Shown one piece after another: positions 1-34,812 of a DNA stretch of 34,812 nt. Position 1 is the first letter of the stretch. Every line of letters begins with the position of its first letter. The stretch is from positions 1 to 34,812 of the forward strand of contig JAHCIP010000025.1 in NCBI GenBank assembly GCA_026129165.1, written 5' to 3'. A program made the position numbers and the translations under genes. The stretch comes from Anaerolineae bacterium. GTDB lineage: Bacteria; Chloroflexota; Anaerolineae; Epilineales; JAHCIE01. The notes beneath the pieces were generated by a model. The model saw only the letters and a list, made by a program, of their open reading frames with translations. It had not been told where the DNA came from and made no database searches.

Positions 1-994
1 TCAGCGGCACCAGCATCAGCAAGACATTGGAGGGGAGATGCGTGACGACCATCGTATTGATCAACCCAATCTTGGCGGCCACGCGGACGGCCAGGAGCGC
101 CGAGACGCCAGCGAGGAGATTGGCGGCGAAGAAGATGCTCCCCAATAGGGCTGGCTCGACACCAAAACGCAAGTAAAACCAGTAAGCCACGATACTCTGC
201 ACCACAAACCCCCCGCCAAACGAATCAAGGGCAAACAGTGTGGATAGACGCAGAACGATAGAGCGGGATTGAGATAACCCTAACCATTTGGAAACCAGAT
301 CGGAGGGAGCGCCTCTTTCAGTCGATGGCGTCTCTGTACGCGCCGATAGGCGGCTAAACAAGAAGGCCAGCCCCAACGCAATAGTCCCATACCCCAGCAC
401 GACGGCTCGATAACTGTCCAATGGGGTGCGTCCCGCCGACTGGAGCGCCTGGGTGAGCAGGCCACCGCAGAGCGAGCCGAGGGCCGTCGCAAAGGAGCCA
501 ATCAGGTTATACCAGGCGAAGACCTGGGTGCGTCGCGCAGCGGTGACCATTTGGGCCAGCGCGGCCTGCTCAATCGGGAGAAATGGGCCGACTTCGTTGC
601 CGCTCGGACTGATGACACCCACGGTGGCCGCGACGAGCAGGAGGAGGAAGTGATTTGTAAGCCCAAACACGATACCCGCTGCCAGCATCAGCAGCGCGCC
701 AGCCAGGAGCATACGCCGGCGGCCAAGTCGGTCCGCGACTGTCGTGATCCAGAGTGACACGAGCGTGTCGCCCAGGAGGGTCAAGGTGAGAAGTAGGCCA
801 ATCTGAGCTTCGGTCAAGCCCACCTGGGCCAGGTAGAGCACTAAGACCACCGACAAGAAACCATAGGCAAATAGCCGAACGGTTCGCGCCCCAAACAGCA
901 GGCGTTCATCGGGGGTGAGCGTGGTTAGTGCATCTAACAGCCTGTCGGGAACGGTAAGCATAGTCGTGGCATCCAGCCCAAACGCGCACAGCAT
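1..994 (-). CDS. MFS transporter, 3' part cut by the window edge
   Basis: Reading the minus strand gives an open frame of about 331 codons that runs off the left edge, so the C-terminal part is missing. It is a hydrophobic major facilitator: a cytoplasmic N-terminus, then helix 1 (YGFLSVVLVLYLAQVGL), a loop with the MFS signature-like ADRLGRRRML between helices 2 and 3, and further helices including one after ARRTQVFAWYNLIGS. A substrate cannot be assigned. The ATG at 994 is chosen because GGTGGAG lies two bases before it; the ATG at 961 is an in-frame alternative that gives the usual MFS start spacing but has no ribosome site. It is transcribed away from the isomerase/dehydrogenase operon, so it could be co-regulated with it, but this is only positional. 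A candidate minus-strand -10 (TATAAT) lies at 1089-1094. Confidence 0.85.
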   Translation of the reverse strand, partial: MLCAFGLDATTMLTVPDRLLDALTTLTPDERLLFGARTVRLFAYGFLSVVLVLYLAQVGLTEAQIGLLLTLTLLGDTLVSLWITTVADRLGRRRMLLAGALLMLAAGIVFGLTNHFLLLLVAATVGVISPSGNEVGPFLPIEQAALAQMVTAARRTQVFAWYNLIGSFATALGSLCGGLLTQALQSAGRTPLDSYRAVVLGYGTIALGLAFLFSRLSARTETPSTERGAPSDLVSKWLGLSQSRSIVLRLSTLFALDSFGGGFVVQSIVAYWFYLRFGVEPALLGSIFFAANLLAGVSALLAVRVAAKIGLINTMVVTHLPSNVLLMLVPL

Positions 995-1132
995 GGTCTC
1001 CACCGTTGAGCCAGGCCATCTCAAGGTTCACGGCCTGCGCGTTTTCGTTGGCTTCCATATGTCCTCGGTGCGCGGGACGGGGGGCTAGATTATACAACAG
1101 CCAGGGCGATGCGGCGAACCCATACGACTGCT

Positions 1133-1161
1133 TTGACCTCTTAGGCCACTTGTACTATGCT
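1133..1161 (+). promoter_or_regulatory. Promoter of the isomerase/dehydrogenase pair
   Basis: A TTGACC -35 element (1133-1138), a 17-bp spacer and a TATGCT -10 element (1156-1161) form a good housekeeping sigma-factor promoter. Transcription should start near 1168, giving a leader of about 95 nt before the ATG at 1263. A divergent TATAAT at 1089-1094 on the other strand could serve the MFS gene, though no good -35 goes with it. Confidence 0.55.
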
Positions 1162-1262
1162 AAGGGCTGCGCAAACGTGGATTTTACGCGCCAGCAAACT
1201 TCCTCCAGTTTGCCTGACGCTCAATAAACCAATACTCCATGACCTGATAAGGAGAATACGCT

Positions 1263-2267
<1,005 letters not shown>

Positions 2268-2278
2268 AGGAGACCATC

Positions 2279-3472
2279 ATGAGCGAAAAAGTCGGCTTTG
2301 TCACGATGGGGCAGGTGGAAGCGGCGGGGGAAGCGCCTGAAATCGGCGTCGGGATGCTGGGCTATGCCTTCATGGGCAAGGCGCACACCAACGCCTACAA
2401 GACCATGCCCTATATGATGTACCCACCGCCCGCCGTGCCGCGCCTGGTCGCCATCGCCGGGCGCAACGAGGCGGCGGTGGCCGAGGCGGCGCGGCGTTAC
2501 GGCTACGAGAAGTACTACACCGACTGGCGCGACCTGGTGGCCGACCCGGCGATCCAGGTGGTGGACAACGGCCTGCCCAACAACCTGCACGCCGAGCCAA
2601 GCATCGCGGCGGCCAAGGCGGGCAAGCATATCTTCTGCGAGAAGCCCCTGGCGCGGACGGCTCAGGAGGCCAAGCAGATGCTCGACGCGGTGAACGCGGC
2701 GGGCGTCAAGCACATGGTCGCCTTCAACTACCGCTTCGTGCCCGCTATCCGCCTGGCGCGGGACATGGTGCAGGGCGGCGAACTGGGGGAGATTTACCAC
2801 TTCCGCGCGGTCTATCTGCAAGAGTGGATTATGGACCCCGACTTTGAACTGGTGTGGCGCTTGCAGGGCGACGTGGCGGGCAGCGGCGCGCTGGGCGACC
2901 TGGGGGCGCACATCATTGACCTGGGCCGCTTCATCGTCGGCGAACCGGCGCGGGTGGGCGGCCTGCTCAAGACGTTCATCACCGACCGCCCTGGCTCGAA
3001 CGGCCAGCGCCAGAAGGTGACGGTAGACGACGCCTTTGAAGCCTGGGTCGAGTTCGACAATGGCGCGATTGGGACGCTCGAAGCCACCCGCTTCGCCAAG
3101 GGCCGCAAGAATGGCATGGTCTTTGAGGTCAACGGGGCGAAGGGGAGCCTCCGCTTCAACCTGGAACGCTTCAACGAGCTGGAGGTTCACCTGCCGGGCA
3201 ACCAACCGCAGGCCATCCAGCCGGGCTTTACCAATGTCCTCGTCTCCGAGGCGTATCACCCCTTCTGGAAGCATTGGTGGCCGCACGGCCACATCATCGG
3301 CTGGGAGCACACCTTCGTCCACGAGGTCCATCACCTGCTCGACGCCATCGTCCACAATACCGACATCGCCCCTTATGGCGCGACTTTCGAGGACGGCTAT
3401 AAGAACAACGTCATCATGGACGCCATCACACAGGCGTCGGCGGAAGGCAAGCGGGTGGATGTGAGATACTAA
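2279..3472 (+). CDS. Gfo/Idh/MocA family oxidoreductase
   Basis: A 397-residue NAD(P)-dependent sugar or polyol dehydrogenase-like protein. The N-terminal Rossmann domain begins at GVGMLGYAFMG (residues 23-33), preceded by about 20 unconserved residues. The family's catalytic EKP motif is at residues 121-123 (FCEKPLA), and the C-terminal alpha/beta domain (from about residue 145) contains the usual GALGDLGAHIIDL segment. The ATG at 2279 is chosen because GAAGGAGA lies just upstream; the frame stays open further upstream into the isomerase gene but that part is a shadow. It is co-transcribed with the isomerase. A 7-bp repeat array starts at the first base after its TAA stop. Confidence 0.93.
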   Translation: MSEKVGFVTMGQVEAAGEAPEIGVGMLGYAFMGKAHTNAYKTMPYMMYPPPAVPRLVAIAGRNEAAVAEAARRYGYEKYYTDWRDLVADPAIQVVDNGLPNNLHAEPSIAAAKAGKHIFCEKPLARTAQEAKQMLDAVNAAGVKHMVAFNYRFVPAIRLARDMVQGGELGEIYHFRAVYLQEWIMDPDFELVWRLQGDVAGSGALGDLGAHIIDLGRFIVGEPARVGGLLKTFITDRPGSNGQRQKVTVDDAFEAWVEFDNGAIGTLEATRFAKGRKNGMVFEVNGAKGSLRFNLERFNELEVHLPGNQPQAIQPGFTNVLVSEAYHPFWKHWWPHGHIIGWEHTFVHEVHHLLDAIVHNTDIAPYGATFEDGYKNNVIMDAITQASAEGKRVDVRY

Positions 3473-3555
3473 TGCGTGATGCGTAGTGCGTATTTCGTAT
3501 TTTCGAACATGATGTCCTGGTCCGAAATACGCACTACGAAATACGAAATAGGAAC
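3473..3555 (+). repeat. Degenerate 7-bp repeat array with inverted arms (array 1)
   Basis: Immediately after the TAA stop of the preceding gene come five consecutive 7-mers in phase (TGCGTGA, TGCGTAG, TGCGTAT, TTCGTAT, TTTCGAA), a 13-bp gap, then four inverted 7-mers (TCCGAAA, TACGCAC, TACGAAA, TACGAAA). Bases 3482-3497 and 3523-3538 form a perfect 16-bp stem. There is no run of T after the stem, so it does not look like a classical terminator. Two further arrays of the same design, with different unit sequences, lie at 25145 and 27654. Confidence 0.8.
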
Positions 3556-3560
3556 AGGCA

Positions 3561-4163
3561 ATGACAACGTATCGTGGTTCCACACTGATACGATAGATGG
3601 ACTTTACACGTCCCCGCCGGATGTGTTAATGTGTGGTCGCTGGGCCAATCGGGACTGGTCCTCAAAGGCGGACCGACCGTGGTCTACATTGACCCGTACC
3701 TGTCCAACCGCATCGCCGACGACTGGGGCGGCCCTGCACGCCAGTTCCCGCCGCCGGTCGAGCCGCACCAGGTGACCAACGCCCAGGTCGTGTTCTGCAC
3801 CCACGAGCACGCCGATCACACCGACCCCTGGACGCTGGGAGCCGCTGGCCCAGGCGTCGCCCCAGGCTGTCTTTGTCGGCCCCGCCAACAGCCGCGCTAT
3901 CCTGCGCGAGGTGGGTGTTTCCAACGAGCGGCTCATCGTGCCGGCTGTGGACGAGGCGCGGCAGGTGGGTGACCTGACGTTCACCCCTGCCGGCGGCGCA
4001 CTATGACCTGGACTATGACCCGCAGCGCGGCTATCGCTGGCTGGGCTTCCTGATCGAGCTAAACGGCGTCACCCTGTATCACTCTGGCGATACCATCCTG
4101 TTCGATGACCTGGTGAACTGGACCCAGGTTGCGCCGTATTGATCTGGCCTGCCTCCCAGAACG
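3561..4163 (+). pseudogene. Decayed UlaG-like metallo-beta-lactamase-fold hydrolase
   Basis: Fragments in all three forward frames line up, in order, with a UlaG-like MBL-fold hydrolase. The frame from ATG 3561 reads MTTYRGSTLIR and stops. After two frame changes the next piece begins near 3628 (NVWSLGQSGLVLKGG), includes DPYLSN and the metal-binding THEHADH, and loses frame near 3838. A third piece (LEPLAQASPQAVFVGPANS) ends near 3998. A fourth (HYDLDYDPQRGYRWLGF, SGDTILFDD) stops at 4139. A last scrap (RRIDLACLP) matches the family's DLACLPING region. At least four shifts within about 600 bp mean no functional protein. It merges into a VOC-domain remnant, so a deletion probably joined two genes. 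Confidence 0.8.
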
Positions 4164-4309
4164 GGCGACACCTGGCGGCTGCACAGGCGCACCTGGCCGA
4201 CCACGGCGTGGCGGTCGTGCTGGGGCCGCGCGGCCGGGGCGACGGGGTGACGCAAATGTACTGCTATGACCCGGACGGACACCTGATTGAACTGCACACC
4301 CTCTTGTAG
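4152..4309 (+). pseudogene. C-terminal remnant of a VOC (glyoxalase/bleomycin-resistance) protein
   Basis: One frame reads AAAQAHLADHGVAVVLGP and then QMYCYDPDGHLIELHTLL before TAG at 4307. The DPDGHLIEL segment is the classic last beta-strand block of VOC-superfamily metalloenzymes, carrying the metal-binding Glu. Only about the last 50 residues are present, with no start codon or ribosome site, and they run directly on from the decayed UlaG-like gene. This looks like the tail of a separate gene left after a deletion. Nothing suggests it is expressed. Confidence 0.7.
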
Positions 4310-4430
4310 AACAGGGGACAGACCTGACAGATTTTGCGACGTCCCCGAAGGAAGGAAGCAAAGCGAAGGGCCTGCTCAGAGAGGTGTTGTCAGAGCAGAG
4401 GCTTGGCTTCGCTGCACAGAACCTTCCGAC

Positions 4431-4498
4431 TGTCACCCTGAACGAAGTGAAGGGTCTCGCCCACATAAGCGAGATGCTTCGCTTCGCTCAGCATGACA
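4431..4498. repeat. Dispersed inverted repeat (PERSEGS type)
   Basis: Two 30-bp arms (4431-4460 and 4469-4498) separated by 8 bp are imperfect inverted copies, from TGTCACCCTGAACGAAG to CTTCGCTCAGCATGACA. Read in one frame the left arm gives CHPERSEGS, a peptide often mis-annotated in draft genomes because this repeat family is widely dispersed. It could form a long RNA or DNA hairpin. The rest of 4310-4521 holds a weaker inverted repeat (4362-4368 with 4407-4413) and no gene. Confidence 0.75.
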
Positions 4499-4521
4499 AA
4501 AGATAAAGCAGGGAATCGACC

Positions 4522-4992
4522 ATGAATACTGGGGAGATGATTAGTGCCCTAGCAGCCGTTTGCAGTGCGGCCGTGACCTGCTTGGGTCTACCATTGGCAC
4601 TTGTTGGACTGTTTTATACGGTGCGCCAGCTTCAGGCAGCCCAGCGAACTGCTAAAGGAGATTTCCTACTACGTCTGGATGAAGCGTTCCAACGGCATCA
4701 GGAAGTACACCGGCGGCTTAGACCAGGAGGGGACTGGGCGGATTCAGGCCAAGGTCCTGAATCCGTCGAGGAATGGATAGCTGTGGAGCAGTACATGGGG
4801 TTGTTCGAGCGTATCAAAACGATGATTGACGATGGTATCGTGGATTTGGCAACGATTGACAGGCTATATGGCTATCGTGTATTGAATATTGTGGCAAATG
4901 ATCAAATCCGACAGGCTAAGCTAGAGTATGCAGCTGAGGACTGGTCTGATTTCCTGTCCCTTTTACAGGCCATTAAGACCAGGAGAGGGTAA
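4522..4992 (+). CDS. Hypothetical protein with one N-terminal membrane helix
   Basis: A 156-residue protein I do not recognise. Residues about 7-33 form a hydrophobic helix (ISALAAVCSAAVTCLGL onwards). The rest is charged and helical (RQLQAAQRTAKGDFLLRLDEAF, then a conserved-looking YMGLFERIKTMIDDGIVD), reminiscent of small DUF4760-like membrane-anchored proteins, but this is only resemblance. Its base composition is clearly less GC-rich than its neighbours and its codon use is less biased. It sits directly after a dispersed repeat and decayed genes, which suggests late acquisition. Its TAA lies two bases before the TTG of the next gene, and that gene's ribosome site is inside its last codons. 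Confidence 0.65.
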   Translation: MNTGEMISALAAVCSAAVTCLGLPLALVGLFYTVRQLQAAQRTAKGDFLLRLDEAFQRHQEVHRRLRPGGDWADSGQGPESVEEWIAVEQYMGLFERIKTMIDDGIVDLATIDRLYGYRVLNIVANDQIRQAKLEYAAEDWSDFLSLLQAIKTRRG

Positions 4993-4994
4993 TT

Positions 4995-5780
4995 TTGAGT
5001 ACACTAACTGGGAAGGTGGCCCTGGTCACAGGGGCCGGGACGAGCATCGGGTTTGAGATGGCGGCGCAGTTGGCCCAGGCGGGCGCAACGGTCCTGATCA
5101 ACGACCTGGACGCCGGCCTGGCCGAGCAGGCGGCGGAACGGGTGCGCGCGGCGGGCGGCCAGGCCGAGGGCTTCGGCGGTGACGTGGCGTCGGTCGCCAC
5201 GTGCCGCGCGATGGTCGAACACTGTGTCGCCCAGTTTGGCCGGCTGGACATCGCCGGCTGTAATGCGGGCATCACCCGTTGGGGCGGCTTCCTCGACTTC
5301 ACCGAGGCCGCCTTCGACGCCGTGGTGGGCGTCAATCTCAAGGGGACGTACTTCACGGCCCAGGCGGCGGCGAGGCAGATGGTGAAGCAGGGGACAGGCG
5401 GACGTATCATCATCACGTCGTCGGTGGTGGGCAACCAGGCCGTCCCGTCCCTGTCGGCCTATGGCATGACCAAGGGCGGCCTGCAAATGCTGGCCCGCGC
5501 CCTGGTCCTGGAACTCTCGCCCTACGGTGTTACCGTCAATGCCATTGCGCCGGGCGCCATTGTCAACGAGCGCAACCTGCGCGACGACCCGCAGTACGCC
5601 GAACACTGGGCCGGCGTCATCCCCATCGGCCGGCCCGGCTATCCGACCGACATTGCCGCCGCCGCCGTGTTCCTGGCCTCGGACGAAGCGGGTTTCATCA
5701 ACGGCCAGACTCTCATTGTGGATGGCGGCTGGACCGCCTACAGTCCCACGCCGGGCTTCAGGATGGTTAAGCCGGAATAG
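4995..5780 (+). CDS. SDR family oxidoreductase
   Basis: A 261-residue classical short-chain dehydrogenase/reductase, an NAD(P)H-dependent cytoplasmic enzyme. Visible motifs are the cofactor loop TGAGTSIG (residues 12-19), CNAG (89-92, for NNAG), catalytic Ser142/143 and Tyr156-x3-Lys160 (YGMTK), and the C-terminal GQTLIVDGGW typical of FabG-like members. The glycine-rich loop is unusual, with Ser where TGxxxGxG has its second glycine. TTG is taken as the start because GGAGAGGG precedes it and the protein begins exactly where family members do. The substrate is unknown. Confidence 0.9.
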   Translation: MSTLTGKVALVTGAGTSIGFEMAAQLAQAGATVLINDLDAGLAEQAAERVRAAGGQAEGFGGDVASVATCRAMVEHCVAQFGRLDIAGCNAGITRWGGFLDFTEAAFDAVVGVNLKGTYFTAQAAARQMVKQGTGGRIIITSSVVGNQAVPSLSAYGMTKGGLQMLARALVLELSPYGVTVNAIAPGAIVNERNLRDDPQYAEHWAGVIPIGRPGYPTDIAAAAVFLASDEAGFINGQTLIVDGGWTAYSPTPGFRMVKPE

Positions 5781-5846
5781 AGCAACGGGACTACAATTGA
5801 GTTGACAGGCCAGGCTGACCTGTCCCGGCTCCACGATGGAGGACCT

Positions 5847-6590
5847 ATGACAACTGCAAAGACCTGGTTGTGTGTTGGCTGGCTCTTGCTGGCTCTCTTG
5901 GCGGCCTGCAGCGCGCCTGCGGCCACGCCCACTGTCCCGACGCAGGTGGCTGTCGTCCCGACGGTCGCCCCCACCCAACTGCCCGCCCCGCCGACGGCCG
6001 CGCCGACAGCCGCGCCGACGCCACGCCCCCCAACTGCTGTCCCACCCACCGCCGTACCGCCTACGGTCGCCCCAACCGCCCAGGCGCAGGCCAAAGACGA
6101 CCCGCGCACGGCGCAACTCCAACGCCTTCGGAAGCTCCTCCAGGACCAGAATTTTGCCCTGGAGATGGCCCAGACGCTCGACGCGGCGTACTACAAGGGC
6201 CAGAACCAGCCCGTGCCGCCCTTCCTCAAGCCTGAGGAGGAGACGGCGACGGCGCCCAAGAGCGTCAAGGAGGAGAAGATCGCCATCAACCTGGCGGGCT
6301 TCTACGCGGTTGAGTCGGGGCTAGGGGTCATCTCGGAGCGAACCAAAGAGATGCCGATGGACATCCTGGACTCGATTGCGAAGGGCACGCGCTCGAAGGA
6401 GGATATGCTGCTCATCGCCCGCTTCGCTAACGCGACGTGGAAGGCGGGGCAGCCCTTCCGCGCTCTAAACCGCATTACCCGCGACAACTTCCGTCCGGCG
6501 GCCCTGCTTAGTCAGGATGACCTTCAGAAGGACTTCGATCAGATTCGGGCGGCGGCGGACAAGTTACTCGAAGCCATGAAGCGGCCCTAA
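5847..6590 (+). CDS. Lipoprotein with Thr/Pro-rich linker
   Basis: A 247-residue exported lipoprotein. The signal peptide ends in the lipobox LAAC, with Cys21 as the lipidation site. Residues 22-85 are a low-complexity Ala/Pro/Thr linker that probably spans the cell wall layer. The remaining 160 residues are a helical, charged domain I do not recognise (DDPRTAQLQRLRKLLQDQNF, RFANATWKAGQPFRALNRIT). GGAGG six bases before the ATG at 5847 fixes the start; an in-frame TTG at 5802 would put charged residues before the signal peptide. It lies between the SDR and a DUF4432 protein with a 19-bp gap to the latter, so these may share a transcript. Confidence 0.85.
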   Translation: MTTAKTWLCVGWLLLALLAACSAPAATPTVPTQVAVVPTVAPTQLPAPPTAAPTAAPTPRPPTAVPPTAVPPTVAPTAQAQAKDDPRTAQLQRLRKLLQDQNFALEMAQTLDAAYYKGQNQPVPPFLKPEEETATAPKSVKEEKIAINLAGFYAVESGLGVISERTKEMPMDILDSIAKGTRSKEDMLLIARFANATWKAGQPFRALNRITRDNFRPAALLSQDDLQKDFDQIRAAADKLLEAMKRP

Positions 6591-6609
6591 GCGGCCCCAG
6601 GATGGAGTT

Positions 6610-7656
6610 ATGCCACTGTGTTGGGGACAGGCCCACACGGCTGACAGCCTGCGCCAGATGACCGGCTCCCTCAAGCAAATCGCCGGGATTCGGCGGCTGG
6701 AACTGGCCGACGGTAAGGCGCGTGGGATGCGCGTGGCCGAGGTCTGGACGGGCAGCGGCTTCCGCTTCCAGGTGCTGCTGGACCGAGCCATGGACATTGG
6801 CGCGGCGGAGTACGGCGGCAAGGCATTGGCCTGGCTGACGCCGTCGCTCGGCACGTCGGCGCACTATGAGCCTGAGATGTATGGCTGGGCGCGGACCTGG
6901 GGCGGCGGGCTGGTGACGACGTGCGGGCTGACTCATTTCGGCCAGCCGGAGGTGGACGGCGCGGAAGCCCTGGGGCTGCATGGCCGCGTCGGCCACCTCC
7001 CCGCCGAAGGGGTCAGCGTCCGCGAAGAGTGGCACGGCGATGACTATGTACTGAGCCTGGAAGGCGCGGTCAGGCAGGCCGTCCTCGGCGGCGAGAACCT
7101 GCTGCTGACGCGGCGTATCTCGACGCGGCTAGGCGCGACGAGCCTTGTCATCGAGGACACCGTCCGCAACGAGGGCTACCGCCCCACGCCGCACATGCTC
7201 CTATACCACTGCAATTTTGGCTTCCCCGTCGTCAGCCCGGACTCGGAAGTATTGATTGACGACGAGGAGGTGCGGCCCCGCGACGCGGCGGCAGCGGCGG
7301 GTCTCGACGGCCACCGCCGCTTTGAGCCGCCGCAACTCGACTACCCGGAGCAGGTCTTTTTCCACCGCCCCCGCGTGGACGCCGACGGCTTTAGCCGGGC
7401 GGCCATTGTCAACCGCACCCTCCAGTTCGGCGGCTATGTACGCTGGCGGGCGGCCGAGTTGCCGTGCCTGGGCCAGTGGAAGCAGATGACGGCGGGGGAG
7501 TATGTGTGCGCGCTGGAGCCGGCGACGGTCTGGGAGACGCCGCGCCAGAAACTACGCGCCGAGGGCCGACTGCGCTTCCTCGCCCCCGGTGAAGAGGTGC
7601 GTTATCAGCTGGAGCTTGGCGCTCTCTTCGAGAAAACGACCCTGGACGGCAGGTAG
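6610..7656 (+). CDS. DUF4432 family (aldose 1-epimerase-like) protein
   Basis: A 348-residue protein of the galactose-mutarotase-like fold, matching DUF4432 proteins. Recognisable blocks are RAMDIGAAEYGGKALAW near the N-terminus, GGLVTTCGLTHFG (about residues 97-110), HGRVGHLPA, TRRIST, and HMLLYHCNFGFPV, which carries the His expected in the sugar-binding site. These proteins are thought to bind or epimerise sugars, but few have been characterised. A weak AGGATGGAG site precedes ATG. It could act with the isomerase and dehydrogenase genes further left, although decayed genes lie between. A strong convergent hairpin follows. Confidence 0.87.
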   Translation: MPLCWGQAHTADSLRQMTGSLKQIAGIRRLELADGKARGMRVAEVWTGSGFRFQVLLDRAMDIGAAEYGGKALAWLTPSLGTSAHYEPEMYGWARTWGGGLVTTCGLTHFGQPEVDGAEALGLHGRVGHLPAEGVSVREEWHGDDYVLSLEGAVRQAVLGGENLLLTRRISTRLGATSLVIEDTVRNEGYRPTPHMLLYHCNFGFPVVSPDSEVLIDDEEVRPRDAAAAAGLDGHRRFEPPQLDYPEQVFFHRPRVDADGFSRAAIVNRTLQFGGYVRWRAAELPCLGQWKQMTAGEYVCALEPATVWETPRQKLRAEGRLRFLAPGEEVRYQLELGALFEKTTLDGR

Positions 7657-7731
7657 AGCGCGCGTAGAATGAAGATTATGCTGCCGCCATGAGCGCGGCG
7701 GATTGCCGCGCCGGTAGGAGACGCACACAGG

Positions 7732-7773
7732 ACGGAGGGGGATACGATTGATACAAGTCGTATCCCCCTCCGT
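7732..7773. terminator. Strong hairpin between convergent genes, probably bidirectional terminator
   Basis: A perfect 16-bp stem (7732-7747 ACGGAGGGGGATACGA with 7758-7773) and a 10-nt loop lie between the DUF4432 gene (+) and the lipoprotein gene (-). The position fits a shared terminator. No T-run follows on either side, so termination would not be of the textbook intrinsic kind. Confidence 0.6.
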
Positions 7774-7802
7774 GTCTGACTCGGTCAACCTGCTGAGAGT
7801 GC

Positions 7803-8489
7803 CTACTGACTTTCCAACTGGCGGTTGACCTGACTGAGTAGGAAACTCACAATGGGGTTGCTGGGGTTGGACTGGACGGTGCGCGCCAGGCTGCACATGG
7901 CGCTAATGGCCGGATTGGCCCCCCCCTCCACATCCGCCAGGTTGATCGTCTCGGACTGGGCGGGCATAGTGACGCCAAACTCGGGCAGAGTCACCGGCTG
8001 GGTATCGAACGTCACGCGCTCGCAGGCATCCCCCTCAGTGAAGATTTGCGCGGTCAGGCCGGGCACACTCCCGCGCTGGCCGGCGCCCCGTTGGTACTCC
8101 AGGGTGCCCGTCGCTTGCAGCCGCCGGTTCACCACGTCGAGGCGCTGAATGCGATAGATATAGGTGACGGCCTCGGTCCCGACATTGAAGCCGCCCTCGA
8201 TGGCGCGCCCGGTAAAGCGGGCCGTAAAGTTGCTGACGCGCGGCGTTTGCGGCGCGGCGGCCTGGGTAGGCTGGGCCGGTGGGGCGGTCGGTTGAACCGC
8301 CGGCGCGACGGTCGCCGTCGGGGGGCGGGGTGTTGGGGTCAGAGTCGGCAACGGTATGGGGGTGCGGGTGGGGGCGGGCGTCACGGTGGGCGGCAGGGGT
8401 CGGAACTGGTCCAGCAGGCCACAGCCGCCCAATAATAAGCTCAACAGGAGTGTTGAGGTCAGAATCAGAAACTTTGTAAATCTTGCCAC
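7803..8489 (-). CDS. Lipoprotein with Thr/Pro-rich linker
   Basis: A 228-residue exported lipoprotein starting at GTG (8489), five bases downstream of GGAGGAAA. The signal peptide has two Lys/Arg and a Leu-rich core and ends in LLGGC (Cys23). Residues 30-85 are a Pro/Thr linker (TRTPIPLPTLTPTPRPP). The C-terminal 140 residues form a compact beta-rich domain (FTARFTGRAIEGGFNVGTEA, RLQATGTLEY) that I do not recognise; it looks like an extracellular ligand-binding or barrel domain. The gene diverges from the next one across an 89-bp gap containing a short palindrome, and it converges on the DUF4432 gene. Confidence 0.85.
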   Translation of the reverse strand: MARFTKFLILTSTLLLSLLLGGCGLLDQFRPLPPTVTPAPTRTPIPLPTLTPTPRPPTATVAPAVQPTAPPAQPTQAAAPQTPRVSNFTARFTGRAIEGGFNVGTEAVTYIYRIQRLDVVNRRLQATGTLEYQRGAGQRGSVPGLTAQIFTEGDACERVTFDTQPVTLPEFGVTMPAQSETINLADVEGGANPAISAMCSLARTVQSNPSNPIVSFLLSQVNRQLESQ

Positions 8490-8514
8490 ATTTCCTCCAG
8501 CGCTTCAAGCTAGT

Positions 8515-8529
8515 TATACTATGCATAGT
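8515..8529. promoter_or_regulatory. Divergent promoter region with palindrome
   Basis: The gap between two divergent genes holds a perfect 12-bp palindrome, ACTATGCATAGT (8518-8529), overlapping a plus-strand -10-like TATACT (8515-8520). A minus-strand AT-rich TATAAC overlaps the same place. A small dimeric regulator could control both genes here, but no regulator gene is adjacent and no good -35 box is visible. Confidence 0.3.
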
Positions 8530-8578
8530 TGTAAAGCAAATCATATACCAAACGCCCAAACTCGCCCAATACTACCCT

Positions 8579-9472
8579 ATGCTATCCTCGTCGCCCGCCT
8601 TAACCCTGGCCCACGTCCAGGTCTACCGTGACCAGGTCTACCACCGCACCCCGCATCTGCGTCTCCGCACGCCGGACGATGCCGTCCGCTGGCTGGACCA
8701 GGTGGGCTTTGCCTTCCTGTTTCCCATGCCCGACTTCGAGATGCCGTCGCTGTGGCAAGCGGTGTGTGGCACGGTGCGCCCCATCCCGACACACCACCAC
8801 GACGCCGACCTGGGCCGCGTCTGGGACTGGAAGGACAGCCTCCCCACCCAGCGCCGCGTCTTCTACGCCAAGCTGCTGCGCGGCAAGCCCATGCTCGTCG
8901 CCCTGGATCGCGCGCCGCTGTTCTACGCCCTGACCGAGAACTATGGCGACCCCCACGACTACCTGGCCGAGTACGAGGCGGGTACGTTGTCCATCGAAGC
9001 CAAGAAGGTCTACGAGGCGCTGCTGGAGCACGGCCAGGCGGCGTCCACCGGGATTCTGCGGCGGCAGTCGGGGCTGGAGGGCAAGGCGCATGTCGCCCGC
9101 TTCGACCGCGCCATCGCCCAACTCCAGCGTAGCATGAAGATCGTCAAGGTCGGCATCTCCGACTCGAACCGCTGGGGCTACAGCTACGTCTACGACGTGC
9201 TACCCCACGTCTACCCTGACATCCCGATCCAGGCGCAGGCCATTGGCCGTCGTGAGGCGCAGCGGAGTCTGTTGCGCCAATATCTCCGGAACGTCGGCGC
9301 GGCGCCTAGTCGCTCGACCATGCGTCTGTTCGACTGGGACGCCCGCACGCTGGACCGCCTGGCGGACGACCTGGGGGCTGAAGGCGTCATGCGGGGCGCG
9401 GTGGCCGAGTTGGACGACGATTGTCTGGTCCACCCCGGCCTGATTACGCCCTCTGTAAGACTATCGCAATAG
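8579..9472 (+). CDS. Possible AlkZ-related winged-helix protein
   Basis: A protein of about 297 residues from ATG 8579. The frame is open further up to 8483, but that stretch overlaps the divergent promoter region and codes for unlikely peptide. The blocks RTPDDAVRWLDQVGFAFLFP, LGRVWDWKDSLPTQRRVFYAKLLRG and ALTENYGDP, followed by a winged-helix-like segment (GQAASTGILRRQSGLEG), resemble proteins annotated as AlkZ-related, i.e. relatives of the interstrand-crosslink DNA glycosylase AlkZ/YcaQ. The QxQ/QxD catalytic motif of true AlkZ is not evident, so DNA-repair activity is uncertain and a transcription-factor-like role is possible. There is no ribosome site before ATG, so the message may be leaderless. 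Confidence 0.5.
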   Translation: MLSSSPALTLAHVQVYRDQVYHRTPHLRLRTPDDAVRWLDQVGFAFLFPMPDFEMPSLWQAVCGTVRPIPTHHHDADLGRVWDWKDSLPTQRRVFYAKLLRGKPMLVALDRAPLFYALTENYGDPHDYLAEYEAGTLSIEAKKVYEALLEHGQAASTGILRRQSGLEGKAHVARFDRAIAQLQRSMKIVKVGISDSNRWGYSYVYDVLPHVYPDIPIQAQAIGRREAQRSLLRQYLRNVGAAPSRSTMRLFDWDARTLDRLADDLGAEGVMRGAVAELDDDCLVHPGLITPSVRLSQ

Positions 9473-9539
9473 AGCGTTTAGCGCGTCGTAATCCCTCCCT
9501 TGTATAGTAGGGGTCTATTAAATCAGCTGATACTCATAC

Positions 9540-9582
9540 ACCCCCCTCTGTCCCCCCGCAAGCGGGGGGATGCAAGGGGGGT
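9540..9582. repeat. Nested hairpin repeat of C and G runs
   Basis: Outer arms ACCCCCCT (9540-9547) and AGGGGGGT (9575-9582) enclose a 9-bp inner stem TCCCCCCGC / GCGGGGGGA (9551-9559, 9562-9570) with a 2-nt loop. In one frame this yields SPRLRGDRGG, a peptide frequently mis-annotated from this dispersed repeat in environmental genomes. It lies in the 231-bp gap before the response regulator. The rest of that gap holds a -10-like TATAGT (9503-9508) without a clear -35 and no gene. Confidence 0.7.
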
Positions 9583-9703
9583 ATCTTTCGAGATGGAGTG
9601 AGATCCCATGTGGACGCGCGAGAGCCGCTTGCCCGACGGCGTGACGAGCGCCGCTTGCCTGAATCCCAACCCCGCGCTACAATCACGCGCACACGGAGGC
9701 GCG

Positions 9704-10402
9704 ATGAGTGGCGAGACCGTCCTGGTCGTGGATGACGAGCCGAGCATCCTTGAAGTGGTCGAGCTATACCTGAGGCAGGAGGGGTTCCGGGTCGTGACCG
9801 CGCCCGACGGACCAGCCGCGCTTCAAGCGGCCCGCCGCCAGCGGCCCGACCTCGTCGTGCTGGACCTGATGTTGCCCGGCATGAGCGGCCTGGAGGTGTG
9901 CCGCACGCTGCGTGGCGAGAGCACTCCTCCCCTGCCGGTGATCATGCTGACCGCGCGGGGCAGCGAGACTGACCGTGTCGTGGGCCTGGAACTGGGCGCC
10001 GACGACTACGTGGTCAAGCCATTTAGCCCACGCGAACTCGTCGCGCGGGTCAAGGCCGTCCTCCGCCGCACCACTCCCCCGCCCGCCGCGAGCGGCACGC
10101 CTGCCTTGACCTTCGGTGATCTGCGCATCGAGCCGACGACCCGCCAGGTGACGCTGGAGGGCAAGCCCGTCATCCTGACAGCGCGGGAGTTCGATCTGCT
10201 CCACTTCCTGGCCCAGCACCCCAACCAGGTCTTTACCCGTGACCAACTCATGGACCATGTCTGGGGCTACGAGGTGGCGGGCGACACCAGCACGGTGACG
10301 GTCCATGTGCGCCGGCTGCGTGAAAAGATCGAGGCCGACCCGACGCACCCCCAGCATGTTCTGACGGTTTGGGGCGTGGGCTACAAGTTCGACCCCAGCT
10401 AA
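9704..10402 (+). CDS. OmpR-family response regulator
   Basis: A 232-residue two-component response regulator. The receiver domain (residues 4-118) has the acidic pair Asp10/Asp11, phospho-acceptor Asp54 (VVLDLMLPG), the conserved Thr in MLTARG and Lys in VVKPF. The C-terminal winged-helix DNA-binding domain (about 130-230) has LTAREFDLLHFLA and the TVTVHVRRLREKIE recognition helix. ATG at 9704 follows GGAGGC; the frame is open upstream but not conserved. The kinase gene follows after 7 bp, so the pair is one operon. Target genes are unknown; the SGNH lipoprotein just downstream is a positional candidate. Confidence 0.96.
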   Translation: MSGETVLVVDDEPSILEVVELYLRQEGFRVVTAPDGPAALQAARRQRPDLVVLDLMLPGMSGLEVCRTLRGESTPPLPVIMLTARGSETDRVVGLELGADDYVVKPFSPRELVARVKAVLRRTTPPPAASGTPALTFGDLRIEPTTRQVTLEGKPVILTAREFDLLHFLAQHPNQVFTRDQLMDHVWGYEVAGDTSTVTVHVRRLREKIEADPTHPQHVLTVWGVGYKFDPS

Positions 10403-10409
10403 CCCTCTG

Positions 10410-11648
10410 ATGTTGGTCCTGCGTCGCGCGCCCCTCACCTCCATCGCCCTGGCCTTTGCCCTCGCGCTGGGCCTCGCCGCGCTGTGGCTGCGCGCGCCGG
10501 GGGCCGACCTGCGCGCCCTGGCGCTGTACCTGGCCCTCTCCACGGGCCTGTCCCTTGCCCTGGCCGCCCTGGTCTTCCGCTGGAGCCGCTTCGCCCCGGC
10601 CCTCCGCCTCAAAGTCACCCTGGCCTACCTGCTCGGCGTCGCCGTCACCCTCGCCAATATCGCCGTCACCGCCCACTTGATGTTCCTGTCGGCGCATGAC
10701 CTGAGCCTGCTCACGCTGCTCCTCGTCTTCAGCGCCCTATTATCCCTCGGCTTCGGCCTGGCCCTGGCCCAGTCCATCTCACAGGCAGCGCGTCAGGTAT
10801 CGCAGGCCGCCCACCGCGTTGCCCAAGGCGACCTGACGGCGCGAGCAACGGTGGAGGGCCACGACGAGTTGGCGCAACTGGCGGCGGACTTTAATGCGAT
10901 GGCGGATCGGCTGGCCCAGGCCATGCGGGAGCGGGAACAAATGGAACGCTCGCGCCGCGAGTTGATCGCGGCGGTGTCGCACGACCTGCGGACGCCCCTG
11001 GCCTCCATCCGCGCCCTGGTCGAAGCCCTGGCCGACGGCATGGTGGACGACCCACGCATGGCCGAGCGCTACCTGGCGACGATTCGAGGTCAGACGGCCA
11101 GCCTGAGCCGGCTCATTGACGACCTGTTCGACCTGGCCCAACTCGACGCCGGCGCGCTCCGTCTACACCTGGAACCCACGTCGTTGAGCGACCTGATCTC
11201 CGATACGCTGGAGAGTATGCAGGCGCAGGCGCAAACCAAAGGGGTCCATCTGACGGGCGAAGTCCAACCGGCGGTGGACCCTGTGCTCATCGCACCCGAT
11301 AAGGTCCAGCGGGTTCTCTACAACCTGGTCCAGAACGCGCTGCGCCACACGCCGCCGGATGGGAGTGTGTATCTCACGGCACGCGTGGTCGAGGACGCGG
11401 TCCAGGTGGATGTGGTGGACACGGGCGAAGGCATCCCCTCGGAGGACCTGCCCCATGTCTTCGAGCCGTTCTATCGGGCCGAGAAGTCGCGGTCGCGCGA
11501 TCACGGCGGGGCGGGCCTCGGCCTCGCCATTGCGCGGGGGATTGTCGAGGCGCACGGCGGTCGCCTCTGGGTGGCGAGCCAGCCGGGCACAGGGGCCAGC
11601 TTTTCGTTTACCCTCCCCCTGGCCGTGCGGCCATCCAAACGAGGCTAG
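10410..11648 (+). CDS. Membrane sensor histidine kinase
   Basis: A 412-residue partner of the preceding regulator. Four membrane helices (about 8-28, 36-57, 68-93, 97-120) with only short loops leave no large external sensor domain, so it probably senses a signal in or at the membrane. Then come HAMP (about 120-172), the phosphorylatable His191 (AAVSHDLRTPL), and the ATPase domain with the N box (NLVQNALRHTPPDG), G1 (DTGEGIP), F box (FEPFYRAEKSR) and G2 (GAGLGLAIARGIVEAHGG). No clear ribosome site precedes the ATG, so translation is probably coupled to the regulator gene. Confidence 0.95.
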   Translation: MLVLRRAPLTSIALAFALALGLAALWLRAPGADLRALALYLALSTGLSLALAALVFRWSRFAPALRLKVTLAYLLGVAVTLANIAVTAHLMFLSAHDLSLLTLLLVFSALLSLGFGLALAQSISQAARQVSQAAHRVAQGDLTARATVEGHDELAQLAADFNAMADRLAQAMREREQMERSRRELIAAVSHDLRTPLASIRALVEALADGMVDDPRMAERYLATIRGQTASLSRLIDDLFDLAQLDAGALRLHLEPTSLSDLISDTLESMQAQAQTKGVHLTGEVQPAVDPVLIAPDKVQRVLYNLVQNALRHTPPDGSVYLTARVVEDAVQVDVVDTGEGIPSEDLPHVFEPFYRAEKSRSRDHGGAGLGLAIARGIVEAHGGRLWVASQPGTGASFSFTLPLAVRPSKRG

Positions 11649-11690
11649 ACGGCATAGTATTCTTAACCTGGCCTGGTGGAGGAGAATACG

Positions 11691-12527
11691 ATGCCCTGGC
11701 GGCGCCGACTCTACCCCTTGTTGCTCTGGCTGACCTGGTTGTGCGGGTGCAGCCGACCCTCTGTCGTAACGACACCGACCCCAACCCCGCCGGTGGCGCC
11801 TGAGCCTACCGCGTCCGGTGAGCCTCCGCTACGCCTGTTGTTCATCGGCAACAGTCTGACCTATGCCAACGACCTGCCCACCCTGGTGCAGCAAGTGGCA
11901 GTGGCGGCCGGCCACCCCGTGCCTATGGTGAAGATGGTGGCTGTTGGCGGGTATAGCCTGGAGGATCACTGGGCCGACGGCGCGGCGCGGGCCGCCCTGG
12001 ACCAGGGCGGCTGGGATGTGGTGGTGCTCCAGCAAGGGCCATCGGCGCTGCCGGAGAGCCGACGCAATCTCGTAACGTGGACGCAGCAGTTCGACCCGGC
12101 CATCCGTCAGATCGGGGGGCGGACGGCGCTCTACATGGTCTGGCCTGAAGGGTATCGCCCGGCGGCGTTGCGTGACGTGGCCTTGTCATATGCCTCGGCC
12201 GCGGCCAGTGTGGACGGTCTGCTGCTGCCAGTCGGGGAGGGGTGGCGCATTGCCTGGCAGCGGGACGCCTGTTTGCCCTTGTACGGCCCCGATCAGTTTC
12301 ACCCATCCCTGGCCGGGTCGTGGCTCGCCGCGCTCATCATCTACGGGGAGGTGTATGGCGAGCCAGTCGCGGAGGTCAGGCTACCTGTCACCGCGTCGGC
12401 TCTAAGGCTAACGCCGGACCAATTGACCGTGCTCGTCGAGGCCGCGACAGACGGCGTCCAGACCGCAAGACTATCCCTGGAACAACGCGCCAGCCTGGAT
12501 TACACCATCCCCCGCTGCCCCCGCTAG
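11691..12527 (+). CDS. SGNH/GDSL hydrolase lipoprotein
   Basis: A 278-residue exported lipoprotein. The short signal peptide ends in LCGC (Cys20), followed by a Thr/Pro linker. The SGNH block I is LLFIGNSLTYANDLP with nucleophile Ser55, and block V is DQFHPSLAGSWLAAL, giving the Asp-x-x-His of the triad. The middle part has VVLQQGPSALPES in the block III position. Enzymes of this fold hydrolyse esters, e.g. acyl or acetyl groups on lipids or polysaccharides, here presumably outside the membrane. ATG 11691 follows GGAGGAG. It lies 42 bp after the kinase gene and could share its transcript. Confidence 0.88.
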   Translation: MPWRRRLYPLLLWLTWLCGCSRPSVVTTPTPTPPVAPEPTASGEPPLRLLFIGNSLTYANDLPTLVQQVAVAAGHPVPMVKMVAVGGYSLEDHWADGAARAALDQGGWDVVVLQQGPSALPESRRNLVTWTQQFDPAIRQIGGRTALYMVWPEGYRPAALRDVALSYASAAASVDGLLLPVGEGWRIAWQRDACLPLYGPDQFHPSLAGSWLAALIIYGEVYGEPVAEVRLPVTASALRLTPDQLTVLVEAATDGVQTARLSLEQRASLDYTIPRCPR

Positions 12528-12597
12528 GTCGCCTCGTACAAACATCACTTTGATTCCTAAAAATAAGTCATGGCCTCGGTGAAAATATGGTAATGTA

Positions 12598-12606
12598 TGT
12601 TATAAT
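12598..12606 (+). promoter_or_regulatory. Extended -10 promoter before the large exported protein
   Basis: TGTTATAAT is an extended -10 element (TGnTATAAT) in an AT-rich stretch that stands out from the GC-rich surroundings. The -35 position (about 12578-12583) is poor, as is usual for extended -10 promoters. The predicted start is near 12613, giving a leader of about 75 nt. It lies after the SGNH gene, so the large protein has its own transcription start. Confidence 0.5.
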
Positions 12607-12686
12607 GGCGTTCTGAGAGTTGTAGCAACTCGCAGGCGAGGTTCCTCCCCCCCCCATCTCACTGAATGCTGAGTTCCAGGAGGTCT

Positions 12687-15600
12687 ATGATGCCCCGCCC
12701 CCGTGTCTTACGCTGGCTCCCCTCGCTCGTCGTCGTGCTGCTGGTGATGTTGGCCGCGAGTCTGTTACCCGTTTATGGCGCGTCACCCATCCCCGATACG
12801 ATAGATAGTTTAAGCGCCCCCGACCAACTCCCCAGTAGCGCCCGCGCCTCCAGCCCCATCGCCCTCACCTCTGACAACCGTCTTCTCGTCGTATGCAACC
12901 CGGACAATGACAGCGTCAGTGTCTTCCTGGTCCAGGCGGATACCAATCGCAAGCTGGCTGAGATTCGCGTCGGCCGCGAGCCTCGTTCCGTCGCCATCCA
13001 CCCCAACAACCAATTCGCCCTCGTCACCAATCAGGGGAGTGGCACGGTGTCGTTTATTGACTTACGGCAACTTCGGCGGACCCAGGATATCCAGGTGGGG
13101 GCCGAGCCCTATGGTATCGTCATCACGCCGGACGGCCGAGAGGCCTGGATCACTCTCTCAGGGTTGAATGGTACATTTTTCAGAATTTCCTTTGTCGCCC
13201 AGGGGCACAGTGAGCTTCCCGCGCTGGCCGCTGGCGAAATGCTGAGTGTCACAGCGCCGACGGCCAAGACCGACGCACAGCCTGAGCTGATCAGCTTGCG
13301 CGGCATTGCCGTCGTTACCCGCAACGGGCAAGATTTCCTGTACATGACTCAGTTCCTGTCGAACCTGCCCCTGAACGGCCAGCAGATGAACGACCGGGGC
13401 AAGACGGGTCATGTCTTTGTGGTGCCTCGCCTGAACTCCAGCCAGGTGACAGATATCAGCCTGGCGCCCCATGAGACCGGCTTCGAGGCCGATCGGACCA
13501 ACTTTGGCGGCTCGGCCACCACCCCCACCTTTGCCTTCCCCAATCAATTGCAGGCCATCGCCGTCAAGGGGACGCGGCTTTACCTGCCCAACACGTCCGC
13601 CTCGCCCGAAGCGCCCGTCAAGTTCGACGTGGATACCCAGGCATTTCTGGGTGTCATTGATACCACCACTAATCAGGAAGTGGGCGCGTTCAACATCAAC
13701 CTGAACCTGGCGGTCAAACAGCAGACGGCGACGCCGAAGCTCTTCCTGGCTGTGCCGTGGGCGGCTGCCTTCGAGAACGGCAGCAACGACGGGTATGTCG
13801 TCTCCTCGGCTAGCAACGTCCTGGCTAAGATTTCCCTAAATGGCGCCGGGCAGCCCAGCGCCGTCTTGGATAATGTGACGGGCGGGACGCGGGTGCGTGA
13901 GATCGCTGTCGGCAAGAACCCGCAGGGCCTGGTCATTAGCTCGAACGACCGGCGGGCGTATGTCATGAACTATGTCTCGCGGGATGTGTCGGTGATTGAC
14001 CTGACCCGCAATCCCGAGACGGTCATCGCCACCTTCCAGTCGGCAGCGCTGCCGCGCCAGGGCACGCTGGAGGACCGCATCCACGTCGGCAAGGAACTCT
14101 TTAACACGTCTGTCGGCGTGTTTGACCAGCGCGACCCCGCGACCAACCAGCCCGTCCGGGGCCGCATGTCCAACAATGGCTGGCAGGGGTGCGTGAGCTG
14201 CCATCCAGCTGGCCTCACCGATGGGGTGGTGTGGCAGTTCCCGGCCGGGCCGCGCAAATCCATTCCGATGAATACGTCGTTCAACCCGAACAACCCCAAC
14301 GAGGCGCGGCTCCTCAACTACTCGGCTATTTTCGATGAGGTCAACGACTTCGAGATAAACATCCGTAACGTGTCAGGTGGTCAGGGCGTCATTATCTCGG
14401 ATACCCTGACCTCATTGGCGCCGCATCCCATCCTCCGCGCCTTTGACCCGGCCAACTTTGGCCGCCGCCAGTTGACCGTGCGCGGCGTCAACGCGCTGGA
14501 CGCCGTGACGGAATACGCCAAACGTGGCATCCGCTCGCCCATCTCAGGCGAGAACGCCAACAATACCACGGTCCAGCGCGGGCGGCAGTTGTTCATCCAG
14601 GCCAACTGCCAGGCGTGCCACGGCGGCTCGTTCTGGACCAACAGCATCCGCGACTTTAACCCGCCGCCGCCGGCCAATCGCCTGGGCACCGGCCAGGCGC
14701 CCGAACCGGCCTTGCAGTTCATCACCAGCGTGCTGCGTCGGGTCGGCACGTTTGACCCGACTAAGGTGGTGGAGCATACCGCCGCCAACCAGGCCCAGCG
14801 GCCGTTGGGGGCGCAGGGGTTCAACGTCCCCTCGCTCATCGGTGTCGGGGCCTTAGGCCCGTACAATCACAACGGCGAGTGCGAGAGCCTCGATTGCGTC
14901 CTCACCAATGTCACGCATCGCAGCGCGGGGGTCGGCGGCGTCGATGTCCTCACCAATGCCAACGACCGCGCGGCGCTCGTCCGCTTCCTGCGCTCGATTG
15001 ACCTCAACACGCGGCCCATCCCCCTGTCGCGCCTGCCGGCCGCTAAGGCCGAGCGCGCCGCGCAGACCGACCTGGGCTATGCTTTGTCGGCCGAGCCGAG
15101 GCGCCTGAGCGTCGCCCGCACCCAATCCGGCCAGGCGAGCATCGTGGTGGAGGGCAACGTGCCGGTCCGGCTGGCCGTGGACGCTAGCACCGTGCCGGCC
15201 GGTGTCACGGCGACACTCAACCCTATCAGCGGCTCTGGGGTCTTCACGGCGACGCTGACTGTCAGCGCGGCGCTCACGGCGCAGAACGGCCAGCACTACA
15301 TCCGCGTGTGCGGGGACGCCGACGGCGATGTGGTGGACCAGTGTGTCGAAGTACCAGTCAATATCTTCGGCTACCAGTTGAACCCCACCGTCAACCGCGC
15401 CTTCGTCCAGGCGGGCGATGTGGCGACCTTCTGGGTCCAGGCCGAGTCGTTGGGCGGCAATGTGCCGGATGTCACCCTCAACGTGTCAGGCGCGCCGGCC
15501 GGCGCGATCCTCAGCTACGCCGTGCCCGGCAGCGACACAGAGTTCACCGACCCGCCGACGGGCACACCCTTTGATGACTTCCCGTTCGTCACGGTTATCA

Positions 15601-15761
15601 AGGTAGCGACAGCCGCCGGGACGCCGACCGGGTCGTATACGCTGACGGTGCGGGCCAACGGGGAGGGCTTGCAGCGCGAGGCGCAGTTGACGCTCCAGGT
15701 GGGCGGAACCTTCAGCCGCCTCTACCTGCCGCAGGTGCAGCGGAACCCGGCGGAGGAGTAG
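12687..15761 (+). CDS. Large exported protein: YVTN-type propeller, two CxxCH haem sites, Ig-like domains
   Basis: A 1,024-residue secreted or surface protein. It has a signal peptide (LPSLVVVLLVMLAASLLP, cleavage near residue 32), a beta-propeller of YVTN/YncE type spread over about 55-445 (VGREPRSVAIHPNNQFALVT, IAVGKNPQGLVISSNDRRAY), then a cytochrome c-like part with two haem-binding sites, C502VSCH506 and C641QACH645. Two Ig-like/CARDB-type domains (about 800-1005) follow, and the tail RLYLPQVQRN resembles the C-terminal motif common on Chloroflexota exported proteins. The architecture suggests electron transfer or an oxidoreductase on the cell surface, but no partner gene is nearby. ATG 12687 (or 12690) is chosen because AGGAGG precedes it; the earlier ATG at 12666 has no such site. 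Confidence 0.87.
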   Translation: MMPRPRVLRWLPSLVVVLLVMLAASLLPVYGASPIPDTIDSLSAPDQLPSSARASSPIALTSDNRLLVVCNPDNDSVSVFLVQADTNRKLAEIRVGREPRSVAIHPNNQFALVTNQGSGTVSFIDLRQLRRTQDIQVGAEPYGIVITPDGREAWITLSGLNGTFFRISFVAQGHSELPALAAGEMLSVTAPTAKTDAQPELISLRGIAVVTRNGQDFLYMTQFLSNLPLNGQQMNDRGKTGHVFVVPRLNSSQVTDISLAPHETGFEADRTNFGGSATTPTFAFPNQLQAIAVKGTRLYLPNTSASPEAPVKFDVDTQAFLGVIDTTTNQEVGAFNINLNLAVKQQTATPKLFLAVPWAAAFENGSNDGYVVSSASNVLAKISLNGAGQPSAVLDNVTGGTRVREIAVGKNPQGLVISSNDRRAYVMNYVSRDVSVIDLTRNPETVIATFQSAALPRQGTLEDRIHVGKELFNTSVGVFDQRDPATNQPVRGRMSNNGWQGCVSCHPAGLTDGVVWQFPAGPRKSIPMNTSFNPNNPNEARLLNYSAIFDEVNDFEINIRNVSGGQGVIISDTLTSLAPHPILRAFDPANFGRRQLTVRGVNALDAVTEYAKRGIRSPISGENANNTTVQRGRQLFIQANCQACHGGSFWTNSIRDFNPPPPANRLGTGQAPEPALQFITSVLRRVGTFDPTKVVEHTAANQAQRPLGAQGFNVPSLIGVGALGPYNHNGECESLDCVLTNVTHRSAGVGGVDVLTNANDRAALVRFLRSIDLNTRPIPLSRLPAAKAERAAQTDLGYALSAEPRRLSVARTQSGQASIVVEGNVPVRLAVDASTVPAGVTATLNPISGSGVFTATLTVSAALTAQNGQHYIRVCGDADGDVVDQCVEVPVNIFGYQLNPTVNRAFVQAGDVATFWVQAESLGGNVPDVTLNVSGAPAGAILSYAVPGSDTEFTDPPTGTPFDDFPFVTVIKVATAAGTPTGSYTLTVRANGEGLQREAQLTLQVGGTFSRLYLPQVQRNPAEE

Positions 15762-15832
15762 ACTGCCCTTGTCTTCTTGCCCCTTGCTTGCGCTACGCCT
15801 ATACTTGAGGTAGCGCCCATGACACACGGAGG

Positions 15833-15859
15833 CGCCCGGGATGAAATTCATCCCGGGCG
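15833..15859. terminator. Near-perfect 27-bp palindrome, probable terminator or dispersed repeat
   Basis: CGCCCGGGATGAA and its exact complement surround one central base. Position after the large exported protein fits a terminator, but there is no T-run. The first 11 bases recur at 34800-34810, at the window's right edge, so this may be one copy of a dispersed repeat. Confidence 0.5.
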
Positions 15860-15878
15860 TTCTGGAGTCTAAAGCACG

Positions 15879-16112
15879 ATGATGGCGACGTTCCGTTTTT
15901 GCCCTAAATGTGGCACGCTGGCGAGTGCCGATGCCAGAACCTGCGGACGCTGTGGGGCGAAGCTGCCCGCGCCAGCCCGCGCCGCCCCGGAGGCGATTCC
16001 CAACCCTAATCGGGTCATCCTTACCTGGGCGGTGTACATTGTCGCGGCCATTGGCGGCTTCCTCCTGCTCGGCGTCGTCTTCGTCCTGGCGCTGACCTAT
16101 TTATTTCGCTGA
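15879..16112 (+). CDS. Small zinc-ribbon membrane protein
   Basis: A 77-residue protein (76 if the second ATG is used). An N-terminal zinc ribbon has CPKCG (Cys8, Cys11) and CGRCG (Cys22, Cys25). A Pro/Ala linker leads to one C-terminal membrane helix (AVYIVAAIGGFLLLGVVFVL). Such zinc-ribbon-plus-anchor proteins are common and mostly uncharacterised; the ribbon would face the cytoplasm if the helix follows the positive-inside rule. The ribosome site is weak (GGAG about 12 bases upstream). The acyl-CoA dehydrogenase follows 40 bp later with its own good site. Confidence 0.75.
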   Translation: MMATFRFCPKCGTLASADARTCGRCGAKLPAPARAAPEAIPNPNRVILTWAVYIVAAIGGFLLLGVVFVLALTYLFR

Positions 16113-16152
16113 CACATTCCCAATTCCGTACCCCCTATTCCTAAAGGAGTCG

Positions 16153-17310
16153 ATGATGGACTTCGACCTGACCGATGAGCAACGGCTGATTCGCGATACG
16201 GTGCGCGAGTTTGCCCAAAACGAAGTTGCGCCTCGCGCCCACGAGGTAGACGAAACCGGGCGTTTCCCTGAAGAGAACTTCAAGACGATGGCCGAGTTGG
16301 GCCTGATGGGCCTGCCCTACCCGGAGAAGTACGGCGGGGCGGGGGGGGACACCGTCAGCTACGCCCTAGCGGTGGAGGAAATCTCCCGCGCCTGCGGCTC
16401 GACTGGCCTGACCTACGCGGCGCACGTTTCCCTGGGCTGCGCGCCGTTTTACCTATTTGGCACCGAGGCTCAGAAACAGAAGTACCTGACCCACCTGGCG
16501 AGCGGCCAGGGCTTTGGCGCGTTCGGCCTGACCGAGCCGCAGGGCGGGTCGGACGCCGGTTCGACCAAGACCGTCGCCGTCAAGGATGGGAACGAGTGGG
16601 TTATCAACGGCTCGAAGATGTGGATTACCTCCGGGGCCATCGCCGACGTGATTATCGCCACCGCCCGCACTATCGTGGACGGCCAGGACCAGGGTATTAC
16701 CTGCTTCATCGTCGAGAAAGGGACGCCCGGCTTTACCCCTGGCAAGAACGAGCCGAAGATGGGCCTCAAAGGCTCCATCACCTCGCAACTGTTCTTTGAG
16801 GACTGCCGTATCCCGGCCGAGAACGTGCTGGGCGAGATTGGGCGCGGCTTCCGTCAGATGCTCATCATCCTCGACGGCGGGCGCATCAGCATCGGCGCGA
16901 TGGCGCTGGGGTTGGGCGTGGCGGCCCTCGAAGCCTCCCTCGGCTACTCGCAAGAGCGCCACGCCTTCGGTCGCCCCATTGCCGACTACCAGGCCATCCA
17001 GTGGAAGCTGGCCGATAGCGCCATGCTCTTAGACGCCGCCCGTCTGCTGATCTACCAGGCGGCCTGGCTCAAGGACCAGGGCCAGCCGTTCAGCAAGGAA
17101 GCCGCCATAGCGAAACTGTTCGCGTCGGAAGCGGCGGAGAAGGCATGCTTCGAGGCGATTCAGGTTTACGGGGGCTACGGCTACTCGCGCGAGTACCCGG
17201 TCGAGCGCTACTACCGCGACAACCGCTTGACTGAGATTGGCGAAGGCACCAGCGAGATCATGCGGCTGGTCATCGCGCGGAACATTCTGAAGGAGTCGGA
17301 AGGGCTGTAG
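16153..17310 (+). CDS. Acyl-CoA dehydrogenase
   Basis: A 385-residue FAD enzyme of the acyl-CoA dehydrogenase family, about the normal length. It introduces an alpha,beta double bond into acyl-CoA and passes electrons to electron-transfer flavoprotein. Visible marks are FGLTEPQGGSDAGS and VINGSKMWITSG (the two FAD-contacting signatures), QVYGGYGYSREYPVERYYRD and the catalytic Glu364 in IGEGTSEIMR, placed as in short-chain and isovaleryl-type enzymes. AAGGAG precedes tandem ATGs at 16153 and 16156; either may be used. Chain-length preference cannot be read with certainty. EthD follows 40 bp later. Confidence 0.95.
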   Translation: MMDFDLTDEQRLIRDTVREFAQNEVAPRAHEVDETGRFPEENFKTMAELGLMGLPYPEKYGGAGGDTVSYALAVEEISRACGSTGLTYAAHVSLGCAPFYLFGTEAQKQKYLTHLASGQGFGAFGLTEPQGGSDAGSTKTVAVKDGNEWVINGSKMWITSGAIADVIIATARTIVDGQDQGITCFIVEKGTPGFTPGKNEPKMGLKGSITSQLFFEDCRIPAENVLGEIGRGFRQMLIILDGGRISIGAMALGLGVAALEASLGYSQERHAFGRPIADYQAIQWKLADSAMLLDAARLLIYQAAWLKDQGQPFSKEAAIAKLFASEAAEKACFEAIQVYGGYGYSREYPVERYYRDNRLTEIGEGTSEIMRLVIARNILKESEGL

Positions 17311-17350
17311 CGCGGATCGGACTGGGTCATATTCTCACAAGGAGACACGC

Positions 17351-17647
17351 ATGGCTAAACTCATCGTCCTGTACCCCCGCCCGACCGATGTGGATGCCTT
17401 CGAGAAGGCGTATGTGGAGGAGCACGAGCCGTTAGTGGCCGAGAAGCTGCCGACGGCCCGACTGGTCGCCACGCGCATCGTCGGCGCGCCGCGCGGTGAG
17501 CCACCGTTCTATCGCATGGCCGAGTTGCACTTCGACTCGATGGAGGAGTTGCAGCGGGCGGCGGCCTCCGAAGGCGGGATCGCCACGGCCCGCCATGCCA
17601 TCAAGATGTCGACGGGCGGGCCGGTGGTGTTTATGATTGGGGAATAG
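17351..17647 (+). CDS. EthD family protein
   Basis: A 98-residue single-domain protein of the EthD ferredoxin-like fold (dimeric alpha/beta barrel). The pattern KLIVLYPRPTDVDAFEKAYVEEH, then YRMAELHFDSMEELQRAAAS, is typical. Members are linked to degradation of ethers, ketones and aromatics, but the reaction is known only for a few. ACAAGGAG supports the ATG. Its last 17 bases overlap, tail to tail, the end of the TIGR04076 gene on the other strand, leaving no room for a terminator between them. Confidence 0.88.
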   Translation: MAKLIVLYPRPTDVDAFEKAYVEEHEPLVAEKLPTARLVATRIVGAPRGEPPFYRMAELHFDSMEELQRAAASEGGIATARHAIKMSTGGPVVFMIGE

Positions 17648-17984
17648 GGACGGCGCTGGTATCGTCGTGGCGCAGGACGCGGCGGGCGACGCGGTCAATG
17701 CGGAGAATCAAGCGGCAGGCCGGATCGGGGCAGGTGATGCGCGTGTCGGTGGTCATCCAGTCGGCGGGCTGGAGCGGGCGCTGTTTGGCGGGCAGCAGCG
17801 GCAGCGCGCTCTGCAGCGCATAGAGACAGAAGGGCTGGCCGTCGGGCAAGGCCAGCTTGCCTCCCCGCGCCTCGAAGTAGTCCCCCACGCGCACGTCGCA
17901 CGTGCAGTTCTCGCCCACACTCTCCACCACCACCCGCAGGTCATACAGGACAAATTCATCGGGCTGGAGTGTCGTCTCATCCAT
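17631..17984 (-). CDS. TIGR04076 family protein
   Basis: A 117-residue protein of the uncharacterised TIGR04076 family, recognised from CDVRVGDYFEARGGKLALPD and QPFCLYALQSALPLLPAKQR. Several cysteines (a CTC pair near residue 28 and CPDPAC near 88) could bind metal or a cofactor. The start MDETTLQPDEF at 17984 is preferred because it begins where the family does; the frame extends upstream into the flavin-enzyme gene. It is the last gene of a three-gene minus-strand group with the LLM oxidoreductase (13-bp gap) and the cyclase. Confidence 0.8.
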   Translation of the reverse strand: MDETTLQPDEFVLYDLRVVVESVGENCTCDVRVGDYFEARGGKLALPDGQPFCLYALQSALPLLPAKQRPLQPADWMTTDTRITCPDPACRLILRIDRVARRVLRHDDTSAVPIPQS

Positions 17985-17997
17985 CGTCGGCTGCCCC

Positions 17998-18963
17998 CTA
18001 TCGGAAGGACGGGACCACGCGCTGCCCCAGCAGCCGGATGGCCTCGGCCTCATCCAGTCCGTGGGGTGTCCCCAACTCGACGCGCGTCGCGCCGGCGTCG
18101 GCCAGGTCGCCTATGTGGCGCACCAGGTCCTCAGGCGTGCCAGCGAAGGCGAAGCGGCGCAGCGTGTCGTCGGAGATGGCGCGGGCGGCGGTTTCGCGGT
18201 CGCCTTGCGCCACGGCGGCCTGGACACGGGCCATCTCGTCGGGGTCGGGAGTATAAGTGGGGTCCAGGGCGGCCACGACAGGCAGATACAGGGCGACTTC
18301 GCGGCGCGCCAGGACTTGCGCCCGGCTGCGGTCCTCGTCTACCACACTGACCGCGCCGACGGCCAGCCCAACTTCCGGTCGGCCAATGCGCTGGCGCATG
18401 ACCGGCATCAGGTCTGGATTAGCCGTGCCGCCGACCTTGACCTCGTCAATCAGGTCCACCGTAGCTCGGATCAACTGAGCGCCCCACGCCCCCAGGAGAA
18501 CGGGGACACGGGGGCGATGCATCGTCCACCGCAGGCGCTCGCCGGGGATAAGCTGGAAGACCTGGCCGCTGTAACCGGAAGTATCGCCCGCCAGAAGGGC
18601 TTGCACGATCTCGACCGCCTCGCGCACGGCCTGGATGGGACGCGTCGGATGGAGGCCAAGGGCGTCCAACCACGCGCCACGGGCGATGCCAAAGTAGGCG
18701 CGGCCGCCACTGGCCTCGTCCAGAAGCGCCAGGTCGCCGGCCAGGTTGATGGGGTGGCAGGTAAAGGGGTTGACGGCGGCCGGGCCGAGCCGCACGCGCC
18801 GCGTGTGCTGCGCGATGAGCAGGAGGGGCAGCCAGGGCGGCTGGAAGAACAGGTCGTTGTAGACACTGACGAGGTCGAAGCCCTGCGCTTCGGCCAGGGC
18901 GGCCAGCGGTCCGTACTCGGCCAGGGGTTTATCGGTTTGGAAGGCGAGGCTGAGTTGAATCAT
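17998..18963 (-). CDS. LLM class flavin-dependent oxidoreductase
   Basis: A 321-residue luciferase-like TIM-barrel protein, either FMN- or F420-dependent. It opens with a typical first strand (IQLSLAFQTDKPLAEYGPLAALAEAQGFD) and has TRRVRLGPAAVNPF, HPINLAGDLALLDEASGGR, GIARG and the C-terminal FAFAGTPEDLVRHIGDLADAG, which is common in F420-dependent members. The cofactor is inferred only from this likeness. ATG 18963 has no clear ribosome site; a TATAAT at 18971-18976 on the minus strand ends seven bases before ATG, so a leaderless message from its own start is possible. It lies 32 bp after the cyclase gene. Confidence 0.88.
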   Translation of the reverse strand: MIQLSLAFQTDKPLAEYGPLAALAEAQGFDLVSVYNDLFFQPPWLPLLLIAQHTRRVRLGPAAVNPFTCHPINLAGDLALLDEASGGRAYFGIARGAWLDALGLHPTRPIQAVREAVEIVQALLAGDTSGYSGQVFQLIPGERLRWTMHRPRVPVLLGAWGAQLIRATVDLIDEVKVGGTANPDLMPVMRQRIGRPEVGLAVGAVSVVDEDRSRAQVLARREVALYLPVVAALDPTYTPDPDEMARVQAAVAQGDRETAARAISDDTLRRFAFAGTPEDLVRHIGDLADAGATRVELGTPHGLDEAEAIRLLGQRVVPSFR

Positions 18964-18970
18964 GCCCGCA

Positions 18971-18976
18971 ATTATA
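18971..18976 (-). promoter_or_regulatory. -10 element placed for a leaderless message
   Basis: TATAAT on the minus strand is separated from the ATG of the flavin-enzyme gene by seven bases, exactly where transcription would begin at the start codon. No convincing -35 is visible (the 17-bp position reads CTAGGA), so this may be a chance match. Confidence 0.35.
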
Positions 18977-18995
18977 GTCAAAAAGAGGAACTCTC

Positions 18996-19904
18996 CTAGA
19001 TAACCGCCGCTGGCGCGATACCGGCTGCCGTTGAGCCGCGCGTCTTGGCGTGGGTCAGGGTGAACATAAACTCGTAGACCCCGGCGCGGGCCAGACTGTC
19101 CGTCGCCAGGTTCTCCATGATGAACAGACCGTGACGCACATTGAGCGTCTGGGGGACGACAAATGGCCGCGTCGGGTCTTCCCCCGGCACAGCGCCAAAG
19201 CTCCAGGTATCCGCGCCCGTCAGCGCCACGTGGCGCTCGACGAGCCAGTCGCCCACCGCCATGCCGACGCCCGGCTCGCCCGAGATGTAGAGCGCGGGGT
19301 CGGCGTCCCACAGCGCGCCCCAGCCGGTGTGGAAGAGGAGGGCATCGCCCGGCTCAACCTCTACCCCCTGCGCCTGCAGGGCCTGCTCGACATCCTCTAC
19401 GCTGATCACATAGCCCGCGCTCAGCCGGGCGACACCATGTAGCCGCGCCACGTCCACCAGGACACCCCGCGTAATGATGGGCGGGACCGTCTCGATGCCC
19501 AGCTTGTTCGTGCCCCACTCTTCCGCGATGTCCTGGAGACGGTAGCCGTTGTAGAACCGGTCGCCCATCTGGAGATGGTTCAGGCCGTCCAGATGAGTCC
19601 CAATCTGGAGCGTGCCGGTCACCAACTCCGTAATCCAGTTGATCTCATTGGCGCCCCAACCCTGCGGCCCGCTGCCGGGGCGGCGCGGGTTGATGATGTG
19701 GGCGCTGCTGACGAGGCTCTGCTGCCAGTAGCGGCCCTCGAAGTGCGGGGCGTTGGCGTCGAGGACGCGGCCCAGGTCGAAGACTTGGCCCTGGCGGACG
19801 AGCCGCGCCGCCACGACAGTCTTGGCCGGCGTGATCTCGTTGAGGCTGCCCAACTGGTCGCCTTCGCCGTAACGCGACGGCCACCACGGCGTGAACTCCG
19901 GCAT
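18996..19904 (-). CDS. Cyclase family protein (kynurenine formamidase-like)
   Basis: A 302-residue metal-dependent hydrolase of the cyclase/KynB fold. The signature IGTHLDGLNH (Gly102-Thr103-His104-x-Asp106 ... His110) carries the metal ligands. Other blocks are GDQLGSLNEITP at the N-terminus and GDALLFHTGWGALW. Enzymes of this family open amide or lactone rings or hydrolyse formamides; the length and the N-terminal WWPSRYGEGDQLG block match the longer 'cyclase family protein' type rather than KynB itself. GGGAGAT precedes the ATG. Its neighbours (LLM flavin enzyme, TIGR04076) suggest a catabolic group for a cyclic or aromatic compound. Confidence 0.9.
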   Translation of the reverse strand: MPEFTPWWPSRYGEGDQLGSLNEITPAKTVVAARLVRQGQVFDLGRVLDANAPHFEGRYWQQSLVSSAHIINPRRPGSGPQGWGANEINWITELVTGTLQIGTHLDGLNHLQMGDRFYNGYRLQDIAEEWGTNKLGIETVPPIITRGVLVDVARLHGVARLSAGYVISVEDVEQALQAQGVEVEPGDALLFHTGWGALWDADPALYISGEPGVGMAVGDWLVERHVALTGADTWSFGAVPGEDPTRPFVVPQTLNVRHGLFIMENLATDSLARAGVYEFMFTLTHAKTRGSTAAGIAPAAVI

Positions 19905-19997
19905 GGTGTATCTCCCATTCTACTGTGACTGTTGCCTGGGTGTTACCGAGATGGAGTGTAGTCTCAGGATGGGGTGGGAGTGTTACAACGGGAGTAA

Positions 19998-20777
19998 TCA
20001 GGGGGAGGGGGACGACGAAACGGCATCCGCGTCCGCCAGGCGGGAGCGGCGGCGGGCGCGGACGAACATGCTGGGGGCCAGGCGCAGGGGCGCGGTGGGC
20101 CGCTGGAGCAGACGGTCGAGCCAGGCGAGGACGGCGGCGGGGACGAGGCGCTTGACCAGGCCGACGCGGAAGGTGGACACGGCCAGCCGTTCGTCGGGGA
20201 CGAGGCCGACGCCGTTGAGGAGACGCTCCATGAGGCGCGGGTGGTAGTCAATGTTGAGCGGGGCGAACTCGTAGGGCTTGGCGCTGAAGGGGTTGTCGGC
20301 TTGGCGGCCGAGGGCGTAACGCAGGATGGCCTTGAGGTTGCGCTTGTTGGCGTACTCGGTGACGTAGACGCCGCCGCGCCGCAGGACGCGCGAGATTTCG
20401 GCCAGGGCCGAGGGCAGGTCTTTGACGTGGTGGAGGACGCGCACCGTGACGGCGGTGTCGAGCGACTCGTCGGCCAGGGGCAGGTGGTACAGGTTGGCGA
20501 CGACGTAGGACACACGGCGGTCCGCGCCGAGGCGGCTCTGGGCTTCGCGCAGCAGCGAGCTAGAGTAGTCGAGGAGAATGACGTGGTCGTAGCCGGTGTA
20601 GAGCGGCGCGAGCCGGCCAAAGCCGGCGCCGATTTCGACCAGCCGCTGCCCGCGTGACGGCAGCAGCCGCTGGAGCGCGAGACGGTCAGCGCGGTCCTCA
20701 TAGCGGCGCTCTTCGTTCCAGAAAGCGGTGCGGTAGGGGCTGCCTTCGTAGTCGCAGATGGGTGGCGTGGAGGACAT
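19998..20777 (-). CDS. Class I SAM-dependent methyltransferase
   Basis: A 259-residue Rossmann-fold methyltransferase of the UbiE/type-11 kind. SAM motif I is VEIGAGFGRL (47-56), followed by HVILLDYSSSLLREAQSRL, motif II-like YHLPLADESLDTAVTVRVLHH and the post-motif SRVLRRGGVYVTEY. The C-terminal 100 residues are basic and family-specific. It could methylate a lipid, quinone or small molecule; nothing nearby decides this. It lies downstream of parB in the same direction, but a 111-bp gap with a purine repeat separates them, so co-transcription is uncertain. Confidence 0.9.
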   Translation of the reverse strand: MSSTPPICDYEGSPYRTAFWNEERRYEDRADRLALQRLLPSRGQRLVEIGAGFGRLAPLYTGYDHVILLDYSSSLLREAQSRLGADRRVSYVVANLYHLPLADESLDTAVTVRVLHHVKDLPSALAEISRVLRRGGVYVTEYANKRNLKAILRYALGRQADNPFSAKPYEFAPLNIDYHPRLMERLLNGVGLVPDERLAVSTFRVGLVKRLVPAAVLAWLDRLLQRPTAPLRLAPSMFVRARRRSRLADADAVSSSPSP

Positions 20778-20787
20778 AGCGTACCTG

Positions 20788-20841
20788 TAGGAAGGAAGTA
20801 GGAAGGATAGGAAGAATAGGAAGAACAGGAAGGAAGGGAAG
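20788..20841. repeat. Purine-rich 9-bp tandem repeat
   Basis: Successive units AGGAAGGAT, AGGAAGAAT, AGGAAGAAC, AGGAAGGAA follow an irregular start (GTAGGAAGGAAGTAGGAAGG) in the gap between parB and the methyltransferase gene. Strands are fully purine/pyrimidine-split for about 50 bp. Unlike the 7-bp arrays there is no inverted partner arm and it does not touch a stop codon. Confidence 0.65.
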
Positions 20842-20888
20842 GGCGTGAAGACGGGGCGCGGGTGTAGGGATAACCCTCTGTGGCTACC

Positions 20889-21758
20889 CTAGCCCTCTTC
20901 CTCGTCAATCAGCCGGTCGTAGAGCGTTTGTAATTCTTCGTCGGAATAGAAGTGGATGGTAATCTTGCCGCCCTTCTTGCCGCGCACGAGGTCTACTTTG
21001 GTGTTGAGGGCCCGGCGGAACTGGTCCTGCAACTGGGCCGTGTCGGCCGAGACGGGACGCGGCTTCGGCGCGGCTTTCACCGCGTCGGCCCCCTGCTCCA
21101 ACAGCGCACGGGCCAGCGCCTCGGTCTGGCGGGCTGTCAGACCGCGCTGCTCGACTACCTTCAGCGCCAGCAGTTGGAGGTCGGGCGGAAGGGCCAAGAG
21201 GGCGCGGCCATGGTTCGCGCTCAGGCGGCCCTCGGCGATGGCTTCTCGTAAGGTTGGTTCTAGCTTCAGCAGGCGGATGGTGTTGGTGACGGCGACGCGG
21301 CCCTTACCGACGCGCTGCGCGATCTGCTCGTGGGTCAGGCTAAAGTCCTCGTGCAACTGGCGGTAGGCTTCGGCCTCTTCCAGCACGTTCAGGTCGGCCC
21401 GCTGCACATTCTCGACCAGCGCCAGTTCGAGCCGCGCCTGGTCGGTCGCCTCTTTGACGATGACCGGCACGGTCTTGAGGCCAGCCAGCCGCGCCGCCTG
21501 CCAGCGGCGCTCGCCGGCGATGAGTTGATAGCCGCCGCCTTGCCGCGTGACGATGAGCGGTTGAATCAGACCATGCGTGCGAATGGACTGGGCCAACTCG
21601 TCCAGGGCAGCCGGGTCAAAGGCGTGGCGGGGCTGGTAGGGGTTGCGCGTGATCTGGTCCAACGACGCCTCGACCACGCCGGACCGCGCCGGCGCGTCGT
21701 CCGCGCCGGGAATGAGTGAGCCTAAGCCTCGTCCTAAGCGTCCCATCGGTGTTGTCAT
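20889..21758 (-). CDS. parB: ParB/Spo0J chromosome partition protein
   Basis: A 289-residue chromosomal ParB. The N-terminal LGRGLGSLIP (8-17) is the ParA-interacting motif. The ParB domain has box II GERRWQAAR (82-90), which binds CTP in this family, and box III ENVQRADLN (116-124). The HTH that reads parS is at about 141-165, and the C-terminal dimerisation part ends in EEEG. It would load at parS sites and slide as a clamp for origin segregation. parA lies 1.7 kb upstream instead of next to it. The ATG at 21758 has no good ribosome site; the ATG at 21746 (MGRLGRGLGS) is a plausible alternative. No parS palindrome was seen in the window. Confidence 0.95.
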   Translation of the reverse strand: MTTPMGRLGRGLGSLIPGADDAPARSGVVEASLDQITRNPYQPRHAFDPAALDELAQSIRTHGLIQPLIVTRQGGGYQLIAGERRWQAARLAGLKTVPVIVKEATDQARLELALVENVQRADLNVLEEAEAYRQLHEDFSLTHEQIAQRVGKGRVAVTNTIRLLKLEPTLREAIAEGRLSANHGRALLALPPDLQLLALKVVEQRGLTARQTEALARALLEQGADAVKAAPKPRPVSADTAQLQDQFRRALNTKVDLVRGKKGGKITIHFYSDEELQTLYDRLIDEEEG

Positions 21759-21837
21759 GTATGATAGTCAGTTTTTGACTTGATGAATGTCAGTGCTCGA
21801 CCACCGCGTAGCTGCCGGAATGGACTTCACATAGCCT

Positions 21838-22686
21838 TCATACGCGCCGTCTCAGTGTATATAAGTCATCCCGTACAATCTCATCGGCCCGCTGTAGCAA
21901 TTCGTCAATAGGGTCGTTGCACTCGATATGCCGCCCTGTAAGGGCATCGGCTTGACCGGAAAGCAGTAATAATAACATTCTCGTACTTGCCGCTGCCGCT
22001 TCTGCTCGACGCGTGCCTTCCTGGCTCTTGCGAAAGAGAGCCCTTACCGATTCCGGTACTTTGGGTGATGCTACAATCGTGTCTATCATCGTTGTGGGGC
22101 CACTCACGCCGAGGGCGAAGATACTCATCCCGTAGTCCTTGACGCCAGCGGCGACTTGGGTGGTCCACTGGCTCAGTGCGGCTTTGGACGTGCAATACGC
22201 GCTGGCGTAGGGGTGCACGGAATAGGCCGCACCGCTGGTGATATTGACGATGCGCCCTTGGCGGCGCGCCATCATGCCAGGTAACACCAGGCGGGTACAC
22301 TCAAATGGCCCTCGCACGTTAATCTCTAAGGCTCGCCACCATTCATCGGGGTCGACTTCCCAATCGTAGCCTAACGGCGGGAGGACAGCAGCATTGTTCA
22401 CCAGGATATCCAGTGGCCCAAAGCGCCGTTCTACCTCACCGAGTACGTCTTGCATAGCCGCTCTATCTGTCACGTCGGCTGTAAAAGCGATGGCCGTTCC
22501 CCCTGTATTCTCTATCAGCCGTAAGGTCTCGTTCAACTCGGCCTCGGTCCTGGCTGTAATCGCCACCATGACGCCTGCCGAAGCGAGTGCTTGAGCAAAG
22601 GCACGACCAAGACCTCGTCCGCCACCGGTGACAATGGCGACTTGACCACTGAGGCTATGAGGGGCGCTACTTGGCTCCGTAGTCAT
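21838..22686 (-). CDS. SDR family oxidoreductase
   Basis: A 282-residue classical SDR. It has the cofactor loop VTGGGRGLGRAF (19-30), NNAA (97-100), Ser151 and Tyr164-x3-Lys168 (YCTSK), and INVRG. The C-terminus is atypical (MLLLLLSGQADALTGRHIEC instead of the usual VDGG ending), which is seen in some SDRs acting on larger substrates. ATG 22686 is preferred because AAAGGAG lies upstream; ATG 22707 is also in frame. GC content is lower than in parA and parB. It sits between them with a toxin-antitoxin-like pair, as part of an apparent insert. Confidence 0.88.
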   Translation of the reverse strand: MTTEPSSAPHSLSGQVAIVTGGGRGLGRAFAQALASAGVMVAITARTEAELNETLRLIENTGGTAIAFTADVTDRAAMQDVLGEVERRFGPLDILVNNAAVLPPLGYDWEVDPDEWWRALEINVRGPFECTRLVLPGMMARRQGRIVNITSGAAYSVHPYASAYCTSKAALSQWTTQVAAGVKDYGMSIFALGVSGPTTMIDTIVASPKVPESVRALFRKSQEGTRRAEAAAASTRMLLLLLSGQADALTGRHIECNDPIDELLQRADEIVRDDLYTLRRRV

Positions 22687-22825
22687 TAGGAAGCGGCTCC
22701 TTTCCATGCTTACGTATGCGCGGATAGGGCACAGGGTTCAAGGTATTCGACGAGGACAGATGTGCGATCGCGTCGAGTGCATTGCCAGCCTTCCTTGCTT
22801 CTAGGCTCTGATGAGGGCGCCGAAC

Positions 22826-22853
22826 AACCTGAATTGTCGGATGAATTCAGGTT
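22826..22853. terminator. Hairpin downstream of the DUF2283 gene
   Basis: A perfect 10-bp stem (AACCTGAATT with AATTCAGGTT) and an 8-nt loop lie 52 bp past the end of the DUF2283 gene. The place suits a terminator for the toxin/DUF2283 pair, but no T-run follows. The rest of 22687-22904 shows no gene. Confidence 0.4.
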
Positions 22854-22904
22854 TCTACTAAAGTCCGACCGATCAAGTAGTCGCCATTACATCATGACTT
22901 CTAG

Positions 22905-23147
22905 CTAAGGTCGTGTTGAAGCTTCCAGAATGGTGATACCAACTAGCGTGTCATCCCGATAGCGCAGCAGGATACCCTCGTCCGTCATCTGGCTATCGGT
23001 GGCCTGCTGAGGCTGCTGGAAGCTCAGGTACAGGACATCGGCTTCGCGGTCATAGTCTACCGACAGATGCTGGGTGGGCATCTGGAGCAGGAATGGGACA
23101 GCCTGCACGATAGTCGCCAGTGTCGGCGTATCTACAGTTTTCTCCAT
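22905..23147 (-). CDS. DUF2283 family protein, probable antitoxin
   Basis: An 80-residue protein with the DUF2283 core LSVDYDREADVLYLSF ... TDEGILLRYRDDTLVGITILEAS (about residues 28-76). Proteins of this family are often encoded directly after small RNase-like or RelE-like toxins and are thought to neutralise them. Here the gene overlaps the end of the preceding predicted nuclease by 16 bases, the tight coupling expected of a toxin-antitoxin pair. The DUF2283 call is firm; the antitoxin role is inferred from context. Confidence 0.8.
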   Translation of the reverse strand: MEKTVDTPTLATIVQAVPFLLQMPTQHLSVDYDREADVLYLSFQQPQQATDSQMTDEGILLRYRDDTLVGITILEASTRP

Positions 23148-23452
23148 ATCGTCTTTCCTCGCTCTACCTGCGACGTAAAGTAGGCCGTGATAATAAAGCC
23201 ATCGTCGGATGTGACTTCTTTGTAGACGACGGCCAGATAGTGCCTCCGTCCATACACCCGAATAGCAATCAGGGAGCCATGATAGCCACGTAAAATCAGG
23301 TCGGGGTTCCCAACCGTATCGAGTACGGCGTCATAGTGCTTTCTGACATCGTCGTGACGGGAGACGATATGCTCCCACCGTTCGTCGGTGAGGCGAATGG
23401 GAACACCATTGATCGAGATGACAACGTCCACAGGCGGCGTCCGGTGGCGCAA
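23132..23452 (-). CDS. Predicted small RNase-like (BECR/PBECR-type) toxin
   Basis: A 106-residue protein of a type commonly paired with DUF2283. Its pattern is LTDERWEHIVSRHDD, then a VLDTVGNPDLILRG helix-turn, then strands AIRVYGRRHYLAVVYKEV and GFIITAYFTS, ending ERGKTIWRKL. The His in RHDD, Arg/His in GRRHY and Ser/Thr near the end match the catalytic layout of barnase/EndoU/colicin E5/RelE-like (BECR) metal-free RNases. It would cleave RNA in the cytoplasm when not neutralised. This is assigned by motif pattern only. It lies 42 bp after parA on the same strand, with no obvious separate promoter. Confidence 0.6.
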   Translation of the reverse strand: MRHRTPPVDVVISINGVPIRLTDERWEHIVSRHDDVRKHYDAVLDTVGNPDLILRGYHGSLIAIRVYGRRHYLAVVYKEVTSDDGFIITAYFTSQVERGKTIWRKL

Positions 23453-23494
23453 AGATAGGGCTATTATATCAAGGTTTGGGGTAGAAGGAAACTC

Positions 23495-24289
23495 TCACGA
23501 GGCGACGGGCGCGGTGGGTTGGACCACGCCGTCGCGGGCCAGGAGTTCGTCGGCCAGGTGGCTGTAGGCGACGCCGCCGGGCGAGGCGGGCGCGTATTGG
23601 AAGATGGTGCGGCCAAAGCTGGGCGCTTCGCTGAGGCGGACGTTGCGCGGGATGATGGTCGAGAAGAGTTGGCCGCCGAAGTGCTGGCGTACCTCGGCCA
23701 CCACCTGCTGCGCCAGGTTGGTGCGCCCGTCGTACATCGTCATGACCACGCCGTGGACGGTCAGGCCGGGGTTGAGGCGGCGCTTCGCCAGGTCAATGGT
23801 CTGCATCAGCATCGCCAGCCCCTCCAGCGGCAAATACTCGCACTGGACGGGGATGATGACACCGTCGGCGGCGGCCAGGGCGTTGACGGTGAGCAGGCCC
23901 AGGCTGGGCGGGCAGTCGATGAGGATGTAGTCGTAGCCGTCACGCGCGGGGGCAAGCGCTTCGCGCAGGCGGTACTCGCGACCAATCTGGGGGACGAGTT
24001 CGACCTCCGCGCTCGCCAGGGTAGGCGACGAGGGCGCGAGGTCGAGGTGGACGCGGTCGGTGAGTTGAACCACGTCGCGCAGAGGCGTGTCGTGCAAGAG
24101 AACCTGGTAGACCGACGCGGGGACGGTCTGCTTGTCGAAGCCGAGGGAACTGGTGGCGTTAGCCTGGGGGTCCAGGTCAATCAGCAGGGTGCGCTGGCGG
24201 CGCATCGCCAGGGCATCGGCCAGGTTGACGGCGCTGGTCGTCTTGCCGACCCCGCCCTTCTGGTTGGCGAAGGCATACACCCGCGCCAT
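23495..24289 (-). CDS. parA: ParA/Soj chromosome partition ATPase
   Basis: A 264-residue ParA ATPase of the chromosomal (Soj) type with no N-terminal DNA-binding domain. The deviant Walker A KGGVGKTT is at residues 11-18, with the signature Lys11. Walker A' is LLIDLDPQANATSSLG and Walker B YDYILIDCPPSLGLLT, followed by PVQCEYLPLEGLAMLMQTI. With ParB it positions the replicated origins. ATG 24289 overlaps nothing, but the kinase gene upstream would end at 24291, one base before it, so parA is probably translated by coupling. The usual neighbour parB is displaced downstream by three genes. Confidence 0.97.
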   Translation of the reverse strand: MARVYAFANQKGGVGKTTSAVNLADALAMRRQRTLLIDLDPQANATSSLGFDKQTVPASVYQVLLHDTPLRDVVQLTDRVHLDLAPSSPTLASAEVELVPQIGREYRLREALAPARDGYDYILIDCPPSLGLLTVNALAAADGVIIPVQCEYLPLEGLAMLMQTIDLAKRRLNPGLTVHGVVMTMYDGRTNLAQQVVAEVRQHFGGQLFSTIIPRNVRLSEAPSFGRTIFQYAPASPGGVAYSHLADELLARDGVVQPTAPVAS

Positions 24290-24290
24290 A

Positions 24291-25144
24291 TCAGTCCTTG
24301 ACCCGACCAGCCGCGACCCGCGCTAGCACCTGCTCGCGGGTGGGCAGCGTCGAGATGCCTGGCCCTTCAATGGCGAAGGAGGAGGTGGCGTTGGCGAACG
24401 GGGCGGCCTGGAACGGGTCGCCTGTCTCGCGTAGACGAACGAGGAAGGCAGCGGCGAAGACATCGCCGCGCCCGTGGGGTCCACTTCACACACACACCGC
24501 CCTGCAAACAGGGCTGGGAAATGGGTGACCGTCCCGTTCTGGAACACGTCCGCCCCATTCGGCCCGCGTGTGACGACCATCAGCCGCGCCAGCCGGCCAA
24601 ACGCCTGGATGACCGTCTCGTCGCCGCCGACATCCTCCTCGGAGTACACCAGCACGTCAGCGCGGCTCAGCACCTGCTCGGCGCTGGTCCACGCCGTCGG
24701 GTGGACGCGGCCATCGGCGCCCCAGGCCCGCATCCAGCCCTGCGGTGTGATGCCCATCAGGGAGTGGGGGAAGCAGTCCACAATGTCGGGGGCGACTTCC
24801 TGGGCCAGCGGCCCCAGGAGGACGCTGGGGCTGGTCTCCCAGACGTCGGGGATGGCGTCGCAGTCCAGCGGGGCGGCGACGGCGCGCAGGTACTGGGTGC
24901 GCCGCCAGCCGTGGTAGATGTTCTCGAAGGTGGTTGTCGCCTCGGAGGGGACGCGGTGGACTTGGATACCCGCCAGGGGCGACAGGTCCAGGTCGGCGGC
25001 GGCGCTGGTGACAATGGCGGCGCGTAGACCGAGGCGGCGCACCGTCGCGGCGGCATAGGTCACTGTCCCGCCAATGGTGTAGCCGGTAGGGGTGATGTCT
25101 TTGGTGACGTGGCCGACCACGACGAAGTCTGGAGGTGTAGTCAT
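24291..25144 (-). pseudogene. PfkB family carbohydrate kinase, single-base frameshift at the catalytic motif
   Basis: The minus-strand frame from 25144 codes for a ribokinase-type PfkB kinase (MTTPPDFVVVGHVTKDITP, GGTVTYAAATVRRLGLRAA, VTRGPNGADVF) up to DPTGA at residues 222-226, then runs out of frame. One missing base near 24465-24467 explains it. Restoring a G turns it into DPTGAGDVFAAAFLVRL and a conserved tail to a TGA at 24291-24293, about 284 residues in all. The lost Asp of GAGD is the catalytic base, so as written the protein would be dead. Perfect conservation on both sides suggests a very recent mutation or a sequencing error. An operon with jag upstream and parA downstream is likely. 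Confidence 0.85.
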
Positions 25145-25222
25145 AGTGCTCAGTGGTTAGTGGTCAGTGGTCAGTGGTCAGACAAAGGGATACTGGTCAC
25201 TGACCACCGACCACTGACCACT
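25145..25222 (-). repeat. Degenerate 7-bp repeat array with inverted arms (array 2)
   Basis: The whole gap between the jag stop codon and the kinase start codon is this array. In forward reading: TAGTGCT-like, then CAGTGGT, TAGTGGT, CAGTGGT, CAGTGGT, a middle, then TGGTCAC, TGACCAC, CGACCAC, TGACCAC up to the TAA. Arms 25159-25181 and 25200-25222 pair over 23 bases with one mismatch (a G-U pair in RNA) and an 18-nt loop. Jag-side phase begins at the first base after TAA, as in the arrays at 3473 and 27654. The resulting mRNA hairpin would lie between jag and the kinase cistrons. Confidence 0.8.
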
Positions 25223-26187
25223 TACTTCTTGGGGCGGATGGTGACTTTGCGGGCGTCACCCTCGCCCACGCTGACCGTCATGACGGCGGGGTGGTTGCGC
25301 AAGGTCAGGTGGATGATGCGGCGCTCGTAGGGCGGCATGGGTTCGAGGGCAATCGAACGGCCATCCCGTTTCACCCGTTCCGCCATCTGCTCCGCCATTT
25401 GGCGCAGGGTCTGGGCCCGCTTCTCGCGGAAGCCTTCGACGTCCACCACGATACTCGCCCACTGCCCCGTCTTGTGCTGAATGATGAGCCGCGTCAGGTA
25501 CTGGAGGGCGTCCAGGGCTTCGCCTCGCCGGCCCGTGAGGGCGTTCATATCCGCGCCCCGCACGTCCACCAGGTAGGCCGGGCCATCATCCCCCTCTTCG
25601 GCGGGCGACTGGCGCGATGTGACCGACACGCGGTAGCCCATGTGGACCATAATCTCGCGCACCGTGTCGGCGGCCAACTTTTCGATGGCGGGCGAAGGCG
25701 CGGCGGGCGGGGGAACCGGGGCCACTGCCGGCGCGCTTGGCGCTTCCACCGCTGGTTCGGCTGGCGCAGGCGGCGGAGCAGGGGGCGCTGACGCGGCTGG
25801 TGGTTGAACCGGCGCTGGGCGGGGTGTCTCCACCGGCTGTTGCACAGGCGGTGGGGGAGTGGGGCGCTCGACCGGCGCGGGGCGGGGTGTCTCCACGGGG
25901 CGCTGCACAGGCGGCGGGGGAGTGGGGCGCTCGACCGGCGTGGGTCGAGGCGCTTCTACCACGGGAGGGGCCTGCACGGGGGGCGGGGGAGGCGGTTCGG
26001 GTGGCGCGAGAACGGTCAACCGCACACGGGCATCTTCGGCGCCAATGCCCAGGATGCCTCGACTGCCCTCGGTTATCACAAAGATGTCTACCTGATCGCG
26101 GCGCACACCGAGTTGGGCCAGCCCCTTCTGGACCGCGTCCTCGACGTTTTTACCTCTCGCTTCGACGCTTCTTCTTGTTACGGACAT
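25222..26187 (-). CDS. jag: Jag/KhpB-like RNA-binding protein (SpoIIIJ-associated)
   Basis: A 321-residue protein with three recognisable parts: the Jag-N domain (SVEARGKNVEDAVQKGLAQL, about 7-60), a KH domain with the GRRGEALDALQYL loop (219-231), and an R3H domain with Arg289-x3-His293 (ERRIIHLTL). It binds RNA and in other bacteria works with KhpA in cell-division and envelope control. A 115-residue Pro-rich linker (about 62-175) separates Jag-N from KH and contains two 21-residue tandem copies (81-101, 102-122), much longer than in most homologues. It overlaps the yidC end by 38 bases; AAGAGG seven bases before ATG supports this start. Confidence 0.92.
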   Translation of the reverse strand: MSVTRRSVEARGKNVEDAVQKGLAQLGVRRDQVDIFVITEGSRGILGIGAEDARVRLTVLAPPEPPPPPPVQAPPVVEAPRPTPVERPTPPPPVQRPVETPRPAPVERPTPPPPVQQPVETPRPAPVQPPAASAPPAPPPAPAEPAVEAPSAPAVAPVPPPAAPSPAIEKLAADTVREIMVHMGYRVSVTSRQSPAEEGDDGPAYLVDVRGADMNALTGRRGEALDALQYLTRLIIQHKTGQWASIVVDVEGFREKRAQTLRQMAEQMAERVKRDGRSIALEPMPPYERRIIHLTLRNHPAVMTVSVGEGDARKVTIRPKK

Positions 26188-27034
26188 TCGTTCGCCTCTT
26201 AGGAACGGCTACCGGGTCCTCGTCCTCGTCCATGTCCGACGAGTTGGCGGTCGCCGAGTTAATCGTAGGTTCAGTCACCAGCGCGGCCCCATTGGGCGAG
26301 ACGCGGGGCGGCGTCTCGTCGTGGAGCCAGGGCGGGCTGGGCAGCGGGAGCTTGCCTGGGCCAAGCCAGAGGTACTGCAGCGCGATACCGGTGAGGTTTT
26401 GGACCACGTAGTAGAGCGTCAGACCGGCCGGCAGGCTGATGAAGATGAAGGCGAACATGACCGTCATGAGCTGCATACTCGAGGCCATCGAACGCGCCTG
26501 CGGGTCCGTCGATGTCATGGGCATCATCTGCTGCTGGATCAAGCTAGTGATGACCATCACCACGATGAGAATGGGGATAAACAGCGGCGCGGCCGGGATG
26601 GTGGGGTAGAACTGGGTGAACGGCCAGACGGGCGGAACGCCTTCGGGGTGGGCCAGGTTGGGCAGCCACCAGAAGGGCGCATTGAACTCAGGCGTCCCCT
26701 GCAAGCGCACAATCCCCTGGTAGAGGATGATGAGGATAGGGAACTGGATGATCATGGGGAGGCAGCCGCCCAGCGGATTGATGCCCGCCTCGCGGTACAA
26801 CTCCATCTGCGCCTGCGTCAACTTCTCCTTGTCGTCCTTGTACTTCTTACGCAGAGCTTCGAGCTGCGGGTTCAGCGCGGCCATCTGCTTGGACGAGCGC
26901 ATCTGCTGGAGGTTGAGCGGCCAGGTCAGCAGGCGAATGCCGATGCCGATGATAATCAGCGTCCAGCCGTAGCTCCCCGTCAGGCTATAGAGCCACTGGA
27001 GGACAGGCGCAACATAGGCTGCAAAATCAGGCAT
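26150..27034 (-). CDS. yidC: YidC/Oxa1 family membrane protein insertase
   Basis: A 294-residue insertase of the short Gram-positive/SpoIIIJ type with no large periplasmic domain. Arg34 in GIGIRLLTWPL is the conserved charged residue of the hydrophilic groove. Other blocks are QMAALNPQLEALRKKYKDD (cytoplasmic coiled coil), GCLPMIIQFPILIILY (second helix) and two further helices (FIPILIVVMVITSLI and VMFAFIFISLPAGLTLYY), ending in a long, basic RNA-binding-like tail KKKRRSER. TAGGAG supports the ATG. There is no obvious lipobox. A TATAAT at 27081-27086 on this strand could give an extra start inside the operon. Confidence 0.96.
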   Translation of the reverse strand: MPDFAAYVAPVLQWLYSLTGSYGWTLIIIGIGIRLLTWPLNLQQMRSSKQMAALNPQLEALRKKYKDDKEKLTQAQMELYREAGINPLGGCLPMIIQFPILIILYQGIVRLQGTPEFNAPFWWLPNLAHPEGVPPVWPFTQFYPTIPAAPLFIPILIVVMVITSLIQQQMMPMTSTDPQARSMASSMQLMTVMFAFIFISLPAGLTLYYVVQNLTGIALQYLWLGPGKLPLPSPPWLHDETPPRVSPNGAALVTEPTINSATANSSDMDEDEDPVAVPKRRTNVRNKKKRRSER

Positions 27035-27087
27035 ACTACTCCTAAACAGCGACAGACGAGAACTGAGAATGATATACTAGATTATAG

Positions 27088-27297
27088 CTAAGGGACGGGA
27101 TCATAGCCACCCGGGTTGAACGGATGGCAGCGGCTGATGCGCTTGACACCCAACCAGCCGCCGCGCATCACGCCATATTTCTGGACCGCTTCGTAGGTAT
27201 ACTGCGAGCAGGACGGGTAGAAGCGGCAGGAAGGCGGCAGCCACTGGGATAGCGTTTTTTGATAGAGTCTAATCAGGCCCAGGACGAGACGTTTCAC
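27088..27297 (-). CDS. yidD: Membrane protein insertion efficiency factor YidD
   Basis: A 69-residue YidD. The invariant block [17 protein letters not shown] (with its cysteines), [24 protein letters not shown] and an N-terminal amphipathic helix [15 protein letters not shown] are all present, full length. It supports YidC-dependent insertion at the membrane. The start is GTG at 27297, inside the end of rnpA (29-bp overlap), the typical arrangement in this operon. Confidence 0.95.
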
Positions 27298-27652
27298 GGC
27301 TCGACTCTCCCGGCGTGGCCCGCCACAGGTGGGCGCGGCTCAATAACTGGTGGATGGCCCGCTGTAGCTGGTCAAAGGCGATCTCCCGCACCGGGTCACG
27401 GGCGATAAAGACCAGGTCCCAGCCGGGCTGGATGTGCGGCTGTTGCGTTCGGACAATTTCCCGCAGCCGCCGCTTGACCCGGTTGCGCACCACGGCTTTA
27501 CCCAACCGTTTCCCGACGGCGAAGCCGTAGCGCGAGTGGTCCAACTCGTTGGGGACAGCGACCAGGACGACCCAGGGGCTGGCCCAGGACCGCCCCTCGC
27601 GGCGGGCGCGTTGAAAGTCCTCATTCCGCCGCAGACGCGACTGGCGATCCAT
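27269..27652 (-). CDS. rnpA: Ribonuclease P protein component
   Basis: A 127-residue RnpA, the protein subunit that helps the P RNA bind pre-tRNA leaders. The RNR signature is [16 protein letters not shown] (Arg56-Asn-Arg58), with [14 protein letters not shown] before it and DLVFIARDP after. The start [13 protein letters not shown] at 27652 is where RnpA proteins begin; upstream the frame only reads through repeat sequence. The N-terminal half before RNR is normal, and the C-terminal tail is slightly extended with Ser/Arg/Pro. The gene sits one repeat array (130 bp) after rpmH. Confidence 0.95.
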
Positions 27653-27653
27653 C

Positions 27654-27783
27654 AGGTGACAGGTGGCGAGGGACGGGTGACGGTAGGGGACGAGGCACGA
27701 GTGACATAATGAACGGGCAACGAGTGGTTCTAGTCCGCCCTGGCAGGCCGTCACTCGTCACCCGTCCCTCGTCCCTCGTCACG
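27654..27783 (-). repeat. Degenerate 7-bp repeat array with inverted arms (array 3) between rpmH and rnpA
   Basis: The gap is filled by 7-mers. In the direction of transcription, right after the rpmH TAA: CGTGACG, AGGGACG, AGGGACG, GGTGACG, AGTGACG; then about 43 bp of unrelated sequence; then the inverted set GTCACTC, GTGCCTC and so on up to rnpA. Bases 27667-27682 (CGAGGGACGGGTGACG) and 27756-27771 are perfect inverted 16-mers. rpmH and rnpA are usually close neighbours, so this is an insertion in a conserved operon, and the hairpin could change the ratio of the two products. Confidence 0.8.
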
Positions 27784-27939
27784 TTACTTGCTAAACACGC
27801 GGACGGCGATCAGGCGCTTGCGGCCCTTGAGCCGCCGAGCCTTGAGCACGCGGCGCCCGTCGGTCGTCGCCATGCGTGCTCGAAACCCGTGGACGCGCAT
27901 GCGCTGGCGCTTCTTGGGCTGATACGTGCGCTTCGGCAT
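27784..27939 (-). CDS. rpmH: 50S ribosomal protein L34
   Basis: A 51-residue, Arg/Lys-rich L34 ([20 protein letters not shown], then [20 protein letters not shown]). The family pattern KRTxQPxxRxRxRxHGFRxRM is complete, so it is surely functional. It is too short for many ORF filters. GAGGGA eight bases before ATG is the ribosome site. It is the first gene of the rpmH-rnpA-yidD-yidC-jag operon, driven by a promoter at 28018-28047 with a hairpin in its leader. Confidence 0.97.
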
Positions 27940-27977
27940 TGGAATTCCCTCACTCGATGCGTAATACTAGAGATAGA

Positions 27978-27995
27978 GTAGGGTGTTTACCCTAC
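27978..27995 (-). promoter_or_regulatory. Leader hairpin upstream of rpmH
   Basis: GTAGGGT and ACCCTAC (7 bp, perfect) with a 4-nt loop lie about 17 to 34 bases into the predicted leader mRNA, 38 bases before the rpmH start codon. It could stabilise the 5' end or control translation. It is too simple to call a riboswitch. Confidence 0.4.
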
Positions 27996-28017
27996 ACGGC
28001 TTTCATCATGACGCCTA

Positions 28018-28047
28018 ATTATAGACGCAAAGGGGGGCGTCAGTCAA
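28018..28047 (-). promoter_or_regulatory. Promoter of the rpmH-rnpA-yidD-yidC-jag operon
   Basis: On the minus strand a TTGACT -35 (28042-28047), an 18-bp spacer and a perfect TATAAT -10 (28018-28023) form a strong vegetative promoter. Transcription should begin near 28011, about 72 nt before the rpmH ATG. It lies in the gap after gltX, whose stop is at 28068. Confidence 0.75.
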
Positions 28048-28067
28048 ACTTGGGGCGGGGTCCAGTG

Positions 28068-29546
28068 TCACCCCAACAGCGCCAGCGCCTGGTCGATGCG
28101 TTCGAGGGTGGTAGCGTGACCCAGGTGTTCGATGGCGCCGAACAGGGGCGGGGCGACGCGCTTGCTGGACAGGGCGACGCGCAGGATGCTGAACAGGTCG
28201 CCGGCTTTCCAGCCGCGCGCCTCGGCCAGGCCGCGCAGGGCGGCCTCAATGGGTTCGGCGGTGAACGGTTCGAGGGTCGCCAGCAGGCCGCGCGAGGCTG
28301 CGAGGGCGGCACGTGTGTCCTCGGCGGTCATCTTCTTGGGAATCATTTCCTCAATCGTCGGGGGCGGGGGCGGGACAAAGAAGAAGTCCAGCAGGTCGGG
28401 CGCTTCGTCCAGCGTGGTCAGGCGCTGCTGGATCAGCGGGACCAGGGGCAGCAGGTCATCGCGGCAGACGGCGACGCCGGCGCGGTGCATAAACGGGACC
28501 AGGCGGCGGGCCAATTCGTCCGGGGCGAGCATGCGGATGTGGACGCCGTTGAGCCAGTCGAGCTTCTCGTAGTTGACGGCGGTGGGCGAGGGACGCACAC
28601 GCTCCAGCTTGAACGCCTGAACCAGTTCGGGGATGGTGTACACTTCGCGGTCGCCGCCCTCTTCGCCCCAGCCCATCAGCGCCGCCCAGTTGACGACCGC
28701 TTCGGGCAGGTAGCCCCCCGCGCGGAAGTCGCGGACAAAGGTCGGCTGGTCGGTGGTGGAGCCGCGCCGCTTGCTCATCTTGCCCTTGCCCGATGGGTCC
28801 AGGAAGATGGACGGGTGGATGAAGAGGGGCGGCTCCCAACCAAAGGCGCGAATGATGAGCATGTGGAAGGGCAGGCTGGGCAGCCACTCCTGGCCCCGCA
28901 GGACGTGGGTGATGCGCATCAGTTGGTCGTCCACCATCGCCGCCAGGTGGTAGGTCGGGAAGCCATCGGACTTGACCAGGACCGGGTCGCGCAGGGTGCG
29001 GTTGGGCGTACGGATTTCGCCGCGAATCTCGTCACGGGCGACCGTCTCACCGTCCAGTGGGACTTTAAACAGGATAGCCGGTTTGACCCCGGCTTCGCGC
29101 CGGCGGCGGGCTTCGTCAGCCGGCATGACGCGCATCAGGCGGTTGACCTCGGCCGCGTCGCCCTGACCGACCGACTTGGTCATCGCCTCGATCTCTTCGG
29201 ATGTATAAAAGGATTCGTAGGCGTGACCGCTGTCGAGCAGCCGTTGGGCGTGTTCGTGGTAAATCGGCAGGCGCTCGGACTGGAGGTAGGGTCCATACGG
29301 GCCACCAATGTCCGGGCCTTCGTCCCACTCCAGCCCCAGCCAGCGCAGCCCCGCCATCAACTCTTCCAGGCTGCCCGGTACGTAGCGCGAGCGGTCGGTG
29401 TCCTCGATGCGCAGGATAAACTGGCCGCCGGTCTGACGCGCCAGCAACCAGTCGAACAGGGCGGTCCGTGCCGTACCGATGTGGAGGGAGCCGGTCGGGC
29501 TGGGCGCGAAGCGAACACGGACAGGGGCAGCGGTGGGAAACGGCAT
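28068..29546 (-). CDS. gltX: Glutamate--tRNA ligase
   Basis: A 492-residue class I aminoacyl-tRNA synthetase, full length. The ATP-site HIGH signature is His22-Ile-Gly-Thr (PSPTGSLHIGTARTALFDW) and KMSKR is at 256-260. The tRNA-specific insert LRIEDTDRSR and the C-terminal anticodon-binding helical domain (from about 320) are present. It charges tRNA-Glu, possibly also tRNA-Gln in organisms using GatCAB; which, cannot be told here. GAGGACG precedes ATG, and the gene starts 13 bp after the restored end of rodA, so both are on one transcript. Confidence 0.97.
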   Translation of the reverse strand: MPFPTAAPVRVRFAPSPTGSLHIGTARTALFDWLLARQTGGQFILRIEDTDRSRYVPGSLEELMAGLRWLGLEWDEGPDIGGPYGPYLQSERLPIYHEHAQRLLDSGHAYESFYTSEEIEAMTKSVGQGDAAEVNRLMRVMPADEARRRREAGVKPAILFKVPLDGETVARDEIRGEIRTPNRTLRDPVLVKSDGFPTYHLAAMVDDQLMRITHVLRGQEWLPSLPFHMLIIRAFGWEPPLFIHPSIFLDPSGKGKMSKRRGSTTDQPTFVRDFRAGGYLPEAVVNWAALMGWGEEGGDREVYTIPELVQAFKLERVRPSPTAVNYEKLDWLNGVHIRMLAPDELARRLVPFMHRAGVAVCRDDLLPLVPLIQQRLTTLDEAPDLLDFFFVPPPPPTIEEMIPKKMTAEDTRAALAASRGLLATLEPFTAEPIEAALRGLAEARGWKAGDLFSILRVALSSKRVAPPLFGAIEHLGHATTLERIDQALALLG

Positions 29547-29559
29547 ACGTCCTCAGTCT

Positions 29560-30658
29560 TTATGTCCAATCAAACTTTAGCAATTGCCGGCGGAGCATCA
29601 CGCTCTCCGCGATGCCCAGGCCGAACATAAACGTTATCAGCGAGCTGCCTGCGTAGGAGATGAAGGGTAGGGTCCTGGCCCGTCGTCGGCAGCAGGTTCA
29701 GGTTGACGCCCACGTTGAGCGCCGTCTGGATGAAGAGGACGGTCGCCATACCAACGGCGAGTAACTGGCCGAAGGGGTCGCTGGCGAGGCGGCCGACGCG
29801 CAGCAGGCGGAACAGCAGGAACAGGACGGCCAGGAAGAACAGGCTGACGCCAATCAGGCCCAACTCCTCCGCGATGACCGAGAAGATGTAGTCGGTGTAG
29901 CGTTGGCGCAGGTAGTGAAGCTGGCTCTGGAGGCCGCGCCCATAGCCTTGGCCCCACCAGCTGCCCGACCCGATGGCGATGAGCGCCTGGAGGGTGTTGT
30001 AGCCGCCGCCCGACGCATCCGACTGGGGGTCGAGGAAGTTGATGATGCGCTCCAACTGGTAGCCTTCCAGGAAGCGCAGCCCCAGCGGCACGACGGCCAT
30101 GCCCAGCAGGCTCAGGCCACCCATGTGCCACAGGCGCATACCGGCCATAAAGGCCATGACGAGCCAGATGGGGGCGAGCAGGAGCGCGCCGCCCAGGTCT
30201 GGCTCGATGACGATCATTGCCATGAGCAGGAGAGTCAGACCCAGCGAGACCAGAACATGTTTAATGTGGCGCATGTCGTGGTCGCTCATGTACTTCGCCA
30301 GGACGAGGACCAGCGCAACTTTGGCAAGCTCGGCGGGCTGGACGCGAAACGCGCCCAGGTCGAAGGAGCTGCGCGCCCCGCCAAAGGAGCCGCCCAACAC
30401 CAGAACCAGGCCAAGCAGGCCGATGAGGCCGAGGTAGACGAGGCGCCAGAGGCGGCCCCACACGCGGTAGTCCACCAGGGCGCCAACCAGGAACGCGCCG
30501 AGGCCGGCTACGGCGTAGAGGGTTTGGCGTTTGACGCGCTCCTCATAGATCGAGTTCATTTCGACACCGCGGATGACCCAGATGCCGAAGGCCGTCAGGG
30601 CCAGCATGGCGATGAGCAGGAACCAGTCGAAGCGACGCAGATATTTCCAGCTTAACAT
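29560..30658 (-). pseudogene. rodA: RodA/FtsW-family glycosyltransferase, single-base frameshift near the C-terminus
   Basis: A SEDS-family peptidoglycan polymerase with about ten membrane helices (WFLLIAMLALTAFGIWVI at the start; VQPAELAKVALVLVLAKYM, IEPDLGGALLL, RRQRYTDYIFSVIAEELGL). It matches the RodA type with all expected blocks up to NLLPTTGQ. There one extra G (29674-29675) breaks the frame. Skipping it restores LPFISYAGSS, FGLGIAESVMLRRQL and a TAA at 29560, about 365 residues. RodA is normally needed for cylindrical growth, so a sequencing error is as likely as a true mutation. It starts at ATG 30658, six bases after a -10 element, so the message may be leaderless. gltX follows. Confidence 0.85.
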
Positions 30659-30664
30659 GGCCTA

Positions 30665-30693
30665 ATTCTACGTTGCTGAGGGCCAGGAAGCAA
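30665..30693 (-). promoter_or_regulatory. Promoter of rodA-gltX, start of transcription at or next to the rodA ATG
   Basis: TTGCTT (30688-30693), a 17-bp spacer and TAGAAT (30665-30670) on the minus strand form a good promoter. The -10 ends only six bases before the rodA ATG, and there is no ribosome site in that space, so the mRNA would begin at or about the start codon (leaderless). Confidence 0.6.
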
Positions 30694-30717
30694 TTCCGGG
30701 CCTCTACCCTATCCTTC

Positions 30718-30750
30718 AACCTCCCAAAGGTTCGCAACCTTCGGGAGGTT
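30718..30750. terminator. Hairpin after the amylase gene, probable terminator or dispersed repeat
   Basis: A 15-bp stem with one mismatch (left arm AACCTCCCAAAGGTT, right arm 30736-30750) and a 3-nt loop lies 12 bases beyond the amylase stop codon. It also sits just upstream of the rodA promoter. There is no T-run. Similar AACCTCCCGAAGGTT hairpins occur widely in related genomes, so it may be a dispersed repeat acting as terminator. Confidence 0.55.
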
Positions 30751-30761
30751 AGTCTCTCATC

Positions 30762-33700
30762 TCAACGCCAGACCCTCGGCGTGTCGCCGCTGACGCCGTA
30801 GGTGACGAACGTCTCGCCCGTTCCGCTATCATTTGAGTTGCGCAGGAACCACGTCCCATCGCGGAAGGCGCCGGGGGTATCCGTGCCGTTGGCGTCCCAG
30901 TCGCCCGGAATCGGGACGTCGGACGTCGCGCCGTACAGGAAGGCCAGGTCGGCGGGGCCGTTGGTGTTGGTGTTGCGCAGATACCAGGCGATGGAGCCGC
31001 CGCTCGGCCGCGCCACGCCGGGCGTGTCCACGCCGTCACCGTTCCAATCCCCCACCAGGGCCGTATCGCCGGACAGGCCGTAGGCGATGGTGATGTCTGA
31101 GACGCCAGAGGAGTTGGCGTTACGCAAGTACCAGGCATTACCGCGCTTGACGCCGACTGTCTCGGTACCGTTGCCGTCCCAGTCGCCACACACCGGCGTA
31201 TCGCCCGTCATGCCATAGCTGAAGACAGCGTCGGCGGTCCCGCCCGAGGTTGTATTCTTAATATACCACGCGCCATTACGGAAGACGCCCGGCGTGCGCG
31301 TCCCATTGCCGTCCCAGTCGCACATCAACGAGACATCCGTAGACAGACCGTAGCTGAACGCCAGATCGGAGAGACCGGAGGTCAGCGAGTTACGCAGATA
31401 CCAGACATTGCCTCGTACTACGGCCCCCCGATTGAGGGCGGCCGAGCCGACCGAGGTGGATGTTTGGCCCGCGCCGTTGACGGCCACCAGCTTGTAGTAG
31501 TAGCCCTGACCGGCCGCGCCCGTGTCGGTATAGCTCTGCTTGCCGGTGACCGTACCGAAGGCGGCCGGCGCTACAGTCGTCAGCAGGTTGGCCGGGCCGG
31601 GGGTGAAGCCGGGCGTCGTGCCCCGATAGACCCGGTAGGCAGTCACGAGTTCGCGCCCACTGAGGGTATCGGTCAGGACGGTGTTCCAGTTCAGGATGGT
31701 GTTCGCGCCGTCCTGAGTCACCTGCAAACCGGTCGGCGCGGTGGGGGTGTCAATCTTGGCGTCTTCCAGCAGGACGACGCCCCAGGTCGGGTTGACCGGG
31801 ACCGTGACCTGGCCGCTGCTGACAATGTAGGTGGTCCCTTCGATGACCTCACGCAGCAGCGTGCCGTTAGGCAGGTTAAACGGCGCGGCGTTGAGGCCGC
31901 TGAAGACGGCGGTGTGCTGGAGGCTGTCGCGGTTGAGGGCGATGAGCGCCGTCTGCGTCCCGGTAGTGCGGCCAAAGCCGTAGACCTTGTTCGCGTCGTC
32001 CACAATCAGGCCGTGCTGCACATCGCCGTCCTGGAGGGCGCGATAGCTGTGGCGGAGGCTTGCCATCTTGCGGGCGAAGGGCAGCAGGTTGGTCGTATCG
32101 GCGCTGTAGGCGCCAAGCGTATCGTCCCATGGATAGGGCGTTCGGTTGTAGGGGTCGTCCTCGTACTTGCCATTGGAGGCGACGCCGTCCATGCTCAGCC
32201 CCACCTCGTCGCCGTAGTAGAGTGTCGGCGCGCCGGCGTAGGTGAAGGCGAACAGCCACCACTCCTTCAGGCGCTGGACCGCTGCCGCGTCGCTGTCATT
32301 GTTGATCTTTTTGAGCAGGAAGCGCACGCGGTTGGTGTCGTGGGAGTCGGCCAGGTTCATCATGGCCTTGAAGGCCATCGGCGGGTAGTCCTCGGCGATG
32401 GAGCGCAGCCGCGTGTCGAACTGCGACGGACTCAGGTAGCCCATGGGGCCGCTGATGCTGGCCGAGTTGGCGTCGTTGTCCTCGAAGGACGTACCGCTAT
32501 TGCAGCCGTTGCCGCCCGTGCAGCCCGTGAACAGCCAGCTCATCACCGCCGCGCGGAAGCGGTAGTTCATGACGCTGTCCCACTCGCCGCCGAGCAGCCA
32601 GGGTGTCGCGTCGCCCCACTCCTCGCCCAGCATGACCACATCGCTCTTGCCCGTCAGCCCCGCGTTGCGCACAGCGGCGCGGAAGCCTTCCCAGTAGTCG
32701 TTGGTCGGGTCATTGGTGACGCCGGGGTCCACGTCACCGCCGACGTCGAAGCGCCAGCCGTCCGCGCCCTGGCTGGTCCAGTAGGGGCCGACCGAGGCGA
32801 GGCCGTTGCTCCAGATGAGGTTACGCACGGCGGTCGAGTTGGCGCGCAGTTTGGGCAGCGACGAGTAGCCGTACCAGGCTTCGTAGGTCTGGGGCGCGTT
32901 GGCAGCGCCATTGGCGCAATAGACCGTCGTCGCGCCATCCTTGCCTGGCGCCCCAATGTCGGGGAAGTAGAACCAGCCATAGTAGGGCGCCCCGCCGTCC
33001 TCGCACGCGCCGCTGTTATCGTCCGTCCCGACGCCGGGGCTGGTCAAATTGCCCGCCGCGTCGTAGCGGTGGTAGCGGTCGAAATACTTGCTGTCCGACG
33101 AGGTGTGGTTGAACACCCCGTCAAGCATGATCTTGATACCGTGGGCGTGGGCGGTCTGGGCCAGGGTCTGGAAGTCGGCCAGCGTGCCGAAGTCGGGGTC
33201 AATGGTCAGGTAGTCCGAGGTGTCGTACTTGTGGTTGGAGGGCGCGCGGAAGATGGGGTTGAGGTAGAGGACCGTGACGCCCAGGTTGTCGAAGTAGCCT
33301 TGCTGGACCTTCTGGGTGATGCCCTTGAGGTCACCGCCGTAGAAGTTGTCGCCGTACTTGTCGGGGCAAGAGGGCGACTGCACGCCGCGCGGGTCGCAGA
33401 CCGTCACGTTCCAGGCCGTCTGGTTGGAACGGACAATGGCGCCGCCAGCGATGTTGTACGAGAAGCGGCCGGCCGTCGGGTTGTTGGCCGGGTCGCCGTC
33501 GCGGAAGCGGTCGGGGAAAATCTGGTAGACGACGCCGCGCTGCATCCAGGCCGGCACGTCGAAGGCCGGGTCGTAGACCGTCACCTGGAAGGAGTTGTCC
33601 TCGGCGGTGGACCGTGTCCCGCGCGCCTCGCCCCAGCCGCCGGGGTTTGTCTTACCACCATAGAAGGCGTCGGGCGACTTGGCGCTATAGTAGGTTGTGT

Positions 33701-34484
33701 TCGTGCCGTCTACGGCGCGGAAAGAGTAGTAGAGGGCAGTGGCGCTGGCTGGGATGGGCAGGCTCACGGTCCAGTACGAAACTGCGCCGAGGGACGGGTC
33801 CGTGGCGTTGCTGTCGAAGGTCATGGGCAGCAGCGACTCGGCATTGGTCCGGTCATTCCAGACGCGCAGGGTCACGGATTGGGCATCGTTCTGACAGGTA
33901 CGAAATTTGAGGGTGGCGGTCCCCTGGCCCGTGGTAACCGGGCCGCCAGGGCTGCGGTACTGGGTCAGGAAGGAGTTGTGGCCCAGACCGATGTAGTAGA
34001 CATTGTTGTCGCCTGTCGTCGCGCCGGCGCATGTACTGGCGGGCGTATACGACGTAAACGACGACTGGAAGCCCGTGTAGCCGTGACAGTTGGTGTTGGT
34101 CGTGCCATAGTCACACACGGCGTACTGGTACTCGACCGTTCGCCCGGCCGGGATGGCGGTACTGGTATTGCACTCGAAGCGGGCGGTCGTCCCAGCCGGC
34201 AGACCCGTCCCGTTCAGATAGGTACAGGCGGTACGGGTGTAGGTGTTGGCGGTCAGGTCATGCAGTTCAATCGTCACGCCTTCGCCCAGGTCCGTATTAG
34301 CCGCTACGGTGAATTTGTAGCCCGGATTATTGTTGGGCGGCGGGTTGGGCGTTTCATTGACCAGGGTACAGGTCGTACAGGCGAAGGCGGATTGATTCGT
34401 GGCCGCGATGGCGAGGAAGAGGAGGGTCGCCACGGCGGCCAATCGAGCCAGGTATATGATTGTGGGTTGGTAGTGCTTCAGCAT
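30762..34484 (-). CDS. Exported GH13 alpha-amylase/amylopullulanase-type protein with C-terminal repeats
   Basis: A 1,240-residue secreted glycoside hydrolase. A signal peptide (cleaved near SAFA-C) is followed by Cys-containing N-terminal beta domains (about 40-300), then the GH13 TIM barrel. Its conserved regions are all present: DGVFNH (455-460), GWRFD with nucleophile Asp580, GEEW with acid/base Glu621, and DSHDTNR with Asp716. It should hydrolyse alpha-glucans such as starch or pullulan. An Fn3 domain (about 925-1020) leads to four and a half 45-residue repeats ('WYLRN ... YGxxxD ... GDWDGNGTxTPG', from 1024 to the end). It is the only gene under the 34596-34624 promoter and the nearby palindrome. 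Confidence 0.93.
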   Translation of the reverse strand: MLKHYQPTIIYLARLAAVATLLFLAIAATNQSAFACTTCTLVNETPNPPPNNNPGYKFTVAANTDLGEGVTIELHDLTANTYTRTACTYLNGTGLPAGTTARFECNTSTAIPAGRTVEYQYAVCDYGTTNTNCHGYTGFQSSFTSYTPASTCAGATTGDNNVYYIGLGHNSFLTQYRSPGGPVTTGQGTATLKFRTCQNDAQSVTLRVWNDRTNAESLLPMTFDSNATDPSLGAVSYWTVSLPIPASATALYYSFRAVDGTNTTYYSAKSPDAFYGGKTNPGGWGEARGTRSTAEDNSFQVTVYDPAFDVPAWMQRGVVYQIFPDRFRDGDPANNPTAGRFSYNIAGGAIVRSNQTAWNVTVCDPRGVQSPSCPDKYGDNFYGGDLKGITQKVQQGYFDNLGVTVLYLNPIFRAPSNHKYDTSDYLTIDPDFGTLADFQTLAQTAHAHGIKIMLDGVFNHTSSDSKYFDRYHRYDAAGNLTSPGVGTDDNSGACEDGGAPYYGWFYFPDIGAPGKDGATTVYCANGAANAPQTYEAWYGYSSLPKLRANSTAVRNLIWSNGLASVGPYWTSQGADGWRFDVGGDVDPGVTNDPTNDYWEGFRAAVRNAGLTGKSDVVMLGEEWGDATPWLLGGEWDSVMNYRFRAAVMSWLFTGCTGGNGCNSGTSFEDNDANSASISGPMGYLSPSQFDTRLRSIAEDYPPMAFKAMMNLADSHDTNRVRFLLKKINNDSDAAAVQRLKEWWLFAFTYAGAPTLYYGDEVGLSMDGVASNGKYEDDPYNRTPYPWDDTLGAYSADTTNLLPFARKMASLRHSYRALQDGDVQHGLIVDDANKVYGFGRTTGTQTALIALNRDSLQHTAVFSGLNAAPFNLPNGTLLREVIEGTTYIVSSGQVTVPVNPTWGVVLLEDAKIDTPTAPTGLQVTQDGANTILNWNTVLTDTLSGRELVTAYRVYRGTTPGFTPGPANLLTTVAPAAFGTVTGKQSYTDTGAAGQGYYYKLVAVNGAGQTSTSVGSAALNRGAVVRGNVWYLRNSLTSGLSDLAFSYGLSTDVSLMCDWDGNGTRTPGVFRNGAWYIKNTTSGGTADAVFSYGMTGDTPVCGDWDGNGTETVGVKRGNAWYLRNANSSGVSDITIAYGLSGDTALVGDWNGDGVDTPGVARPSGGSIAWYLRNTNTNGPADLAFLYGATSDVPIPGDWDANGTDTPGAFRDGTWFLRNSNDSGTGETFVTYGVSGDTPRVWR

Positions 34485-34528
34485 CCTCGCCCCCTTTGAC
34501 CGCCGAGGTGTATCAGCGGACGCTCCTG

Positions 34529-34549
34529 ACTGGCGGCCGGCCCGCCAGT
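34529..34549 (-). promoter_or_regulatory. Hairpin in the amylase leader
   Basis: ACTGGCGG and CCGCCAGT (8 bp, perfect) with a 5-nt loop lie in the predicted untranslated leader, 45 bases before the ATG. It could protect the mRNA or affect translation; it does not reach the ribosome site. Confidence 0.35.
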
Positions 34550-34561
34550 GCCAGACAGTCT

Positions 34562-34592
34562 ATCTAAATGGATTTACTAAATCCTTTTAGAT
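34562..34592 (-). promoter_or_regulatory. 31-bp near-palindrome over the amylase transcription start, probable repressor operator
   Basis: ATCTAAA-t-GGATTTA-c-TAAATCC-t-TTTAGAT: 15-base arms about a central C (34577) with a single mismatched pair. It is AT-rich in GC-rich surroundings and spans the predicted +1 (about 34589), so a bound dimer would block transcription. No regulator gene lies beside it within the window. It could be a LacI-, TetR- or similar-type site; the family cannot be told. Confidence 0.6.
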
Positions 34593-34595
34593 ACC

Positions 34596-34624
34596 AGTAT
34601 ATCAGAAGCCGGGGGGTTTGTCAA
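34596..34624 (-). promoter_or_regulatory. Strong promoter of the amylase gene
   Basis: TTGACA (34619-34624, perfect consensus), 17-bp spacer, TATACT (34596-34601) on the minus strand. The start would be near 34589 and the leader about 105 nt. This is the best consensus promoter in the window. Confidence 0.8.
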
Positions 34625-34812
34625 GGGCCAGGGCCGCAACAGACCTGCGGGGCGGTGTCACAGTCTCTTGGCAGAGGACGGCCAAGAGGATTCATGGATC
34701 AATTTGTGCAAATGCACAAAAGGCGTGAAAAAGGGTCTCGGCTTCTTCTGGCAAATGCCCGATGAAGGCGGGGCCGTAAACGGGTATGATAGGAGGGTGC
34801 GCCCGGGATGCG
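34625..34812. other. Gap at the right edge: palindrome and partial repeat, no gene seen
   Basis: From the amylase promoter to the window end I see no credible gene. A perfect palindrome TTTGTGCA-aa-TGCACAAA (34703-34720) is a candidate operator, perhaps for a gene beyond the window. A TATGAT (34785-34790) could be a weak rightward -10. The last bases (34800-34810) repeat the first 11 of the palindrome at 15833. Confidence 0.4.

Follow-up and report, generated by a model that had tools for sequence, protein, structure and literature searches.

A gene from an Anaerolineae bacterium, lying on the forward strand of a 34,812-nucleotide stretch of DNA called the window, encodes a protein in which a beta-propeller precedes two c-type haem motifs, raising the question of what such a fusion catalyses and with which known dihaem proteins it belongs. 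An earlier note on this DNA had proposed an outside-facing redox enzyme or electron conduit, possibly resembling MauG and peroxidases. The reading favoured here, at a probability of roughly 0.55, is an exported dihaem oxidoreductase fused behind a beta-propeller, belonging to the superfamily of cytochrome c peroxidases, MauG, RoxA and hydrazine synthase gamma and most likely peroxide-dependent.

Gene, export signal and domain order

The open reading frame spans 12666-15761 (+ strand, as are all features below; 1031 amino acids, numbered from its first codon). An AGGAGG ribosome-binding site recognised by eye at 12678-12683 favours the ATG at 12687 or 12690 as the likely start, and from its position the start at 12687 and the length of 1024 residues given in the earlier note are sound. 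The signal peptide (MMPRPRVLRW...LLPVYGA, 12687-12782), likewise identified by eye, is probably cleaved after Ala39 and lacks a lipobox cysteine, the first cysteine of the protein being residue 77. Together with two conserved haem motifs, this signal supports the exported, redox and dihaem character claimed previously.

The YVTN/lactonase-type beta-propeller occupies 12831-14045 (residues 56-460). Its repeats are clear at residues 53-166, confirming the N-terminal propeller described before, and the rest is placed by family alignment. The NCBIfam YVTN-repeat model matches 16/16 family members at E up to 1e-3 and, among the hydrazine_BC, MbnH-type and YVTN-repeat models, is the only one to pass its cut-off for the window protein. 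A Cytochrom_D1 match lies below its cut-off and covers residues 68-143 only, and a cytochrome cd1 nitrite reductase was rejected. The C-terminal tail (15063-15758, residues 800-1031, ending in SRLYLPQVQRNPAEE) gives BACON and CARDB matches below their cut-offs, with strands predicted at low confidence (AlphaFold2, single sequence); the Ig-like domains of the earlier note are thus retained as probable.

Haem sites and superfamily membership

The dihaem domain (14061-15026, residues 466-787) contains a haem 1 site, CVSCH, at 14190-14204 (residues 509-513), probably the open, catalytic haem, and a haem 2 site, CQACH, at 14607-14621 (residues 648-652), probably the electron-transfer haem, with 139 residues between their starts. 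When the protein was shuffled 200,000 times, at least one CxxCH arose in 0.08% of shuffles and two in none, so that a chance origin of the pair is rejected. Exactly two CxxCH motifs occur in the matching frame at 19/19 loci with strong or long matches to the window protein (16 whole-genome loci with E at most 1e-20 and three plasmid records), and the retention of full motifs at every one of them argues against both being tied up in disulfides. Three loci with short propeller matches (L002-L004) have no CxxCH frame of at least 300 amino acids, and a further locus, L044, retrieved with a DNA pattern containing a single CxxCH, carries two. Judged from this conservation, the two sites, previously put at about 140 residues apart, are genuine.

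A profile of 15 relatives, built with the window sequence left out, scores the window protein at 291 bits over residues 468-785, while the reversed protein and 200 shuffles give no match at E up to 10. Contrary to the earlier statement that no clear MauG signature was seen, the MauG/peroxidase signature PSLIGVGALGPYNHNG is present at 14829-14876 (residues 722-737), with the pattern PSLxxxxxxxPYNHNG. Among 16 aligned sequences (the window protein and its 15 relatives), W506, R530, D561, D612, P722, L724 and PYxHxG are invariant; within the C-terminal P-S/T-L ... PYxHxG element this covers P722, L724, P732, Y733, H735 and G737, each in 16/16. Searched against the PDB, the family profile of the dihaem domain finds the solved dihaem peroxidases 3o5c (3e-26) and 1iqc (3.3e-23), followed by hydrazine synthase gamma (5c2v_C, 1.7e-21) as the third-best match, MauG entries at 2.6e-12 to 8e-12 and RoxA (4b2n) at 1.6e-5 over 34 profile positions. 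The MauG/peroxidase-like idea is strengthened by the signature and by the match to peroxidases at 3e-26.

Family models spread the members across the superfamily. The NCBIfam hydrazine_BC and MbnH-type models each match 16/16 members at E up to 1e-3, whereas Pfam RoxA-like_Cyt-c matches 13/16 and CCP_MauG 8/16, with the window protein in neither set; its own RoxA-like match has an E-value of 0.11, and it is unmatched by CCP_MauG (PF03150) at E up to 1, which is a detection threshold and not a defining trait. No CCP_MauG match occurs across the window's genome, and the same search is positive in 2/14 genomes.

Candidate haem ligands and marker residues

AlphaFold2 models of the whole protein from a single sequence (pLDDT 34.7, pTM 0.24) and of the dihaem domain aligned with L044 (pLDDT 29.3, pTM 0.19) are both unusable, and haem ligands and distances therefore rest on alignment. 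Trp506 (14181-14183) of W-x-x-C-x-x-C-H is found in 16/16 aligned sequences and is absent in L012 and L044. At the inter-haem position, where MauG and peroxidases have Trp and hydrazine synthase gamma has His144, the alignment places Tyr552 (14319-14321). The acidic motif DEVNDFE (14334-14354, residues 557-563) includes Asp561, again in 16/16. Where peroxidases carry their distal Gln/Glu, the alignment shows Phe562 and a glycine here (Gly572 or Gly574, depending on the template), which weakens a simple peroxidase reading.

Downstream of the signature, residue +14 from the PYxH histidine is Val749, which we take to be the place where MauG has its haem-ligand Tyr. In peroxidases the Met at +14 is the second-haem ligand, and Met is present there in four aligned peroxidases of the PDB profile search, while neither Met nor Tyr is found at +14 in any of the 16 aligned sequences (0/16). 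All 16, and 5/5 further sequences, have a His at +14 to +20; in the window protein it lies two residues beyond Val749 as His751 (14916-14918), a candidate second axial ligand of haem 2 by alignment. The Met/Tyr ligand of haem 2 thus appears to be replaced by a nearby His. A Cys739/Cys744 pair (CESLDC, 14880-14897) follows the signature and is clade-specific; with Tyr552 it marks one five-member clade forming a single branch of the tree. The residues tested in the alignment (Val749, His751, Tyr552) set the protein apart from both MauG and classical peroxidases.

Relatives, neighbourhood and cytochrome maturation

The gene is patchily distributed, being present in at least 12 of 396 genomes of the class, its own included, and one other genome of the genus that was searched (87% complete) gives short propeller matches only. 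For gene neighbourhood, the window was set beside six loci from genomes (L030-L035) and three from plasmids (L010-L012), using all frames of at least 80 amino acids. The propeller-dihaem gene is common to 9/9 compared loci and, antisense frames over it aside, nothing else is. The search for co-occurring genes proposed earlier otherwise yielded only a response regulator, 28-33% identical to those encoded at the G337, G660 and G419 loci, and one window frame matching L011 in a stretch annotated yidD there. Two-component genes lie near the propeller-dihaem gene in 4/7 genome loci, the window counted; because these genes are generic and vary in type (the window has the OmpR type, G337 the LuxR type with a GAF kinase), a conserved operon is not claimed. 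The gene next to the orthologue in G660 codes for a protein that has a cupredoxin domain and matches DUF420 (membrane). The two closest orthologues are followed by similar lipoprotein genes. One of these lipoproteins has homologues in 3/15 chosen genomes, those with the three closest members; in the window's genome, the homologues lie on other contigs and are 32-40% identical.

Of the 95 open reading frames of at least 100 amino acids listed for the window, 30 were scanned besides the propeller-dihaem frame, and they include no cytochrome c maturation gene, in agreement with the earlier note, and no mau family. Homologues of CcmB, CcmC-type proteins and CcmF and a CcmE-like match are encoded on other contigs, so the lack of a maturation system, which the earlier note had named as a refutation of its reading, does not apply to this genome. 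The genome gives 20 matches to the Cytochrom_C domain, making redox partners plausible.

Proposed reaction and alternative readings

In the favoured reading, haem 1 would have an open distal side with chemistry taking place near the conserved Asp561, while haem 2, held by His652 and His751, would pass electrons, with Tyr552 placed between the two haems. Peroxide is our best guess at the substrate: most likely it would either be reduced, a further exported redox protein supplying the electrons, or serve to oxidise a partner. With less certainty, the propeller may act as a scaffold for docking, a role proposed for the hydrazine synthase beta subunit, and the Ig-like tail may hold the enzyme outside the membrane. 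Against a peroxide-dependent reaction, RoxA is described as sharing the fold and a bis-His haem while being without peroxidase activity (PMC6797691). The failure of CCP_MauG to match the window protein or its genome and the patchy distribution of the gene likewise count against the favoured reading.

Peroxide could instead drive the oxidation of amino acids in a partner such as a lipoprotein, as in MauG- or MbnH-like modifiers. The MbnH-type matches, the lipoprotein genes after the two closest orthologues and the precedent of SACCP, which possibly modifies MopE (PMC3621798), speak for this, but the axial Tyr is missing at the expected place, as is the inter-haem Trp, and in the window's genome the related lipoproteins are encoded on other contigs at 32-40% identity, so we consider it unlikely. 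A hydrazine synthase beta-gamma-like enzyme whose haem 1 acts on a nitrogen compound, NO or some other, with a partner guided by the propeller and no hydrazine produced, would account for the domain order, which equals that of the fused beta-gamma protein, for the hydrazine_BC matches (best 2e-38) and hydrazine_gamma matches in 5/16 members (best 2.3e-18), for the rank of gamma in the PDB search, for a CASCHxxGxTxGxxW-like stretch common with gamma bar one inserted residue in gamma, and for a haem 2 that is likely bis-His, the state reported for haem gamma II (PMC12607021). Yet two peroxidases outscore gamma, its Cys165 and His144 are missing, the window protein reaches 42 bits where the hydrazine_BC cut-off is 1250, its best stretch matching through propeller repeats only, and HZS_alpha (PF18582) was not found in the genome, a search also silent in every control genome; we hold this quite unlikely. 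Hydrazine synthase proper is rejected on the two missing residues and the score.

A dioxygenase like RoxA, with an organic substrate outside the cell, draws on the 13/16 family matches and on the bis-His C-terminal haem and absence of peroxidase activity reported for RoxA (PMC6797691); it is decidedly improbable given the short, weak PDB match, the window protein's E-value of 0.11 and the lack of a propeller in the RoxA descriptions drawn on. A surface electron conduit without catalysis would fit two haems, export and a probable Ig-like anchor, but the domain groups with enzymes by signature and profile, and two haems would be few for a long conduit, making this the most far-fetched of the readings. 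Of the enzyme or conduit proposed earlier, the conduit therefore seems the less likely. It could also be speculated, as a very long shot, that the Tyr552 and Cys739/Cys744 clade is a distinct enzyme type, with Tyr for the inter-haem Trp, a redox-active Cys pair beside the bis-His haem switching or tuning it and a propeller-docked surface partner, and that it is an extant relative of hydrazine synthase beta-gamma's non-anammox ancestor.

Significance and comparison with known systems

The propeller-dihaem fusion is an already reported kind of protein: such fusions are described as distant homologues of hydrazine synthase beta and gamma, highly prevalent in environmental bacteria, and the origin of that enzyme is presented as an open question (PMC12758564). 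The parts of that source used here report no propeller-dihaem fusion outside anammox with a tested function. The window protein is a single-chain form lacking the anammox residues tested and offers three testable changes (His751, Tyr552 and Cys739/Cys744), so it could help show the role of the fold without hydrazine production.

The preferred dihaem oxidoreductase shares with the dihaem cytochrome c peroxidases (3o5c, 1iqc) its two CxxCH, the GP and PSL..PYxHDG signatures and the best PDB scores, but differs in having Val with a His two residues later for the +14 Met, Tyr for the inter-haem Trp, distal Gln/Glu unseen in the alignment and an extra propeller. SACCP of Methylococcus capsulatus may likewise join a propeller to a dihaem domain. 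MauG, MbnH and BthA belong to the same superfamily, but the window protein has no axial Tyr at the expected place, has its cysteines elsewhere and adds a propeller, and it has Tyr552 for the inter-haem Trp of MauG; BthA likewise carries a different residue, Ser, between its haems, along with a disulfide close to the six-coordinate one (PMC6405878). The rubber oxygenase RoxA is alike in its dihaem fold and bis-His C-terminal haem (PMC6797691), with a weak sequence match and, in the text drawn on, no propeller. Finally, fused hydrazine synthase beta-gamma (PMC12758564; NCBIfam NF052342) is, like the window protein, described as one exported chain with a propeller followed by a dihaem domain, and the likeness may extend to a bis-His second haem (candidate ligand His751 by alignment), the gamma II haem being reported as bis-His (PMC12607021). 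The window protein differs in lacking the third haem cysteine, Cys165, with no Cys between residues 512 and 648, in having Tyr552 in place of His144, and in its probable Ig-like tail.

Gene and domain layout

The open reading frame at 12666-15761 (+) encodes 1031 amino acids (aa), which are numbered here from its start. An AGGAGG at 12678-12683 lies upstream of the candidate starts ATG 12687 and ATG 12690 and points to one of these, so the 1,024 residues proposed in an earlier note are reasonable. The N-terminus resembles, by eye, a signal peptide without a lipobox cysteine, YVTN/lactonase repeats are matched at aa 53-166 (Pfam and NCBIfam), and the family alignment suggests a propeller reaching about aa 460. 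A dihaem domain follows at aa 466-787, with the haem motifs CVSCH and CQACH starting at aa 509 and aa 648, and the C-terminal tail is probably Ig-like. Among 200,000 shuffled window proteins, at least one CxxCH occurred in 0.08% and two in none. The earlier proposal of an exported dihaem protein carrying a propeller is borne out by the apparent signal peptide, the repeats and two CxxCH motifs beyond shuffle expectation. Judged from its sequence, the product is a real, exported dihaem protein of an assignable superfamily and an already known layout.

A Y/F/W-L-P-hydrophobic-V-like motif (LYLPQVQRN, VYLPLVIR and similar) is found at the C-terminus (15714-15758). In the family alignment, the same motif stands behind the signal peptide in relatives L007, L009, L020, L021 and L023, and it is possibly a lineage-specific tag on exported proteins.

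Superfamily of the haem domain

The window protein was aligned with 15 relatives, i.e., frames of at least 600 aa with two CxxCH; the near-copies L008, L015 and L016, kept in the tree, and L012 (1744 aa) were excluded. Invariant in all 16 sequences are W506xxCxxCH, G528, R530, D561, D612, G639xxxF643, the CxxCH at 648, P722, L724 and PYxHxG (732-737), while W506 is absent from L012 and L044. The PSL..PYxHxG stretch, with P722, L724 and PYxHxG unchanged throughout, is the MauG/peroxidase signature, which the earlier note had missed. Searching the PDB with the domain family profile gave 61 distinct sequences at E up to 0.1, the lower-ranked ones often single-haem cytochromes. The peroxidase 3o5c ranked first (3e-26), ahead of a second peroxidase, 1iqc (3.3e-23), and of the gamma subunit of hydrazine synthase (5c2v_C, 1.7e-21). 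MauG entries ranged from 2.6e-12 to 8e-12, and RoxA reached 1.6e-5. Against a profile built without it, the window sequence scored 291 bits over aa 468-785, and neither 200 shuffles nor the reversed sequence gave any match at E up to 10. Counting against this placement, the window protein had no match to the Pfam model CCP_MauG at E up to 1, although 8/16 aligned members do match it. The model also found nothing in the window's genome, and the dihaem domain thus lies far from it.

Haem ligands and the residues between the haems

Four aligned peroxidases carry Met at +14 from the PYxH histidine, whereas the window protein has Val749 there and His751 at +16. Neither Met nor Tyr occurs at +14 in any of the 16 sequences, all of which have a His within +14 to +20 (14 at +14 to +18, L005 and L022 at +20); L008, L012, L015, L016 and L044 all have one at +14 to +18. 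In 5c2v_C, a His is at +21, counted from the printed alignment. As bis-His coordination is reported for the gamma II haem of hydrazine synthase (PMC12607021) and the C-terminal haem of RoxA (PMC6797691), the conserved His makes a bis-His second haem likely.

Tyr552 occupies the profile column of the peroxidase Trp and of gamma His144 (numbering checked). An inter-haem Trp is described for MauG and peroxidases, and a Ser for BthA (PMC6405878). The column holds Tyr in five of the 16 (window, L006, L013, L018 and L019) and Trp in the other 11, as well as in L008, L012, L015, L016 and L044 (5/5). Cys739 and Cys744 are found in the same five Tyr sequences only, out of 21. In the 19-sequence tree, where L010 and L011 are long branches, a single branch (support 96/98) separates these five from the rest. 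For BthA, the same source describes a disulfide near the six-coordinate haem. The distal Gln of peroxidases aligns with Phe562 and the distal Glu with Gly572 or Gly574, depending on the template, and an acidic DExxDxE motif is close to these positions; this placement relative to peroxidases is tentative.

Relatives and distribution

The nearest relatives by identity are L013 (53%) and L006 (52%), followed by L014-L017 (46%) and L018 and L019 (42-43%). Exactly two CxxCH occur in the matching frame of 19/19 strong or long matches, and none in the short propeller matches L002-L004. In whole-genome searches counting the window's genome, matches were found in 2/7 genomes of the order (1e-20), at least 12/396 of the class (E up to 1e-25) and at least 4/400 of the phylum (E up to 1e-20), the latter two being lower bounds because at most two candidates were scored per genome. 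Within the genus, the one other genome (87% complete) yielded short propeller matches only, and among named genomes the scan returned a single locus, itself a propeller match. G660 and G486, two genomes with relatives, are each the only positive among 20 in their orders. The taxonomic spread of the gene is patchy.

Fifty plasmid records match. Among the 20 listed, three span at least about two thirds of the window protein, the best being Agarilytica rhodophyticola (30% identity across aa 62-788), and none reaches 80% coverage. Scans of viral contigs gave one relative with both CxxCH motifs (L043/L044). L044 is a 1265-aa propeller-dihaem protein on the viral-classed contig IMGVR_UViG_3300002056_000051, near a tail-collar-domain gene and adjoining a surface Ig-like gene.

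Neighbouring genes and cytochrome c maturation

Apart from the propeller-dihaem gene itself and a yidD-like frame matched in L011, the response regulator is the one gene of the window with counterparts in the loci compared (3/9, 28-33% identity). An OmpR-type response regulator and a histidine kinase lie upstream (9608-11648), and response regulators, partly of another type, are near the gene in three other family loci. Directly upstream, a 283-aa lipoprotein (11676-12527) has an SGNH-hydrolase-like start by eye (LLFIGNSLTYANDLP) and no Pfam match. A 1240-aa protein with an alpha-amylase domain is encoded at 30762-34484 (-).

In G337, a 494-aa lipoprotein is encoded downstream. Of 15 chosen genomes (nine with closer family members and six others), three hold homologues of it: G337, G660 and the window's genome, which are also those with the closest family members. 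In the window's genome, the homologues are on other contigs and of lower identity, making the association a lead only. Three proteins in G000 (C94, C19 and C280) are related to the VPWVAW-repeat lipoprotein adjoining the closest orthologues. In G660, a candidate donor is encoded beside the orthologue, a protein that combines a cupredoxin domain with a DUF420 match.

The window's genome (598 contigs, 91% complete) encodes CcmB, a CcmC-type protein and an adjoining ABC ATPase on contig C201. On contig C371, a CcmE-like match scores below its cut-offs, and a Cytochrom_C_asm protein probably represents the first part of CcmF; a C-terminal part of CcmF and a thioredoxin-fold protein are encoded on C286. 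Cytochrom_C domains give 20 matches in this genome.

Comparison with hydrazine synthase

The window protein lacks both Cys165 and His144 of the gamma subunit, which counts against hydrazine synthase. A search of the window's genome for HZS_alpha (PF18582) gave no match, though control genomes were equally silent, leaving its absence unproven. NCBIfam hydrazine_BC matches 16/16 members at E up to 1e-3; the window protein reaches 42 bits where the cut-off is 1250, its best stretch being the propeller repeats. Among the open-licence papers listed, as far as their text was available, no tested function was found for a propeller-dihaem fusion outside anammox. The fused beta-gamma subunit is described as having distant homologues that are highly prevalent in environmental bacteria, clades I-III keeping the Trp; in the available portion of this source, the named hosts include Planctomycetota, Bacteroidota and Bacillus, and Chloroflexota appear only as co-cultured bacteria (PMC12758564). 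The propeller-dihaem kind has therefore been described before, the window protein being a further variant.
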